A stretch of 64,000 nt of DNA from contig NZ_AP018718.1 of assembly GCF_003966565.1 (NCBI RefSeq), positions 1,178,001 to 1,242,000 of the forward strand, in the 5' to 3' direction. Position 1 is the stretch's first letter. Each line of letters begins with the position of its first letter. Positions 1 through 64,000 of this stretch are shown here, in pieces. The DNA comes from Sulfuricystis multivorans (lineage in GTDB: Bacteria; Pseudomonadota; Gammaproteobacteria; Burkholderiales; Rhodocyclaceae). The notes below the pieces were generated by a model, which was given only the letters and a program-made list of their open reading frames with translations, was not told the DNA's origin and ran no database searches. A program made the translations under genes and the position numbers.

Positions 1-208
1 TGGCGAGGAAGGCCGCCTTGATCTCGGCAGCATCATCGACACCGGCCGGCACGCGATGGCTGATCAGCTCGACGAGGAAGTCTTCTTCGCCCTTGGGCGG
101 GTTTTGCAGCAATTCGACGAGCGCCTGGGTCTGTTGTTTGGAAAGTGGTAGCGGTGGAATGCCGAGGGCGGCGCGTTCGGCGACATGGGCCCGGTAGGCT
201 TCGAGCAT
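1..208 (-). CDS. acnB: Aconitate hydratase B, N-terminal fragment
   Basis: Only the first 69 codons are inside the window; the gene continues past the left edge. The protein begins MLEAYRAHVAERAALG and goes on with PPLPLSKQQTQALVELL and HRVPAGVDDAAEIKAAFL, which is the N-terminal helical-repeat domain found only in the AcnB type of aconitase. AcnB interconverts citrate and isocitrate with a [4Fe-4S] cluster in the cytoplasm; the cluster ligands lie in the missing part. It follows mdh, the CoA-ester lyase and the DUF3617 gene on the same strand, so it is probably the last gene of an mdh-led group, but the 37-bp gap before it could hold its own signals. Identity rests on family knowledge of this N-terminus. 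Confidence 0.9.
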   Translation of the reverse strand, partial: MLEAYRAHVAERAALGIPPLPLSKQQTQALVELLQNPPKGEEDFLVELISHRVPAGVDDAAEIKAAFLA

Positions 209-245
209 GGTCAGGCTTCCTTTCTGTCAGGTCGGTTGGATTTGC

Positions 246-662
246 TTACTTTTTGCAGTCGCCGATGCGGCGACCTTTGATCAGCGAGAGCATGTCGCCC
301 ATGCCTTCGTCGGGCGTCATGCGCAGTCTTTGTTCGAATGAGAAGGCCGTGGCCGACATCGTCCCCTTGACGCTGCCGGTCATCTTGCTGCCATCGGCTT
401 CGCAAGTCATCTCGTAACTGATGTTGCCGCCGGCGTTCTTCATGTTGCGGATCATGCATTTGCTCTTATCGTCCATGCCGTATTGCTTGCCGGCGGCGAG
501 ATCCTGAGGGGTATAACAATGAGTGAATTTCTGTGGTGGCATGGCCATGCCCTGCATCTTCATTTCGCTGGTGAGCTCCCACAGTCCGGGTGACATCTCC
601 TGGGCGAGCGCATGGCCGGCGAGTGTCGTGATGGCAGCGAGGGCAGCAAGCAAACGTTTCAT
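246..662 (-). CDS. DUF3617-family periplasmic protein
   Basis: 138 residues. A Sec signal peptide covers about residues 1-20 (KR, then a hydrophobic Leu/Ala run ending GHALA-Q). The mature part opens SPGLWELTSEMKMQG and contains four cysteines, including HCYTP and the C-terminal GDCKK, so disulfides are likely. This layout matches DUF3617, a family of small secreted proteins of unknown function. The start was chosen because AAGGAG lies just upstream and because its ATG shares one base with the TGA of the upstream CoA-ester lyase gene, which implies translational coupling. An in-frame extension upstream would lack a signal peptide at the N-terminus. It lies between the lyase and acnB, but a TCA-cycle role does not follow from that. 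Confidence 0.8.
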   Translation of the reverse strand: MKRLLAALAAITTLAGHALAQEMSPGLWELTSEMKMQGMAMPPQKFTHCYTPQDLAAGKQYGMDDKSKCMIRNMKNAGGNISYEMTCEADGSKMTGSVKGTMSATAFSFEQRLRMTPDEGMGDMLSLIKGRRIGDCKK

Positions 663-1675
663 CAGAATCTCCTTTCGGGTGCGTGGGATGAAAAAAAGCG
701 CGCTGCCGCAGGCGGCAGCATCACGCCCGTGGCATGGGCGCGTTGTAGCAGCTCCCAATGGTAGCGGTAGGAGGCGCGGTCGTGCAGGCGACCATCACAC
801 TGGATCGGCCCCCAATCGGCCTCCTGGGCGGCGCAGAGGATCGCGGCGGCGGTTTCGATCTCGGCGGCTTTGGGTTGCATTGCCGCGACGATCGGTTCGA
901 TCTGGTTCGGATGGATGCTCCACATGCGCAAATAGCCGAATTCCTCACGGGCGCGGCGGGCATCGGCGGCGACGACGGATGGGTCACGGAATTCGGTGGT
1001 GACGTTGTGCGCTGGCACGATGCCATTGCCCAATGCCGCGGCGGCGATCTCGCATTTGGCGCGCACGATCAGTGGATGGGAAAACTGCCCTGGCGAACGC
1101 ATCGCACTCTCCGGGATCGCGCCGTGGTGGGCGGAGACGAAATCCATCAGCCCGAAATCGAGCGATTCGACCCGGGGAAGTTGCGCGATCTGCCAGACCT
1201 CATGGAGCGCCCCTGGCGTTTCGATCAGCACATGGACCGGGATCGGTCGCGCGATGGCCAAGCGTTCGCGCAGCGTTTCCAATGCGGCGATCTGGGTTTC
1301 GACGTCGCCGCACGACTCGGCTTTGGGCAGCACGAGGTAGGCGAGGCGGTGACCGGCGCGCGCCAGGAGAATGTCCAACTCTTGCTGCCACAACGGATGA
1401 TGGGCCGGATGGATGCGCGCACCGACACGGTCATGGCGATTGGCAGCCGAGTCGATCAACGCCGCGATCATCGCGGCATGTTCGCGCTCGAGGCCGGCCG
1501 GCGCGCCGTCTTCGCAGTCGGCCGTGACATCGAAGATCGGCCCGAGCTTGGCCTGCAAGTCGAGTGCCTTGCGAATCAGCTTCTCGCTGCCGGCATAATG
1601 TTCGCAGGCGGCAAGGGCCGAAAACGGCTTGCCGCCTGCGTACAGCACTTCCGAAGGATGAAGTGCCGTGCTCAC
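662..1675 (-). CDS. HpcH/HpaI-family CoA-ester lyase (CitE/malyl-CoA lyase-like)
   Basis: 337 residues, starting at GTG 3 bp after the mdh stop. The fold is the TIM-barrel HpcH/HpaI aldolase / citrate-lyase-beta family: FDVTADCEDGAP near residue 50, RIHPAHHPLW near 88, VLPKAES near 113, the metal-binding Glu in HVLIETPGALHEV near 150, and SLDFGLMDFVSAHHG near 170. Relatives cleave or form C-C bonds in acyl-CoA esters (malyl-CoA, beta-methylmalyl-CoA, citramalyl-CoA). The substrate cannot be read from sequence. Its place between mdh and acnB suggests work near malate/glyoxylate or C3-C4 acyl-CoA metabolism; that is inference. It probably belongs to the mdh transcript and is coupled to the DUF3617 gene through a one-base stop/start overlap. 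Confidence 0.82.
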   Translation of the reverse strand: MSTALHPSEVLYAGGKPFSALAACEHYAGSEKLIRKALDLQAKLGPIFDVTADCEDGAPAGLEREHAAMIAALIDSAANRHDRVGARIHPAHHPLWQQELDILLARAGHRLAYLVLPKAESCGDVETQIAALETLRERLAIARPIPVHVLIETPGALHEVWQIAQLPRVESLDFGLMDFVSAHHGAIPESAMRSPGQFSHPLIVRAKCEIAAAALGNGIVPAHNVTTEFRDPSVVAADARRAREEFGYLRMWSIHPNQIEPIVAAMQPKAAEIETAAAILCAAQEADWGPIQCDGRLHDRASYRYHWELLQRAHATGVMLPPAAARFFSSHAPERRF

Positions 1676-1678
1676 CGA

Positions 1679-2668
1679 TCAGGCGAACAGATGTTTGACG
1701 CCGTCACGCTCTTCCTGCAGCTCCTTGAGCGTGGCGTCCATTTTTTCGCGCGAGAAGACGTCGATCTCCAGCCCCTTGACGATTTCCCACTTGCCGTTGC
1801 TGCAGACGCAGGGCATGCCGTAGATCATGCCTTCGGGAATGCCGTAGGAACCATCGGAAACCACCCCCATCGTCACCCATGCGCCGTTCGTGCCAAGGTT
1901 CCAGTCGCGCATGTGGTCGATCGCCGCATTGGCGGCCGAGGCGGCGGAGGAAGCGCCGCGCGCTTCGATGATCGCCGCGCCGCGCTTGCCGACCTTCGGG
2001 ATGTATTCGTTTTTGTACCAGGCATCGTCAGCGACGAGCTGGGGCGCTGGCCTGCCCGCGATAGTGCAGAAACGGATGTCCGGATACATCGTCGGCGAGT
2101 GGTTGCCCCAAACGACCATGTTCTTCACATCGGTCACCGGCGCTTTTACGCGCGCTGCAAGCATCGAGATCGCGCGGTTGTGGTCGAGACGCATCATCGA
2201 GGTGAAGTTCTCGCGCGGCAGGCTCTTCGCAGTATTCATCGCGATCAGCGCGTTGGTATTGGCCGGGTTGCCGACGACGATGACCTTGACATCGCGGGCG
2301 GCGACCTCATCGAGCGCCTTGCCTTGTTCGATGAAGATCTTCGCGTTTTCGAGCAGCAGATCCTTGCGTTCCATGCCTGGGCCGCGCGGCTTGGCGCCCA
2401 CCAGCAGCGCCTGCTGCGCATCCTTGAAAGCGACTTTGGGATCGGCGGTGCCGATCATGTCGACGAGCAGCGGGAAAGCGCAGTCTTCGAGTTCCATCAT
2501 CACACCCTTCAATGCCTGTTGGGCCTTGTCGATGGGCAGCTCGAGCATTTGCAGAATCACGGGCTGATCCTTGCCGAGCATTTCGCCGCTGGCGATGCGG
2601 AACAGCAATGCGTAACCGATTTGACCTGCGGCACCGGTGACGGTGACACGAACGGGGGGCTTGGTCAT
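1679..2668 (-). CDS. mdh: Malate dehydrogenase (NAD-dependent)
   Basis: 329 residues, the usual length of the longer AcnB-associated MDH type. It oxidises malate to oxaloacetate with NAD in the cytoplasm, closing the TCA cycle. The Rossmann glycine motif [16 protein letters not shown] is at about residue 10, the substrate-loop region is [13 protein letters not shown] near 90, [12 protein letters not shown] near 127, and the catalytic His is in [13 protein letters not shown] near 185. The ATG at 2668 is preceded by AAGGAG; a longer reading to 2740 would add 24 non-conserved residues and was rejected. It diverges from the GntR-family gene across an AT-rich inverted repeat (2744-2768) that probably controls one or both. 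Confidence 0.97.
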
Positions 2669-2743
2669 TGACGGGCTCCTTGAGTTGAATGAGAGAGATT
2701 GCAGCAGAAAATCATAGTGGCGTTTGCTGCGTTGTGTCAATCA

Positions 2744-2768
2744 ATATCTTATAAATGATATAAGATAT
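2744..2768. promoter_or_regulatory. Perfect 10-bp inverted repeat, candidate GntR operator
   Basis: ATATCTTATA, five bases, TATAAGATAT: a perfect 25-bp palindrome in the 138-bp gap between divergent mdh and the GntR/UTRA gene. The surrounding AT-rich tract contrasts with the GC-rich genome. A dimeric winged-helix repressor encoded 39 bp away is the obvious binder, so autoregulation and control of mdh are likely; this is inference from position and symmetry. Confidence 0.7.
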
Positions 2769-2806
2769 ATGATAATCTATGGACGTCATGAAAAAATTGT
2801 GCTTGA

Positions 2807-3556
2807 ATGGCGAACATGAAAAGGCAGCCTATCGCACATTCACCTTCCTTCAGCCCGCTGTATCGTCAAATCAAGGGTCTGATGCTCCAGGCGCTCGAAA
2901 AACAGGAATGGCGACCTGGAGAGATGATCCCCAGTGAGGCCGAGCTGGCCAGCCGCTTCCAAGTGAGCCAGGGAACGGTGCGCAAAGCCATCGACGAGAT
3001 GGCCGCCGAAAACCTGCTGGTGCGTAAGCAAGGCAAAGGTACGTTCGTCGCCAGCCATAGCGATCCACGCGCTTTTTTCCGTTTCCTGCGTTTGGTGCCG
3101 CTCTCGGGCAGTGTCGAGCCGGCGCACAGCCGTCCCCTCGAATGTTGGCGCGCCAAGGCCCGGCCGGAGGCCGCGCACGTCCTCGGTATCCAGCCCGGCG
3201 ACCCCGTGATCATCGTGCGTCGCTTGCTCGAATTTTCAGGCAAACCCGTCGTGCTCGACGAGATCTATCTGCCGGGCGAAATCTTCGCCGGGCTGACCTT
3301 CGATGTCCTGAAGGAATCACGGGTTTCCCTGTATACGCTGTTCGAGGAGAAGTTTGGGGTGCGCATGATCCGGGCGGAAGAGCGTATTCGCGCAGTGGCC
3401 GCCGACCGGACCACGGCCGAGCTGCTCGGTGTGCGCGAAGGCAGTCCGCTGCTGTCGGTCGAGCGCACCAGCTTCACTTATGGCGATCGGCCGGTCGAGT
3501 GGCGGCGAGGTTTGTATTCGACCGAGTCGCACTGCTATTTCAATGAATTGACCTGA
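2807..3556 (+). CDS. GntR-family regulator with UTRA domain (HutC subfamily)
   Basis: 249 residues. The winged-helix DNA-binding domain covers residues 15-85: PLYRQIKGLMLQ, then PGEMIPSEAELASRFQVS, then TVRKAIDEMAAENLLVR and KGTFVA, the classic GntR signature. Residues 95-245 form a UTRA effector domain (PGDPVIIVRRLLEFSGKPV, then PLLSVERTSFTYGDRPVEWRRG). Members sense small metabolites and usually repress. It sits between mdh and the sdhCDABE-gltA operon, divergent from the first and upstream of the second, so a TCA intermediate is a reasonable ligand guess, not shown by sequence. A start 9 bp downstream (MKRQP) is equally possible. The palindrome at 2744-2768 is the likely operator. Confidence 0.85.
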   Translation: MANMKRQPIAHSPSFSPLYRQIKGLMLQALEKQEWRPGEMIPSEAELASRFQVSQGTVRKAIDEMAAENLLVRKQGKGTFVASHSDPRAFFRFLRLVPLSGSVEPAHSRPLECWRAKARPEAAHVLGIQPGDPVIIVRRLLEFSGKPVVLDEIYLPGEIFAGLTFDVLKESRVSLYTLFEEKFGVRMIRAEERIRAVAADRTTAELLGVREGSPLLSVERTSFTYGDRPVEWRRGLYSTESHCYFNELT

Positions 3557-3620
3557 ACGGCCCATCGTTCGGCCGAGCAGAAGGTAAGATGGTGCACTGC
3601 AAACAAGAAAGGAGTGGTCG

Positions 3621-4004
3621 ATGAACACTATCGCCAGAAAGCGTCCCAAGCATCTGAATCTCTTCCAGATAAAGCTTCCCGTGGCGGGGATCGCTTCGAT
3701 ACTGCATCGCGTCAGCGGTTTCGGGTTGTTCCTGATGCTGCCGTTCCTGATCTGGTTGCTCGAACTGTCGCTGACTTCGCCTGATTCCTTCGCGACATTT
3801 CAATCGATCGCCGCGCACCCGCTCATCAAGCTCCTGCTGATTGGCTTGTTGTGGGCGTTCCTGCATCACTTTTTCATGGGTATGCGCATTTTGCTCATCG
3901 ATATTCACGTCGGCGTCGCCAAGGCGCAGGCGTCAGCTTCGGCCAAGGCCGTACTGGCGGTGAGCCTGGCCCTGACCTTGATCCTGGGAGTGAAGCTATG
4001 GTGA
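3621..4004 (+). CDS. sdhC: Succinate dehydrogenase cytochrome b556 subunit
   Basis: 127 residues, one of two membrane anchors of complex II. It opens [16 protein letters not shown] and continues to [13 protein letters not shown], the conserved quinone-site region (Ser/Arg) of SdhC. Three transmembrane helices lie near residues 30-50, 68-90 and 105-126. [17 protein letters not shown] near residue 80 supplies a candidate axial histidine for heme b. The ATG follows AAGGAG at good spacing. First gene of sdhCDABE; its end overlaps sdhD by 7 bases. The 64-bp gap after the regulator must contain the operon promoter if it does not read through. Confidence 0.95.
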
Positions 4005-4345
4005 ATCGCAAGATCGTTGGTGCCCATTATGGCTTGGTCGACTGGCTGGCCCAGCGCATCACGGCCATTGTCATGATCGTGTTCACACTGGTGATCGCTG
4101 TCGGTCTGGCCTCGGGCGCAGGAGCGAGTTTCGCAACCTGGCGCGCCTTCATGTCTGCCGAACTGATGCGCTTCATCACCTTCCTGTTCGTGATTGCGCT
4201 GTGCTGGCACGCCTGGGTTGGCGTGCGCGACATCTGGATGGATTACGTCCAACCCGCCGGCATCAAACTCGCTTTGCATGTCCTCACCCTGCTGGCGCTG
4301 ATCGGCTATGCCGGTTGGGCGGTGAGGATCCTCTGGAGGCTCTGA
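3998..4345 (+). CDS. sdhD: Succinate dehydrogenase membrane anchor subunit
   Basis: 115 residues, second membrane anchor of complex II. It begins [20 protein letters not shown], the usual SdhD lead-in, then has three transmembrane helices near 20-42, 55-78 and 90-112. [16 protein letters not shown] near residue 70 carries the histidine and the Asp-Tyr pair associated with heme and quinone binding. The ATG at 3998 overlaps the end of sdhC by 7 bases; the much longer open frame upstream overlaps sdhC and was rejected. Confidence 0.94.
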
Positions 4346-4347
4346 AC

Positions 4348-6135
4348 GTGAAAGTCACAGTCCGCAAATTCGATGCAGTCATCGTCGGCGCCGGCGGCGC
4401 CGGCCTGCGTGCCGCGCTCCAGCTCTCGGAATCCGGTTTCAAGACCGCGGTGATCACCAAGGTGTTCCCGACGCGCTCACATACCGTCGCCGCTCAAGGC
4501 GGCGTGGCCGCGAGTCTCGGCAATTCGGAAGAAGACCACTGGCATTGGCACATGTACGATACCGTCAAGGGCTCCGACTGGCTCGGCGACCAGGATGCGA
4601 TCGAATTCATGTGCCGCAAGGCCAATGAGGTCGTCATCGAGCTGGAACATTACGGCATGCCCTTCGATCGCCTCGACAATGGCCGCATTTATCAGCGTCC
4701 CTTTGGTGGCCACATGTCGAACTTCGGCGAAAAACCGGTACGCCGCGCCTGTGCCGCGGCCGACCGCACTGGTCATGCGATGCTGCACGCGATGTATCAG
4801 CGTAACGTCAAGGCCAACACGCAGTTCTACGTCGAATGGATGGCGCTGGATTTGATCCGCGATGCCGAAGGCGAGGTGCTCGGTGTCACTGCGCTGGAAA
4901 TGGAGACTGGCGAGATTTATGCCTTTCATGCCAAAGCCACCATCTTCGCCACCGGCGGTGCGGGGCGCATCTTTTACTCCTCGACCAACGCCTTCATCAA
5001 TACCGGCGACGGCCTTGGCATGGCGGCGCGCGCCGGCATTCCGCTCGAGGACATGGAGTTCTGGCAGTTCCACCCGACCGGGGTGGCCGGTGCGGGGGTG
5101 CTGATCACCGAAGGCGTGCGCGGCGAGGGTGGCATCCTCAGGAACAGCAACGGCGAGCGTTTCATGGAGCGCTATGCGCCGAACGCCAAGGACTTGGCCT
5201 CCCGCGATGTCGTGTCGCGGGCGATGGTCACCGAGATCAATGAAGGCCGCGGCTGCGGTCCGAACAAGGATTACGTGCTGCTCGACATCACGCATCTCGA
5301 TCCGGAAACCATCATGAAGCGGCTGCCGGGGATTCGCGAGATCGCGCTCCAGTTCGCCGGCGTCGACTGCGTCAAGGAGCCGATCCCGGTGGTGCCGACG
5401 GCGCATTACCAGATGGGCGGTATTCCGACCAATTACCTGGGACAGGTGGTGGTGCCGGGCAAGCGCAGCCAGAACGAGATCGTGCCGGGTTTCTATGCCG
5501 CCGGCGAGTGCGCCTGTGCTTCGGTGCATGGTGCCAACCGGCTGGGTACCAACTCGCTGCTCGATTTGTTGGTGTTCGGTAAGTCGGCGGGGGAAACCGC
5601 CGTCGAGGAATTGAAGAAATCACCCAAGGCGCACAAGGGGCTGCCGGCTGATGCCTTCGATCGCACGCTCGAACGCCTGAATCGCCTCGACACGCAAAAG
5701 GACGGCGCCAACGTGCACGAGACGCGGCTTAAGCTGCAGCGCACGATGCAGAAGCATGCCGGCGTGTTCCGCTTCGCCAGCCTGTTGAAAGAAGGCGTCG
5801 AGAAGATCCTCGAGGTGCAGAAGGATGTGGCGCGCACCGAGATCAAGGACAAGTCGAAGGTGTTCAATACTGCGCGCGTCGAGGCGCTCGAACTCGACAA
5901 CCTGAGCGAGGTCGCGGTCGCAACGATGATTTCGGCCGAGGCGAGGAAGGAATCGCGCGGCGCCCACGTGCGCGACGACTGTCCGGATACTCCGGAACAT
6001 CCGAATGGCCGCGACGACGACAACTGGCTCAAGCATACCCTTTGGTACAAGGAGGGTAATCGCCTCGAGTACAAGTCGGTCAACCTGCGCCCGCTGAGCG
6101 TCGACACCATCGCGCTCAAGAAACGCGTCTATTGA
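4348..6135 (+). CDS. sdhA: Succinate dehydrogenase flavoprotein subunit
   Basis: 595 residues, the catalytic subunit of complex II that oxidises succinate to fumarate with covalent FAD. FAD-binding [17 protein letters not shown] is at residue 10; [15 protein letters not shown] near 43 contains the histidine that binds FAD covalently; [20 protein letters not shown] near 205; the active-site region [15 protein letters not shown] near 242; [15 protein letters not shown] near 392. The start is GTG at 4348, 2 bp after sdhD with GGAGG upstream; it gives the normal family length, while an earlier in-frame ATG at 4201 lies inside sdhD. SdhE, encoded downstream, is its flavinylation factor. Confidence 0.97.
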
Positions 6136-6148
6136 GGAAGCGAAAACC

Positions 6149-6865
6149 ATGACCAGCCGCACCCTCCAGTTCCGCATATACCGCTTTGATCCCGACCGCG
6201 ATCACAAGCCCTGGATGCAGGACATCGAAGTCGAGGTCGACAGTACCGACCGCAAGCTGCTCGATGCCCTGGTCAAGCTGAAGGCGAAAGACGACTCGAT
6301 CGCCTTCCGCCGTTCCTGCCGCGAAGGCGTCTGTGGCTCGGATGCGCTCAACATCAATGGCAGAAATGGCCTCGCCTGTCTGACCGATCTGGCGAGTTTT
6401 CCAGAAGGCAGGCCGATCGTTTTGCGTCCGCTGCCCGGCCTGCCGGTGATCCGCGATCTGATCGTCGATATGACGCAGTTCTTCAAGCAGTATCACTCGA
6501 TCAAGCCGTATCTGATCAACAACGATCCACCACCGGAACGCGAACGGCTGCAGTCGCCGGAGGATCGTGAGGAGCTCAATGGCTTGTATGAGTGCATCTT
6601 GTGCGCCTGCTGCTCGACGGCCTGTCCGTCGTTCTGGTGGAATCCGGACAAGTTCGTCGGGCCAGCAGGGTTGTTGGCCGCCTACCGTTTCATCGCCGAC
6701 ACTCGCGACCAGGCGACCAGTGAGCGGCTGGACAACCTGAATGACCCGTATCGTTTGTTCCGTTGCCATACCATCATGAATTGCGTCGATGTCTGCCCGA
6801 AGGGCTTGAATCCCACCAAGGCGATCGGCAAGATCAAGGACATGATGGTCAAGCGTGCCATCTGA
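6149..6865 (+). CDS. sdhB: Succinate dehydrogenase iron-sulfur subunit
   Basis: 238 residues. It carries electrons from SdhA to the quinone site through three clusters. The plant-type [2Fe-2S] motif SCREGVCGSDALNINGRNGL is near residue 54, with a final Cys just after. The [4Fe-4S] motif CILCACCSTACPSFW is near 148 and the [3Fe-4S] region CHTIMNCVDVCPKGLNP near 205. All cluster cysteines are present. It lies 13 bp after sdhA and 2 bp before sdhE, in the same transcript. Confidence 0.97.
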   Translation: MTSRTLQFRIYRFDPDRDHKPWMQDIEVEVDSTDRKLLDALVKLKAKDDSIAFRRSCREGVCGSDALNINGRNGLACLTDLASFPEGRPIVLRPLPGLPVIRDLIVDMTQFFKQYHSIKPYLINNDPPPERERLQSPEDREELNGLYECILCACCSTACPSFWWNPDKFVGPAGLLAAYRFIADTRDQATSERLDNLNDPYRLFRCHTIMNCVDVCPKGLNPTKAIGKIKDMMVKRAI

Positions 6866-6867
6866 TC

Positions 6868-7137
6868 ATGACGGAAGCGCAGCGCATCCGCAGCGAGAAG
6901 CTCCGCTGGGCGAGCCGGCGGGCGCTGCTGGAAAACGATCTGTTACTGCAGCGCTTCTGGCAGCGGCAGTCGACGGAGCTGGACGAGACGCTGGTCGGGC
7001 CGCTCGAACGCCTGCTGGCGATGGATGACCACGATTTGTGGGCGTTGCTCTCGGGCCGATGTGCAAGCACCGATCCGGAGCTTGGAAAACTGGTCGACCT
7101 GCTGCGGCAGCCGGCCACTCCTAGTGAAGACCTTTGA
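6868..7137 (+). CDS. sdhE: SdhE/SdhAF2-type flavinylation factor of succinate dehydrogenase
   Basis: 89 residues, all-alpha, in the family that helps attach FAD to SdhA. The expected core is R-R-G-x-x-E; here the segment is RWASRRALLENDLLLQRFW near residues 12-30, so Arg and Glu are kept but Gly is replaced by Ala. The rest (LERLLAMDDHDLWALLSGR, with the conserved acidic pair followed by LW) fits the family well. The start at 6868 sits 2 bp after the sdhB stop with no strong ribosome-binding site of its own, consistent with coupling. A longer frame reading from inside sdhB was rejected. Confidence 0.88.
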   Translation: MTEAQRIRSEKLRWASRRALLENDLLLQRFWQRQSTELDETLVGPLERLLAMDDHDLWALLSGRCASTDPELGKLVDLLRQPATPSEDL

Positions 7138-7151
7138 CAGGGGACTGACGC

Positions 7152-8441
7152 ATGACGCAAAAAACCGCCACCTTGACCTACAACGGCAAGACCACCGAAT
7201 ACCCGGTCTATTCCGGCACCATCGGCCCGGAGGTGATCGACATTTCCAAGCTCTATGCCCAGACGGGGGCCTTCACCTACGATCCTGGCTTCATGTCTAC
7301 GGCAGCGTGCAAATCGTCGATCACTTACATCGACGGCGAGAAGGGCGAGTTGCTCTACCGCGGCTACCCGATCGAGCAGCTGGCCGAGAAGTGCGACTTC
7401 ATGGAAGTCTGCTATCTGCTCAAGAATGGTGAGCTGCCGAACCAGGCGCAATATGACGATTGGGTCAACCGGGTACGCAAGCACACGATGGTGCATGACC
7501 AGCTGACGCGCTTTTTCAACGGGTTCCGCCGCGACGCCCATCCGATGGCGGTACTCGTCGGGGTGGTCGGCGGCCTGTCGGCCTTCTATCACGACTCGCT
7601 CGACATCAACAACCCGGAACATCGCATGACAGCCGCGATCCGGCTGATCGCCAAGATGCCGACCATCACGGCGATGGCCTACCGCTACAACATGGGCCTG
7701 CCGTTCATGTATCCGAAGAACGACTACGACTACGCAACGAACTTCCTCTACATGATGTTTGGCACGCCCTGCGAGGAGTTCAAGCCGAACCCGGTGCTGT
7801 CGCGCGCGCTCGACCGTATCCTGATCCTGCATGCCGACCACGAGCAGAACGCCTCGACTTCGACGGTGCGCCTGTCCGGATCTTCCGGCGCCAACCCGTT
7901 CGCCTGCATTGCCGCCGGCATCGCCTGCCTGTGGGGTCCGGCGCACGGTGGCGCCAACGAAGCCTGCCTCAAGATGCTCGAGGAGATCGGCGACGTCTCG
8001 CGCGTGCCGGAATACATCAAGCGCGCCAAGGACAAGAACGACCCGTTCCGCCTGATGGGCTTCGGCCATCGTGTTTACAAGAATTACGATCCACGTGCCA
8101 AGCTGATGCGCCAGACCTGCCATGAGGTGCTCGACGAGCTGGGCTTGCGGGACGATCCGCTGTTCAAGCTGGCGATGGAACTCGAGCGCATCGCGCTGGA
8201 AGACGAATACTTCATCGAGAAGAAACTCTACCCGAACGTCGATTTCTACTCCGGCATCGTGCAAAGCGCCTTGGGCATCCCGACCAATCTGTTCACCGGC
8301 ATCTTCGCGATGGCACGCACCATCGGCTGGATCGCTCAATGGCACGAGATGATCGGTGATCCAGAGCAGAAGATCGGCCGGCCGCGCCAGCTCTATCTCG
8401 GTGCGTCCAAGCGCGATGTGCCGGACATGGCTGCGCGTTGA
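7152..8441 (+). CDS. gltA: Citrate synthase (type II)
   Basis: 429 residues, the length of the hexameric, NADH-sensitive type II enzymes of proteobacteria. It condenses acetyl-CoA and oxaloacetate to citrate. Visible features: N-terminal beta domain (residues 1-45), [19 protein letters not shown] near 58, [18 protein letters not shown] near 223, [16 protein letters not shown] near 257 with a catalytic His, and [14 protein letters not shown] near 300 followed by the catalytic Asp region near 360 ([10 protein letters not shown]). It is 14 bp after sdhE and ends the sdh transcript at the terminator beginning 8451. Confidence 0.97.
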
Positions 8442-8450
8442 GAAACGGCC

Positions 8451-8480
8451 AAAGGGGCGTCGGCGAGGGCCCCTTTTTTC
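8451..8480 (+). terminator. Rho-independent terminator after gltA
   Basis: AAAGGGGC and GCCCCTTT form an 8-bp stem around a 10-nt loop, followed by a run of T. It begins 9 bp after the gltA stop and separates the sdh-gltA transcript from sucA. The rest of the gap to 8689 shows no gene; it is a GC-rich leader with a Shine-Dalgarno (AAAGAGGTG) before sucA. Confidence 0.85.
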
Positions 8481-8689
8481 ATGGATGCCTATCAACGCGC
8501 ATGACGGACATGGTAACCCGCGAAGGCATGAAAACCCCATGCGAAAAAATGAACACCCGCCCACCCTTAAGCCCCCCTCGCGGGCGGGGAGACTGTCAGC
8601 AGCGGCTTGCGCTGCGAAGTTTGGCTGCCGATCGCGTCACGCAGCCGTCAGGCAGAGCTTGAGTGTATTTCACTAAAAGAGGTGATGAC

Positions 8690-11515
8690 ATGATCAAGGA
8701 ATTGTTGTCCAACTCCTATCTGTTCGGTGCGAATGCTCCGTATGTCGAGGAGTTGTACGAGAAATACCTCGACAACCCGAGTGCCATCGATCCGGCCTGG
8801 CGCGACTATTTCGACAAGCTGGCGAACCTGCCGGGCGTGGGCGCCTACCAGGGTCCCGATGTGCCTCACGCGCCGATCATCAGTGGCTTCGCGCAACGCG
8901 CGCGTGAAGGCTGCCTGAACGTTGCGCGCCGCGCCGGCATCGGGGAGAAGCAGACGAAAGTCCTGCAGATCATCAATGCCTACCGTTTCCTCGGCAACCG
9001 CTGGGCGCAACTCGATCCGCTGAAACGGCATCCCCGCCCCGAGGTTCCCGAGCTGGAGCCCTCCTTTTATGGCTTCACCGAGGCCGATCTGGCGACTGCA
9101 TTTCGCACCGGTTCGTTCGACATGGGGGTCGAAGAGGCCACGCTGCGCGAGATCCTCGACATGCTGCGGCAGCGCTATTGTGGACATATCGGCGCCGAGT
9201 ACATGTACATCGCCGACGTGCAGCAAAAGCGCTGGATCCAGGCCCGTTTCGAGCCGCCACGCGCGCAGCCGCGCTTTTCCAGCGAGGAGCGCAGACAACT
9301 GCTGGAGATCCTCACCGCGGCGGAAACGCTGGAACGCTATCTGCATACCCGTTATGTCGGCCAGAAGCGCTTTTCGCTGGAGGGTGGCGAATCGCTGATG
9401 GTCGCTCTTCAGCAGTTGATCCGTCATGCCGGCGCCCAAGGCGCGAAGGAGATCGTCATCGGCATGGCGCACCGCGGACGTCTCAACGTGCTGGTCAACG
9501 TGCTTGGCAAGCAGCCGGCGATGTTGTTCGAGGAGTTCGAGGGCAAGAAGAAGTCAGAGCTGATCGCCGGTGACGTCAAATATCACATGGGCTATTCGTC
9601 CGACGTGGCCACACCCGGTGGCCCGGTGCATCTGACGCTCGCTTTCAATCCCTCGCATCTCGAGATCGTCAATCCGGTCGTCGAAGGCTCGGTCTATGCG
9701 CGCCAGGTGCGCCGCGGCGAAAACGGCAAGCAGGAGGTCCTGCCGGTGCTGATCCACGGCGACGCGGCAGTGGCCGGCCAGGGTGTCAACCAGGAAATGC
9801 TCAACTTCTCGCAGACGCGCGGCTATGGCACCGGTGGCACGGTGCATATCGTCGTCAACAACCAGATCGGCTTCACCACTTCCGATCCGCGCGATGCGCG
9901 TTCCTCGCTCTACTGCACCGACATCTTCAAGATGGTCGAAGCGCCGATCTTCCACGTCAATGGCGACGATCCGGAGGCGGTGGCTTTCGTCACCGCGCTG
10001 GCGGTCGAATTCCGCAACACTTTCCGCAAGGATGTCGTCGTCGACATCATCTGTTTCCGCAAACTTGGCCACAACGAGGCCGACGAGCCGATGGTGACGC
10101 AGCCCTTGATGTACCGCAAGATCGCGGCACATCCCGGCACCCGCAGACTCTATGCCGAAAAACTCATCGCTCAGGGGGTCATCGCAGCGGGCGAAGACGA
10201 GCAGATGATCAAAGACTACCGGGCCGCGCTCGATGCCGGCAAGCATCTGCACAATCCGGCGATCAGCGATTTCAAGAGCCAGTCGGCGATCGACTGGACG
10301 CCCTACGTCGGGGCGAAATACACCGAGCTGTGCGATACACGGGTGCCGCTCGCGGAACTGCAGCGTCTCGGCCGGCGTCTGACCGATCTGCCCGAAGGTT
10401 TTACCCTCCATCCGCGCGTGCAGAAGGTCATCGAGGATAGGCGGCTGATGATCGAGGGCAAGCTGCCGATCGACTGGGGCATGGCGGAAAACCTCGCCTA
10501 TGCGACGCTGCTCTGCGCCGGTTATGGCGTGCGCATCTCCGGCGAGGATGTCGGCCGTGGCACCTTCTTCCATCGCCATGCCGTGCTGCATGACCAAAAG
10601 CGTGAAAAATGGGACGAAGGCGTCTGGATGCCGCTCGCCAACCTGCAGCAGGGTCAGGCGCGCTTCCAGTGCTTCGATTCCGTGCTTTCCGAAGAGGCGG
10701 TACTGGCCTTCGAATACGGCTATGCGACGGCGACGCCCAACGAACTGGTGATCTGGGAGGCACAGTTCGGCGATTTCGCCAACGGCGCCCAGGTGGTGAT
10801 CGACCAGTTCCTCGCCTCGGGCGAGGCCAAGTGGGGGCGTCTGTGTGGCCTCGTCCTGCTGCTGCCGCATGGCCTAGAAGGCCAGGGGCCGGAACATTCC
10901 TCGGCACGCATCGAACGCTTCCTGCAGCTGTCGGCCGATTTCAACTGGGAAGTTTGCATGCCCACCTCCGCGGCGCAGATGTTCCACCTGTTGCGGCGCC
11001 AGATGCTCAGAAAGCAAAGAAAGCCGTTGATCGTGTTCACGCCGAAGTCGCTGTTACGCAGCAAGGAGGCTGCTTCCAACCTCGAGGATCTGACGGAAGG
11101 CACGTTCCAGACGGTCTTTGGCGAGGTCGACCCGCTCGATCCGAAGAAGGTCACGCGGGTGCTGATCTGCGCCGGCAAGGTGTATTACGACCTGCGCGCC
11201 GCGCGGCGCGAACAGAAGCTCGACCATATCGCGATCATTCGCACGCCGCAGCTCTATCCGATGGACGACCGCCGTATCGCCGAAGAGCTGGCGAAATATC
11301 CGCGTCTGAAGGAGGTGGTCTGGTGCCAGGAAGAGCCGGAAAACCAGGGCGCATGGTACGCGAAGCATCACACTCTGCTGCCGCTCCTCAAGAAAGGCCA
11401 GTCGCTGCATGTCGTTGCGCGGCCGGCCTCGGCGTCTCCCGCAGTGGGCAGCGCTGCGGTCCATGCCAGGCAGCAAAAGGAAATCGTCGAAACCGCGCTG
11501 GGCGCGCTCAAATAA
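8690..11515 (+). CDS. sucA: 2-oxoglutarate dehydrogenase E1 component
   Basis: 941 residues, full family length. Thiamine-diphosphate decarboxylase that feeds succinyl groups to SucB. It opens with the SucA-specific LLSNSYLFGANAPYVEELYEKY and DPAWRDYF; active-site histidine region IGMAHRGRLNVLVNVLG near 267; ThDP/Mg motif HGDAAVAGQGVNQEMLNF near 365 and VVNNQIGFTTSDP near 398; GHNEADEPMVTQP near 465. The C-terminal half has the transketolase-like domain (LPHGLEGQGPEHSSARIERF near 728). The start at 8690 follows AAAGAGGTG; a start 27 bp upstream is less well placed. First gene of sucA-sucB-lpdA, 18 bp before sucB. Confidence 0.96.
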   Translation: MIKELLSNSYLFGANAPYVEELYEKYLDNPSAIDPAWRDYFDKLANLPGVGAYQGPDVPHAPIISGFAQRAREGCLNVARRAGIGEKQTKVLQIINAYRFLGNRWAQLDPLKRHPRPEVPELEPSFYGFTEADLATAFRTGSFDMGVEEATLREILDMLRQRYCGHIGAEYMYIADVQQKRWIQARFEPPRAQPRFSSEERRQLLEILTAAETLERYLHTRYVGQKRFSLEGGESLMVALQQLIRHAGAQGAKEIVIGMAHRGRLNVLVNVLGKQPAMLFEEFEGKKKSELIAGDVKYHMGYSSDVATPGGPVHLTLAFNPSHLEIVNPVVEGSVYARQVRRGENGKQEVLPVLIHGDAAVAGQGVNQEMLNFSQTRGYGTGGTVHIVVNNQIGFTTSDPRDARSSLYCTDIFKMVEAPIFHVNGDDPEAVAFVTALAVEFRNTFRKDVVVDIICFRKLGHNEADEPMVTQPLMYRKIAAHPGTRRLYAEKLIAQGVIAAGEDEQMIKDYRAALDAGKHLHNPAISDFKSQSAIDWTPYVGAKYTELCDTRVPLAELQRLGRRLTDLPEGFTLHPRVQKVIEDRRLMIEGKLPIDWGMAENLAYATLLCAGYGVRISGEDVGRGTFFHRHAVLHDQKREKWDEGVWMPLANLQQGQARFQCFDSVLSEEAVLAFEYGYATATPNELVIWEAQFGDFANGAQVVIDQFLASGEAKWGRLCGLVLLLPHGLEGQGPEHSSARIERFLQLSADFNWEVCMPTSAAQMFHLLRRQMLRKQRKPLIVFTPKSLLRSKEAASNLEDLTEGTFQTVFGEVDPLDPKKVTRVLICAGKVYYDLRAARREQKLDHIAIIRTPQLYPMDDRRIAEELAKYPRLKEVVWCQEEPENQGAWYAKHHTLLPLLKKGQSLHVVARPASASPAVGSAAVHARQQKEIVETALGALK

Positions 11516-11533
11516 CCGCTACGGAGAGAGATC

Positions 11534-12853
11534 ATGCTGATCGAAGTCAAAGTCCCGCAACTGTCGGAATCGGTCGCCGAAGCGACGCTGGTGAGCTGGC
11601 ACAAACATGTCGGCGATGTCGTGATGCGTGACGAGAATCTCATCGACATCGAAACCGACAAGGTCGTCCTCGAACTCCCGGCGCCGGAATCGGGCGTGCT
11701 GGTCGAAGTCCTCAAGGGCAATGGCGAAACCGTCACCTCGGGCGAGCTGATCGCCCGCATCGATACCGAAGCCAAGGCGGTGGCGGCAGCAGCCGCACAG
11801 CCTGCCGCAGCGAAGCCGGCGCCGCAGCCGACCGCGCCGGCGGCAGCCGCACCGGGCGTCGGCCCGGCCGCCCGTAAGGCACTTGCCGAGAAAGGCCTGG
11901 AGGCTAGCCAAGTGCAGGGCACGGGGCCCGGCGGCCGCGTCACCAAGGCCGACGTCTTGAACGTCGGCGCGCCGGCAGGTGCCGTCCCGGCAGCGCCGAC
12001 TATTCGAGGTGAGTCGGCGCCCGGCGGGACGTCCAGTTTTTCGCCAGCGCCAACTTCTGCCCCGGCCGCGCCAGCGGCGCCGGTCGCTGCGGCAGCCCCG
12101 GCAGGCGCCCTGCCGGTACCGCCTGCAGTGGCCCTGGATGCGATCATCGGCGATCGTCCCGAGCAGCGCGTACCGATGTCGCGCTTGAGAGCGCGCATTG
12201 CCGAACGTCTGCTGCAATCACAGGCGCAGAACGCCATCCTCACCACGTTCAACGAGGTGAACATGGCGCCGGTGATCGAGCTACGGAAGAAATACGCCGA
12301 GAAGTTCGAGAAAGAGCATGGCGTACGCCTGGGCTTCATGAGCTTTTTCGTCAAGGCGGCTGTCGCGGCGCTGAAGAGGTTCCCGATCCTCAATGCCTCG
12401 GTCGATGGCAACGACATCGTCTATCACGGCTATTTCGACATCGGCATCGCCGTCGGTAGTCCTCGCGGGCTGGTGGTGCCGATCCTGCGCGACGCAGATC
12501 AGATGTCACTGGCGCAGATCGAAAAGAAGATCGCCGAATTCGGGCAGAAGGCCAAGGACGGCAAGCTCACCCTCGAAGAGCTCACCGGCGGCACTTTCTC
12601 GATCTCCAACGGCGGCGTGTTCGGTTCGATGCTGTCGACGCCGATCATCAACCCGCCGCAATCGGCGATCCTCGGCATCCATGCCACCAAGGAGCGACCG
12701 GTGGTCGAAAATGGCCAGATCGTGATCCGGCCGATCAACTATCTGGCGCTCTCATATGACCACCGTATCATCGACGGCCGCGAGGCGGTGCTCGGTCTCG
12801 TCGCCATCAAGGAGGCGCTCGAGGATCCGGCACGCATGCTGCTCGACATCTGA
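11534..12853 (+). CDS. sucB: Dihydrolipoyl succinyltransferase E2 of 2-oxoglutarate dehydrogenase
   Basis: 439 residues. Lipoyl domain residues 1-76 with the lipoylated Lys in [15 protein letters not shown]; Ala/Pro linker 77-108; E1/E3-binding domain 109-145 ([18 protein letters not shown], then [11 protein letters not shown]); a second long linker 146-200; catalytic domain 205-439 with [16 protein letters not shown] holding the active His and Asp. It transfers succinyl from SucA to CoA. Odd: the second linker contains a copy of the dispersed palindromic repeat (11982-12052, encoding roughly [20 protein letters not shown]), so the repeat is translated in frame and enlarges the linker. Confidence 0.96.
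11982..12052 (+). repeat. REP-like palindromic repeat inside sucB linker
   Basis: CCGTCCCGGCAGCGCCGAC and GTCGGCGCCCGGCGGGACG form an imperfect hairpin with a 12-nt loop, followed by TCCAGTTTTTCGCCAGCGCC. The order and bases match the 54-bp repeat unit at 36243-36371 almost base for base outside the loop. It lies in frame in the flexible linker of SucB. Confidence 0.8.
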
Positions 12854-12863
12854 GGAGGCGAAC

Positions 12864-14306
12864 ATGACCAAGCGACAATTCGACGTCGTCGTCATCGGTG
12901 GTGGCCCCGGCGGTTACGTCGCGGCGATCCGCGCCGCGCAGCTCGGTTTTGCCACCGCCTGCATCGAGATGGAAAGCTATGCCGATCCGAAAGGCGAGGT
13001 GCGGCTGGGCGGCACCTGCCTCAATGTCGGCTGCATTCCCTCGAAGGCGTTGTTGCGCTCCTCCGAGCTTTTCGACGAGGCAAAGCATGCCTTCGTGATG
13101 CATGGCATCAAGATGAACGATTTGGCGATCGACGTCGGCGTGATGATGCGCCGCAAGGACAACATCGTCACCCAGCTCACCCAGGGCATCCGCGGCTTGT
13201 TCAAGAAGAACAAGGTGACGCTGCTCGCCGGGCGCGGCAGCTTCGCCGGCCGCGAGGACGAACTCTGGCAGATCGCGGTGACCGCGCAGGACGGCACGAC
13301 CGAGATCGTCGCCGCGACACACGTGATCGTCGCCACCGGCTCGTCGCCCCGCCAGCTGGAAGGTATTCCGGTCGATAACGTGACGATCTGCGACAACGTC
13401 GGGGCGCTGTCTTTCACCGAGGTGCCCAAACGGCTCGGCGTCATCGGCGCCGGGGTGATCGGCCTCGAGCTCGGTTCGGTCTGGAAGCGGCTGGGATCAG
13501 AGGTGACGATCCTCGAAGCGATGCCCGACTTCCTCGCTGCCGCCGACCCGGCCGTAGCCAAGGAAGCCTGGAAGATTTTCACGAGCAAGCAGGCCCTGAA
13601 GATCCATCTGGGAGTGAAGATCGGAGAGGTGAAGCAGGGCGCAAAGGGCATCGCCATCGAATACGAAAACGGTGAGGGGGCGCAGCGGCTCGAATGCGAC
13701 AAGCTGATCGTCTCGGTCGGTCGCGTGCCGAACACGGCCGGATTGGGATGCGAGACCGTCGGTCTCGAGCTCGATGCGCAGGGGCGCATCGAGGTCGATG
13801 AGCATTGCCACACCAATCTCGACAACGTCTGGGCAGTGGGCGATGTAGTGCGTGGGCCAATGCTCGCGCACAAGGGCATGGAAGAGGGCGTGATGGTCGC
13901 CGAGTGCATCGCCGGCCAGGCCGGGCATGTCAATTACGAGGCGATTCCCTGGGTCATCTACACACATCCGGAAATCGCCTGGGTCGGCAAGACCGAGACG
14001 CAGTTGAAGAATGAAGGCGTCGAGTACCGTGTCGGCCAGATTCCCTTTCTCGCCAACGGTCGCGCACTCGGCCAAGGCGATACCGCCGGCTTCGTCAAGA
14101 TGCTCGCCTGCGCCAAGACCGACCGCATCCTCGGCGTGCATGTGATCGGCAGCAATGCCTCGGAGCTGATCAGCGAGGCCGTCGTGGCGATGGAATTCGG
14201 TGCCGTCGCCGAAGACATCGCGCGCATCTGCCATGCCCACCCGACGCTCTCCGAAGTGATGCACGAGGCGGCACTGGCGGTGGATAAGCGCGCGCTGCAT
14301 TTTTGA
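12864..14306 (+). CDS. lpdA: Dihydrolipoyl dehydrogenase (E3)
   Basis: 480 residues. Re-oxidises dihydrolipoamide on SucB with NAD. FAD-binding [21 protein letters not shown] at residue 7, redox-active disulfide [16 protein letters not shown] near 48, NAD-binding [18 protein letters not shown] near 190, FAD motif [17 protein letters not shown] near 323, and the C-terminal catalytic [15 protein letters not shown]. The ATG at 12864 follows GAGGAGG and lies 10 bp after sucB. A longer frame that starts inside sucB was rejected. Last gene of the sucA operon; it may also serve other 2-oxoacid dehydrogenases. Confidence 0.97.
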
Positions 14307-14354
14307 TGTCTGGTAGCACTACAATGGCGCTTGCCGTCAGCCCGGGAGTTTGTG

Positions 14355-14585
14355 ATGAATGAAAGGATCACTATCGATGCGGCGATTTGCCATGGCAAGC
14401 CCTGCATCCGCGGCCTGCGTTATCCCGTCGAGAGCATCCTCGAATGGCTGGCCGCGGGGATGACGATCGATGAGATCCTCGCCGATTATCCCGATCTCGA
14501 ACGAGAAGACATCCTCGCAGCGCTTGCGTTCGCTGCCCGCCTCACTCACGTCAAGCGCCTGGAGCCTTTGGCCGAGGCGGCATGA
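14355..14585 (+). CDS. DUF433 antitoxin-like protein
   Basis: 76 residues. ITIDAAICHGKPCIRGLRYPVESILEWLAAGMTIDEILADYPDL is typical of DUF433, a small winged-helix-like family usually paired with a DUF5615 (PIN-like) toxin. The start was set at the ATG before NERITID; the in-frame extension upstream has no support. It overlaps the next gene by 4 bases (ATGA), the usual antitoxin-toxin arrangement. Here the toxin partner is broken, so the antitoxin is probably an orphan relic. Function as an antitoxin is inferred from the family. Confidence 0.8.
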   Translation: MNERITIDAAICHGKPCIRGLRYPVESILEWLAAGMTIDEILADYPDLEREDILAALAFAARLTHVKRLEPLAEAA

Positions 14586-14711
14586 AATTTCTCGTCGATG
14601 CGCAGCTACCGCGCCACACTGTGGCGCAGGCACATCGATACGATCGAGGCAGCGTTCGTTTCGGCGCGTTTCGTCGAGCTCGGCCGTGCTGCGCTGATCA
14701 TCCACGCTTAG
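14582..14711 (+). pseudogene. Remnant of a DUF5615 PIN-like toxin
   Basis: The start MKFLVDAQLPR is the N-terminus of a DUF5615 toxin. It then shifts frame: from about 14624 another frame reads WRRHIDTIEAAFVSARFVEL and continues GRAALIIHA-stop, which is the expected C-terminus of the same family. About 43 codons remain of a protein normally near 110 residues, so an internal out-of-frame deletion removed the middle, including most acidic active-site residues. The TAG stop lies in the 4-bp target duplication (TTAG) of the element inserted at 14712. A start-frame reading to 14788 is an artefact that runs into the element. Confidence 0.75.
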
Positions 14712-14855
14712 GGAACGCTGAAGAAGTCGTCGCGAGCGGCCGGAGGGCAAGGCGCACGGAGCGCAGGATGCGAGACATATCAAGGTGATAGGCGAGCATC
14801 CGAGCACCGCGCAACACAGCCATCCGGTCGCGTAGCAGACTGATTCAGTGTTTCC
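14712..14855. mobile_element. Small non-autonomous element A (copy 1)
   Basis: 144 bp bounded by GGAACGCTGAAGAAGT and the inverted ACTGATTCAGTGTTTCC, with a perfect 4-bp target duplication TTAG (14708-14711 and 14856-14859). It has no coding capacity. The interior carries the A-family core (on the minus strand TTGCGCGGTGCTCG, then GATATGTCTCG, then CTGCGCTCCGTGCGCCTTGC). The size, terminal inverted repeats and YTAR-type duplication fit a MITE moved by an IS5-like transposase; that link is inference. Confidence 0.8.
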
Positions 14856-14900
14856 TTAGCCTTGACCGTCCATCGCATCCTCAATGTGCCGGAAGACGCC

Positions 14901-15998
14901 ATGATTCGTGCGTTCGAGGCCGCGCTCGCCGAGCGCGGCATCGTCGCCGACGAAGCCCAGCAGGCCGCTGCCCTCCGCCTGCAAAAGTTCTACGACGATC
15001 TGGTCGCCTTCAAGGCGGCGCGGCGCACCCGCCTGCGCAAGCTGCTCGTGCATCCCGCCTTGCCAAAAGGCGTCTGGTTCTGGGGCGGCGTCGGGCGCGG
15101 CAAGAGCTTCCTGATGGACTGTTTCTACGCCGCCGTGCCTTATCGGCGCAAGCGGCGCGTGCATTTCCACGCCTTCATGCGCGAGCTCCACGAGCGGCTC
15201 CAGGCATTGAAGGACGAAGCCGATCCGCTGGCCAAGGCAGCCGGCGAGGTGGCGAAAGAGACGCGCTTGATGTGTTTCGACGAATTCCACGTCTCCGATA
15301 TCGCCGATGCGATGATCCTCGGCCGGCTGATGGAAAAGCTGTTCGACGCCGGCGTGGTGTTTTGCATCACCTCGAACTATCCGCCCGATGGCCTGTATCC
15401 GAACGGCCTGCACCGCGAGCGGCTGCTGCCGACCATCGCTTTGCTCAACGACAAGCTCGACGTGATCCGAGTTGATGCGGGCATCGACTATCGCCTGCGT
15501 GCGCTCGAAGCGGCGCCGGTGTATCTCTTGCCTGGTGATGGCGATGCCGCAGCCCTGATGATGCACACCTTCTCGCAAATCGCCCACGGCGTAGGGCATG
15601 ACCGGCCACTCGCGGTGCTGGGGCGAATGCTGCCTGTCGTGCAGCGCGCACCGGGCGTCGTCTGGTTCGATTTCGCGACACTGTGCGGTGGGCCGCGCTC
15701 GCAGAACGACTATCTGGAGCTCGCGCACAATTTCCACACGGTATTCCTCTCCGGCGTGCCGCGGATGGGCTCGGAGATGGGGAATGAGGCGCGCCGTTTC
15801 ACCTGGCTCGTCGATGTGTTCTACGATCATCATGTGAAATTGGTGATCGCCGCCGAAGTGCCGGCCGAGGAGCTCTATGTCGCCGGGCCGCAAGCGGAGG
15901 AATTCAAGCGCACCGTCTCACGCCTGATCGAGATGCGCTCGCACGAGTATCTCGCCAGCACGCACCGGCGCTATGAGACACACGCACCGGCAACCTAA
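14901..15998 (+). CDS. zapE: Cell-division ATPase ZapE (AFG1 family)
   Basis: 365 residues from this start. AAA-like ATPase: Walker A GGVGRGKSFLMDCFY near residue 63, RVHFHAFMRELHERL near 88, Walker B RLMCFDEFHVSDIADA near 122, sensor region VVFCITSNYPPDGLYPNGL near 153, and FTWLVDVFYDHHVKLVIAAE near 300. ZapE acts at the division septum under stress and destabilises FtsZ polymers. ATG 14901 is preceded by GGAAG; an alternative TTG at 14862 would add 13 residues but lies only 3 bp from the end of the inserted element. The TAA stop is part of a 4-bp target duplication of another element (15999). Confidence 0.9.
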   Translation: MIRAFEAALAERGIVADEAQQAAALRLQKFYDDLVAFKAARRTRLRKLLVHPALPKGVWFWGGVGRGKSFLMDCFYAAVPYRRKRRVHFHAFMRELHERLQALKDEADPLAKAAGEVAKETRLMCFDEFHVSDIADAMILGRLMEKLFDAGVVFCITSNYPPDGLYPNGLHRERLLPTIALLNDKLDVIRVDAGIDYRLRALEAAPVYLLPGDGDAAALMMHTFSQIAHGVGHDRPLAVLGRMLPVVQRAPGVVWFDFATLCGGPRSQNDYLELAHNFHTVFLSGVPRMGSEMGNEARRFTWLVDVFYDHHVKLVIAAEVPAEELYVAGPQAEEFKRTVSRLIEMRSHEYLASTHRRYETHAPAT

Positions 15999-16140
15999 CA
16001 GGCTGTTGAAAAACTACTGCGGTGGCCATCTGCGGCGTTGCGCGGTGCTCGCTCCCTCGCCTATCTTTTTGATATGTCTCGGTCGCTGCGCTCCGTGCGC
16101 CTTGCATCTGGCCATCCTCGTGACGTTTTTCAACGGCCTG
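15999..16140. mobile_element. Small non-autonomous element A (copy 2), at shared stop codons
   Basis: 142 bp bounded by CAGGCTGTTGAAAAACT and inverted GTTTTTCAACGGCCTG, flanked by perfect 4-bp duplications CTAA (15995-15998, 16141-16144). The terminal repeats differ from copy 1, yet the core is the same (TTGCGCGGTGCTCGCTCCCT, GATATGTCTCGGTCGCTGCG, CTCCGTGCGCCTTGCAT). The left CTAA contains the zapE stop TAA and the right CTAA contains, on the other strand, the TAG stop of the antiporter. Before insertion the two convergent genes shared this tetranucleotide. Confidence 0.85.
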
Positions 16141-17358
16141 CTAAGGTGCCGGTCGGCCAGTGCCGACTTTCGCTGTCTCGCCGGAAAGTCGGAAAGCCCA
16201 TGCCGCCAAAGGTGGGCCAAGGGTTTCCAAGAGGGCCACCGCGACGAGGATCAACGCATACAGAGTCTCGACTTGGGCACCGAACAGCTGCTCGGCCGTC
16301 TGGACCAGACCGATCGCCAGGCCGGCCATCGGCATCAGCAGCAAGGCGGTCGCAGCCGCACTGCGGTGGCCGATGCCGTGACGCCATAGAAAGCCGTGCA
16401 CGATCAGCCATTTGGCGAGAAAGCGCGCACCGATGAAGGCGAGGGCCAGCAGGCCGATTTGGGAAAAAAGCGCGGGCTTGATCTTGCTGCCGGCGAAAAC
16501 GAACAGCACGATGAAGAAAAGCTCGAAGGTCTCGCCGAATTCGATGTCGGAAAGCGTCTCGCTTTCGGCTTCCAGGCTCCGCACTGCGACCCCCATTGCC
16601 AGCGGCACGAACAGCGGCGACAGGAGCAGGCTGTCAGCAATGCCGACGCCGAGCATCAACGCGCCGACGACGAGCGCGAAGCGGTATTGCGGCGCGCTGC
16701 GCGTGTGTCGAGCGATCTGAACCAAAAGCCATGCGGAAGCGAATGCGACCAGCGCCGAACCTGCCAGCTGGTAGATCGGCTGCAACAGCGCAGTGCCCAA
16801 ATCGGCGTCCGTGGCGAGATGGGCAAAGGGGAGTACGGCAGAAAACACCAGGAAGGCGAAGAGATTGTTGATCGCGACCATTTCCTTGGCGCGCTCGGTG
16901 GTCGGGCCGGCCGCTGCCAGTTCGTGCGCGACGTGGATCAGCACCGCGGGCGAGGAAGAGATCGCGATCGATGCCGCAAGGGCAGCGAGGAAAGCGGACA
17001 ACCCCATCCAGACGAGACACCCGTAACAAGCCAGAAAAGTCGCAACGCTCTCGGCCACCGCCACCAATAGCAGACGTCGATCGCGCAACATGGCGCGCAG
17101 ATCGAGCGAAAGGCCGAGGCGATAGAGGATCAGCGCCAGCGCTACGCCGATCAGGGGGCGCGCCTGCTCGAGGGCGCTTTGCGTCAGCAGATCGATGCCA
17201 GAAGGTCCGATCAAGAAGCCGATTGCCATGAAGCCGGTGATCGACGGCAACCAGGAAATCCTGTGGGCAAGATAGCCTCCCAGCGCGCCGGCGAGCAGCA
17301 AGATGCCGAAAGCGATTTGGGAAGTGTAAGTGGGCGGCCAGTCGGGCAGGAAGTTCAC
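16141..17358 (-). CDS. CPA2-family cation:proton antiporter
   Basis: 405 residues with about 11-12 transmembrane helices. It is a sodium/hydrogen-exchanger-type (CPA2, KefB/RosB-like) membrane domain: [20 protein letters not shown] near 28, [10 protein letters not shown] near 48, and [19 protein letters not shown] near 134. No RCK/TrkA-N domain follows, so it lacks nucleotide-regulated gating. Ion specificity is unknown. The GTG start overlaps the mutS stop in GTGA, so translation is coupled to mutS. Odd: its last residues (KVGTGRPAP) are encoded by a diverged copy of the dispersed repeat, and its stop lies in an element target duplication. Confidence 0.82.
16146..16170 (-). repeat. REP-like repeat arm at antiporter C-terminus
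   Basis: On the minus strand AAAGTCGGCACTGGCCGACC then GGCAC, a diverged copy of the dispersed AAGTCGGCGCTGGCGGCACG-GCA repeat. It encodes the C-terminal KVGTGRPA of the antiporter. Confidence 0.5.
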
Positions 17359-19961
17359 CGTGACGCCTCTGCGATCGTCCGCTTGAGTGCGTAGAGCCGC
17401 TCCAGCGCCTCGCGTGGCGTGAGCTCGTCCGGATCGATGGCCTGCAAGGCTTCGACGACCGGATGGGGGGCGGGTGTTGTGAAAGTCGGCGCTGGCAAGA
17501 CGGCATGTTGCGAACCGAACAGGTCGGGTTGTGCCGACGCGGCGGCTGCGCGGTTTTCCAGCTCGATGAGCTGCCGCTGGGCTTCGCGCAGCACCGCCGG
17601 GGGCACGCCGGCCAATGCCGCGACCTGGATGCCATAGGACTGCGAAGCCGGGCCGGGCTCGACCGCATGCAGAAAGACCACCGATTTGCCATGCTCGACC
17701 GCATCCAGATGCACGTTGGCGCAGCCGGCATGCGCTTCGGCCAGGCGGGTGAGCTCGAAATAATGCGTCGCGAACAGCGTCCAGCAGCGGATTTTTTCCA
17801 GCAGATGGCGGGCGATCGCGAACGCGAGCGCCAGTCCGTCGAAAGTCGAGGTGCCGCGGCCGACCTCGTCCATCAGCACCAGCGAGCGTTCCGTCGCACC
17901 ATGCAGGATCGCGGCGGCCTCGCTCATCTCGACCATGAAGGTCGAGCGGCCCGAGGCCAGATCGTCGGCGGCGCCGATGCGGGTATGAATCGCGTCGATC
18001 GGCCCCAGGCGGCAGGCGGCGGCCGGCACGAAGCTGCCGCAGTGCGCCAACAGCACGATCAGCGCGATCTGGCGCATATAGGTCGATTTGCCGCCCATGT
18101 TCGGGCCGGTGATGAGCAGCATGCGGCGGTTCGGATTCAGATCGAGATCGTTACTGATGAAGCTCTCCACCTGCCGTTCGACGACCGGATGACGGCCGGC
18201 GCGAATCTCGAGGCAAGGGTAATCGACGAATTCAGGCCGGCAGTAGTCGTAACGCCGTGCCGCGGTGGCGAAGGCCATCAGACCGTCGAGTTCGGCCAAG
18301 GCACGAGCGATCCGCTGCAGGTCGGCGATATGCGCGGCAAGCGCGTCGAGCAATTCGTCATAAAGGCGCTTTTCCAGCGCCAGCGCGCGCTCGTTGGCGG
18401 AAAGCGCCTTGTCCTCGAAGGCTTTCAATTCGGGCGTGATGTAGCGCTCGGCGTTCTTCAGTGTCTGGCGCCGGCGGTAGTCGTCCGGCACCTTGTCGGC
18501 ATGGGCGTGGGTGACCTCGATGTAGAAGCCATGCACCTTGTTGTATTCGACCTTGAGGCTCGGGATCTGCGTGCGCTCGCGCTCGCGCGCTTCGAGTTCG
18601 AGCAGGAATTGCCCGCAGTTCGATTGGATCGCGCGCAGCTCGTCGAGTTCGGCGGAAAAGCCCGCGGCGATCGCGCCGCCATTGGCGAGTAGTGCCGGCG
18701 GATCGGCGGCGAGCGTGGCCTCGAGCCGGGCAAGGCATTCGGGCGGCATCGCCAGCTCCTCGCGCAGCTCGCCCAGCCGGCCGGATTGCCCGGCGAGCAG
18801 CGTGGCGAGGTCGGGCAGCCGCCGGAGCGTCTCGCGCAGCGCGGCCAGCTCGCGTGGGCGGGCGGATTTGAGCGCGATGCGGCTGCCGATACGCTCGACG
18901 TCGGCGCTACCCTTCAATGCGGCGACGAGGGCGTCGAGCATTGCATCTTCCTCCAGCAGGGCGGCCACTGCGCCGTGGCGTCGCGCCGCCTGGCGGCGCT
19001 CGGCGAGCGGGTGGTGCAGGCAATGTTTGAGCCAGCGCGTGCCCGCCGCGGTCACGCAGGTATCGAGCAGGGAGAGCAGCGTTGGCGCCGCCTCGCCGCG
19101 CAGCGTCTCGGTGAGCTCGAGATTGCGGCGCGTTGCGGCATCGAGTCTCAACCACTGCGATTCGCGCTCCAAAATGAGGCCGGTGACGTGGGAAAGCGTC
19201 GTCAATTGTGTCGCCTGCGCATAGCGCAACAACGCGCCGGCGGCGCCGAGCGCTAGGGTGACTTCTTCGTCGTCGGGGATGAAGGCGGCCAGATCGCGCG
19301 TGCCGAACTGCGCGGTCAACAGTTGCGTCGCCGCAGCGGCGTCGAAATGCCAGTCGGGCCGTCTGACCAGCGCCGCTTTTTGATCGATCTCGAGCGCGGC
19401 ACTCTCGCCAAGCAAAATCTCGGCGGCATTCAGACGGCAAAGCTGCGCCGGAAGACGCGCCAGGGCCGTCTCGAGCAGGCGCAGCTCGCCACTGGCGAGA
19501 TTGAGCCAGGCCAGACCCACTCGCGTCTTCTCCGCATGGATCGCGAGCAAGAGGCTATCGCTGCGCTCATCGAGCAGCGCGGCATCGGTGAGCGTGCCGG
19601 GAGTGACGATGCGCACGATCTTGCGCTCGAACGGGCCCTTGGCAAGCGCTGGATCGCCGATCTGTTCGCAGATCGCCACCGCTTCGCCGAGCTTGACCAG
19701 CCGCGCCAGATACTGCTCGACCGCATGATGCGGCACCCCGGCCATCGGGATCGGTTTGCCGGCCGACTGGCCGCGTTTCGTCAACGTGATGTCCAAGAGC
19801 CGCGCGGCTTTCTCGGCGTCTTCGTAGAACAGCTCGTAGAAATCGCCCATCCGATAGAACAGCAGCACGTCCGGATGCTCGGCCTTCAGACGCAGGTATT
19901 GCTGCATCATCGGCGTGTGGCGGGCGAGCGCGTCGGTAGGGTGCGAAGAGGTCTGCGGCAT
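17355..19961 (-). CDS. mutS: DNA mismatch repair protein MutS
   Basis: 868 residues, standard length. Recognises base mismatches and recruits MutL. N-terminal mismatch-binding domain with [20 protein letters not shown] and [16 protein letters not shown] (the Phe-x-Glu mismatch contact) at about 18-52; core and clamp domains 130-560; ATPase Walker [18 protein letters not shown] near 616, Walker [17 protein letters not shown] near 690, and [11 protein letters not shown] near 728. The variable segment near residue 820 ([13 protein letters not shown]) is encoded by a reverse copy of the dispersed repeat. Divergent from plsB across 87 bp; the antiporter follows by GTGA overlap. Confidence 0.97.
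17482..17505 (+). repeat. REP-like repeat arm inside mutS (antisense)
   Basis: AAAGTCGGCGCTGGCAAGAC then GGCA, 22 of 24 bases like the consensus. In the mutS frame it is read in reverse as AVLPAPTF, within the non-conserved segment between the ATPase core and the C-terminal helices. Confidence 0.65.
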
Positions 19962-20048
19962 GCGGGGGGCAGCGAAACGCGCTGAGACGGTGGGTCGGAT
20001 CGACAGGAATTATACTGACGCCCCCTTGGGCAATTCCTTTGGCTTCTC

Positions 20049-22286
20049 ATGGCCTCCGCCTTTCTGCGCTTGGCGCGGCGCCTGCTGCACCTGTGGGTGC
20101 GGTTGCGTCTGTTTCCCGAAAATGCCGCCGCACTGGGCATCGATCCCGCCCGGCCGGTCTGTTATGCGCTGAACGAATACTGGCTGTCCGATCGCCTGGT
20201 GCTGCACGAGGCGGTGGCGCGCGCCGGGTTACCGGCGGTCGATCGGCCCTTGGACGTCGCGCAGTGCCGTCTTCCCAGCGCCGAGTTTGCGTTGAGCATC
20301 GGCTGGCGGCTCATGGGCAGGGCGCGGGCATTCCGGGGTGCGCCGCCGCGACTGTCCCGCTTGGTTGCTTGCCTGGCGCGAGACCCTGCTGCGGATGTGC
20401 AGATCGTGCCGGTCACCGTGCTGTGGGGACGCGCACCGCGCCAGCAGGATGGCGTGCTGCGTGCGCTGCTGGCCGAATCCTGGCAGCGGCGCCATCCGCT
20501 CGGCCACTGGCTGGCGGTGCTGTTGCATGGTCGTCAGACGCATGTCCATTTCGGCGCGCCGTATTCGTTGCGCGCCATGCTGGCGGACGTGGCCGAGCCT
20601 GCGCGTGCTGCAAAAAAGACCGCGCGTGTGCTGCGCGCCCACTTCCGCCGCCAGCGCGAACGCTTCATCGGTCCGGACATCTCCCATCGCCACACCCAGG
20701 TCGAGGCATTGCTCGCCACGCCGGCAGTGCAAGCCGCGATCGAGGCCGAGGCTGCACAGCACGGCATTTTGCTCGATGCCGCACGCGATCGCGCCCGGCG
20801 TCACGCGCTGGCGATCGCCTCCGACTTCTCTTATGCCGTCGCGCGCGCGCTCGAGATCTTCCTCACCTGGTTATGGACGCGGCTGTTCGACGGCGTCGAG
20901 GTGCGCCATCTCGACGTGCTGCAGCGCATCGCGCCCGGCCAGAGCATCGTCTATCTGCCCTGCCATCGCAGCCACGTCGATTATCTGCTGATGTCGTATG
21001 TCATCTACCGGGCCGGGCTGGTGCCGCCGCACATCGCCGCCGGCGACAATCTCGATCTGCCGCTGCTCGGTCGTATCCTGCGCGGCGGCGGCGCCTTCTT
21101 CCTGCGGCGCAGTTTCAAGGGCGATCCGCTCTATGCATCGGTGTTCGCCGAATATCTGCATTACCTGCTGGCGCAAGGGTTCCCGGTCGAATACTTCATC
21201 GAGGGCGGCCGCAGCCGCAACGGCCGCCTGTTGCCGCCGAAAACCGGCTTGCTGGCGATGACGATCCAGAGCTTTCTGCGCGGCCACGAGCGGCCACTGG
21301 TGTTCGTGCCGGTCTATCTCGGCTACGAAAAGCTGCCGGAAGGCCCGAGTTTCGTCGCCGAACTGGCAGGCCGGCCGAAACGGCGCGAATCCTGGCTGGG
21401 TCTGCTCGCCGCGCTGCGCGTGCTGCGACGCCATTTCGGCCGGGTCTATGTGAATTTCGGCGTGCCATTGGCGCTTTCCGACTGGCTCGATGCGTCTTAT
21501 GCCGATTGGCGCATCATGCCGCCGACGAATGAAGCGCAGCGCGCCATGGTCGCCGCGATCGCCGCCGAGCTGGCCCGGCGCATCAATGCCGCGGCGCTGG
21601 TCAATCCGATGAATCTGGTCGCACTGGCCCTGTTGTCGGCGCCGGAGTTTCGGGCCGGGGAAGCCGCGCTGGCGCGCCAGATCGAAAACCTCGCTGCACT
21701 CGTCGATGATGCGCATCTGGCTGCGCCGCCCCGCGGCGAAGACAACATCGCCATAGCGCTGAGGCTCGCGGCGGTGCGGCGGGTCGATCACCCTTCCGGC
21801 GCGCAGATCGAAGCCAATGCCTTCGAAGCCGCGCTGCTCGCCTACTTCCGCAACAACGTGCTGCACCTTTTCGCCCTATCGGCGGTCATTGCCTGGCTGC
21901 TGGTGCGTCGCGGGTCACTCGATACCGAGCGATTGCAAGCCGCGGTGGCCTGCCTGCTTGGCCCGCTACGGGAAAGCCTCTGTTTGCCCTGGAGCGACGC
22001 CAGCTTGCCCACTGCGCTCGACGAGGCGCTGGTACGGCTGGCTGGGCGCGGGCTGATCGAACGGGCAAACGAAGCGTGGCGGGCGCCTGCACCAGATGCG
22101 CCAACCTGCACGGCGCTGGGTTGGCTTGCCGGCATCATCGAACCCGAGATACGTGAAGCGTTGCCCGGATCTGGTCGAGATCAATCTTCTTCTGGCAAGG
22201 CGAGAGGCAAGGCGTCGTCCGGCATTGGCAGCGCCTCGACGTCGCGCAGTTTGCGTTCGATCGCGCGCGTGCGCGTGCCCACCTGA
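20049..22286 (+). CDS. plsB: Glycerol-3-phosphate acyltransferase
   Basis: 745 residues. Membrane-bound enzyme that acylates glycerol-3-phosphate at sn-1, the first step of phospholipid synthesis. Acyltransferase motif I PCHRSHVDYLLMSYV near 303 (catalytic His and Asp), motif II GGAFFLRRSFKGDPLY near 350, motif III VEYFIEGGRSRNGRLLP near 382, and motif IV VFVPVYLGYEKLPEG near 418. A TATACT -10-like box is at 20011-20016. Odd: the last 35 or so residues (rich in Ser, Lys and Arg after LAGIIEPEIREALPG) are encoded by sequence antisense to the 3' end of rmuC, so the natural C-terminus may have been lost and replaced by read-through. The N-terminal start has no clear ribosome-binding site. Confidence 0.9.
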   Translation: MASAFLRLARRLLHLWVRLRLFPENAAALGIDPARPVCYALNEYWLSDRLVLHEAVARAGLPAVDRPLDVAQCRLPSAEFALSIGWRLMGRARAFRGAPPRLSRLVACLARDPAADVQIVPVTVLWGRAPRQQDGVLRALLAESWQRRHPLGHWLAVLLHGRQTHVHFGAPYSLRAMLADVAEPARAAKKTARVLRAHFRRQRERFIGPDISHRHTQVEALLATPAVQAAIEAEAAQHGILLDAARDRARRHALAIASDFSYAVARALEIFLTWLWTRLFDGVEVRHLDVLQRIAPGQSIVYLPCHRSHVDYLLMSYVIYRAGLVPPHIAAGDNLDLPLLGRILRGGGAFFLRRSFKGDPLYASVFAEYLHYLLAQGFPVEYFIEGGRSRNGRLLPPKTGLLAMTIQSFLRGHERPLVFVPVYLGYEKLPEGPSFVAELAGRPKRRESWLGLLAALRVLRRHFGRVYVNFGVPLALSDWLDASYADWRIMPPTNEAQRAMVAAIAAELARRINAAALVNPMNLVALALLSAPEFRAGEAALARQIENLAALVDDAHLAAPPRGEDNIAIALRLAAVRRVDHPSGAQIEANAFEAALLAYFRNNVLHLFALSAVIAWLLVRRGSLDTERLQAAVACLLGPLRESLCLPWSDASLPTALDEALVRLAGRGLIERANEAWRAPAPDAPTCTALGWLAGIIEPEIREALPGSGRDQSSSGKARGKASSGIGSASTSRSLRSIARVRVPT

Positions 22287-23608
22287 TCGAAGCGATTGCG
22301 CGCCTCGTCGAGCTTCTTCTTCGTCGCCTCGATCACCTCACCGAACTTGCCGAACTCGGTCTTCACCTGACCGAGCACCTGCCAGACCTCGCTGGCGCGT
22401 TTTTCGATGGCCAATGTGCGAAAGCCCATCTGCAGGCTATTGAGCAGCGCGGCCAGATTCGTCGGCCCGGCCAACACGACGCGCTGTTCGCGCTGCAAGG
22501 TTTCGGCCAACCCCGGGCGGCGCAGTGCCTCGGCATAGAGCCCTTCGGTGGGCAGGTAGAGCACCGCGAAATCGGTGGTGAAGGGCGGCTCGAGGTATTT
22601 TTCACGTATCGTGCGCGCTTCCGCCTTGAGGCGGTTTTCCAGCGCCCGCGCCGCGGCTTCGACGCCCTCGGCATCGGCGCGGTCGTGTGCGTCGAGCAAG
22701 CGCTGGTAATCCTCGACCGGAAATTTCGCATCGATCGGCAGCCACACCGGCCTATCCCCGCTCACACCCGGCAGGCGGATCGCGACTTCGACGCGTTCCG
22801 CCGAACCCGGCCGTGTCGCCACGTTGCGGCCATACTGCTCGGACGTGAGCATCTGGTCGATCAAGGTCAAAAGTTGCACTTCACCCCACGTGCCGCGCGC
22901 CTTGACGTTGGTTAGCACGCGCTTCAGATCGCCCACCCCGGCCGCCAGTGTCTGCATTTCGCCCAAGCCGCGATGCACCTGTTCGAGCCGTTCCGAGACC
23001 AGCTGGAACGATTGCCCAAGGCGTTGTTCCAGCGTCGCGTGCAACTTCTCATCCACGGTCTTGCGCATCTCTTCGAGTTTGGCCGCGTTGTCGGTCTGGA
23101 TCGCGGCCAGCCGCTCGTTCAGCGTCGCGCGCATCTGCTCAGCCTGTTGTTGCTGGGCGAGCCCCAATCCGGCGAGCTGCTGAGTGATCGTCTCCTGGAT
23201 GATCGACAGCTGGTTTTTGAGCTGCGCGCCATTGCCTTCGAGCTGCTCGCGCAGCGCAGTGGTCATCGTCGCCAGCCGGGCGTCGATGTCGCTGCGAAAG
23301 GCGGCAAAGCCCGTGGCCAGCTCGGCGCGCCCGGCGCGCGCATCCTCGAGCGCCAGGGTCAACTGGCGTTCGACCGCTTCGCGCACGGCTTCCAGCGCCT
23401 GCGTTGTCGCCTGGTTGAGGCCTTGCAGGCGGGCCTCTTGCGCCGCGCCGATCATTTGCAGCTGGCCTTCGAGACGCGCCAATGCCGCCGTCTGCTCTTC
23501 CTGGCGGTGGCTCAATGCATCCAACCCCTTGCCGCGCTGGATCGTCAGCAGCAGGAGCAACAGGAGGGCGGCGCAAGTGGCGACGAGTGCGATGTCGATG
23601 AAAGTCAT
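22181..23608 (-). CDS. rmuC: DNA recombination protein RmuC
   Basis: 475 residues. One N-terminal transmembrane helix (residues 5-22, ALVATCAALLLLLLLTIQ), then a coiled coil to about residue 215, then the RmuC domain: RGTWGEVQLLTLIDQMLT near 238, VWLPIDAKFPVEDYQRLLDA near 280, and FAVLYLPTEGLYAEALRRPG near 343. RmuC limits inversion-type rearrangements at inverted repeats; mechanism unknown, nuclease-like fold proposed for the family. It converges on plsB with a 106-bp overlap of coding sequence. A copy of the dispersed repeat (23641-23664) lies just upstream of its start. Confidence 0.93.
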   Translation of the reverse strand: MTFIDIALVATCAALLLLLLLTIQRGKGLDALSHRQEEQTAALARLEGQLQMIGAAQEARLQGLNQATTQALEAVREAVERQLTLALEDARAGRAELATGFAAFRSDIDARLATMTTALREQLEGNGAQLKNQLSIIQETITQQLAGLGLAQQQQAEQMRATLNERLAAIQTDNAAKLEEMRKTVDEKLHATLEQRLGQSFQLVSERLEQVHRGLGEMQTLAAGVGDLKRVLTNVKARGTWGEVQLLTLIDQMLTSEQYGRNVATRPGSAERVEVAIRLPGVSGDRPVWLPIDAKFPVEDYQRLLDAHDRADAEGVEAAARALENRLKAEARTIREKYLEPPFTTDFAVLYLPTEGLYAEALRRPGLAETLQREQRVVLAGPTNLAALLNSLQMGFRTLAIEKRASEVWQVLGQVKTEFGKFGEVIEATKKKLDEARNRFDQVGTRTRAIERKLRDVEALPMPDDALPLALPEED

Positions 23609-23640
23609 AGGGCTTGCGGAAAACTTTCGCGATGCTACCG

Positions 23641-23664
23641 AAACTCGGCGCTGATGGGACGGCA
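23641..23664 (+). repeat. REP-like repeat arm between rmuC and the GGDEF gene
   Basis: AAACTCGGCGCTGATGGGAC then GGCA, a close copy of the dispersed repeat. It lies in the 66-bp gap between rmuC start (23608) and the stop of the GGDEF gene (23675), so rmuC expression passes through or starts within it. Confidence 0.7.
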
Positions 23665-23674
23665 GCGCGCTTTG

Positions 23675-25627
23675 TCATCCATCGCGTTCGGCCAGATTCA
23701 TCGGATCGAAAAAATCGTAACGGCCTCGGCCGGCTTGCTTGGCGCGATACATCGCATGGTCGGCATGGCGCAGCAAACCGTCGGCGCCGGCTTCGTCGAG
23801 GGGATAGATCGTGACACCGATGCTCGTGCCGATGTGTGCTTCCCGTTCTTCGAGGCTAAACGGTGCTGCGATCGTCCTCAAGATGCGCTCGAGGATCTGT
23901 TCGAGCTCGTCGATCGTGGTGAGATCGACGATGAGCAGCACGAATTCGTCGCCACCGAGGCGTGCCGCGGTATCGCCTTCGCGCACCGCGGTGGAAAGTC
24001 GGTGCGCGACCTCGATCAACAAGCGGTCGCCGAGTGCATGCCCCCATTGATCATTGACCGCCTTGAAGCCGTCGAGATCGAGAAAGCAGACGGCGAGCAG
24101 GCGGCCCCGGCGGCGCGTCTGTTTCAGGGCGAGTTCCAGTCGGTCCATCAGCAGCACGCGGTTCGGCAATTGCGTGAGCGGGTCGAAATGCGCGAGCCGA
24201 CGCAGGTTCTCTTCCGCCGCCTTGAGCTCGGAAATGTCGATGAAATTGCCGATGTAGTGCGTGGTGCGGCCGGCCGCATCGCGTACCGCGGCGATGCTCA
24301 ACAGTTCCGGATAGGCCGTGCCGTCCTTGCGCCGGTTCCAGATTTCGCCGCGCCAGCGTCCCGATTCTCGCAGCGCGCGCCACATTTCGGCATAAAAACC
24401 CGGCTCATGGCGGCCGGATTTGAGCAAGCGGATGTTTTGGCCGCAGGCTTCCTCTCGGCCATAGCCGGTGACGCTCGTGAAAGCGGCATTGACGTCGAGG
24501 ATCGTGCCGCCGGGATCGGTGATCACCATGCCCTCGGTGGCGTTGTCGAACACGGCGGCGGCGAGCTTCAATTGCTGCTGGTCTTTTTCGAGGGTGCGGC
24601 GTAGCAGGTGGTTGCGCCAGGAGAGCAGCGCGAAAGCCGCGCCGATCAGCAGCAGCAAAGCCATGATCGGCAGATCGTAGCGGCGCAGCACGTCGCGCCA
24701 ATCGATATCGACCGGCGCATCATAGGGCGGCATGCGCATCTTCTTGAGCACCTCATGTACCGGCTCATAGCCTACCGGCACGTCCCAGCCGAAGCTATTC
24801 GCCCGACGGGCGGCGAAATGATCGGCGGGCATCGATAAGAGCGCGATCGCGACATCCTTGGCCAAGTCTGCCGCAACCTGGGGCATGGCTGCGAATGGCC
24901 ATTCGGGATAAGGGCGGGTCGAGTGCCAGTAAGGATTGTGGCCGTTTTTTGCGCCGAGGGGCTTCAGCTCGGCGAGAGACAGCTTGCCTTCGGCAGCCAT
25001 CCCTTCGAGTACGCCGGAGCGCACGAAGCCGGCATCGGCGCGGCCCTCGAGCACTGCGGCGACGACGTTGTCCTGGGGCAGGCCGAGGAACAGCGGTCGG
25101 ATGTCTTCGCTGGGATCGAGCCCGGCATCGATCAATTCGACGCCCTGGATCAGGTAACCGCCGAAGGCGTCTGGCGCGACCGCGGCGATGCGCTTGCCTT
25201 TCAGATCGGCGAGGGTGCGTAGATCCGCGCGGCTGGCGCGAGTGAAGATCACGCCGGAAAATTCCGAGCTCGGTCTGCCGCCTTCATCGTTGATCAGCGT
25301 GGCGATCCGGCGCGCGCCGTGGCGGTATTCGAGTTCGACATAGAGATCGGGGTTGACGATCACGAAATCGAATTCGCGGCGTCGGGCGGCTTCGCGCAGC
25401 TCATTGCGGCGATAGGCACGAACCGAGAAATGCTTGCCCGGCAGCCGCTGACCGAGATAATCGGCCAGCGGCGCGAAAGCGGCTTCCATCTTCTCTTTTG
25501 GCCGCACCGCAAGCACGCCGATCCGATGTTCTTGCTGAGCGACCACAGGCGGGCTGCCGGCGCAGAGCGCGCCGACGAGCAAGATCAGCAGCAGAAAACG
25601 GCGGGTATGCCGCCGTGCTTCCCCCAT
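23675..25627 (-). CDS. Periplasmic PhnD-like sensor with PAS and diguanylate cyclase domains
   Basis: 650 residues. Signal peptide or anchor 1-30; PhnD-type substrate-binding domain 35-290 (HRIGVLAVRPKEKMEAAF, then FDFVIVNPDLYVEL, then GVIFTRA, then LPQDNVVAAVLEGRADAGFV); transmembrane helix about 312-332 (ALLLLIGAAFALLSW); PAS about 355-465 (AAAVFDNATEGMVITDPGG, then GRWRGEIWNRRKDG); GGDEF 480-640 with intact RLGGDEFVLL and LDLDGFKAVNDQWGH. It should make c-di-GMP in response to a periplasmic ligand, phosphonate/phosphate-like or other; the ligand is not determined. The catalytic motif is complete; no EAL domain. Confidence 0.88.
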   Translation of the reverse strand: MGEARRHTRRFLLLILLVGALCAGSPPVVAQQEHRIGVLAVRPKEKMEAAFAPLADYLGQRLPGKHFSVRAYRRNELREAARRREFDFVIVNPDLYVELEYRHGARRIATLINDEGGRPSSEFSGVIFTRASRADLRTLADLKGKRIAAVAPDAFGGYLIQGVELIDAGLDPSEDIRPLFLGLPQDNVVAAVLEGRADAGFVRSGVLEGMAAEGKLSLAELKPLGAKNGHNPYWHSTRPYPEWPFAAMPQVAADLAKDVAIALLSMPADHFAARRANSFGWDVPVGYEPVHEVLKKMRMPPYDAPVDIDWRDVLRRYDLPIMALLLLIGAAFALLSWRNHLLRRTLEKDQQQLKLAAAVFDNATEGMVITDPGGTILDVNAAFTSVTGYGREEACGQNIRLLKSGRHEPGFYAEMWRALRESGRWRGEIWNRRKDGTAYPELLSIAAVRDAAGRTTHYIGNFIDISELKAAEENLRRLAHFDPLTQLPNRVLLMDRLELALKQTRRRGRLLAVCFLDLDGFKAVNDQWGHALGDRLLIEVAHRLSTAVREGDTAARLGGDEFVLLIVDLTTIDELEQILERILRTIAAPFSLEEREAHIGTSIGVTIYPLDEAGADGLLRHADHAMYRAKQAGRGRYDFFDPMNLAERDG

Positions 25628-25710
25628 CGTCGCCGTCCCTTTTTGTTATCGGCATATTCTATGCGGAATTCGCGCTGGAGGGTGGCGGCGCCAGCGCCGA
25701 TTGGTGAGCC

Positions 25711-26730
25711 TCAAACCGGCCAGCCGCGCGTCGCGGCGACGCATTCCTCGACCAGCCCCGGGCCGCGATAGACCAGGCCGGAGTAGATCTGCACGAGCTT
25801 CGCGCCGGCTTCGAGTTTGGCTTTCGCTTTTGCGCCATCGACCACGCCGCCGGCGGCGATGATCGGTACTTCGCCGGCAAGCGCCCGGGCGAGTTTTCCG
25901 AGTACCTCGGTCGACAGCTCGAAAAGCGGCGCGCCGGACAGCCCGCCGGCTTCATTGGCATGGCGCAGGCCGGCGACCCGGCTGCGATCGAGCGTGGTGT
26001 TGGTGGCGATCACTGCATCACAGCGGTGGCGGCGCAATGCGTCGGCGATCTGGATGATCTGGTCATCATCGAGATCGGGCGCGATCTTCAGCACCAGCGG
26101 CACATGACGCCCGTGCCGGTCTGCCAGCGCCGACTGCTGCGACTTCAGCGCGGCGAGCAGCCCGTCGAGCTCGGAGGCGCCTTGCAACTGACGGAGGTTC
26201 TTGGTGTTCGGACTGGAAATGTTGACGGTGACGTAACTCGCATACGGATAGGCCTTCTCGAAGCCGATCAGATAGTCATCGACGGCGCGCTCGATCGGCG
26301 TGTCGGCGTTCTTGCCGATGTTGATGCCGAGGATGCCGCGGTATTTCGCGGCCTTGACGTTACTGATCAGCGCGTCGATGCCGTGGTTGTTGAAACCCAT
26401 CCGGTTGATGATGCCTTCGACCTCGGGCAGCCGGAACATGCGCGGCTTCGGATTGCCCGGCTGCGGCCGTGGCGTGACGGTGCCGACCTCGATGTGTCCG
26501 AAGCCCCACGTGGCCAGCCCGTCGATCGCCTCGCCGTTCTTGTCGAGTCCGGCGGCCAGACCCACGCGGTTCGGGAAGGAAAGCCCCATCACGCTGACCG
26601 GTGTGTCCGGCAGCGGGCCTTTGCCGGGCAGGAATGCCCCGAGTGTGCGCAGGCCGGCGATGGAAAGCTCGTGCGCGGTTTCGGGATCGAGGGCGAGGAC
26701 GAAAGGCTTGATCAGGCAGTAGGGGATCAT
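25711..26730 (-). CDS. pyrD: Dihydroorotate dehydrogenase (quinone), class 2
   Basis: 339 residues. Fourth step of pyrimidine synthesis; the class 2 enzyme is membrane-associated through its N-terminal helices ([20 protein letters not shown]) and passes electrons to quinone. FMN and substrate motifs: [18 protein letters not shown] near 55, [19 protein letters not shown] near 83, [13 protein letters not shown] near 108, active-site Ser in [18 protein letters not shown] near 170, LVLKIAPDL near 213, and [15 protein letters not shown] near 262. The start at 26730 overlaps the bpt stop in ATGA, so the gene is the third in aat-bpt-pyrD; longer upstream reading was rejected. Confidence 0.95.
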
Positions 26731-27470
26731 GATGGAGAATGCGCGTCGTCGAGGCGCACCCAACGACCGTTCTTCAGCGCTTCGAGCGGGCGGAATTGTG
26801 ATTTGTAGGACATCTTGCGGCTATGTTCGATCCAGTAGCCGAGATAGAGGTGGGGCAGGTCGAGCCGTCGGCATTGGTCGATCTGCCAGAGGATCGCATA
26901 AGTGCCATAGCTGGCGGAGGGCAGATCCGGCTCGTAGAAGGTGTAGACCGCCGACAGGCCGTTGTCGAGCACATCGATGATGCTGACGATGCGCAAGGCA
27001 TCGCCCTCGCGGAACTCGACCAGCCGGCTGTCGACCTGCGTCTGCAGCAGGAATTGGGCATACTGCTCGCGGTTGTCGTCGTCCATGCCGCCGCCGGCAT
27101 GGCGCGCCTGCTGGTAGCGCTGGTAGAGCGCATAGTGTTCCTCGCGGAACAGCAACGGGCGCTCACGGGCGATGAGCCGGGCGCAACGCGCCTTGATGCG
27201 GCGCTGGCTGCGGTTGGGCCGAAAGTCCGCGCTGGGAATGCGCACCGGCACGCATTCGCGGCAGCTGTCGCACCACGGTCGATAGGTGAAGGTGCCGCTG
27301 CGGCGAAAGCCGAGCTCGACGAGCTCACTGTAGATCGCGGTATCGATCAGCTGGCTGGGCGTTGCGACCTGCGAGCGGGCGATGCGGCCGGGCAGATAGG
27401 AGCAACCGTAGGCCGAGGTGGCATAGAACTGCAACAGCGAGAAGGACGGCAGGTCGCGTAAGTGCGTCAT
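26727..27470 (-). CDS. bpt: Aspartate/glutamate leucyltransferase (Bpt)
   Basis: 247 residues. Adds Leu from Leu-tRNA to proteins with N-terminal Asp or Glu, marking them for ClpS/ClpAP. The N-terminal Cys region ([20 protein letters not shown]) and the Cys pair in [19 protein letters not shown] are typical of the ATE/Bpt family; the acyl-transfer core follows ([35 protein letters not shown], and [19 protein letters not shown]). It overlaps aat upstream and pyrD downstream by ATGA each, so all three are co-translated. Assignment as Bpt rather than arginyl-transferase follows the bacterial family; the amino acid used is not visible from sequence. Confidence 0.92.
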
Positions 27471-28183
27471 GCTGTTTTCCTGAACACGCCATCGATGCCG
27501 TTTTCCGGCCAGCGGCCAGGCGGCTCGCCCTCATCGACGAGCGCGGCGAGCCGGGCGACGAATGCATCGCGCGGTATCGGCCGGGCGCCGAGCGAACGAA
27601 GGTGGGTGGTTTCCATCTGGCAATCGATCATGCCGAAATTATGCACGCACAAATAGCGGCACAGATGCGCGAGCGCGATTTTCGACGCATCGCGCTCCAG
27701 CGAGAACATCGATTCGCCAAAAAATACGCGGCCGAGCGCAACGCCATAAAGCCCGCCAATCAGCCGGCCATCGCGCCAGGTCTCGACGCTGTGGGCGTAA
27801 CCGAGCGCATAGAGGCGCCGATAGGCAATCTTCATTTCCGCGGTGATCCAGGTGCCGTTCTGCCCCGGGCGAGGTGTCGTGGCGCAGGCGGCGATCACCG
27901 CGTCGAAAGCGGTATCGAGCTTCACCTGATAGTCGGCGTTCCTGAGCGTCTTGGCCAGCGAGCGGGAGATCTTCAGCTCGGATGGAAACAACACCATCCG
28001 CGGATCGGGGCTCCACCACAGGATCGGCTCCCCTGCGGAGAACCACGGAAAGATGCCGCGCCGATAGGCCGCGAGGAGGCGGGCAGGGGTGAGATCACCC
28101 CCGGCGGCGAGCAGGCCGTTGGGTTCGGTGAGGGCCTCACTGACGGGTGGAAAAGAGGAGTCAGGCAGCAGCCAGGGGATCAT
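27467..28183 (-). CDS. aat: Leucyl/phenylalanyl-tRNA--protein transferase
   Basis: 238 residues. Attaches Leu or Phe to proteins with N-terminal Arg or Lys (bacterial N-degron pathway). Recognised by [40 protein letters not shown], and [12 protein letters not shown] near residues 10-65, and [20 protein letters not shown] near 140 plus [19 protein letters not shown] near 165. Paired with bpt (ATGA overlap), giving both branches of the pathway. Its start lies 23 bp inside the 3' end of the upstream ABC ATPase gene, so an iron-regulated transcript may extend into aat-bpt-pyrD. Confidence 0.95.
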
Positions 28184-29240
28184 GCCGGAACGCTACCACA
28201 TGTTCCGTATCCAGCCGGATACCGATCTTCTCGCCGATGGCGTGGTCGTGGTGCGAAGGCACCAGCGAGAGCACGCGCGCGCCGGAAGCGAGTTCCAGTG
28301 TGTAGAGGAATTCCGCGCCGCGAAAGGCCTTGGCCAGGATCGTGGCCCGAAGGGCGGCGCCATCGTCGTGCACGAGGTCGTCGGGGCGCAGCAGCACCTC
28401 GACCGGCGTGCCGACGGGCAGGCGGGCGCAGCTTGCGCCATCGCATTCGGTCGACAACAAGCCATTGAGCACACCCAGCTCGGTCGCCACCCGGCCGTCG
28501 GCTTCGACGCGGCCTTCGAGGAATGCGCCTTCACCGACGAAATCGGCGACATGGCGCGTTGCCGGACGGTGATAGAGATTCCAGGGCGTATCCCACTGCT
28601 CGATGCGACCGGCGCGCATCACGCCCACCCGGTCGGCGACGGCGAAGGCTTCGTGCTGATCGTGGGTGACGAGGATCGCCGCGGTGCCAGCCTCTTTCAG
28701 GATGGCGCGCACTTCGAGCGACAGCCGCTCGCGCAGCTCGACGTCGAGATTCGAAAACGGTTCGTCGAGCAGCAGCAGATGCGGCTGCGGCGCGAGCGCC
28801 CGAGCCAAAGCCACGCGCTGCTGCTGGCCGCCGGAGAGCTCATGCGGGTATTTGCCACCCAGGCCGACAAGCCCGACGAGTTCGAGCAGTCGCGCCACCT
28901 GCCGTTGTGCCAGCGCCGATTTTCCGCGCAAACCGAAAGCGACATTGCCGGCCACCGTCAGATGGGGAAACAGCGCGTAATCCTGGAACACCATGCCGAT
29001 GCGCCGCCTTTCCGGCGGGAGGTGGTGAAGATCATCGTCGACGGCTTCGCCGCGCAGCAGGATGCGGCCGGAACGCGCGCGCTCGAAGCCCATGACGAGC
29101 CGTAGCACGGTCGTCTTGCCGCAGCCGGAGGCGCCCAACAGGCAGCCGATCTCGCCCTCGTGCAAAGTCAGCGACAAGCCGTCGACGACACGGTGCGTGC
29201 CGTAGGTGAAGCAGACGTCGTCGAGTTCGAGAATAGGCAT
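28161..29240 (-). CDS. fbpC: Iron(III)-type ABC transporter ATPase
   Basis: 359 residues. Walker [18 protein letters not shown] near 34, Q-loop [14 protein letters not shown] near 80, signature [15 protein letters not shown] near 129, Walker [13 protein letters not shown] near 153, H-loop [16 protein letters not shown] near 183, and a C-terminal TOBE domain about 270-355. This layout is the FbpC/AfuC class that powers ferric-iron uptake with FbpA and FbpB, whose genes lie nearby. Start 29240 gives [14 protein letters not shown]; an upstream reading crosses the divergent promoter and was rejected. The Fur-box-like palindrome at 29254-29270 lies directly in front. Confidence 0.9.
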
Positions 29241-29253
29241 GGCAGGATTATAA

Positions 29254-29270
29254 TTGAGAAAAATTCTCAA
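29254..29270. promoter_or_regulatory. Fur-box-like palindrome between divergent iron-transport genes
   Basis: TTGAGAA-AAA-TTCTCAA, a perfect 7-3-7 palindrome close to the GAGAA/TTCTC form of the Fur box. It occupies almost half of the 38 bp between the ATPase start (29240) and the permease start (29279), so one bound dimer could block both genes. Binding by Fur is inferred. Confidence 0.6.
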
Positions 29271-29278
29271 AAACTTCG

Positions 29279-30898
29279 ATGCGCCCACACTCATTCCTGG
29301 CCGTTTTCTCTGTCATCATCGGCATGCTGATCGGTCTGCCGGTGATTTCTGTGGGCGCAAATCTTTTTGCTCCCGGCACCAGTGCCACCTGGGCGCATCT
29401 TTGGGCCACCGTGCTGCCCGAGTATGTCGTCAATTCGCTGCTGCTCTCGTTTTTCGTGACGATCGGGGTGAGTGTGATCGGGATGGCCACCGCCTGGTTC
29501 GTCTCGATGCATGAGTTCCCCGGCCGACGCGTGTTCGAATGGGCCTTGTTGTTGCCGCTGGCGATGCCGGCTTATGTGATGGCCTACGTCTATACGGATT
29601 TGTTGCAGTTCGTCGGCCCGGTGCAGACTTTCCTGCGCGAGACCTTCGGCTGGAAACGCGGTGACTACTGGTTTCCGGAAATCAGAAGCCTATCCGGCGC
29701 GGCGCTGATGTTCGTCAGCGTGCTCTTCCCATATGTCTATCTGCTCGCGCGCACCGCCTTTTTAGAGCGCGGCGCCAACACTTTCGAAGCGGCGCGTTCG
29801 TTGGGGCTCACCCCTTGGGCCGCCTTCCGGCGCGTCTCGTTACCGCTGGCGCGGCCAAGCGTTGCCGCCGGTGTGGCACTGGTGCTGATGGAAACGCTCG
29901 CCGACTACGGCACCGTGGCCTACTTCGGCGTGCCGACCTTTACCACCGGCATCTATCGCGCCTGGTTCTCGCTCGGTGATCGCACCGCTGCAGCGCAACT
30001 GGCTGCTACGCTGCTCGCTTTCGTGTTGCTCCTCGTTTTGCTCGAGCGCATTGGTCGCGGCCGCGCGCGCTTTCATGAGACGCACCGGCGCGCAGCAAAG
30101 CGCAAGACGCTTTCGGGCGCTGCGGCGCTCTTCGCTTTTTTCATTTGCTTTTTGCCGCTCTTCCTCGGCTTCTTGCTGCCGGCGGGACTGCTCTTCAAGC
30201 TGGCACTCGCCGAGGGAGATGGGCAATTCGGTGTGCGTTATCTCACCCTGGCGAAGAACAGTCTCCTGGTCGCGGGGCTTGCCGCCGTGTTGGCGGCAAT
30301 GCTTGCGATGCTGCTCGGCTACGCGCAGCGCCTGCACCCCACAATGGTCTCGCGCACGGTCAATCGGCTCGCTGGACTGGGCTATGCCGTGCCCGGTGCG
30401 GTGATCGCGGTGGGTGTGCTGATACCGGTCACGCGTCTCGATCACTGGCTCGCCGCACAATGGCTTGGTTGGTTCGGCGAAAATCCGGGGCTCATTTTCA
30501 CCGGCGGCATCGCCGCGCTCGTCTATGCCTATCTCGTGCGTTTCTTGTCGGTCGCCCTATCGGCCGTCGAGGCAGGACTTTTGCGCATCACGCCGGCAAT
30601 GGATGCCGCGGCGCAAAGCCTTGGCTGCAACGCGCGCCAAACGCTCGTGCGTGTGCATCTGCCGCTGTTGGGGAAAAGCCTTTTGACCGCGATGCTCTTG
30701 GTTTTCGTCGATGTGATGAAAGAACTGCCCGCCACCTTGGTGATGCGCCCGTTCAACTTCGACACGCTGGCCACGCAAACCTTCACCCTTGCCAGCGACG
30801 AGAGGCTCGCCGAGGCTTCCACCGCGGCGCTCGCCATCGTTGCGGTGGGGTTGTTGCCGGTATTGCTGCTGGCGCGGCAGATCGGACGGGGGCGATAG
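29279..30898 (+). CDS. fbpB: Iron(III)-type ABC transporter permease
   Basis: 539 residues, 12 predicted transmembrane helices in two fused permease halves, as in FbpB/SfuB. Each half has the EAA cytoplasmic loop that docks the ATPase: NTFEAARSLGLTPWAAFRRV near 168 and MDAAAQSLGCNARQTLVRVH near 441. It diverges from the ATPase gene with only 38 bp between starts and no visible Shine-Dalgarno, so its mRNA may be nearly leaderless. Together with the ATPase and the binding protein at 32149-33171 it forms a complete ferric uptake system although the three genes are not in one operon. Confidence 0.9.
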   Translation: MRPHSFLAVFSVIIGMLIGLPVISVGANLFAPGTSATWAHLWATVLPEYVVNSLLLSFFVTIGVSVIGMATAWFVSMHEFPGRRVFEWALLLPLAMPAYVMAYVYTDLLQFVGPVQTFLRETFGWKRGDYWFPEIRSLSGAALMFVSVLFPYVYLLARTAFLERGANTFEAARSLGLTPWAAFRRVSLPLARPSVAAGVALVLMETLADYGTVAYFGVPTFTTGIYRAWFSLGDRTAAAQLAATLLAFVLLLVLLERIGRGRARFHETHRRAAKRKTLSGAAALFAFFICFLPLFLGFLLPAGLLFKLALAEGDGQFGVRYLTLAKNSLLVAGLAAVLAAMLAMLLGYAQRLHPTMVSRTVNRLAGLGYAVPGAVIAVGVLIPVTRLDHWLAAQWLGWFGENPGLIFTGGIAALVYAYLVRFLSVALSAVEAGLLRITPAMDAAAQSLGCNARQTLVRVHLPLLGKSLLTAMLLVFVDVMKELPATLVMRPFNFDTLATQTFTLASDERLAEASTAALAIVAVGLLPVLLLARQIGRGR

Positions 30899-30920
30899 CC
30901 GTCCCGCCAGCGCCGAGTTT
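30898..30920 (+). repeat. REP-like repeat arm after the iron permease gene
   Basis: GCCGTCCCGCCAGCGCCGAG then TTT: reverse orientation of the dispersed repeat, starting at the last base of the permease gene. It is in the 50-bp gap between two convergent genes. Confidence 0.7.
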
Positions 30921-30948
30921 CGGCTCCGTTTTGTCGTAATGAGCCTAC

Positions 30949-31647
30949 TCAGAACTCCCAGGCAAAGCCGATTTGTCCGAAGCGGCGGCCGTTGCCGTGA
31001 CCGATGGCGCCGGAGAGCTTGAAGCCCTCGAAAACCTCGTAGCGCAGGCCGAGCGCCTTGTCGGGGCGGCTGTGTTCTTCTCCGAAAATTTCCTCGGTCA
31101 GCTTGAGTTTCGCTGCCAGCGGCCATTCATGGCCCAAGCCCCAGGTGCCGACGGTCGCGCGATCGCCCTGCGCCCTGGCCTGCTTGCTGCCCAGGTTGGC
31201 ATGGATGGCCTGCCCGTCGTCGAAACGGTATGTGGCCAGCGCTGCCAGCGCATATTCCTTTTCCGTGTAACGCTCTCCGTTGACGCGATCATCCACCCGC
31301 GTAGCAGAGAGGTCCAGCTTGACCCCCGCCGACCAGCCAGTCTCATTCTGGATCGGCACCCATTTGAAACCGATGCCCGAGCCGCGCAAACGGGTCGATG
31401 GATCGGGTTCGCGATCGGTTGCGTGTGAGAGGGCAAGACCGATTTCCAAATTTTCGAGCGGCGCGAAACCGAAGATCAGCTCTCCGCCGTGCGTCTTGTG
31501 ATCGCGCGTCAGCGCCCCTTCGATCTTCAGGCCGCCGGCGCCGAGTGTGCCGGCGTCATCGACCTGCATCGGCGGTTCGGCAAAAGCCGGAGCGGTAGCG
31601 AGAATGGCCGACGCCCATAGCGCCGACATCTGCGTCCGCAATTTCAT
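30949..31647 (-). CDS. Outer-membrane beta-barrel protein, unknown function
   Basis: 232 residues. Signal peptide about 1-25 (MKLRTQMSALWASAILATAP, cleavage near AFA-EP). The mature protein alternates short amphipathic strands (LKIEGALTRDHKTHGGELI, LEIGLALSH, GIGFKWVPIQN, GVKLDLSATRV) and ends in GQIGFAWEF, a terminal Phe preceded by aromatic/hydrophobic residues, the signal for BAM-assisted assembly. I do not recognise a specific family. It lies between the permease and binding protein of an iron system, so a metal-uptake role is possible but unsupported. ATG 31647 follows AAGGA; an element (31666) is inserted 18 bp upstream, so its promoter is within or beyond that element. Confidence 0.72.
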   Translation of the reverse strand: MKLRTQMSALWASAILATAPAFAEPPMQVDDAGTLGAGGLKIEGALTRDHKTHGGELIFGFAPLENLEIGLALSHATDREPDPSTRLRGSGIGFKWVPIQNETGWSAGVKLDLSATRVDDRVNGERYTEKEYALAALATYRFDDGQAIHANLGSKQARAQGDRATVGTWGLGHEWPLAAKLKLTEEIFGEEHSRPDKALGLRYEVFEGFKLSGAIGHGNGRRFGQIGFAWEF

Positions 31648-31665
31648 GATCAAACGTCCTTTTAT

Positions 31666-32147
31666 CCCAGATCGTCCTTTGGAACACGAGCGGGTATCAA
31701 AAGCGAGGGCGAGCAGGTTTGCGTCCCCGCGACGAGCCAAAACCCTCGTCTATTGGCGAGGAGCGGGGGCGCGAAGATGCCGCCCGCAGCCCAAAAGCCG
31801 CCGTGTAGGGCGATGAAATGGCCGTATCAAATGCTCATGGCGAATCAGCCCGGTCTAAGGAAACGCTGAATAAGTTGCTGCGCGGGCGCCTCGCTGCGTT
31901 GCGCGGTGTTGGCTTCGGCCGCTTCGCTTAACCTCGGCAAAGCCGAGGTTAGCCTTCGCCGCAACTTCGTTGTCGCTCCCTCGCCTAACTCCATGTTATG
32001 TGGTTCCGGCATAACTTGCGCTTCGCTCCTGTTAGCCTGCACCGAAACTTCGCCTTCGGCTCGTTTTCTCGGTCGCTGCGCACCAAACGTCTTGCGCTGC
32101 ATCCCGCTCGCGGCCTTCTTCAGCGTTTCCCTAATGGATAATCTGGG
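31666..32147. mobile_element. Small non-autonomous element B (copy 1), interrupted by element A
   Basis: Bounded by CCCAGATCGTCCTTTGG and inverted TAATGGATAATCTGGG, with 5-bp target duplication TTTAT (31661-31665, 32148-32152). About 206 bp once the nested element (31859-32130) and its duplicated tetranucleotide are removed. Near identical to copies at 37193 and 63536. It accounts for the 501-bp gene-free stretch 31648-32148. The right duplication overlaps the TAA stop of the iron-binding protein gene. No open reading frame of substance. Confidence 0.85.
31859..32130. mobile_element. Small non-autonomous element A (copy 3), nested in element B
   Basis: 272 bp with perfect 12-bp terminal repeats GGAAACGCTGAA / TTCAGCGTTTCC and 4-bp duplication CTAA (31855-31858, 32131-32134). 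Compared with the other A copies the core is expanded by hairpin cassettes: CTTAACCTCGGCAAAGCCGA then GGTTAGCC near 31927, and GTTCCGGCATAAC to GTTAGCCTGCAC near 32001-32044. The same cassette backbone recurs in the tRNA-Ser array at 54529-55050. Confidence 0.82.
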
Positions 32148-32148
32148 T

Positions 32149-33171
32149 TTATTTCCATCCGACGCGGTCATAGATTTTCTGCGCCAGGGTGGCGTTTCTC
32201 GCCAATTCGACGATTGGCAGCGTATCGGCCTTGAAGCTGCCCAAAGCGTTCAATGCCGGATTGTCGGTTTTCACCGTCGGCACGGCCGGCCATTCATTGT
32301 TACCGTCGGCGAAGTAAAGCTGCGCTTCGTCGGAGGCGAGGTAGTCGAGGAATTTCTTCGCCGCTTCCTTGTTCGGCGCGGTCTTCAATATGCCGCCGCC
32401 AGAGATGTTGATGTGCGTGCCGGTGCTACTCTGGTTCGGCCATACGACGCCGATCGCTGCGACGACTTTTTGATCTTCGGGTTTGCTCGATCGCATCAGG
32501 CGCGCCAGATAGTAGGAATTCGAGACCGTCACGCCGCACTCGCCGGCAGCCACCGCCCTGATTTGGTCGGTGTCGCCGCCTTTGGGTGCCCGTGCGAAAT
32601 TGGCGACGACGCCCTTGGCCCAGGACTCCGCCTTTTGTTCGCCGTGATGGGCGATCATCGAGGCGAGTAGCGAGAGGTTGTATGGATGGGCGCCGGAGCG
32701 CATGCAGACCTGGTTCCTGAGCTTCGGGTCGGCAAGGTCTTCATAGTTTTGAACGCTTTCTGGTTTGATGGCCGACTTGTCATAGACGATCAGCCGTGCG
32801 CGGGTCGAGAAAGCGACCCAGTCGTTCGAGCGTAGGTGAGCGGGGATGCGCTCGTCGATCACCTTCGACTTTAGCGGCGCGAACAGACCCAGCGCGTCGG
32901 CCTTGGCAAGCCGCGCGGCGTCCACTGTGATGAAGACGTCTGCCGGGCTCATCGCCCCTTCATTCTTGATGCGCTCCAACAGCTCGTCTTCTTTGGCCTC
33001 GATGCGGTTGATTTTGATGCCGGTTTGCTTGGTAAAGTTGCTGTAGAGCGCCTCGTCCGTCTGGTAGTGACGTGCGGAGTAGAGGTTCAATTCCGTGTCG
33101 GCAGCCAGAGCCGTGGCTTCGATGGCGACTGCTGCAGTGAGGGCGATGATGAGAAGAGTTTGACGCATCAT
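32149..33171 (-). CDS. fbpA: Ferric-iron-binding periplasmic protein
   Basis: 340 residues. Signal peptide about 1-25 (LLIIALTAAVAIEATALA). Mature part starts DTELNLYSARHYQTDEALY, the opening of the FbpA/FutA transferrin-like family; iron-coordinating double tyrosine in TVSNSYYLARLM near 205; DVFITVDAARLAKADALGLF near 78. It delivers Fe3+ to the permease and ATPase encoded at 28161-30898. Start ATG 33171 (or the next ATG) follows GGGAG. A Fur-box-like site lies 40 bp upstream. The end of an element B insertion touches its stop codon. Confidence 0.93.
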   Translation of the reverse strand: MMRQTLLIIALTAAVAIEATALAADTELNLYSARHYQTDEALYSNFTKQTGIKINRIEAKEDELLERIKNEGAMSPADVFITVDAARLAKADALGLFAPLKSKVIDERIPAHLRSNDWVAFSTRARLIVYDKSAIKPESVQNYEDLADPKLRNQVCMRSGAHPYNLSLLASMIAHHGEQKAESWAKGVVANFARAPKGGDTDQIRAVAAGECGVTVSNSYYLARLMRSSKPEDQKVVAAIGVVWPNQSSTGTHINISGGGILKTAPNKEAAKKFLDYLASDEAQLYFADGNNEWPAVPTVKTDNPALNALGSFKADTLPIVELARNATLAQKIYDRVGWK

Positions 33172-33210
33172 GAGACTCCCGATGGTTGATGGAAACCAAG
33201 TGATATAACA

Positions 33211-33229
33211 AACGAGAACCATTATCAAT
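33211..33229 (-). promoter_or_regulatory. Fur-box-like site upstream of fbpA
   Basis: AACGAGAACCATTATCAAT, i.e. ATTGATAATGGTTCTCGTT toward fbpA, an imperfect 19-bp inverted repeat close to the Fur consensus (TGATAAT and GAGAA half-sites). It lies 40 bp upstream of the fbpA start, where it would overlap the promoter. Function is inferred from match and context. Confidence 0.65.
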
Positions 33230-33319
33230 AACTTTGAAGACGGTGTCAAGCGGGCACGCAAAAGCGAGTGCATCCCGAAGGTCGATGGCTATAATCGACC
33301 GAACAAAAAGGAGTGGAGC

Positions 33320-34312
33320 ATGATGTTCAAGGCATTGCTGATACGGCAGGAGGAGGGCCGCGTGACGGCCGGTTTCGAGCAGATGGACGAGTCCGCGCTC
33401 GATCCGGGCGAGGTGACGATCCGGGTTCTCTGGTCCGACGTCAATTACAAGGATGCGCTCGCGGCGACTGGTGCCGGCAAGATCATCCGGCGCTTTCCCT
33501 GCATCGGCGGCATCGATCTCTCCGGCGTGGTGATCGACAGTCGAAGCCCACGATTCGCACCCGGCGACGAGGTGCTGGCGACGAGTTTCGACATCGGTGT
33601 TGCCCATCATGGCGGCTATGCCGAGATCGCACGCCTGCCTGCCGCCTGGGTGCGCAAGCTGCCTGCCGGCCTCGATCTGCGTGAGGCGATGGCGTTGGGC
33701 ACGGCCGGCTTCACGGCCGGACTGGCAATAGCGCGCATGGAGCACGACGGCTTGCGCCCCGACAAGGGCCCGGTGGTGGTATCGGGTGCGACTGGTGGTG
33801 TGGGCAGCATCGCCATCGAAATCCTCGCCAAGTCGGGTTATGAAGTGCATGCGCTGACTGGCAAGGCCGAGGCGACTGACTATCTGAAAGGGCTGGGCGC
33901 ACGTGAGGTGATCCTGCGTTCGAGCCTCGATCTGAGCAGGATCCGTCCTCTCGAAAAGGCGCAATGGGCAGGAGCGGTCGACAATCTCGGTGGTGAGGTG
34001 TTGGCCTGGATGGCGAGCACGATGAAGCAGGGTGGCACGATCGCCAGCATCGGCCTTGCCGCCAGCATGGAACTCAAGACTACCGTCGCACCGTTCATCT
34101 TGCGCGGGGTATCGCTACTCGGTATCGATTCCGGCTATATCGGCGAGCCGTGGCGTAGCGAAGTCTGGCGGCGGCTGGGGAGCGATTGGAAGCCCGAGAA
34201 AGTCATCGATCAGGTGCGCGAAATCGGTTTCGATGAGTTGCCCGGCGTGTTCGACGATTTTCTCAAGGCGCGCGTGACCGGCCGCATCATCGTGCGCATC
34301 CAGAATCCATGA
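33320..34312 (+). CDS. acuI: Acrylyl-CoA reductase / YhdH-type quinone oxidoreductase
   Basis: 330 residues, zinc-free medium-chain dehydrogenase of the YhdH/AcuI type. Substrate domain 1-125 (VLWSDVNYKDALAATGAGK, then FPCIGGIDLSGVV); NADPH-binding VVVSGATGGVGSIAIEILAK near 152, SGYEVHALTGKAEATDYL after it, and LRGVSLLGIDSGYI near 262. AcuI reduces toxic acrylyl-CoA to propionyl-CoA with NADPH. The next gene, 22 bp downstream, is propionyl-CoA synthetase, a pairing that supports the AcuI assignment over a generic quinone reductase. ATG 33320 has AAAGGAG upstream; a second ATG follows at once. Confidence 0.82.
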   Translation: MMFKALLIRQEEGRVTAGFEQMDESALDPGEVTIRVLWSDVNYKDALAATGAGKIIRRFPCIGGIDLSGVVIDSRSPRFAPGDEVLATSFDIGVAHHGGYAEIARLPAAWVRKLPAGLDLREAMALGTAGFTAGLAIARMEHDGLRPDKGPVVVSGATGGVGSIAIEILAKSGYEVHALTGKAEATDYLKGLGAREVILRSSLDLSRIRPLEKAQWAGAVDNLGGEVLAWMASTMKQGGTIASIGLAASMELKTTVAPFILRGVSLLGIDSGYIGEPWRSEVWRRLGSDWKPEKVIDQVREIGFDELPGVFDDFLKARVTGRIIVRIQNP

Positions 34313-34334
34313 CAACCAGAGGGAAGAGAAGACG

Positions 34335-36227
34335 ATGAAATACGCTGACTTTCACCGGCGCTCGCTCGAAGAACGCGACGCTTTCTGGGCCGAGCAGGCG
34401 CAGCTCGTCGATTGGCAAACGCCGCCGCAGACGATTTGTGATTACAACCGGCCGCCATTCGTCAAGTGGTTCTCGGGCGGAACGACGAACCTCTGCCACA
34501 ACGCGGTGGACCGTCATGCCGCGAAGCGCCCCAATGATCGAGCGCTGATCTATGTCTCGACCGAAACGAACGAGGAGAAGATCTACAGCTTCGCCGAGCT
34601 GAAAACCGAAGTGATGCGCATGGCGGCGATCATGCAGTCGCTGGGCGTCAAAAAAGGCGACCGGGTGCTGATCTACATGCCGATGATTCCCGAAGCGGCG
34701 TTCGCGATGCTCGCCTGCGTGCGCATCGGCGCGATCCACTCGGTGGTATTCGGCGGCTTCGCTTCCGGGTCGCTGGCCACCCGCATCGACGATGCCAAGC
34801 CGAAACTGATCATTTCCGCGGATGCCGGCATGCGCGGCGGCAAGGCCGTCCCCTACAAGCATCTGCTCGATGAGGCGATCAACCTTGCCGAGTCGAAGCC
34901 GGAAAAAGTACTGATGGTCGATCGCGGCATCGACAAAGGCTTCAACAAGGTTGCCGGCCGCGATGTCGATTACGCCATGCTGCGCGCGCAGCACATGGAT
35001 GCCGAGGTACCCTGCGAGTGGCTGGAATCCTCGGAACCCTCCTATATCCTCTACACCTCCGGTACCACCGGTAAGCCCAAGGGGGTGCAGCGCGATACCG
35101 GCGGTTACGCCGTCGCGCTCGCTGCCTCGCTCAAATACATCTACACCGGCCATGAGGGCGAAACCTATTTCGCCACCTCGGACATCGGCTGGGTGGTGGG
35201 GCACAGCTACATCATCTACGGGCCACTGATCGCCGGCATGGCGACGGTGATGTACGAGGGCACGCCGATCCGGCCCGATGCCGGCATCTGGTGGAGTCTG
35301 GTCGAGAAATACCGCATCAACGTGATGTTCTCGGCGCCGACCGCGATCCGCGTGCTCAAGAAGCAGGATCCGGCCTATCTGCACAAATACGATCTCTCTT
35401 CGCTCAAGCATCTGTTCCTCGCTGGTGAGCCGCTCGACCAACCGACGCACGAATGGATCATGAGCGAACTGAAGCTGCCGGTGATCGACAACTACTGGCA
35501 GACCGAGACCGGCTGGCCGATGCTCTCGGCGGTACCGGGGGTGGAAAAAACGCCGATCAAGTTCGGCTCGCCGTCCTTTCCCGTTTTCGGCTATGACTTG
35601 CGCATCTTTCGTGAGGATGGCACGGAGTGCGGCCCGAACGAAAAGGGCATCGTCGGCGTCGTGCCGCCGCTGCCGCCGGGCTGTCTGTCGACGGTGTGGG
35701 GGCAGGATGAGCGCTTCGTCAGCACCTATTTCAGCCTGTTCAAGGAACCGCTGGTCTATTCTTCCTTCGACTGGGGCATCAAGGACGAGGAGGGTTACCA
35801 CTTCATCCTCGGCCGCACCGACGACGTGATCAATGTCGCCGGCCATCGCCTCGGCACGCGCGAAATCGAAGAGGCGGTGCAGGCGCATCCAATGATCGCC
35901 GAAGTGGCTGTCGTCGGCGTCAACGATCCGCTCAAGGGCCAGGAGCCGGTCGCCTTTGCCGTCGTCAAGGACGCATCGAAGATCGCCTCGCCGGAACTCA
36001 AGGCTGCCCTCGAAGCCGAGGTGAAGAAGACCGTCGATGGCCTGCTCGGCGCGATCGCGCGGCCGAAGCATGTGCATTTCGTCACGGGGCTGCCGAAGAC
36101 GCGTTCCGGCAAGATGCTGCGCCGCTCGATCCAGGCGCTGGCCGAAGGCCGCGATCCGGGCGATTTGACCACGCTCGACGACCCGACGACGCTGGAGCAG
36201 ATCCGCCAAGTGCTCGCCCCGGGCTGA
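34335..36227 (+). CDS. prpE: Propionyl-CoA synthetase
   Basis: 630 residues. Activates propionate (or 3-carbon acids) to the CoA ester via an acyl-AMP. N-terminal ACAS domain (SLEERDAFWAEQAQLVDWQ); AMP-binding P-loop YILYTSGTTGKPKGV near 237; NYWQTETGWPMLSAVPG near 384 (PrpE-type, versus the acetyl-CoA synthetase form); SSFDWGIKDEEGYHFILGRTD near 477; C-terminal catalytic Lys in LPKTRSGKMLRR near 590. Second gene of acuI-prpE. The pair would take acrylate/propionate into propionyl-CoA. Transcription downstream may end at the hairpin repeat 36243-36371. Confidence 0.94.
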   Translation: MKYADFHRRSLEERDAFWAEQAQLVDWQTPPQTICDYNRPPFVKWFSGGTTNLCHNAVDRHAAKRPNDRALIYVSTETNEEKIYSFAELKTEVMRMAAIMQSLGVKKGDRVLIYMPMIPEAAFAMLACVRIGAIHSVVFGGFASGSLATRIDDAKPKLIISADAGMRGGKAVPYKHLLDEAINLAESKPEKVLMVDRGIDKGFNKVAGRDVDYAMLRAQHMDAEVPCEWLESSEPSYILYTSGTTGKPKGVQRDTGGYAVALAASLKYIYTGHEGETYFATSDIGWVVGHSYIIYGPLIAGMATVMYEGTPIRPDAGIWWSLVEKYRINVMFSAPTAIRVLKKQDPAYLHKYDLSSLKHLFLAGEPLDQPTHEWIMSELKLPVIDNYWQTETGWPMLSAVPGVEKTPIKFGSPSFPVFGYDLRIFREDGTECGPNEKGIVGVVPPLPPGCLSTVWGQDERFVSTYFSLFKEPLVYSSFDWGIKDEEGYHFILGRTDDVINVAGHRLGTREIEEAVQAHPMIAEVAVVGVNDPLKGQEPVAFAVVKDASKIASPELKAALEAEVKKTVDGLLGAIARPKHVHFVTGLPKTRSGKMLRRSIQALAEGRDPGDLTTLDDPTTLEQIRQVLAPG

Positions 36228-36242
36228 TCGGCTCAGCGGGTG

Positions 36243-36371
36243 CCGTCCCGCCAGCGCCGAATTTCCGAAGCGATTCGGCGCTCGGCGGGACGTTCCATTT
36301 TCCGCCAGCGCCGAATTTCCGAAGTGATTCGGCGCTCGGCGGGACGTTCCATTTTCCGCCAGCGCCGAGTT
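36243..36371. repeat. Tandem array of the REP-like palindrome (54-bp period)
   Basis: Two full units and a third partial one with a 54-bp period (CCAGCGCCGAATTTCCGAAG at 36251 and 36305, CCAGCGCCGAG at 36359). Each unit folds as GTCCCGCCAGCGCCGAAT, 10-nt loop, ATTCGGCGCTCGGCGGGAC: an 18-bp stem with one bulge. The two full units differ at a single base in the loop (GCG versus GTG). It lies between convergent prpE and the enoyl-CoA hydratase gene, where a two-way terminator or mRNA end-protector would be useful. Confidence 0.85.
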
Positions 36372-36401
36372 TGCAAGCCGGTGCAGGGCGAATGGTGGCG
36401 C

Positions 36402-37175
36402 CTATCGATTGCGGAACTTCGGCGTGCGCTTTTCCAGAAATGCGGTCATGCCTTCCTTTTGATCTTCGAGGGCAAAGGAAGCATGAAAAGTGCGCCGTTC
36501 GAACAACAGACCTTCGGCGAGCGAGGTCTCGAAGGCGCGATTGACGGACTCCTTGATCATCATCAGCACGGGCAGGGAGTAGCCGGCGATCGTCTGTGCT
36601 ATGGCAATGGTTTCGTCGACCAGTTTCTCGGTCGGAAAGATCCGCGCGACCAAGCCGCAGCGTTCCGCTTCGACGGCGTCCATCATGCGCCCGGTAAAGC
36701 AAAGATCCATCGCCTTGGCCTTGCCGACGGCGCGCGGCAGCCGTTGCGTGCCACCGGCGCCGGGCAGGGTGCCGAGCTTGACTTCCGGCAGACCAAATCT
36801 GGCGTTTTCTGCTGCATAGATCGTGTCGCACATCAACGCGAGTTCACAGCCGCCGCCGAGCGCATAACCCGCCACCGCGGCGATGACAGGCTTGCGGCAG
36901 GTTTTCAGACGTTCCCAGTTGCGGGTGATGAAATCGCCCTGGTAGGCGGCCATGTAGTCGAAATCCTTCATGGCGCGGATGTCGGCGCCGGCGGCGAAGG
37001 CCTTGCTGTCGCCGGTGAGGACGATGCAGCCGATGTCGTCGTCGGCCTCGAAGCTGGCAAGCGCGCTGCCGATACCTTCGATGACTTCGTCGTTGAGGGC
37101 GTTCATGGCTGCGGGGCGGTTGATGCGGATCAGACCCACCTTGTCATGGGTCTCGCGGATGATGCTTTCGGGCAT
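36402..37175 (-). CDS. Enoyl-CoA hydratase (crotonase family)
   Basis: 257 residues. Hydrates trans-2-enoyl-CoA to 3-hydroxyacyl-CoA. Family signatures: NRPAAMNALNDEVIEGI near 19, oxyanion hole KAFAAGADIRAMKDFD near 58, GGGCELALMCDTIYAAENA near 105 (first catalytic Glu), FGLPEVKLGTLPGAGGTQRL near 126 (second catalytic Glu). Best guess is a short-chain hydratase (PaaF/Ech type); the exact substrate is not fixed by sequence. The ATG at 37175 follows GGAGA; the element inserted at 37193 lies 17 bp upstream, so native upstream regulation has been displaced. Confidence 0.9.
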   Translation of the reverse strand: MPESIIRETHDKVGLIRINRPAAMNALNDEVIEGIGSALASFEADDDIGCIVLTGDSKAFAAGADIRAMKDFDYMAAYQGDFITRNWERLKTCRKPVIAAVAGYALGGGCELALMCDTIYAAENARFGLPEVKLGTLPGAGGTQRLPRAVGKAKAMDLCFTGRMMDAVEAERCGLVARIFPTEKLVDETIAIAQTIAGYSLPVLMMIKESVNRAFETSLAEGLLFERRTFHASFALEDQKEGMTAFLEKRTPKFRNR

Positions 37176-37192
37176 GGGGTTCTCCGGTTGAA

Positions 37193-37400
37193 CCCAGATT
37201 ATCCATTGAGAGCGGGCTGATGCGCCATGAGCATTTGATACGGTCATTTCATCGCCCTACACGGCGGCTTTCGGCCTGCGGGCGGCATCTTTGCGCCCCC
37301 GTTCCTCGCCAATAGACGCTGTTATTGGCTCGTCGCGGGGACGCAAACCTGCTCGCCCTCGCCTTTTGATACCCGCTCGTGTTCCAATGGACAATCTGGG
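37193..37400. mobile_element. Small non-autonomous element B (copy 2)
   Basis: 208 bp bounded by CCCAGATTATCCATTG and inverted CAATGGACAATCTGGG, with perfect 5-bp target duplication TTGAA (37188-37192, 37401-37405). It is inverted relative to copies 1 and 3. It fills the gap between divergent enoyl-CoA hydratase and tpiA. Near its right end TTGATA (37366-37371) and GACAAT (37390-37395), 18 bp apart, form a promoter-like pair pointing at tpiA. Confidence 0.87.
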
Positions 37401-37412
37401 TTGAAGGCAAAA

Positions 37413-37442
37413 TTGACGTGCTCGGAAAGCCGTCACTATAAT
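37413..37442 (+). promoter_or_regulatory. Sigma-70-type promoter of tpiA
   Basis: TTGACG and a perfect TATAAT separated by 18 bp, ending 35 bp before the tpiA start. It begins 8 bp past the element B target duplication, so the element landed just outside the promoter and left it intact. Confidence 0.75.
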
Positions 37443-37477
37443 GCGCGACTTTCAATCCCGCTGAAACGGAATCGAAG

Positions 37478-38227
37478 ATGCGCAGGAAATTCGTCGCCGG
37501 TAACTGGAAGATGCACGGCAGTTTGAAGAGCAATGCCGAATTGCTTCGCGACGTGCGAACGGGTGTCGCCCCACTGGATATCGATATCGCCGTCTGCGCG
37601 CCTTATCCCTATCTCGCGCAGGTCAGCGAACTACTCCAAGGTAGCAATGTGGCCTGGGGCGCCCAGGATGTTTCCGAGCATGCACAAGGCGCTTACACCG
37701 GCGAAGTCAGCGCGGCGATGCTCGTCGATTTCGGCTGCAAATATGTGATCGTCGGTCATTCCGAGCGGCGCAGCTATTATGGTGAAAGCGATGCGATCGT
37801 CGCCGCGAAAACCGAGGCGGCACTGAAGGCGGGGCTGATCCCGATCGTCTGTGTCGGCGAGACCCTCGAAGAGCGTGAGCGCAATGTCACTGCCGAAGTG
37901 GTCACACGTCAGCTCGACGCCGTCATCGCGCGCTGCGGCGTTGCTGCACTGGCCAACGCCGTGGTCGCTTATGAGCCGGTTTGGGCGATTGGCACCGGAC
38001 ACACCGCCACACCAGCGCAGGCGCAAGAAGTGCATGCGCTGATCCGCAGCCGCGTGGCACGCGAAGATGCGCAAGTTGCCGCGGGGCTACGCATTCTCTA
38101 CGGCGGCAGTATGAAGCCGGCCAATGCCCAGGAGTTGATGGCTCAGCCCGACATCGATGGCGGTCTGATCGGCGGCGCGTCGCTGGTGGCCGCCGATTTC
38201 GTGGCCATCTGTGCGGCGGCCCGTTAA
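37478..38227 (+). CDS. tpiA: Triose-phosphate isomerase
   Basis: 249 residues. Interconverts dihydroxyacetone phosphate and glyceraldehyde 3-phosphate. [15 protein letters not shown] at residue 5 (active-site Asn and Lys), [15 protein letters not shown] near 92 (catalytic His), [20 protein letters not shown] near 161 (catalytic Glu), [15 protein letters not shown] near 205 and GGLIGGASL near 228 (phosphate loop). Starts the tpiA-secG-tRNA-Leu-nuo order that is common in betaproteobacteria; secG follows 9 bp later. Its promoter at 37413 is strong. Confidence 0.97.
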
Positions 38228-38236
38228 GGAAACTCC

Positions 38237-38596
38237 ATGAGCATTCTCTTCACCATCACGCTCACCGTGCACATCATCGTCGGGCTTGCGGTGATCGGCC
38301 TCGTGTTGATCCAGCATGGCAAAGGCGCCGACATGGGGGCGGCGTTCGGCAGCGGTGCTTCGGGTAGCCTGTTCGGTGCGACCGGCTCGGCCAATTTTCT
38401 ATCGCGCTCGACCGCGGTGCTGGCAGCAATTTTCTTTATCACCAGCCTGTCGCTGGCCTACATGGCGAGCCAACGTCCCGCTGCAGCAGCGAGCAGCGTG
38501 ACCGATACCGTCAAGACGGAATCGGTCGTGCCGGTCGCGCCTGCTCCTCAGCAGGACGCGCAGGAAGAATCGAAGGCAAAAAATATTCCGAAGTGA
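38237..38596 (+). CDS. secG: Protein translocase subunit SecG
   Basis: 119 residues. Two transmembrane helices (about 3-23 and 53-73) with the conserved cytoplasmic loop LIQHGKGADMGAAFGSGASG between them; SLFGATGSANFLSRSTAVLA follows. A Pro/Ala/Glu-rich tail of about 40 residues completes it. SecG stimulates SecYEG export. It lies 9 bp after tpiA and upstream of tRNA-Leu. Confidence 0.94.
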   Translation: MSILFTITLTVHIIVGLAVIGLVLIQHGKGADMGAAFGSGASGSLFGATGSANFLSRSTAVLAAIFFITSLSLAYMASQRPAAAASSVTDTVKTESVVPVAPAPQQDAQEESKAKNIPK

Positions 38597-38700
38597 CGCG
38601 ACAGAAGCGCGGAACGCGGTTAAAATTATCAAGCTGAAAATGCGCCCGGACGCAGTCGCAGAGCCCCACCAGCGCTCAAGCGATGGAACCGGGTGACAAA

Positions 38701-38785
38701 GCCGACGTGGTGGAATTGGTAGACACGCTATCTTGAGGGGGTAGTGGCGAAAGCTGTGCGAGTTCGAGTCTCGCCGTCGGCACCA
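38701..38785 (+). tRNA. tRNA-Leu (GAG)
   Basis: 85 nt with encoded CCA. Acceptor GCCGACG pairs with CGTCGGC; anticodon stem CTATC/GGTAG with loop TTGAGGG gives GAG; long variable arm (TGGCGAAAGCT) typical of leucine tRNA; T-arm TGCGAGTTCGAGTCTCGC. It lies between secG and nuoA, 48 bp before nuoA. Confidence 0.96.
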
Positions 38786-38833
38786 GACACGAGGGCAATG
38801 ACCATGAAGCGATTTGCAACAGGGGGTTGTTGA

Positions 38834-39214
38834 ATGCTGGAAAACTATTTCCCGGTGCTGGTGTTCATCATCGTTGCCCTGATTTTTGGCTGTGTGCCCA
38901 TGATCATCGGGCGGCTGGTCGGGCCCCATCGTCCTGACCCAGAAAAACTTTCCCCCTACGAATGTGGCTTCAATGCCTTCGAGGATGCGCGCATGAAGTT
39001 CGATGTGCGCTATTACCTCGTCGCGATCGCTTTCATCATCTTCGATCTGGAAGTGGCCTACATGTTTCCCTGGGCGGCGATCTACAAGGAATTCGTCGGC
39101 GCGGAAAACGCCGTGGTGCGGTCTTTCGGTTTCGTCGAGATGTTCATCTTCATGGGCATCCTCATCGTCGGTTTCGTCTGGGCCTGGCTGAAAGGCGCCC
39201 TCGAGTGGGAGTGA
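38834..39214 (+). CDS. nuoA: NADH-quinone oxidoreductase subunit A
   Basis: 126 residues, three transmembrane helices (about 7-29, 62-84, 94-116). The matrix-side loop has [20 protein letters not shown] with the conserved Glu-Cys-Gly; [20 protein letters not shown] follows. NuoA lies where the quinone channel meets the membrane arm. First of fourteen contiguous nuo genes (nuoA to nuoN); nuoB starts 4 bp later. Confidence 0.96.
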
Positions 39215-39218
39215 GCGA

Positions 39219-39695
39219 GTGAGCATCGAAGGTGTCTTGCAGGAAGGTTTCGTCACCACTACGCTCGACAAGGTCATCAACTGGACGCGCACCGGTTCCC
39301 TCTGGCCGATGACGTTTGGCTTGGCCTGCTGTGCGATCGAGATGATCCACACCGGGGTGTCCCGTTACGATCTCGACCGCTTCGGTGTGGTCTTCCGCCC
39401 GAGTCCGCGTCAGTCAGACGTGATGATCGTCGCGGGCACGGTCACCAACAAGATGGCCCCGGCGATGCGCCGCGTCTATGACCAAATGGCGGAACCGCGC
39501 TGGGTGATCTCGATGGGTTCCTGTGCGAACGGAGGCGGTTACTATCATTACTCCTATTCCGTGTTGCGGGGTTGCGACCGGGTGATCCCAGTCGATATTT
39601 ACGTGCCTGGCTGTCCACCCACCCCAGAAGCGCTGCTCTACGGCATCATCCAACTGCAAAACAAGATCAATCGGACCTGCACCATCGCCCGTTAA
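39219..39695 (+). CDS. nuoB: NADH-quinone oxidoreductase subunit B
   Basis: 158 residues, GTG start. It holds the terminal cluster N2: tandem cysteines in [14 protein letters not shown] near residue 33, Cys in [19 protein letters not shown] near 100, and [15 protein letters not shown] near 133. All four ligands are present. The final quinone reduction step happens at the interface with NuoD. 36 bp before nuoC. Confidence 0.97.
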
Positions 39696-39731
39696 TCTAC
39701 CCCCGTCGTTCGCGAAATCTCTGAAAACATC

Positions 39732-40361
39732 ATGAGCGCCAAGCTGGAACGGCTGTGCAAGCACTTGAACGAAATCTTCGTCGGGCGCATCCAGAATCTC
39801 ACGGTCGCCGGCGGCGAGGTCACGCTCGAGGTCTCTCCCGCTGACTATTTCGAGGTTGCCAAGACGCTGCGCGATCATCCGGAGCTGCGCTTCGAGCAGT
39901 TGCTCGATCTGTGTGGTGTCGACTATGTGACTTACGGCAGAACGGATCTCGTCGATTTCAGCAAAGGGCGTTCGCCGCGTTTCGCCGCCGTGAGCCACCT
40001 GCTCTCCCTGACTCACAACTGGCGCTTGCGACTCAGGGTGTTCGCACCGGATGATGCCTTTCCCGTCGTCGCTTCGCTGACGCCGCTGTGGAGCAGCGCC
40101 AATTGGTTCGAGCGCGAGGCCTTCGATCTGTTTGGCATCATGTTCGAAGGCCATGACGATCTCCGGCGCATTTTGACCGACTACGGCTTCGTCGGCCATC
40201 CATTCCGCAAGGACTTCCCGGTGCATGGTTATGTCGAGATGCGCTACGACCCGGAGCAGCGTCGCGTGGTCTATCAGCCCGTGACCATCGAGCCGCGCGA
40301 GGTGACGCCGCGCATCATCCGCGAAGAAAACTATGGAAAGGTGAGCGACGACCGTGGCTGA
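39732..40361 (+). CDS. nuoC: NADH-quinone oxidoreductase subunit C
   Basis: 209 residues, separate from NuoD as in most bacteria other than enterics. The 30-kDa subunit signature is [20 protein letters not shown] with [19 protein letters not shown] near residues 120-160. Structural subunit of the peripheral arm with no cofactor. The C-terminus overlaps the nuoD GTG start by 8 bases. Confidence 0.95.
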
Positions 40362-41607
40362 GATCAAGAACTATACGGTCAATATGGGGCCGCAGCATCC
40401 AGCGACCCACGGTGTGCTGCGGCTGGTGCTCGAACTCGATGGCGAGGTCGTGGTGCGTGCCGACCCGCACATCGGTTTGCTGCACCGGGCGACCGAAAAG
40501 TTGATGGAGCATCGCACCTGGGTGCAATCCTTGCCGTACATGGATCGGATGGATTACACCTCGATGTTCATCAACGAACATCCGTTCTGTCTGGCCGTCG
40601 AACGCTTGTTGGGAATCGAGGTACCGATCCGCGCGCAATACATCCGTGTGATGTTCGACGAACTGACGCGCATCTTCCACCATCTCTTCAATCTCGGCAC
40701 GCACGCGCTGGACATCGGCGCGATGGCGATGGTGCTCTACACCTTCCGTGAGCGCGAAGACATCCTCGACATGCTCGAAGCGGTTTCCGGCGCGCGCATG
40801 CACGGCGCCTACTATCGACCTGGCGGCGTGTATCGCGACCTGCCGGACAGCATGCCCAAGTACACGGTCAATAAGTTCAAGGACGAGAAGACCGTCAAGG
40901 AACTGAATGCTGCGCGCGAAGGTTCCATGCTCGATTTCATCGAGGATTTCACCAACCGGTTGCCGCGTTATCTCGACGAATACGAAACCCTGCTGACCGG
41001 CAACCGCATTTGGAAGCAGCGCACCGTCGGCATCGGCGTCGTCTCGCCGGAGCGTGCGCTCCAGCTCGGTTTCACCGGCCCGATGCTGCGCGGCTCGGGC
41101 ATCGCCTGGGATCTGCGCAAGAAACAGCCCTACATGGTCTATGACCGACTCGATTTCGATGTGCCGGTCGGTGTCAACGGCGATTGCTACGACCGTTATC
41201 TCGTGCGCATGGAGGAAATGCGCCAGTCCAACCGCATCGTCAAGCAATGCGTCGACTGGCTGCGCAAGAATCCCGGCCCGGTGATGATCGACGATCTGAA
41301 GGTCGCGCCGCCGAAGCGCGAGAAGATGAAAACCAGCATGGAAGAGCTGATCCACCATTTCAAGTTCTTCACCGAGGGCATCCATGTGCCGCCGGGGGAG
41401 ACCTATGCCGCGATCGAGCATGCCAAAGGCGAGCTGGGCGTCTATATGATCTCGGATGGCGCCAACAAACCCTACCGCGTCAAAGTGCGCTCGCCTGCGT
41501 TCCAAAACCTCTCGGCGATGGATGAAATGGCGCGCGGCCACATGATCGCCGACGTGGTCACCATTATCGGCACGATGGACATCGTGTTCGGCGAAGTGGA
41601 CAGATAA
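40354..41607 (+). CDS. nuoD: NADH-quinone oxidoreductase subunit D
   Basis: 417 residues, GTG start. 49-kDa subunit, related to the hydrogenase large subunit, forming most of the quinone-binding pocket: [20 protein letters not shown] near residue 10 with the quinone His, [13 protein letters not shown] near 39, [11 protein letters not shown] near 61 with the quinone Tyr region, [14 protein letters not shown] near 147, and the C-terminal [10 protein letters not shown]. nuoE starts 3 bp later. Confidence 0.97.
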
Positions 41608-41610
41608 GTC

Positions 41611-42108
41611 ATGTTGAGCGAAGCCACGTTGCAAAAAATCGATCGCGAGATCGCCAAGTACCCGTCCGATCAGCGGCAGTCCGCAGTGATGGCGGCGTTG
41701 CGTCTTGCCCAGCAAGAAAAAGGCTGGCTCTCGCCCGAGACCATCGCCTTCGTCGCGAAATATCTAGGCATGGCCGAGATGGCGGTCTATGAGGTGGCGA
41801 CCTTCTACAACATGTATGAGCTGGCGCCGGTCGGCAAATACAAGATCACGGTGTGCACCAATTTGCCGTGCGCCCTGTCGGGCGGCGTACATGCCGCCGA
41901 CTATCTGAAAGAGAAGCTCGGCATCGATTTCAACGAAACCACGCCGGATGGCAAATTCACGCTGAAGGAGGGCGAATGCATGGGGGCGTGCGGCGATGCG
42001 CCGGTGCTGCTCGTCAATGACGTGCATATGCGCTGTTTCATGACGCCCGAGGAAATCGACCGGCTGCTGGCGGAGTGCGATCGTAGCGAGAGCGGAGGCA
42101 ACGGTTAA
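41611..42108 (+). CDS. nuoE: NADH-quinone oxidoreductase subunit E
   Basis: 165 residues, 24-kDa thioredoxin-like [2Fe-2S] subunit (cluster N1a). Ligands: Cys in [14 protein letters not shown] near residue 92-97 and in [19 protein letters not shown] near 133-137, all four present. Helical N-terminus [21 protein letters not shown] is typical. The last base of its TAA is the first base of the nuoF ATG. Confidence 0.96.
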
Positions 42109-43547
42109 TGGCGATTCTCGATAGCATCAATCCGACCTTGACCGCCGGCTGGCATCGTCCCGACGTGCGCGATCTGGCGCGTGACACCGGCTGGCACCTT
42201 GCGGATTACGAAGCGCGCGGCGGCTATCAGGCCTTGAAAAAGCTGTTCGCCGAAAAGATGACGCCCGAGCAGGTGATCGCCGAGGTGAAGGCTTCGGTCT
42301 TGCGCGGTCGCGGCGGGGCGGGATTTCCGACTGGCCTGAAATGGAGCTTCATGCCGAAAAAAAAGGTGGTCGAAAAACAGCTCGTCTGCGATACCGAAAC
42401 CGGCGCACCCACGCTGTGCGAAGTGGTCGATTCCCGTGCCGGCGACCATTACATCGTCTGCAACACCGATGAAGGCGAACCCGGCACGTTCAAGGATCGC
42501 GACATCTTGCGTCACGACCCGCACGCGGTCATCGAGGGCATGATCATCGCCGGATACGCGATAGGCGCGAATTGCGGCTACAACTACATCCACGGCGAAA
42601 TCTTCGAGCTCTACCAGCGTTTCGAAGCCGCGCTCGCTGAGGCGCGCGCCGCCGGCTATCTGGGCAAGAACATCCTCGGTTCCGGCTTCGATTTCGAGCT
42701 CTACGCCCATCACGGCTGGGGCGCCTACATCTGCGGCGAGGAAACGGCGCTGCTCGAATCGATCGAAGGCAAGAAAGGCCAGCCGCGCTACAAGCCGCCC
42801 TTTCCGGCCAATGTCGGCCTCTATGGACGTCCGACGACGATCAACAATACCGAGTCGCTGGCCTCGATTCCCTGGATCATCCGCAATGGCGGCCAGGCCT
42901 TCCTCGATCTGGGCAAACCGAACAATGGTGGCACCAAGTTGTTCTCGGTCTCCGGTCATGTCAATAAGCCCGGCAACTACGAAGTGCCGCTGGGCACGCC
43001 ATTTGCCAAGCTGCTCGAAATGGCGGGCGGCATGCGCGGCGGCAGAAAACTCAAGGCGGTGATTCCCGGTGGTTCCTCGGCGCCGGTGCTGCCAGCCGAG
43101 ATCATCATGGACTGCACCATGGATTACGATTCGATCGCCAAAGCCGGTTCGATGCTCGGCTCGGGCGCGGTGATCGTGATGGACGAGACGGTCTGCATGG
43201 TCAAGGCGCTCGAACGCCTGTCACGCTTTTATCACGAGGAATCCTGCGGGCAATGCACGCCGTGCCGGGAAGGCACCGGCTGGCTCTACAAGATGATCCA
43301 TCGCATCGAGCATGGCCAGGGACGGCCGGAGGATCTCGATTTGCTCGACGACGTGGCGAAGAACATCATGGGACGGACGATCTGCGCGCTCGGCGATGCC
43401 GCCGCCATGCCGGTGATCAGTTTCGTCAAACATTTCCGCGCCGAGTTTGCCTATCACATCGAACACAAGCAGTGTCTGGTGCCCCCCGATGTGCAGAGGG
43501 CGGGCAGCACCTTCCATACGCGCTTGATGGCGGGGGCGACATGTTGA
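42108..43547 (+). CDS. nuoF: NADH-quinone oxidoreductase subunit F (NADH-binding)
   Basis: 479 residues. Binds NADH and FMN and carries cluster N3: [20 protein letters not shown] near 65, [20 protein letters not shown] near 201, and cluster ligands [19 protein letters not shown] near 378 with the fourth Cys in [15 protein letters not shown] near 424. Odd: between SFMPK and the conserved [17 protein letters not shown] there are about 25 residues ([20 protein letters not shown] and on) that most NuoF proteins I know lack; they add two extra cysteines. The C-terminus overlaps nuoG by 7 bases. Confidence 0.95.
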
Positions 43548-45874
43548 ACATCGAGATCGACGGCAAGCCGCTGCAAGTCGCGCCGGGCACTACGGTGTTC
43601 GAGGCCGCGCGTTCGGCCGGCATCTACATTCCGCATTTCTGCTACCACAAGAAGCTCTCGATCGCCGCCAATTGCCGGATGTGTCTCGTGCAGGTCGAAA
43701 AGGCGCCGAAACCGATGCCCGCCTGCGCGACCGTCGCCACCGAAGGCATGAAGGTATTCACGCATTCGCCGCTGGCGGTCAAGGCGCAGCGCGCCGTGAT
43801 GGAGTTTCTGTTGATCAACCATCCGCTCGACTGTCCGATCTGCGATCAGGGCGGGGAATGTCAGCTGCAGGATCTCGCCGTCGGCTACGGCGGCTCCCAT
43901 GCGCGCTTCCAGGAAGAAAAGCGCGTCGTCAGCAACAAGGATCTCGGTCCGCTGGTCGCGACCGATATGACTCGCTGCATCAACTGTACGCGCTGTGTGC
44001 GCTTCACGCAGGAAATCGCCGGCTACATGGAGCTCGGTCAGGCCTATCGCGGCGATCGCGCCGAGATCATGCCTTTCCTCGGTCAGACGCTCGATTCCGA
44101 GCTGTCCGGCAACGTCATCGACCTTTGCCCGGTCGGCGCGCTGACTTCGAAGCCGTTCCGCTTCGCGGCGCGCACTTGGGAGCTTTCGCGCCGCAAGTCG
44201 GTGAGCCCGCATGACGGCCTGGGCAGCAATCTGATCGTCCAGGTGTTGCATGACAAGGTCAAGCGCGTCTTGCCGCTGGAAAACGAGGCGATCAACGAGT
44301 GCTGGCTGTCCGACAAGGATCGCTTCTCCTACGAAGCGCTCAACGGCGAGGAACGCCTGACACGCCCGCTGGTCAAGCAGGGCGGTCAGTGGCGCGAAGT
44401 CGAATGGAACGTGGCGCTCGATTATGCCGCGCATGCGCTGCGCGACATCGCGCGCAATCATGGTGCGGATGCGCTCGGCGCCCTCATCAGCCCGCATGCA
44501 ACCCTCGAGGAAATGGCGCTGGCCGCCAAACTGCTGCGTGGGTTGGGCTCGGACAACATCGATTTCCGTTTGCGTCAGAGCGATTTCAGCCTCGATGGCC
44601 AGCGCGCCGGCATACCTTGGCTCGGCATGAAGATCGCCGAGCTCGGCGCACTCGATCGCGTGTTCGTGGTCGGCAGTTTCCTGCGCAAGGATCATCCGCT
44701 GATCGCTCAGCGCCTGCGCCAGAGCGCGAAGAAGGGCGCCCAGATTTCGCTGCTGCATTCTGCCGATGACGAGCTGTTCATCGAGCTGTTCGCGAAGGCG
44801 ATCGCTGCACCGGCGCAACTGACGGCGCTGTTCGCCGAGGTCGTCAAGGCGGTGGCCGAACTCAAGAACGTGCCGCTCGACGACGAATTCGCGAAAGTCG
44901 GCCCCGGCGAGACGGCACGCAAGATCGCCGCCAGCCTCGCCTCCGGCGCGAACGTCGGCATCCTGCTGGGCAACTTTGCCCAGCAGCACCCGCAGGCGGC
45001 GACGCTGAATCGCCTTGCGCAGCAGCTCGCCGGACTGCTCGGAGCGAAATTTGGTTTCCTCGGCGAGGCGGCGAACAGCGTCGGCGGGTATGTTGCCGGT
45101 GCCCATCCTCGTCAAGGCGGAATGAATGCTGCGCGGCTGATCTCCGAACCACGGCGCGGCTACTTGCTACTGGGTGTCGAGCCGGAGCTCGATTGTGCGG
45201 ATGGTGCGGCGGCGCTTTCCGCACTTTCCCAGGCGGCGAGCGTGATCGTCCTGTCGCCGTTCAAGTCGCAGGCCGCGCTCGACTATGCCGATTGTCTGCT
45301 GCCCGTCGCACCATTTACCGAGACTTCCGGCACTTTCGTCAATACCGAGGGTCGGCTGCAGAGTTTCCATGCCGTCTGCAAACCCTTGGGCGAGACGCGG
45401 CCGGCCTGGAAGGTGCTGCGCGTGTTGGGCAATCTGCTCGAGCTTGCCGGCTTCGATTACGAAAGTTCGGAACAGGTGCGTGACGAAGTTTTGCCCGGCA
45501 AACCCGAATTCGTCGCGGGGCTCGACAATGCCGTCGCCCCCGGCGCGATGCGGCTTGTCTCTTCTACCACGGGTCTGCAGCGCATCGCCGATGTACCGAT
45601 CTACTTCGCCGATCCGCTGGTGCGCCGCGCGCCCAGTCTGCAGGCGACCCGCGATGCGGCCAAACCTACGGTGCGCATGAATGCCGCGACGCTGGCGAAA
45701 CTGGGGCTTATCGATGGCAACCGAGTGAAGTTCGGCGCTGGCGGCACGGCAGTCGAGCTGCTCGCTCGGCTCGATGCCGGCGTGCCGGATGAATGCGTAC
45801 GCATCGCCGCGGCGCATGCGACGACCGTGGCGCTCGGTCCGCTGTTCGGCACCCTGAATGTGGAGCGCGCATGA
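43541..45874 (+). CDS. nuoG: NADH-quinone oxidoreductase subunit G
   Basis: 777 residues, 75-kDa subunit. [2Fe-2S] N1b ligands in [20 protein letters not shown] near 33-48; His/Cys cluster N5 [20 protein letters not shown] near 95; N4 motif [16 protein letters not shown] near 146 with the last Cys in [16 protein letters not shown] near 193; then a molybdopterin-oxidoreductase-like domain without cofactor. Start ATG 43541 ([16 protein letters not shown]) overlaps nuoF; a reading from 43253 lies inside nuoF and was rejected. Residues 730-736 (FGAGGTA) are encoded by a copy of the dispersed repeat (45728-45751). Confidence 0.96.
45728..45751 (+). repeat. REP-like repeat arm inside nuoG
   Basis: AAGTTCGGCGCTGGCGGCAC then GGCA, an almost exact copy of the dispersed repeat. 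In frame it encodes K-F-G-A-G-G-T-A near the C-terminus of NuoG, in a surface region of the molybdopterin-like domain. Confidence 0.7.
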
Positions 45875-46947
45875 TGGAAGCCCAGTTCCTGCAATTCTTT
45901 CAGTCTGCATTCGGCAGCGCCTGGCCGACGGTAGCACCCGTGTGGCCGGCGATCTGGGCCTTGCTCAAGATCGTCGCCGTGTTGGTGCCGGTCGTCATCG
46001 CGGTCGCCTACCTGCCTTATTTCGAGCGCAAGGTCATCGCCTACATGCATGTGCGCATCGGCCCGAACCGCGTCGGTCCGATCGGCCTGCTGCAGCCGAT
46101 CGCCGATGCGCTGAAACTGGTATTCAAGGAAATCGTCACGCCGGCCAAGGCCGACAAGGCGCTCTATTTCACCGGCCCGGTGCTGGCGTTGGCGCCGGCC
46201 TTGGTCGCCTGGGCGGTGGTGCCATTCGACGATGGCAAGGTGATCGCCAACGTCGATGCCGGGGTGCTTTATCTGCTCGCCGTCAGCTCGCTGGGCATCT
46301 ACGGCATCATCGTTTCCGGTTGGGCCTCGAACTCGAAATATGCCTTTCTCGGTGCGATGCGCGCCGGCGCGCAGATGATTTCCTACGAGATCGCGATGGG
46401 CATGGCCTTGATCACCGTGCTGATGGTCTCGAACAGCCTCAATCTCGGCGACATCGTGCATGCCCAGGCCAGGGGCCGCTTTGCCGAGATGGGGTTCGAT
46501 TTCCTTTCGTGGAACTGGCTGCCGTTGTTGCCGATGTTCGTGATCTACCTGATCTCTGGCGTCGCGGAAACCAACCGCGCGCCGTTCGACGTCGTCGAAG
46601 GGGAATCCGAGATCGTCGCCGGCCACATGGTCGAATATTCCGGCATGGCCTTCGCGCTGTTTTTCCTCGCCGAATACGGCAACATGATCCTGATCTCGGC
46701 GCTGACGTCGATTTTCTTCCTCGGCGGCTGGCTCTCGCCAGTGGGCTTCCTGCCCGACGGACTGGGCTGGCTGGTGCTGAAGATCTCGTTCCTGCTCTTC
46801 CTGTTTCTCTGGTTCCGCGCTTCCTTTCCGCGTTATCGCTATGACCAGATCATGCGGCTGGGCTGGAAGGTCTTCATCCCGTTGTGCATCGTCTGGATCC
46901 TGCTGATCGGTGTCTGGATGATGTCGCCACTTTCCATTTGGAGCTGA
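45871..46947 (+). CDS. nuoH: NADH-quinone oxidoreductase subunit H
   Basis: 358 residues, eight transmembrane helices. NuoH joins quinone chamber and membrane arm: [20 protein letters not shown] near residue 49, [20 protein letters not shown] near 69, [15 protein letters not shown] near 168, [20 protein letters not shown] near 230 (acidic loop near the quinone site), and [18 protein letters not shown] near 313. The ATG overlaps the nuoG stop by ATGA; the longer frame inside nuoG was rejected. Confidence 0.97.
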
Positions 46948-46952
46948 CCATC

Positions 46953-47441
46953 ATGGGCGCGCTCAAGGACTTCATCGGTGGCTTCCTGCTCAAGGATTTC
47001 CTTGCCGGGATGGCATTGACCGGGCGCTATCTGTTCGCCCGCAAGATCACCGTCCAGTATCCGGACGAGAAGACGCCGCAGAGTTTCCGCTTCCGCGGCC
47101 TACATGCGTTGCGTCGCTATCCGAATGGCGAGGAGCGCTGCATCGCCTGCAAGCTGTGCGAGGCGATCTGCCCGGCGATGGCGATCACGATCGAATCGGC
47201 CGAGCGGGAAGATGGCTCGCGGCGCACCACACGCTACGACATCGATCTGACGAAATGCATTTTCTGTGGCTTCTGCGAAGAGGCTTGCCCGGTCGATGCG
47301 ATCGTCGAAACGCACATCTTCGAATATCACGGCGAGACGCGCGGCGATTTGTATTACACCAAGCAGATGCTGCTGGCCAACGGCGATCGTTATGAGGAAG
47401 AGATCGCTCGACGCAAGCAGCTCGATGCGCCTTACCGGTAG
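46953..47441 (+). CDS. nuoI: NADH-quinone oxidoreductase subunit I
   Basis: 162 residues, with two [4Fe-4S] clusters (N6a, N6b). Ligands are in [20 protein letters not shown] near 60 and [20 protein letters not shown] near 99; all eight cysteines are present. Start 46953 gives [17 protein letters not shown], the expected short amphipathic N-terminus; the longer frame overlaps nuoH. Confidence 0.97.
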
Positions 47442-47450
47442 AGCGCGGCC

Positions 47451-48092
47451 ATGGAATTCAAGATCTTCATCTTCTACATGTTCGCGGCGATCATGCTGTT
47501 CGCCGGGCTGCGGGTGATCACTGCCCGTAATCCGGTTCATGCCGCGCTCTATCTGGTGCTGGCGTTCTTTAACGCCGCAGGCATCTGGATGCTGCTGCAG
47601 GCGGAATTCCTCGCCATCCTGCTCGTGATGGTTTATGTCGGCGCGGTGATGGTGCTGTTCCTCTTCGTCGTCATGATGCTCGACATCGATCTCGACCGGC
47701 TGCGGCACCGCTTTTGGAGCTATTTGCCGCTCGGGGCGATGATCGGCGTGCTGATGGTCGTCGAAATGAGTCTGGTGCTTTCCGGCAAATACTTCGGTGT
47801 CGAGGCGCTGCCCGGTCAGACGCTGCCCGATGGCTACAGCAACACACGCGAGCTGGGAAGACTGCTCTACACAGATTACGTCTATCCATTCGAGTTGGCT
47901 TCGGTGATCCTGCTGGTGGGCATCATCGCCGCGGTGCACCTGACCCTGCGCCGCCGCAAGGACAGCAAGTATCAGAAGCCGTCGGCGCAAATCCACATCC
48001 GGCGAGAAGATCGCGTGCGGCTGGTGAAGATGGCCGTCGAAAAGGATGTGCCCGCAGATTCTGCTCAGACGACGAAGGAGGGCGGTCAATGA
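47451..48092 (+). CDS. nuoJ: NADH-quinone oxidoreductase subunit J
   Basis: 213 residues, five transmembrane helices in the first 165. [20 protein letters not shown] near residue 22 and [20 protein letters not shown] near 61 (the pi-bulge helix TM3) are conserved. It couples quinone chemistry to proton channels. The polar tail after 165 is rich in Lys and Arg. nuoK overlaps by ATGA. Confidence 0.95.
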
Positions 48093-48406
48093 GTCTCACC
48101 ACCCTGTCGCTGTCGCATTACCTGATCCTTTCGGCGATCCTGTTCGCGATCAGCGTGGTCGGCATCTTCCTCAACCGCAAGAACCTGATCGTGCTGTTGA
48201 TGGCGATCGAGCTGATGCTGCTGTCGGTGAATCTGAACTTCGTCGCCTTTTCTCATTACCTCAACGACCTGGCCGGGCAACTCACGGTGTTCTTCATCCT
48301 CACCGTCGCTGCGGCCGAAGCCGCCATTGGACTGGCCATCCTCGTGGTGCTGTTCCGTAACCTCTCGACGATCCATGTCGATGATCTCGACAGCCTGAAG
48401 GGATAA
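48089..48406 (+). CDS. nuoK: NADH-quinone oxidoreductase subunit K
   Basis: 105 residues, three transmembrane helices. Conserved [20 protein letters not shown] with its membrane Glu near residue 38 and [18 protein letters not shown] with the second membrane Glu near 74, both part of the E-channel for protons. The ATG shares ATGA with the nuoJ stop; an upstream frame runs through nuoJ and was rejected. Confidence 0.96.
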
Positions 48407-48411
48407 GGCGA

Positions 48412-50433
48412 ATGAAACTGCTCTACCTCATCGTGCCGCTGGCGCCGCTGATCGGTGCAATCATCGCCGGGTTGTTTTCCAAGACGATCGGCCGCAGCGG
48501 CGCCCATTCGGTGACGATCCTCGGTGTGACGATTTCTTTCCTCGCTTCGCTGTCGATCTTCCGCGACGTGATGGCCGGTCAAACCTTCAATGGCGAGGTC
48601 TATACCTGGCTCGCATCGGGCGGTCTGAAACTGTCGATCGGTTTCCTGATCGACCCGCTCACCGCGGTGATGATGGTCGTCGTCACCTTCGTTTCGCTGA
48701 TGGTGCATATCTACACCATCGGCTACATGGCGCACGACGAGGAGAACTGGCCCGCCGACAGCCGCGCCGCCACGAACAGCTATCAGCGCTTCTTCGCCTA
48801 CATCTCGCTGTTTACCTTCTCGATGCTGATGTTGGTGATGAGCAATAACTTCGTGCAGCTGTTCTTCGGCTGGGAAGCGGTCGGCCTCGTCTCCTATCTG
48901 TTGATCGGTTTCTGGTCGGTGCGTCCATCGGCGGTGTATGCGAACCTGAAAGCGTTTCTGGTCAACCGCGTCGGCGACTTCGGCTTCCTGCTCGGGATTG
49001 GGCTCGTCGCCGCTTATGCCGGCAGCCTCGATTACGCGACGGTGTTCGGTAAGGCGAAAGAGTTGGCCGCGATGAATGAAGCCGTCACGGGTTGGCCGCT
49101 GGTCACCGCGATCTGTATTGGCCTGTTCGTCGGCGCGATGGGCAAGTCGGCGCAGTTCCCGCTGCACGTCTGGCTCCCCGACTCGATGGAAGGTCCGACG
49201 CCGATTTCCGCGCTGATCCATGCCGCGACGATGGTGACGGCCGGCATCTTCATGGTATCGCGCATGTCGCCGCTGTTCGAGCTGTCCGATACCGCGCTGT
49301 CGCTGGTGATCGTCGTCGGCGCGATCACGACGCTGTTCATGGCGCTGATCGCGATCGTACAGACCGACATCAAGCGCGTCGTCGCTTATTCGACGCTCTC
49401 CCAGCTCGGCTACATGACGATGGCGCTGGGCGCTTCCGCCTATTCGGCAGCGATCTTCCATCTGATGACGCACGCCTTCTTCAAGGCGGTGCTGTTCCTC
49501 GGCGCCGGCTCGGTGATCATCGCGATGCACCACGAGCAGGACATGCGCAAGATGGGCGGTTTGCGCAAATACATGCCGATCACCTACGCGACGGTGCTGA
49601 TCGGCGCGCTCGCCAACGCCGGCCTGCCGCCCTTCGCCGGCTTCTTCTCGAAGGATTCGATCATCGAGGCAGTGCATCTGGCCAACGTGCCGGGAGCCGG
49701 ATTCGCTTATTTCTGCGCGCTGGCGGCGGTGTTCGTCGGCGGCCTGTATTCGTTCCGCCTCGTCTTTTTCGCTTTCCACGGCAAGGAACGTTTCCGTGAG
49801 GTGCATGCTCATGGCGAACATGGCCACGGCCATGGCCATGGCCATGGCGAAGTGCATGAACCGCACGAGTCGCCCAAGGTCGTCACGGTGCCGCTGATCC
49901 TGCTGGCGATCCCCGCGATCGCCTCCGGCTGGGTGATCGGCACGATGCTCTATGGCGGCTGGTTCGGCAACGCGATCTACATCGACAGCGCCGTGCATCC
50001 GGGCTTCGGGACGATGGCCGAGGAATTCCACGGCGTTTTCGCGATGATGGCGCACGGCGTGACGACGCTGCCCTTCTGGCTGGCCATCGCCGGTGCCGGT
50101 CTAGCAGGGTATCTCTATCTCGTGCGACCGGATCTGCCAGCGGTGATCAAGCGGAAATCGGGCATTCTCGCCACGATCCTGGAAAAGAAATACGGCTTCG
50201 ACGAATTCAACGAATGGTTTTTCGCCGGCGGCGCGCGCGCCATCGGCCGCCTGCTCTGGAAGGGCGGCGATCAGACACTCATCGACGGTGTGGCGGTCAA
50301 TGGTTCGGCGCGCCTCGTGGGCTGGTTCGCCAGCGTCGTGCGCCTGATCCAGTCCGGCTACATCTATCAATACGCGTTCTCCATGATCATCGGCGTCTTC
50401 GTGCTGCTGACGTTGTGGATGAACCGAGCCTGA
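48412..50433 (+). CDS. nuoL: NADH-quinone oxidoreductase subunit L
   Basis: 673 residues, antiporter-like proton channel at the far end of the membrane arm, with the lateral helix at the C-terminus. GWEAVGLVSYLLIGFW near 152 (channel Glu), GAMGKSAQFPLHVWLPDSME near 242 (Lys and His), GPTPISALIHAATMVTAGIF near 263, and MTHAFFKAVLFLGAGSVI near 353 (Lys). A His/Gly-rich cytoplasmic stretch at about 464-485 (EHGHGHGHGHGEVHEPHES) comes from a hexanucleotide repeat at 49822-49848. Confidence 0.96.
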   Translation: MKLLYLIVPLAPLIGAIIAGLFSKTIGRSGAHSVTILGVTISFLASLSIFRDVMAGQTFNGEVYTWLASGGLKLSIGFLIDPLTAVMMVVVTFVSLMVHIYTIGYMAHDEENWPADSRAATNSYQRFFAYISLFTFSMLMLVMSNNFVQLFFGWEAVGLVSYLLIGFWSVRPSAVYANLKAFLVNRVGDFGFLLGIGLVAAYAGSLDYATVFGKAKELAAMNEAVTGWPLVTAICIGLFVGAMGKSAQFPLHVWLPDSMEGPTPISALIHAATMVTAGIFMVSRMSPLFELSDTALSLVIVVGAITTLFMALIAIVQTDIKRVVAYSTLSQLGYMTMALGASAYSAAIFHLMTHAFFKAVLFLGAGSVIIAMHHEQDMRKMGGLRKYMPITYATVLIGALANAGLPPFAGFFSKDSIIEAVHLANVPGAGFAYFCALAAVFVGGLYSFRLVFFAFHGKERFREVHAHGEHGHGHGHGHGEVHEPHESPKVVTVPLILLAIPAIASGWVIGTMLYGGWFGNAIYIDSAVHPGFGTMAEEFHGVFAMMAHGVTTLPFWLAIAGAGLAGYLYLVRPDLPAVIKRKSGILATILEKKYGFDEFNEWFFAGGARAIGRLLWKGGDQTLIDGVAVNGSARLVGWFASVVRLIQSGYIYQYAFSMIIGVFVLLTLWMNRA

Positions 50434-50446
50434 CGGAACCGACGCA

Positions 50447-51919
50447 ATGAGTTCTCACCTCCTCAGCCTGGCCATCTGGGTACCGATCCTCGGCGCCTTC
50501 GTGGTGTTTGCTGCCGGCAATGCGCACAACCTCGCGCGCTGGGCGGCGTTGATCAGCGCGATCGCCGGCTTTCTCGTCACTCTGCCGTTATATGCCGGCT
50601 TCGACATCAGCCAGGCGGGCATGCAATTCGTCGAGCAGCGCCCGTGGATGCCGCGTTTCAACATCGAATATTTCCTCGGCGTCGATGGCATTTCCGTACT
50701 GTTCATCCTGCTCAACAGCTTCATCACCATTCTCGTCGTCATCGCCGGCTGGGAGGTGATCAAGGAAAAGGTCGCCCAGTACATGGGCGCCTTCCTGATC
50801 ATGTCCGGCGTGATGAACGGCATCTTCTGCGCGCTCGATGCGATGCTGTTCTATGTGTTCTTCGAGGCATCGCTGATCCCGATGTACATCATCATCGGCA
50901 TCTGGGGCGGGCCGAACCGCGTCTATGCCGCCTTCAAGTTCTTCCTCTACACATTGCTCGGCTCGTTGCTGATGCTGATCGCGCTGATCTACCTGTTCCT
51001 CGCCTCCGGTGGCAGCTTCAACCTGCTCGAGTGGCATCAACTGAAGATTGGCATGACCCCGCAAATGCTGCTGTTCCTGGCCTTCTTGGCGGCTTTTGCC
51101 GTGAAAGTGCCGATGTGGCCGGTGCATACCTGGCTGCCCGATGCCCACGTCGAGGCTCCGACCGGCGGCTCGGTAGTGCTGGCGGCGATCATGCTGAAGC
51201 TCGGTGCCTACGGCTTCCTGCGTTTCTCGCTGCCGATCACGCCGGATGCGAGCCACTATTTCGCGCCACTGATCATCGCGCTGTCACTGATCGCCGTGAT
51301 CTACATCGGCTTCGTCGCGCTGGTGCAGGCCGACATGAAAAAGCTGATCGCTTATTCGTCGATCTCGCACATGGGCTTCGTCACGCTGGGCTTCTTCATC
51401 TTCAATCAGATCGGCCTGGAAGGGGCGCTGGTGCAGATGATTTCCCACGGTTTCGTCTCCGCGGCGATGTTCCTCTGCGTCGGCGTGATGTACGACCGCA
51501 TGCATTCGCGGCTGATCGCCGACTATGGCGGTGTGGTGCATCGGATGCCGAAATTCGCCGGTTTCTTCATGCTATTCGCGATGGCCAATGCGGGATTGCC
51601 GGCCACTTCTGGTTTCGTCGGTGAATTCATGGTCGCCTTGGGCGCGATCAAATTCAACTTCTGGATCGGCTTCGCTGCCGCGACGACCTTGGTGCTCGGC
51701 GCGGCCTATACCCTCTGGATGTACAAGCGCGTGATCTTCGGTCCGGTCGGCAATGCGCATGTCGCCGCATTGACCGACATCGATGCGCGCGAATTCCTGT
51801 TCCTGGCGGCACTGGCGCTGTGTGTGCTGGCCATGGGCATCTACCCCTTCCCGTTCACAGAGGTGATGCATGCCTCGGTGGATAACCTGCTCAAGCACGT
51901 CGCTGTGAGCAAGCTCTGA
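50447..51919 (+). CDS. nuoM: NADH-quinone oxidoreductase subunit M
   Basis: 490 residues, 14 transmembrane helices, antiporter-like proton channel. FFEASLIPMYIIIGIWGG near residue 141 (channel Glu), AAFAVKVPMWPVHTWLPDAH near 219 (Lys, His), VEAPTGGSVVLAAIMLKLGA near 239, and LIAYSSISHMGFVTLG near 301. It lies between NuoL and NuoN in the membrane arm. nuoN follows 26 bp later. Confidence 0.96.
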   Translation: MSSHLLSLAIWVPILGAFVVFAAGNAHNLARWAALISAIAGFLVTLPLYAGFDISQAGMQFVEQRPWMPRFNIEYFLGVDGISVLFILLNSFITILVVIAGWEVIKEKVAQYMGAFLIMSGVMNGIFCALDAMLFYVFFEASLIPMYIIIGIWGGPNRVYAAFKFFLYTLLGSLLMLIALIYLFLASGGSFNLLEWHQLKIGMTPQMLLFLAFLAAFAVKVPMWPVHTWLPDAHVEAPTGGSVVLAAIMLKLGAYGFLRFSLPITPDASHYFAPLIIALSLIAVIYIGFVALVQADMKKLIAYSSISHMGFVTLGFFIFNQIGLEGALVQMISHGFVSAAMFLCVGVMYDRMHSRLIADYGGVVHRMPKFAGFFMLFAMANAGLPATSGFVGEFMVALGAIKFNFWIGFAAATTLVLGAAYTLWMYKRVIFGPVGNAHVAALTDIDAREFLFLAALALCVLAMGIYPFPFTEVMHASVDNLLKHVAVSKL

Positions 51920-51945
51920 TCACTATGGCGGCGACGAGATAAACG

Positions 51946-53421
51946 ATGCTCAACCATTTCATCACGCCCGACCTCTACCCGGCCGCAGCGGAACTGTTCC
52001 TCGCGGCGATGGCCTGCGTCATTCTGCTCGCCGATGCGCTACTCGGTCCTACGCGCCGTTGGGTGACCACCGCGCTGACGCTGGTAACACTCGCCGGTTG
52101 CCTTTTGATCACCTACCGGACGATGGACGGCCAGGTAGTGCTGACGTTCAGCAACATGTTCGTCGATGACCTGTTTGGCGATTTCCTGAAGATCTTGCTC
52201 TATCTGGCGGTGATCGTGGTGATCGTTTATAGCCGCGACTATCTGGCGGCGCGGGGGCTCGACAAGGGCGAATACTACGTGCTGGTGCTGTTCGCGACGC
52301 TCGGCATGATGGTGATGATCACCGCGGCGAGCTTCCTGACCATCTATCTGGGGCTGGAATTACTTTCTCTGTCGCTGTATGCGCTCGTGGCGATCGACCG
52401 GGATTCGCCGCGCGCCACCGAGGCGGCGATGAAATACTTTGTGCTCGGCGCGCTGGCTTCCGGCCTGCTGCTCTATGGCATGTCGATGGTCTATGGCGCG
52501 ACCGGCACGCTGGAGATCGGCGGGGTCGCCCAGGCGCTGCACTTGGGCGTCGCCAACAAGACGGTGCTGGTGTTCGGTCTGGTGTTCATCGTCGCTGGGC
52601 TAGCCTTCAAGCTCGGCGCAGTGCCGTTCCATATGTGGGTACCCGATGTCTATCAAGGAGCACCGGCACCGATTACCCTGCTGATCGGCTCGGCGCCGAA
52701 ACTGGCGGCCTTCGCGATGGCGATGCGCATGCTGGTCTATGGCTTGTTCGAGCTGGCCGAGCATTGGCAGAGCATGTTGATGCTGCTGGCCGTGCTGTCG
52801 ATCGCGCTGGGCAATCTGGTGGCGATCGCCCAGACCAACATCAAGCGCATGCTCGCCTATTCGGCGATTTCGCACATGGGATTCCTGCTCCTGGCGCTGA
52901 TGAGCGGCGTGGTCGGCCCGGACAAGCATTTCGCACTCAATGCCTACAGTTCGGCGATGTACTACGTGGTGGCCTACGTGCTGATGTCGCTCGGCGCGTT
53001 CGGCACCGTGCTGTTGCTCTCGCGCGCTGGATACGAGGCCGAGCATCTCGACGATTTCAAGGGCCTCAATCAGCGCAGTCCGTTGTTCGCGGCGGTGATG
53101 TTGGCGGTGATGTTCTCGATGGCCGGCGTGCCGTTCTTCGTTGGCTTCTTCGCCAAATTCTCGGTGCTGCTCGCGGTCATCGATGCCGGTTATCTGTGGG
53201 TGGCGATCTTCGCGGTGCTGTTCTCGCTGATCGGTGCCTTCTACTATCTGCGCGTCGTCAAATACATGTACTTCGATCCGCCGGCCGATGTCGCGCCGCT
53301 CAAGGCTGGTCTGGACATGCGCTTCCTGCTGGCCGTGAATGGCGCCGCGATCGCGCTGTTCGGCATTTTCCCGGATACGCTGGTTTCGCTGTGCACCTAC
53401 GCTTTGCTGCGCTCGCTGTAA
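51946..53421 (+). CDS. nuoN: NADH-quinone oxidoreductase subunit N
   Basis: 491 residues, 14 transmembrane helices, third antiporter-like subunit. [20 protein letters not shown] near 133 (channel Glu), [20 protein letters not shown] near 219, [18 protein letters not shown] near 300 (Lys before it), and [19 protein letters not shown] near 388. Last gene of the complete nuo operon; the next gene starts 24 bp later with GTG and may be co-transcribed. Confidence 0.96.
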
Positions 53422-53445
53422 GCGGGCGTCGCAACGTCAGGCAAC

Positions 53446-54129
53446 GTGAAGAAGTTACTCAGGGGCATTGCGCTATTCCTCGCACTCATTGCTGCGCTGT
53501 TGGCGATTCCTTTGCTGTTCATTTCCGGAAACGAAAAAGCGCCGGCCGTCGATGATGCGCTATTGCCCTGGAACATCGAGCGGTTGCCAGGCGGAGCAAC
53601 GCGCGTATTCGGCCTCACGCTGGGCGAGAGCACGCTGGACGATGCTTACCGCCGATTTGGCGAAGAAGCCCGGGTGGCGCTGATCGCGGCCCAGGGCGAA
53701 TCCGGATCGGTCGAGGCGTTCTACGAGCACTTCAATGCCGGCTTCATCACCGGGAAGATGATTCTCACGCTGGAAACCAGCCAGGCGCAACGCGCAGCGT
53801 TGCTCGCGCGCGCGGTCAAGGCGGAAATCACCGAAAATGCCGCGCGGCGCATCACGCTCGCCGCCGTCGATCTAGAGGATCTACGCCACGCGCGCATCGC
53901 CGGCATCACCTTCATTCCTTCCGCGGATCTCGACGCGGAGTCCGTCAGGCAACGTTTCGCTATGCCCGCCGAAACGATCCGTCTCGACGAACGCATCACC
54001 CACTGGCTCTATCCCGACAAGGGGCTCGACGTGCGGCTCGACGCCAAGGGCAAGGAAGTATTGCAATACGTCGCGCCAATGGATTTCACCCGCCTGCGCG
54101 ATCCATTACTGGCCGCTGGGCGCTCGTGA
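53446..54129 (+). CDS. Membrane-anchored protein of unknown function
   Basis: 227 residues from a GTG start. One N-terminal hydrophobic helix (about 3-23, LLRGIALFLALIAALLAIPL) would anchor it with the rest in the periplasm, or serve as a signal peptide. The soluble part has LPGGATRVFGLTLGESTLDD and a later LDEDL-like acidic stretch; ITLAAVDLEDLRHARIAGIT and RITHWLYPDKGLDVRLD near the end suggest an alpha/beta domain. I do not recognise the family; similar genes after nuoN in related bacteria are my recollection only. It overlaps the convergent HicA-like gene by 24 bp. Confidence 0.7.
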   Translation: MKKLLRGIALFLALIAALLAIPLLFISGNEKAPAVDDALLPWNIERLPGGATRVFGLTLGESTLDDAYRRFGEEARVALIAAQGESGSVEAFYEHFNAGFITGKMILTLETSQAQRAALLARAVKAEITENAARRITLAAVDLEDLRHARIAGITFIPSADLDAESVRQRFAMPAETIRLDERITHWLYPDKGLDVRLDAKGKEVLQYVAPMDFTRLRDPLLAAGRS

Positions 54130-54420
54130 TGCCTTGTCGCCTGCCACGTGTTGGGCTTCGTAAGCCGAAGGGCTGACGCCGGCGCGGGCGAGAAACTCGC
54201 GCAGATGCTTGATGTCCTGACGGCCGAAGACGCTGCCTTGATGCGGATGATGGAGGAAATATTCGTGGCGGTTCAACAACACGCGGAAACGCGCGCCATG
54301 CACCGGTTCCACGGTGGCACCCAGGTGATGGAGCAGGGATTCGATCTCGCGCCAGTGAATGTTGCCGCTCGGTGGGTCCTGGAACAGGCTGCGCAGAAGA
54401 TGCAGATGTTTGTGGCTCAT
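54106..54420 (-). CDS. HicA-like small protein
   Basis: 104 residues. The fold cues HLLRSLFQDPPSGNIHWREI, ESLLHHLGATVEPVHGARF, and VLLNRHEYFLHHPHQGS, followed by DIKHLREFLARAGV, match HicA-type dsRNA-binding-like proteins, where a His near the third strand is catalytic in the mRNA-interferase toxins. No HicB partner is next to it, so toxin function is doubtful; in related genomes such stand-alone copies exist. Start ATG 54420 gives MSHKHLHLL; the longer frame runs antisense through tRNA-Ser and is rejected. It ends inside the convergent gene by 24 bp. Confidence 0.65.
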   Translation of the reverse strand: MSHKHLHLLRSLFQDPPSGNIHWREIESLLHHLGATVEPVHGARFRVLLNRHEYFLHHPHQGSVFGRQDIKHLREFLARAGVSPSAYEAQHVAGDKASRAPSGQ

Positions 54421-54440
54421 GTTTATGATCCAATCTGATC

Positions 54441-54528
54441 TGGCGGAGGCGGTGAGATTCGAACTCACGAACGCTTGCGCGTTGGCGGTTTTCAAGACCG
54501 CTGCCTTAAACCACTCGGCCACGCCTCC
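54441..54528 (-). tRNA. tRNA-Ser (TGA)
   Basis: 88 nt with encoded CCA. Acceptor GGAGGCG/CGCCTCC, D-arm GCCGAGTGGTTTAAGGC, anticodon stem GCGGT/ACCGC with loop CTTGAAA giving TGA, long variable arm CAACGCGCAAGCGTT, and T-arm GTGAGTTCGAATCTCAC. Intact and expected to function. It is immediately preceded (upstream) by four truncated copies of its own 5' half (54529-55050). Confidence 0.96.
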
Positions 54529-55050
54529 TATACATTGTCACTGGCGGTTTTAGTTCCGGCATAACGCGCCAACGCGCGTTAGCCTACACTAGCGCGCCCA
54601 GCTTGCGCTGGGCTGGCGCCAAGACCGCTGCCTTAAACCACTCGGCCACGCCTCCTATACATTGTCACTGGCGGTTTTAGTTCCGGCATAACGCGCCAAC
54701 GCGCGTTAGCCTACACTAGCGCGCCCAGCTTGCGCTGGGCTGGCGCCAAGACCGCTGCCTTAAACCACTCGGCCACGCCTCCTATACATTGTCACTGGCG
54801 GTTTTAGTTCCGGCATAACGCGCCAACGCGCGTTAGCCTACACTAGCGCGCCCAGCTTGCGCTGGGCTGGCGCCAAGACCGCTGCCTTAAACCACTCGGC
54901 CACGCCTCCTATACATTGTCACTGGCGGTTTTGGCTCCGGCCGCCCGCTGACGCGGGCTTAACATTCGCAAGCGAATGTTAGCCTTTGCCGCAATGGCGC
55001 CTGTGCGCCATTGTCAAGACCGCTGCCTTAAACCACTCGGCCACGCCTCC
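54529..55050 (-). repeat. Array of four truncated tRNA-Ser copies with hairpin cassettes
   Basis: Three identical 127-bp units (54529-54655, 54656-54782, 54783-54909) and one 141-bp unit (54910-55050) lie head to tail upstream of tRNA-Ser. Read in tRNA direction, each begins with the first 35 nt of the tRNA (GGAGGCGTGGCCGAGTGG to GGTCTT), then a cassette of GC-rich hairpins, then AAAACCGCCA, the sequence that follows the anticodon in the intact gene, then GTGACAATGTATA. The variable arm, T-arm and 3' acceptor are missing. A TATAAT box (55067 to 55062, minus strand) lies 11 bp before the outermost copy. Not a CRISPR: units contain no short repeat with unique spacers. Confidence 0.85.
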
Positions 55051-55062
55051 CGACGCAGTGGA

Positions 55063-55407
55063 TTATAGACCGCCGAGCGGCAGCAGTCCGTGGCGGCGGC
55101 GGGCTTCGTTGCAGGCTTCGTCGCCGATATCCAGCAGGGAGAGCGGCGCGAAATCGCGACAGGCCACCGGACGCCGTTCGTAGATCGTGCAGCGAACGCT
55201 TTCGCCGACGACCCCGACCAAGGCGATGCAGCGCCCCGGCATGTCGGGATGTTCGCGCATGCAGGCAGTCGTCGGTGTGTAGGGTTCCGTCATCTCGTTG
55301 GGTACCCAGCCCGAAGAGTGGCTGGCCAGCTCGACGCGGGGCAGTGTGACGCGGTAAGTCGCACAACAGGCGCCGCAACGACAGCAAACGGAAGGCGAGG
55401 AATCCAT
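55063..55407 (-). CDS. YkgJ-family cysteine-cluster protein
   Basis: 114 residues with nine cysteines. VCCRCGACCATYRV at residue 8 and the later RCIALVG, VRCTIYERRPVACRDF match the YkgJ/UPF0153 (CxxCxxCC) family, thought to bind a metal ion (Zn or Fe-S) through the cluster. Biological role unknown. The ATG at 55407 has no strong ribosome-binding site. The 3' end contains the TATAAT-like box used, on the same strand, toward the tRNA array. Confidence 0.85.
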   Translation of the reverse strand: MDSSPSVCCRCGACCATYRVTLPRVELASHSSGWVPNEMTEPYTPTTACMREHPDMPGRCIALVGVVGESVRCTIYERRPVACRDFAPLSLLDIGDEACNEARRRHGLLPLGGL

Positions 55408-55439
55408 CGCGCCAGCGTAACAAAAATTCGCCCGGTGCG

Positions 55440-55468
55440 TTGCACGCGGCGCGCGATTCGTCTAGAAT
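55440..55468 (+). promoter_or_regulatory. Likely promoter of tRNA-Val
   Basis: TTGCAC, 17-bp spacer, TAGAAT, ending 13 bp before the tRNA 5' end. The -10 box matches five of six bases; the -35 box is weak. Confidence 0.5.
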
Positions 55469-55481
55469 GCGCGGCTCGTTC

Positions 55482-55558
55482 AGGCGGTTAGCTCAGCTGG
55501 TTAGAGCGCCACGTTGACATCGTGGAGGTCGTTGGTTCGATTCCAATACCGCCTACCA
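55482..55558 (+). tRNA. tRNA-Val (GAC)
   Basis: 77 nt with encoded CCA. Acceptor AGGCGGT/ACCGCCT, D-arm GCTCAGCTGGTTAGAGC, anticodon stem CCACG/CGTGG with loop TTGACAT giving GAC, T-arm TTGGTTCGATTCCAA. A terminator follows at once. Confidence 0.96.
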
Positions 55559-55564
55559 GACACG

Positions 55565-55597
55565 AAAAGCCGTCCCGGATCCCCAGGACGGCTTTTT
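55565..55597 (+). terminator. Rho-independent terminator after tRNA-Val
   Basis: AAAAGCCGTCC, 10-nt loop, GGACGGCTTTTT: an 11-bp stem with T-run, 7 bp after the tRNA. It also lies 38 bp past the convergent metY stop and its A-rich left side would serve that gene in the other direction. Confidence 0.88.
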
Positions 55598-55634
55598 GCT
55601 TTTGGGCGACTCGTAACGCGGCGCCGGAAGGGTC

Positions 55635-56906
55635 TTACGCTGCTGCGAGCGCCTGCTCTAGATCGGCCTTGAGGTCGTCGATGTGTTCGAGGCCGATCGA
55701 CAGCCGCACCATGTCATCCGAAACCCCCGCTTTTTTCAGCTCGTCCGGTGAGAGCTGGCGGTGTGTCGTGCTCGCCGGATGGCAGGCGAGTGACTTGGCA
55801 TCGCCGATATTGACGAGCCGGGTGATCAGTTTCAGCGCATCCTGGAAGCGCGCGCCGGCCGCAGCACCTCCCTTGATGCCGAAGGTGAGGATGCCGGAAG
55901 CGCGGCCGTCCATGTATTTCCGTGCCAGCGCATGCTCGGGGTGGTCGGGCAGGCCGGCGTAATTGACCCAGCCGACTTTCGGATGGTTCTTCAGGTAATG
56001 CGCGACCGCCAGGGTGTTTGCGCAGATGCGTTCCATGCGCACCGCCAGCGTCTCGATACCCTGCAGGATCAGGAAGCTGTTGAACGGCGAGATCGCCGCG
56101 CCCATGTTTCTGAGCGGCACGACGCGGGCGCGGCCGATGTAGGCCGCCGACCCCAGGGCTTCGGTATAGACGATGCCGTGATAGGAGACGTCCGGCTCAT
56201 TGAGGCGCTTGAAACGCTCCTTGTGCTCGGCCCAGGGAAATTTGCCCGAATCGACGATCGCGCCGCCGATGCTGGTGCCATGACCACCGAGATACTTGGT
56301 CAGTGAATGGACGACGATGTCGGCGCCATGCTCGAAGGGACGACACAGATAGGGCGTCGGCACCGTGTTGTCGACGATCAGCGGAATACCGTTTGCATGG
56401 GCACGCTCGGCCAGCGCCGCAATGTCGACGACATTGCCCAGCGGATTGCCGATCGATTCGCAATAGATCGCCTTGGTCTTCGCGTCGATCAGCGGCTGGA
56501 ACGAGGCAGGATTCTTGTAATCGGCGAAACGCACTTCGATGCCGTATTGCGGCAGCGTGTGGGCGAACAGGTTGTAGGTGCCGCCATAGAGCGTGCCGAC
56601 CGAGACGATGTTGTCGCCGGCTTCGGCAATGGTCTGGATCGCATAGGTGATCGCCGCCTGGCCGGAAGCCAGCCCCAGCGCGCCGACGCCGCCTTCCAGC
56701 GCCGCGAGGCGCTTTTCCAGCACGTCGGTGGTCGGGTTCATGATGCGCGTGTAGATGTTGCCCTGCACCTTCAGGTCGAACAGGTCTGCGCCGTGCTGGG
56801 TGTCGTCGAATGCATAGGAAGTGGTTTGATAGATCGGCACCGCCACTGCCTTGGTGGTCGGATCCGGGCTGTAGCCGCCGTGGACGGCGAGAGTTTCGAG
56901 TTTCAT
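55635..56906 (-). CDS. metY: O-acetylhomoserine sulfhydrylase
   Basis: 423 residues, PLP enzyme of the Cys/Met-metabolism family. Forms homocysteine (or a related thioether) from O-acetylhomoserine and sulfide. LETLAVHGGYSPDPTTKAVA at residue 3, VPIYQTTSYAFDDTQHGADL near 23, PLP-phosphate region ALGLASGQAAITYAI near 77, catalytic Lys in IVVHSLTKYLGGHGTSIGG near 205, and LACHPASTTHRQLSPDELKK near 366. Length and the GNIYTRIMNPTTDVLEKRLA segment favour MetY over MetB/MetC. Start 56906 follows AGGGGAA; an upstream extension is translated from an inserted element (56924) and was rejected. Confidence 0.93.
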   Translation of the reverse strand: MKLETLAVHGGYSPDPTTKAVAVPIYQTTSYAFDDTQHGADLFDLKVQGNIYTRIMNPTTDVLEKRLAALEGGVGALGLASGQAAITYAIQTIAEAGDNIVSVGTLYGGTYNLFAHTLPQYGIEVRFADYKNPASFQPLIDAKTKAIYCESIGNPLGNVVDIAALAERAHANGIPLIVDNTVPTPYLCRPFEHGADIVVHSLTKYLGGHGTSIGGAIVDSGKFPWAEHKERFKRLNEPDVSYHGIVYTEALGSAAYIGRARVVPLRNMGAAISPFNSFLILQGIETLAVRMERICANTLAVAHYLKNHPKVGWVNYAGLPDHPEHALARKYMDGRASGILTFGIKGGAAAGARFQDALKLITRLVNIGDAKSLACHPASTTHRQLSPDELKKAGVSDDMVRLSIGLEHIDDLKADLEQALAAA

Positions 56907-56923
56907 AAGTTCCCCTGCAGTAG

Positions 56924-57068
56924 TGAAACCTCTGCATAACGCCGCGAGCGGGATGGGATGCAAGGCGCACGGAGCGCAGCGACCGAGACATATCAAGTAG
57001 ATAGGCGAGGGAGCGAGCACCGCGCAACGCAGCAGACCGCCCGCGCAGCAAGTTAGACAGAGGTTTCA
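56924..57068. mobile_element. Small non-autonomous element A (copy 4)
   Basis: 145 bp bounded by TGAAACCTCTGCATAACGCC and inverted TTGTTAGACAGAGGTTTCA-like ends (CAGAGGTTTCA at 57058-57068). It carries the A-family core in reverse (CAAGGCGCACGGAGCGCAGC, GACCGAGACATATC, GAGCACCGCGCAACGCAGCA), but its terminal repeats match neither of the other two types. I see no clear target duplication. It separates divergent metY and the helicase gene, 17 bp before the metY start. Confidence 0.72.
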
Positions 57069-57096
57069 TGGTGATAAACGAGCCGTATTGTGGCGC

Positions 57097-57121
57097 AAAA
57101 CTCGGCGCTGGTGGCACGGCA
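57097..57121 (+). repeat. REP-like repeat arm upstream of the helicase gene
   Basis: AAAACTCGGCGCTGGTGGCA then CGGCA, a close copy of the dispersed repeat, 26 bp before the chosen helicase start and 28 bp after element A copy 4. Confidence 0.7.
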
Positions 57122-57146
57122 TGCGTGCTACCATGCCCAAGTCGCC

Positions 57147-59129
57147 ATGACCGCTCGTTCCGATCTGGAAAAGATTTTCGCCGTCGATGGCCCGCTCGCC
57201 CGGGCGATCAGAGACTACCGCCCGCGTCATCAGCAGATCGCGATGGCGCAGGCGGTGCGCGAGGCGATCATCGGCAACCGGCCACTCGTCGCCGAGGCCG
57301 GCACCGGCACCGGCAAGACCTTCGCCTATCTGGTGCCTGCGCTGCTTTCCGGTGGCAAGGTGATCATCTCGACCGGCACCAAGACGCTGCAGGATCAGTT
57401 GTTCAATCGCGACCTGCCGACGGTGCGCGAGGCGCTCGGTGTGCCGGCCACCATCGCGCTGTTGAAGGGCCGCGCCAACTACGTCTGTCCTTGGCATCTC
57501 GAGCGGGCTTTAGCCGCCGGCAAGCTCGCTTCGCGAGCCGAAGTGCTGCATCTAAATGCGATCGCGCGCTTCGCCAAAGTCACTGCCAGCGGCGACAAGG
57601 CCGAATGCAGCGAGGTGCCGGAGGATTCCGGGGCCTGGCAGCTTTGCACCTCGACGCGCGAGAACTGCCTGGGTCAGGAATGCGCCTATGTCAAGGAATG
57701 CTTCGTCATCAATGCGCGGCGCGAGGCCCTGACGGCCGATATCATCGTGGTGAATCACCATCTCTTCTTCGCCGATGTGATGCTCAAGGACGACGGCATG
57801 GGCGAGCTGCTACCGGCCGTCAACACCGTGATCTTCGACGAAGCCCACCAGCTGCCCGAGGTGGCGGGTCTATTTTTCGGCGCGAGTGTCGGCACGGGGC
57901 AGATCCTCGATCTGGCGCGGGATGCAAAGCTCGAGGGCATCGCCGCGGCGAAGGATTATCCGCCCTTGCAGGAAGCAGCGCAGGCGCTGGAAAAGGCGGC
58001 CAAGGATCTGCGCTTGGCGTTCAAGCATGAAGGCCGTCTCGCGGTTGCGCAATGGCTGCAACATCCCGATGCCATCGCGGCGCTTGCGCATCTGCAACAG
58101 AGGCTCGATGAACTGGGCCGTCATCTCGAAGCCCAGGCGGGGCGCTCGGAAGGGTTGGCCAATTGCCTGCGCCGCTGCCAGGAGCTGACCCAGTCGTTGC
58201 AAGCCTGGCAGGCGGCGAAAGTCTCTGCTTCCGGGACGGCACCGGCTGATATGGAGGGAGGGGGAGGGCAGGCTGCCGTGCGCTGGGTCGAAGTGACGGC
58301 CTATGGCGCCACGTTCAATCTCACGCCCTTGTCGGTCGCGCCGTTCTTCAAAAGGCAGCTCGAAGGCCATCCGCGCGCCTGGATCTTTACTTCGGCGACC
58401 CTGGCGGTGGGCGAGGATTTCTCGCACTTTTGCAGCGCGTTGGGTCTGACCCAAGCCCAGACCGGCTGCTGGGGCAGCCCGTTCGATTATCCATCGCACG
58501 CCCTGCTGTATTGTCCGACCGGCATGCCCGACCCGAACCATCCGGATTACAGCGAAGCGGTGGTCGAAGCCTGCTGGCCGGTCATCCGCGCCGCGCAGGG
58601 CCGCGCCTTCGTGCTGTGCACCTCTTTGCGCGCGATGCGGCGCATCCACGAGCTGTTGGCGCTGCGCATCGAAAACGCCGCGCTCGATCTGCCGCTCCTA
58701 TTGCAGGGGCAACGCCCGAAAGCCGAGCTGCTCGATGCCTTCCGGCGGCTGGGCAATGCGGTGCTGGTGGCCAGTCAGAGCTTCTGGGAAGGCGTCGATG
58801 TGCCGGGCGAAGCGCTGTCGCTGGTGATCATCGACAAGCTGCCCTTCGCGCCGCCCGACGATCCGGTGCTCGCGGCACGCATCGACAGCTGCAAGCGTCA
58901 GGGCCGCAACGCCTTCTTCGAGGTGCAGCTGCCGCGCGCGGTGATCAGCATGAAGCAGGGCGCCGGGCGGCTGATCCGCTCGGAAACCGACCGCGGCGTG
59001 TTGATGGTCTGCGACCCGCGGTTGGTCGAAAAGCCCTATGGCCGGCGCATCTGGCAGAGCCTGCCGCCGATGCGGCGCACGCGCGAGCTCGGTGAGGTCG
59101 AGGCGTTTTTCGGAAATCTGGAGAACTGA
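57147..59129 (+). CDS. dinG: DinG/YoaA-type ATP-dependent DNA helicase
   Basis: 660 residues. Superfamily 2, XPD-like helicase with Fe-S cluster. Walker [21 protein letters not shown] near 50, Cys ligands in [12 protein letters not shown] near 112 and [20 protein letters not shown] near 172, DEAH box [18 protein letters not shown] near 230, motif [20 protein letters not shown] near 545, and [20 protein letters not shown] near 610. It unwinds 5'-overhang or forked DNA and R-loops in repair. A low-complexity insert near 367-382 ([14 protein letters not shown]) contains a partial copy of the dispersed repeat. ATG 57147 preferred over a TTG at 57090 that lies before the repeat. Confidence 0.9.
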
Positions 59130-59130
59130 G

Positions 59131-59451
59131 ATGGCATGGATCCTCTTGCTGCTGGCCGGCCTGTGCGAGGTGGCCTGGGCGATCGGGCTCAAATACACCG
59201 ATGGCTTCACGCGTCCCGTGCCCTCGCTGCTGACGCTGATGGCGATGGTGGCCAGTGTCGTGCTGCTCGGACTGGCGATGAGGGTGCTGCCGGTCGGTAC
59301 CGCCTATGCAATATGGGTAGGCATCGGCGCGCTCGGCACGGCGATCCTCGGCATCGTGCTGTTCGCCGAGCCGGCGAGCGCCGGGCGGCTCTTGAGCCTC
59401 GCGCTCATCGTCGCCGGGATCGTCGGCCTCAAGCTCGCCACACCACACTGA
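59131..59451 (+). CDS. sugE: SMR-family exporter SugE/Gdx
   Basis: 106 residues, four transmembrane helices. [20 protein letters not shown] with the essential membrane Glu near residue 13, then [10 protein letters not shown] (Gdx-type loop), [20 protein letters not shown] near 63, and [18 protein letters not shown] at the end. The Gly/Trp pattern near Glu-13 and the GFTRP segment favour the Gdx (guanidinium/proton antiport) branch over EmrE. No guanidine riboswitch is visible; the gene starts 1 bp after the helicase stop and is probably co-transcribed with it. Confidence 0.88.
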
Positions 59452-59471
59452 ATCGGAATACACTCGGCGCC

Positions 59472-60560
59472 ATGAAACTTTCCGACCTCCCTGTCGAGCT
59501 CTTGGCGGCGCGCCCGCACCTCTTTTCGCCTGCGCTCGTTTTCGTGCCCAGGGCGGACATGGCACGGATGCGCGAAATCATCGCCGCGGTCGAGGAGGTA
59601 GTGGCGCTGAAACTCGGCGCTGACGGTACGGCACCTTCCGCCAGCGGCGTGTTCATGGGCTACGATTTTCATCTCACGCCCGAAGGGCCGAAGCTGATCG
59701 AGATCAACACCAATGCCGGCGGCGGGCTGCTTGCGGCGCTGCAGGCCGAACGCGACGATGTGCTCGAAGACTATCTGGAAATGTTTCGCGCCGAATGCGC
59801 GCCACGCGAGCTCAACATGGTCGCGATCGTCGATGAGGCGCCCGAGCAGCAATACCTCTACCCGGAGCTGGTCGGCTTTCGCCGGCTGTTCGAAGCGCAC
59901 GGCATCCGCGCGGTGATTTGCGCGCCGGATGAGCTGATGATCTGCCACGGCGGGTTGTGGTATTCCGACGGCGTGACCGAGACGCGCATCGATCTGGTCT
60001 ATAACCGGCTGACCGATTTCACGCTCGATATGCCCGCTGCGGTCGCCCTGCGGCTTGCCTGGCTGCATGAGGACACCGTGGTGACGCCGAATCCACGGCT
60101 CCATGCCCTGTATGCGGACAAGAAGAACCTCGTCGCGCTCACCGATCCGGCGCAACTGGCCGCGTGGGGCGTGGCGGAAGGAACGCGGCGCATATTGCTG
60201 AACGGCATTCCGCGCACGGAGGCGGTGACGGTCGCCCATGCCGAAGATTTTTGGCGCCGCCGCCGCGGGCTGTTTTTCAAACCGGCCTGTGGTTTCGGCT
60301 CACGCGGCGCCTATCGCGGCGACAAGGTGACAAAGCGGGTTTTTGCCGAGATCCTCGCCGACGATTACGTCGCCCAGGCTTATGCGCCGCCATCGACCGT
60401 GAAGGTCGAGGTCGCTGGTCAGATGACCGAGCTCAAGGCAGATATCCGCAACTACGTGTATCGTGGCAGAGTGCAACTGGTCGCCGCCCGGCTGTATCAG
60501 GGCCAGACGACGAACTTCCGTACCCCGGGCGGCGGTTTCGCAAAGGTGGTCGAAGCATGA
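59472..60560 (+). CDS. ATP-grasp-like protein of unknown substrate
   Basis: 362 residues. A conserved-looking acid-amine ligase pattern: PEGPKLIEINTNAGGGLLAA near residue 78, LYPELVGFRRLFEAHGIRA near 133, RIDLVYNRLTDFTLD near 171, LVALTDPAQLAAWGV near 222, RRRGLFFKPACGFGSRGAY near 262 (phosphate-binding loop and catalytic Lys), and ELKADIRNYVYRG near 325. The arrangement resembles glutathione-synthetase-type ATP-grasp enzymes, but the substrate is unknown to me. Residues about 47-55 (KLGADGTAPS) come from the dispersed repeat. Its stop overlaps mobB (ATGA), tying it to molybdenum-cofactor genes. Confidence 0.6.
   Translation: MKLSDLPVELLAARPHLFSPALVFVPRADMARMREIIAAVEEVVALKLGADGTAPSASGVFMGYDFHLTPEGPKLIEINTNAGGGLLAALQAERDDVLEDYLEMFRAECAPRELNMVAIVDEAPEQQYLYPELVGFRRLFEAHGIRAVICAPDELMICHGGLWYSDGVTETRIDLVYNRLTDFTLDMPAAVALRLAWLHEDTVVTPNPRLHALYADKKNLVALTDPAQLAAWGVAEGTRRILLNGIPRTEAVTVAHAEDFWRRRRGLFFKPACGFGSRGAYRGDKVTKRVFAEILADDYVAQAYAPPSTVKVEVAGQMTELKADIRNYVYRGRVQLVAARLYQGQTTNFRTPGGGFAKVVEA
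59610..59633 (+). repeat. REP-like repeat arm inside the ATP-grasp gene
   Basis: AAACTCGGCGCTGACGGTAC then GGCA, read in frame as K-L-G-A-D-G-T-A. Followed by CCTTCCGCCAGCG, resembling the joint between units in the 36243 array. Confidence 0.65.
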
Positions 60561-61054
60561 AGGTATTCGGTTTCGCAGGCTATTCCGGTTCCGGCAAGAC
60601 GACGCTGATCGAGAAGCTCATCCCGCGCTTCACCGCGCGCGGCCTGACTGTTTCGCTGATCAAGCACACCCATCACGATTTCGACGTCGACCAGCCCGGC
60701 AAAGATTCCTGGCGCCATCGCCAGGCCGGCGCGCATGAGGTGCTGCTCACCTGCGACAGGCGCTGGGTGTTGATGCACGAACTGCGTGGTGCGCCAGAGC
60801 CCGCCCTCGATGAGCAGCTCGCGATCCTTTCGCCTTGCGATCTCGTCCTGGTCGAGGGTTTCAAACAGACGCCGATCTCGAAGCTCGAAGTGCATCGTCC
60901 TGCCCACGGCCGGCCGCCGTTGTGGCCGGAGAACAACAGCATCGTCGCGGTGGCGACCGATGCCCGGATCGATTGCCCGCTGCCCGTGCTCGATCTGAAC
61001 GACCCCGACGCGATCGCCCGTTTCATCCTCGATTTCCTGGAACGCCCATGCTGA
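60557..61054 (+). CDS. mobB: Molybdopterin-guanine dinucleotide biosynthesis adaptor MobB
   Basis: 165 residues. P-loop GFAGYSGSGKTTLIEKLI at residue 5, LIKHTHHDFDVDQPGKDSW near 36, GAHEVLLTC near 59, LVLVEGFKQTPISKLEVHRP near 101. MobB is a GTPase that aids MobA in forming the dinucleotide cofactor. The ATG overlaps the ATP-grasp gene by ATGA and its end overlaps moeA by 7 bases. Confidence 0.93.
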   Translation: MKVFGFAGYSGSGKTTLIEKLIPRFTARGLTVSLIKHTHHDFDVDQPGKDSWRHRQAGAHEVLLTCDRRWVLMHELRGAPEPALDEQLAILSPCDLVLVEGFKQTPISKLEVHRPAHGRPPLWPENNSIVAVATDARIDCPLPVLDLNDPDAIARFILDFLERPC

Positions 61055-62268
61055 GTTACGAACAAGCCCTCGAACACTTGCTCGCCGCGGCCACGCCCGT
61101 CACGGAAGCCCGCCGGCTGCCGCTGGCCGCGCTGCGCGGCCGCTTTCTGGCCGAAGCGCTCGTCTCGAACGTGACCGTGCCGCCGCTCGACAATTCCGCG
61201 ATGGATGGCTACGCGCTGCGCTGTGCCGATGTACCCGAACCCGGTGTCGTGTTACCGGTTTCCCAACGCATCCCGGCCGGAAGCGTGGGTACGCCGCTCA
61301 TGCCCGGCACGGCGGCGCGCATCTTCACCGGCGCGCCGGTGCCGCCCGGCGCCGATGCGGTGGTGATGCAGGAGCTGTGCGAACACGCCCCGGATGGCAA
61401 GGTGATCGTCAATCAGGTGCCCACACCCGGCCAGAACATCCGCCGTGCCGGCGAGGACATCGCCGCAGGCAGCGTGATCCTGCCGGCGGGCACGCGCCTG
61501 GGCCCCGCCGAAATCGGGCTGGCCGCCTCGGTCGGTGCGGCCGAGCTGCCAGTGCGACGGCGGCTGCGCGTCGCACTGCTGTCGACCGGCGACGAGCTCA
61601 CCGAGCCCGGCCAGCCGCTGCCCGCCGGCGGCATCTACAACTCGAACCGCCACTTCCTGCGCGCGCTGTTCGAAACCTTCGGCTGTGCCGTCACCGATGC
61701 CGGCCACGTGCCCGATACGCTGGAGGCCACACGCGCGGCACTGCGCGAAGCCGCCGCAGCACACGATCTGATCGTCACCTCGGGTGGCGTCTCGGTCGGC
61801 GAGGAGGATCACGTCAAACCCGCCGTCGAGGCGGAAGGCGCGTTGTCGCTGTGGAAGATCGCCATCAAGCCGGGCAAGCCGCTCGCGTTCGGCCATGTGC
61901 GCAAAGTCGGCGCCGAGGGAACGGCAGAGTCCACCGCCTTCATCGGTCTGCCGGGCAATCCAGTGTCCTGCTTCGTGACCTTTCTGCTCTTCTTGCGCCC
62001 CTATCTGCTCAAGCGCATGGGCGCCGCGGTCGTCGTGCCGGTCGCGCGCGAGCTCGTTTCCGCCTCCGCCTGGACGAAACCCGAAGACCGGCGCAGCTTC
62101 CTGCGGGCGCGGATCGCTGCCGATGGCCGCGTCGAGTTGTATCCTAATCAAAGTTCCGGCGTGCTGACTTCCTGCGTCTGGGCCGACGGCCTGGTCGACA
62201 CCCCAGCCCAGCAGACCTTCGCGCCGGGCGACACGGTGCGTTTTCTCGCTTTCTCCGACTTGTTGTGA
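61048..62268 (+). CDS. moeA: Molybdopterin molybdenumtransferase MoeA
   Basis: 406 residues. Inserts molybdate into adenylylated molybdopterin. VPPLDNSAMDGYALRC near 46, ARIFTGAPVPPGADAVVMQE near 90, LRVALLSTGDELTEPGQPLP near 175, YNSNRHFLRALFETFGC near 200, TSGGVSVGEEDHVKPAV near 247, and GLPGNPVSCFVTF near 305. Odd: between AFGHVR and GLPGNPVS there are nine more residues than in the E. coli protein as I recall it, encoded by a copy of the dispersed repeat (61903-61926, KVGAEGTA). Confidence 0.95.
   Translation: MLSYEQALEHLLAAATPVTEARRLPLAALRGRFLAEALVSNVTVPPLDNSAMDGYALRCADVPEPGVVLPVSQRIPAGSVGTPLMPGTAARIFTGAPVPPGADAVVMQELCEHAPDGKVIVNQVPTPGQNIRRAGEDIAAGSVILPAGTRLGPAEIGLAASVGAAELPVRRRLRVALLSTGDELTEPGQPLPAGGIYNSNRHFLRALFETFGCAVTDAGHVPDTLEATRAALREAAAAHDLIVTSGGVSVGEEDHVKPAVEAEGALSLWKIAIKPGKPLAFGHVRKVGAEGTAESTAFIGLPGNPVSCFVTFLLFLRPYLLKRMGAAVVVPVARELVSASAWTKPEDRRSFLRARIAADGRVELYPNQSSGVLTSCVWADGLVDTPAQQTFAPGDTVRFLAFSDLL
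61903..61926 (+). repeat. REP-like repeat arm inside moeA
   Basis: AAAGTCGGCGCCGAGGGAAC then GGCA, read in frame as K-V-G-A-E-G-T-A just before the conserved GLPGNPVS motif. Confidence 0.65.
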
Positions 62269-62272
62269 TGCG

Positions 62273-62518
62273 ATGACTCTCAAAGTACTTTATTTCGCCA
62301 GCTTGAGCGAAGCGATCGGCCTTGCTGCCGAAACCATCGACCTGCCACCCGGTGGCACGACCGTCGGCGCGCTGCGCCAGACCCTCGGCGCACGCCATCC
62401 AGCGCTGTTGACCACGAAGAACCTGCGCGCTGCGGTCAACCGACAGATGTGCGGCTGGGAAGCGCCTGTCGAGGATGGCGACGAAGTGGCCTTTTTCCCA
62501 CCCGTGACGGGAGGCTGA
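62273..62518 (+). CDS. moaD: Molybdopterin synthase small subunit MoaD
   Basis: 81 residues, ubiquitin-like sulfur carrier. Ends in FFPPVTGG, the Gly-Gly that becomes the thiocarboxylate. VLYFASLSEAIGLAAETIDL at the start and LRAAVNRQMCGWEAPVEDGD in the middle fit the family. 4 bp after moeA and 1 bp before moaE. Confidence 0.95.
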   Translation: MTLKVLYFASLSEAIGLAAETIDLPPGGTTVGALRQTLGARHPALLTTKNLRAAVNRQMCGWEAPVEDGDEVAFFPPVTGG

Positions 62519-62519
62519 G

Positions 62520-63011
62520 ATGTCCGAAGTCAGCGTCCAGCAAGCCGATTTCGACGTCGGTTCTGAAATCGCGGCATTGTCGGCCGACGACCCGGAAGCC
62601 GGCGCGGTGGCGAGCTTCGTCGGCCTCGTGCGCGCCGACAAGCTCTGTGCGCCGGAAGTCGGCGCTGGCGGCACGGCACAGGTCGCCGCGATGACCCTCG
62701 AATACTATCCGGGCATGACCGAAGCCGCGCTCGCCGAGATCGTCGCCCAGGCCAAGGCCCGCTGGCAGCTGAAGCGGGTACGGGTGATCCATCGCGTCGG
62801 CCGGCTGCTGCCTTCTGAGCACATCGTCTTCGTGGGTGTGAGCTCGTCGCATCGCCACGACGCCTTCGCTGCCTGCGAATTCATCATGGATTACCTGAAG
62901 ACCCGCGCGCCGTTCTGGAAAAAGGAAGAAACCCCGGCCGGCAGCCGCTGGGTCGATGCGCGCGAGAGCGACGATCGGGCCGCCGCCCGTTGGGAAGGGA
63001 AGGAGACGTAG
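62520..63011 (+). CDS. moaE: Molybdopterin synthase large subunit MoaE
   Basis: 163 residues. Transfers MoaD sulfur to precursor Z. VQQADFDVGSEIAALSADDP, GAVASFVGLVR near 35, MTLEYYPGMTEAALAEIV near 62, RVIHRVGRLLPSEHIVFVGV near 88, and SSSHRHDAFAACEFIMDYLK near 109 plus the Lys-rich PFWKKEE near 132 (active-site Lys). Odd: the loop after FVGLVR is about nine residues longer than in E. coli, containing PEVGAGGTAQ encoded by the dispersed repeat (62655-62678). The last genes of the mobB-moeA-moaD-moaE group. Confidence 0.94.
   Translation: MSEVSVQQADFDVGSEIAALSADDPEAGAVASFVGLVRADKLCAPEVGAGGTAQVAAMTLEYYPGMTEAALAEIVAQAKARWQLKRVRVIHRVGRLLPSEHIVFVGVSSSHRHDAFAACEFIMDYLKTRAPFWKKEETPAGSRWVDARESDDRAAARWEGKET
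62655..62678 (+). repeat. REP-like repeat arm inside moaE
   Basis: GAAGTCGGCGCTGGCGGCAC then GGCA, read in frame as E-V-G-A-G-G-T-A in the first variable loop of MoaE. Nearly identical to the copy in nuoG. Confidence 0.7.
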
Positions 63012-63012
63012 G

Positions 63013-63507
63013 CTATTTCGCGGCTTTGGCCATCCCGGCCACGCTCGCCGTGGTGGCCTGGGCGATCTGCTCGAAGGCGCTGTTCGCGCTCGCCATCGCC
63101 TGCTGCATCATCTCGAGCAGGTTCGGTGATTGGCCCGGCAGCGTCTTCAGGAAACCCTGGAAGGCATCGGCCATCTCCTGACTGCCGGAGGCGAGTTGCT
63201 CGGTGAGGAGCCGGGCGAAGGCGGCACGCGACTCGTTACCGATCTCGGCCACCTGCTGCGCGACGGCCATCATCTTGCGCGTGGTCTCCTGCGCGTATTC
63301 GGCGCGCAGCCGCATCACCTCCTGCGCGTCCTTCGCGGCGGCCAGCGCGCGTGCGTTGGCGACGCCATCGTCGAACAGCTCGCGCGCCAGCTCGTTTTGC
63401 AGTGCCAACACGCGCTGCGAATTCTCGATCGACAACTGCGCCAGATGCATCGCCGCTTCCATGTTCCTGCGGTTGAGTTCGCTGAATTGCTCGTTCGTGC
63501 CGGCCAT
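63013..63507 (-). CDS. Phasin-family protein
   Basis: 164 residues, almost wholly helical and coiled-coil like. ELNRRNMEAAMHLAQLSIEN, QRVLALQNELARELFDDGVA, and AEYAQETTRKMMAVAQQVAE fit phasins (PhaP type), which coat polyhydroxyalkanoate granules and set their size; a C-terminal Ala-rich helix follows. It converges on moaE (1 bp between stops). Element B copy 3 is 28 bp upstream of its start. A CoA-transferase gene upstream on the same strand supports a storage/short-chain-acid context. Confidence 0.85.
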   Translation of the reverse strand: MAGTNEQFSELNRRNMEAAMHLAQLSIENSQRVLALQNELARELFDDGVANARALAAAKDAQEVMRLRAEYAQETTRKMMAVAQQVAEIGNESRAAFARLLTEQLASGSQEMADAFQGFLKTLPGQSPNLLEMMQQAMASANSAFEQIAQATTASVAGMAKAAK

Positions 63508-63535
63508 GATTCCGCTCCCTTTCCGTTCTGTTCAA

Positions 63536-63739
63536 CCCAGATTGTCCATTGGAACGCGAGCGGGTATCAAAAGCGAGGGCGAGCAGGTTTGCGTCCCCGC
63601 GACGAGCCAATAACCCTGTCTGGCGATACGCGGGGGCGCAAAGATGCCGCCCGCAGCCCGAAAACCGCCGCGTAGGGCAATGAAATGATCGTATCGAATG
63701 CTCATGGCGAATCAGCCCGCTCTCAATGGACAATCTGGG
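63536..63739. mobile_element. Small non-autonomous element B (copy 3)
   Basis: 204 bp bounded by CCCAGATTGTCCATTGGAAC and inverted CAATGGACAATCTGGG, with perfect 5-bp target duplication TTCAA (63531-63535, 63740-63744). Same orientation as copy 1. On the minus strand near its left end TTGATA (63570 to 63565) and GACAAT (63546 to 63541), 18 bp apart, point at the phasin gene. Together with 71 bp of plain sequence to 63814 it fills the gap before the CoA transferase. Confidence 0.87.
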
Positions 63740-63814
63740 TTCAAAGACCTCCGCATCGGCAGCCTAGCATGTCCGGCTGACGGCAATCTGACCGAAATCA
63801 AAAACTTGCGAGAT

Positions 63815-64000
63815 TCACCCGGCGAGCCCCATCCTGCCATGCGCGAAGATGCGTGCATCCATCGTTGCCAGCGGGGTGCGGATGAGCGGGCGGAAATCCA
63901 TCCGGGCGAGGATGTCGCGCTCGAGATCGATCCCCGGCGCGATCTCGGTCAGTTCCAACCCTTCCGGCCCGAGCCGGAACACGCAGCGCTCGGTGATGTA
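63815..64000 (-). CDS. YdiF-type acyl-CoA:acetate/3-ketoacid CoA transferase, C-terminal fragment
   Basis: Only the last 61 codons are in the window; the start is past the right edge. YITERCVFRLGPEGLELTEI, APGIDLERDILARMDFRP, and MDARIFAHGRMGLAG are the C-terminal signature of the fused alpha-beta (YdiF/propionate CoA-transferase) family, which moves CoA between short-chain acids. It is upstream of the phasin gene on the same strand but separated by element B, so co-transcription is uncertain. Confidence 0.82.
   Translation of the reverse strand, partial: YITERCVFRLGPEGLELTEIAPGIDLERDILARMDFRPLIRTPLATMDARIFAHGRMGLAG

Follow-up and report, generated by a model that had tools for sequence, protein, structure and literature searches.

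Hairpin inserts at the anticodon of tRNA-Ser(UGA) copies: a candidate small insertion element in Rhodocyclaceae and relatives

Integron cassette arrays are built from repeated folded sites and cassettes, and Rickettsia palindromic elements (RPE) are small structured insertions tolerated in genes. We know of no RPE in a tRNA anticodon or in arrays of tRNA halves. REP and GTAG-tagged palindromes, which go with the transposase TnpA-REP (RAYT), are small hairpins with a bulged base that are scattered through genomes and sometimes intragenic; at the 5' end they have a tag of the G-N-A-G type. The hairpins presented here are similar, the tag as judged by eye (PMC3733652). In the same paper, the GTAG family of Thauera consists largely of clustered elements, and RPE are mentioned (PMC3733652). 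Genomic islands that target tRNA genes are another related system. According to the Islander study, 159 islands have a 5' fragment and 3760 a 3' fragment (3919 in all), which agrees with the view of an earlier, sequence-only reading of our locus that duplication of the 5' part is the rare orientation (PMC4383910).

The locus in question is an array of broken tRNA-Ser copies in Sulfuricystis multivorans. As in tRNA-gene islands, the tRNA is split at the anticodon, an intact copy is kept and a fragment is displaced (PMC4383910). Unlike in these islands, the tRNA halves are 91-105 bp apart rather than kilobases, the units are in tandem, the junction holds a folded body, and there is no integrase gene between tRNA and fragment in the window. 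The literature searched, which was covered in part, gave no description of arrays of this kind. Here is a structured element found across an order, having no Rfam match in the scanned sequences, which hits the anticodon of one essential tRNA while the host survives. Remnants of other tRNA alleles seem to be retained in its arrays. They offer a natural test bed for the movement of very small gene-less elements, and raise the question of whether tRNA-gene replacement by exchange is common.

The array ahead of the intact tRNA gene

The window is the whole stretch of 64,000 nucleotides that was analysed. The features of the array are given below, with matches to R3, a model built from 7 units.

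54441..54528, minus strand: intact tRNA-Ser(UGA) gene (ARAGORN, Rfam tRNA, pattern search)
54529..54655, minus strand: unit 1, 127 bp (sequence, repeat and pattern searches; R3 match 54543-54630)
54656..54782, minus strand: unit 2, 127 bp, the same sequence as unit 1 (R3 match 54670-54757)
54783..54909, minus strand: unit 3, 127 bp, the same sequence as unit 1 (R3 match 54797-54884)
54910..55050, minus strand: unit 4, 141 bp (weak R3 match 54924-55025, E 0.0007; fold z -4.1)
55062..55067, minus strand: TATAAT, presumably the -10 box serving the entire array (sequence)

The intact gene is the sole complete tRNA-Ser(UGA) of the window's genome (G000) according to a tRNA-Ser pattern search. Each unit opens with the first 36 bases of the gene, GGAGGCG...GGTCTTG (by linear count; to G35 in standard numbering), and continues with an insert of 68 nt in the 127-bp units or 82 nt in the 141-bp unit. 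The insert is followed by AAAACCGCCA, which in the intact gene directly continues the 36-base 5' part, and the insertion site lies after the second anticodon base. As the insert of the 141-bp unit starts with A, its site is uncertain by one base, and the same holds for any other unit whose insert begins in this way. The spacer GTGACAATGTATA comes last in each unit; in unit 1, the tRNA 5' half is at 54655..54620. Unit 4 has the common plan with another insert, whose first hairpin is CAATGGCGC..GCGCCATTG and whose second arm has an additional hairpin. Single units fold better than their shuffled versions (z -2.6 and -4.1). The hairpin inserts of the window are located in broken first-half copies ahead of an essential serine tRNA gene. 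The sequence-only reading had described four units before the gene, three of 127 bp with the same sequence and one of 141 bp, each a truncated tRNA-Ser copy interrupted within the anticodon by hairpins, and direct reading and the repeat search bear this out. Chance or a private oddity of this genome is contradicted by the recurrence of a like plan in tens of genomes. An artefact of repeat assembly is unlikely, since G000 consists of three contigs and inserts are also found in other genomes whose assemblies have one or two contigs (G018, G132, G539).

The TATAAT, read as 55067..55062, lies 11 nt ahead of the outermost 5' half and overlaps the stop codon of an upstream CxxCxxCC-domain gene (ORF list, Pfam). 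A promoter scan of 54380-55180 found no two-box sigma-70 site, either for the array or independently at the intact tRNA, so the idea of one promoter for the entire array is drawn from the -10 box. The earlier claim that the only TATAAT lies ahead of the outermost copy stands, as no other was seen, and the scan of that interval adds nothing in its favour. On the 3' side of the tRNA, a short gene on the minus strand (54106-54420) weakly matches HicA toxin (E 4.7e-4; the 20.6 bits fall short of the Pfam cut-off, 27), and starts like that of this gene follow tRNA-Ser(UGA) in several genomes of the genus. Elsewhere in the window, positions 36248-36372 hold a 54-bp tandem repeat in 2.3 copies that are 97% alike.

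Fold and distribution of the insert

In the units read, the insert lies between ..GTCTTG and AAAAC (AAAC in G322). Its fold is a three-way junction made of P1, which is the tRNA anticodon stem, P2, the first hairpin, and a second arm in which P3 and P4 are separated by a 3x3 internal loop, mostly G-N-A/G-N-A. In 52 R3 matches, 48 of them distinct, aligned by fitting to the model (A6), 94.9% of the paired cells can pair as compared with 78.4% in shuffles. In the same 48 distinct matches, two-sided changes occur at 19 of the 24 pairs, with 153 such cells against 31.8 in shuffles. RNAalifold predicts the same junction from this alignment, and a smaller MAFFT alignment of 7 units gives 93.9% paired cells and 9 two-sided pairs versus 3.5. 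For five units folded singly, the minimum-energy fold is the junction in only two (G050, G003). Wobble cells number 21 G-U and 20 A-C when pair 66-154 is included. Once this pair is set aside, because RNAalifold pairs column 66 with 11 instead, there are 21 G-U and 1 A-C, a one-sided excess which suggests that the folding strand is probably the sense strand. The hairpins differ in length and number among species, and the right half of the insert is similar to a small hairpin repeat that is dispersed over the genomes of the genus. At gathering score, Rfam (15) finds only tRNA in the window and in the loci of six relatives.

Of the genomes sampled, 17 of 395 in the family (9 genera) and 26 of 399 in the order (12 families by the tool's labels) have inserts at tRNA-Ser(UGA); because the search filters were strict, both counts are lower bounds. 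The model search of related genomes suggested by the sequence-only reading thus finds the unit beyond this genome. Within the family, R3 matched 20/395 genomes, of which 16 proved on reading to have tRNA-Ser units and 4 did not; the seventeenth is G018, which R3 missed. An earlier family DNA search had matched 8/249 genomes. Weak R3 hits were also read by eye: L268 and L269 were rejected as coding chance hits, and L270 and L271 as dispersed hairpin copies. Across the order, R3 matched 19/399 genomes. Among the 18 besides G000, 15 have an intact tRNA-Ser downstream, and in G674, G539 and G648 that gene is masked or cut away. Searching these 399 genomes by pattern gave matches in 17, namely 9 already known, 2 chance hits (G457 and G683, judged by eye) and 6 further genomes. 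Five of these have an intact gene (G463, G439, G759, G482, G526), and the sixth, G489, has an interrupted tRNA-Ser pseudogene. The order count of 26 includes G018. In a class-wide sample of 369 genomes, G000 alone matched. A scan with the 15-base junction gave at least 119 matching stretches, and a filter for tRNA-like context left L089 and L110 among the matches listed; L089 was judged by eye to be coding, and L110 is a Rhodocyclaceae MAG contig.

In the genus (19 genomes), a DNA search places units upstream of tRNA-Ser(UGA) in G000, G003, G012, G014, G015 and G018. G009 has units as well, and its contig ends before the tRNA gene is reached. The loci read in G007, G008 and G011 have plain tRNA-Ser(UGA) genes with no units. 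Gene neighbourhoods around the insert-bearing tRNA-Ser(UGA) vary between genera. Occupied and empty sites exist in near relatives, with close flanks on one side per pair: the plain G011 is identical to G015 at 214/226 aligned positions upstream (163/224 downstream), and to G012 at 194/200 positions downstream (158/254 upstream).

A dispersed relative and a possible route of insertion

A second model, R1, was made from 13 hairpins, two of them taken out of tRNA units. It has 149 matches in the genus at E up to 0.01, a few of which are the tRNA units themselves; 68 are below 1e-6, and 16/19 genomes have matches. This dispersed relative is a simpler form (P3-P4) that also ends in ..GGAACT before AAAA, with a consensus of about AAAACGAAGTTTCAG[AT]GAAGGCTAATGCC-stem-GGCGTTATGCCGGAACTAAAA. 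The window has one such copy:

31998..32051, minus strand: dispersed-hairpin copy (R1 match G000:C1:1209998-1210051)

This copy is inside a MITE-like repeat at about 31859-32130, with ends GGAAACGCTGAA / TTCAGCGTTTCC. The repeat has five matching places in G000 and is seen at L009-L012 (the ends of L009 differ); it contains the dispersed hairpin, joined in most copies by another hairpin. The tRNA insert of G018 has a MITE-like piece with similar ends inside it.

At several sites, the dispersed hairpin has the layout AAAAX - .. - X' - TTTC - hairpin - AAAAX, where X' is the reverse complement of X. These are the 3' end of rplS (G014, G012, G003 and partly G008), L214, L211 and the 3' end of rpoA (G057), the gene names being recognised by eye. 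In G003, the end of rplS and the hairpin are repeated in tandem, one copy being cut by the contig end. Scanning 73 loci, a part of the 149 matches, gave 79 matches, and 72 were tabulated after dropping same-place repeats, a truncated copy and two weak opposite-strand hits. Flanks were compared for 69 of them, L015 and two short-flanked copies being left out. Orthologous sites are counted separately among these 69, so that the copies are not independent and the effective number is smaller: 13/69 have an upstream direct repeat of 12-of-16 or better (1.29 expected from permuted flanks), and 7/69 have an inverted copy of the left arm, or fold-back, of 10-of-13 or better (1.58 expected). The repeats vary in length, and 56/69 copies have no clear long direct repeat. 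An AAAA right junction, variable duplications and a short left fold-back are the traces that target-primed snap-back synthesis would be expected to leave, and template switching in DNA replication could leave the same ones. Like an RPE, one dispersed hairpin lies in frame within a gene, which is hemW-like. There (G003, L039 1430-1560), AAAAGTCGGCGCTG is duplicated and the frame stays open; the AAAAGTCGGCGCTGGCGGGACGG tail of this hairpin also follows many dispersed copies elsewhere. In G014 (L237 3080-3210), a gene recognised by eye as apolipoprotein N-acyltransferase-like has an in-frame stretch bearing the GCCGTCCTGCCAGCGCCGACTTT tail repeat.

In many dispersed copies, GAAG, GCAG, GTAG or GGAG precedes the bulged hairpin (by eye, and looser than the published tag). 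Several features set the element apart from REP and RAYT systems: target repeats that, at some copies, start with AAAA, an outer stem supplied by the target, a home in one tRNA anticodon together with a second hairpin (P2), and no adjoining Y1 transposase gene. Y1_Tnp is present in 5/19 genomes of the genus, G000 not among them, and none of the 8 Y1-transposase loci of the genus has the hairpin within 1.5 kb at E up to 1, so a link to RAYT is not supported. By analogy, the element would nonetheless work like the small palindromic insertion elements (REP, RPE). Viral contigs, plasmids and phages gave no match with the queries used, which speaks against carriage by phage or plasmid.

On balance, we read the array as a lineage-specific, structured and probably mobile small insertion element at tRNA-Ser(UGA), amplified as cassettes. 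In favour of this are the fixed site in differing neighbourhoods, through 9 genera in the family and 12 families in the order, the covarying fold, the occupied and empty sites in near relatives, the dispersed relative with direct repeats at part of its copies, the passenger-like halves and the 3'-half pieces downstream. The element would insert next to AAAA in a hairpin loop and duplicate the neighbouring sequence. Since a complete gene copy is kept, damage at tRNA-Ser(UGA) would be harmless and cassettes would pile up. Upstream, these would consist of insert, AAAACCGG, spacer and tRNA 5' half; downstream, in a few genomes, pieces made of insert and tRNA 3' half would accumulate. Tandem duplication, together with recombination involving other tRNA-Ser(UGA) alleles, would drive the pile-up. 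What the process would require is the sense strand in folded form, be it RNA or single-stranded DNA; the tRNA halves would be passengers. Nearly all matches to the full junction with P2 are at tRNA-Ser(UGA) (the six elsewhere, out of 56 in 40 genomes, are all weak at E 0.003-0.03), so vertical descent with frequent loss, through recombination between the repeated halves, would give the patchy pattern as well. Only tentatively do we go further and see here a new class of mobile element in bacteria, in which structured RNA, or else single-stranded DNA, would home to the anticodon loop of tRNA-Ser(UGA), with a simpler form at AAAA sites in other genes. It would make variable AAAA-led target duplications and a left fold-back, as by target-primed snap-back reverse transcription, and its integron-like array would gather foreign alleles and cargo of the toxin-antitoxin (TA) type.

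Fold conservation across the order could instead reflect an RNA function. The insert might be a structured leader of the tRNA-Ser(UGA) transcript, under selection for processing, stability or regulation, with the arrays as dosage variants. We consider this rather unlikely, even though it is the strongest of the other explanations. It would account for the covariation across an order, the wobble bias on the sense strand and the location between promoter and tRNA, and also for G124, which keeps the insert and anticodon stem with most of the tRNA half lost. It has to face the 373/399 genomes of the order that have no detected insert under strict filters, the variable length and number of the hairpins, and the related hairpins at unrelated genes. 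It is also at odds with copies past the tRNA: just downstream of the intact gene, G553 and G475 carry an insert and, behind it, a second tRNA 3' half, and G681 has a downstream copy too.

Cassettes, cargo and the fate of the tRNA halves

If the folded insert were an integron-like attachment site, cassettes opening with AAAACC and ending with the insert would be exchanged there, some with whole tRNA alleles or cargo. G681 is the clearest case, with the order unit, complete tRNA-Ser, Gp49-like protein (Pfam E 8.5e-22), HTH_37 protein (E 4.4e-6, its 26.9 bits narrowly missing the cut-off of 27), insert, tRNA 3' half and mscL-like gene. The two proteins look like a HigBA-type toxin-antitoxin pair, and we take the gene beyond the 3' half to be mscL. 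The two inserts are nearly identical, and the ORFs between tRNA and insert are the TA-like pair, with no integrase-sized gene. In the congeneric G595, the mscL-like gene directly follows the tRNA. Comparing the two orders places a complete tRNA and a TA-like pair between two inserts, within what was probably one former tRNA gene. Exchange is also suggested by the arrays of G429 and G281, which contain cassettes with 5' halves of other alleles; two middle units of G281 have a different 5' half. In G429, the anticodon-stem strand after the insert matches the following 5' half, which suggests a cassette of insert, AAAACCGG, spacer and 5' half, whereas in G681 it matches the preceding half. The outer 5' half of G342 and of G322 differs from the working one, and the tRNA-Ser pattern search found no second place for the odd alleles of G281, G342 and G322 in those genomes, of which the G281 and G342 assemblies are 85% complete. 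Drift may explain the outer halves of G342 and G322. Repeated folded sites, cassettes and one TA-like cargo are like integron arrays; the tRNA target is not, and the insert, compared by eye, does not exactly show the attC boxes, which we take to be RYYYAAC/GTTRRRY. As G681 is a single cargo example and homologous recombination between arrays would give the same result, we find site-specific exchange of this kind unlikely.

Much less credible is the idea that the insert represents a tRNA intron which can be, or once could be, removed, the array being a set of decayed intron-bearing copies. Exact excision would restore CTTGAAAAC, and G489 speaks for such a reading: its 22-tRNA-gene cluster (L347 5147-11687, about 6.5 kb) holds an interrupted tRNA-Ser(UGA) pseudogene, whose insert is flanked by both tRNA halves with complementary acceptor ends. 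However, G489 yields no ARAGORN tRNA call, whether the insert is left in or taken out and whether the intron option is on or off, the Rfam matches at gathering score in the window and six relatives' loci are to tRNA only, and the remaining units read all lack one half.

Slightly less probable still is the idea that the array was left behind by genomic islands which integrate into tRNA genes and rebuild their 5' half, so displacing 5' fragments. Anticodon-centred sites and rare 5' fragments are known from the Islander work (PMC4383910), and an arrangement of this type is seen in G001 (L024 1501-1747) and G709 (L315), where a 5' half with AAAAC and about 100-150 nt without insert precede a different complete tRNA-Ser(UGA). 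Yet units of about 120-150 bp leave no space for an integrase gene, and their junction holds a folded body rather than a shared overlap.

The 5' halves themselves were compared with the working tRNA over 36 nt, ungapped, for 28 unit/functional pairs from 27 genomes. Thirteen pairs are identical, 5 have one difference and 10 differ at 3-8 places. Halves that were contig-cut, masked, indel-shifted, deleted or unparsed were excluded (G009, G018, G113, G124, G428, G429, G489, G539, G595, G619, G624, G648, G674, G723). The half is changed in G050, G428 and G526 and unlike the working allele in G012, G015, G281, G342 and G322; G012 and G015 have the same two alleles in swapped order. The sequence-only reading suggested that free 5' halves could serve as decoys or competitors or build up as tRNA-derived small RNAs. 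This gains a little from the 13 identical pairs and from the TATAAT upstream of the array, but such identity is expected from recent duplication and the half is changed, of another allele or nearly lost in other species, which makes this role very improbable. In G124, the 5' half is deleted down to the anticodon-stem strand CGCCGGTCTTG, with a TATAAT just upstream; the insert is retained, and CGCCGGTCTTG is still able to form P1. Judged from these sequences, the 5' half looks like a passenger that is not kept for itself, the part that is kept being the insert and the anticodon stem.
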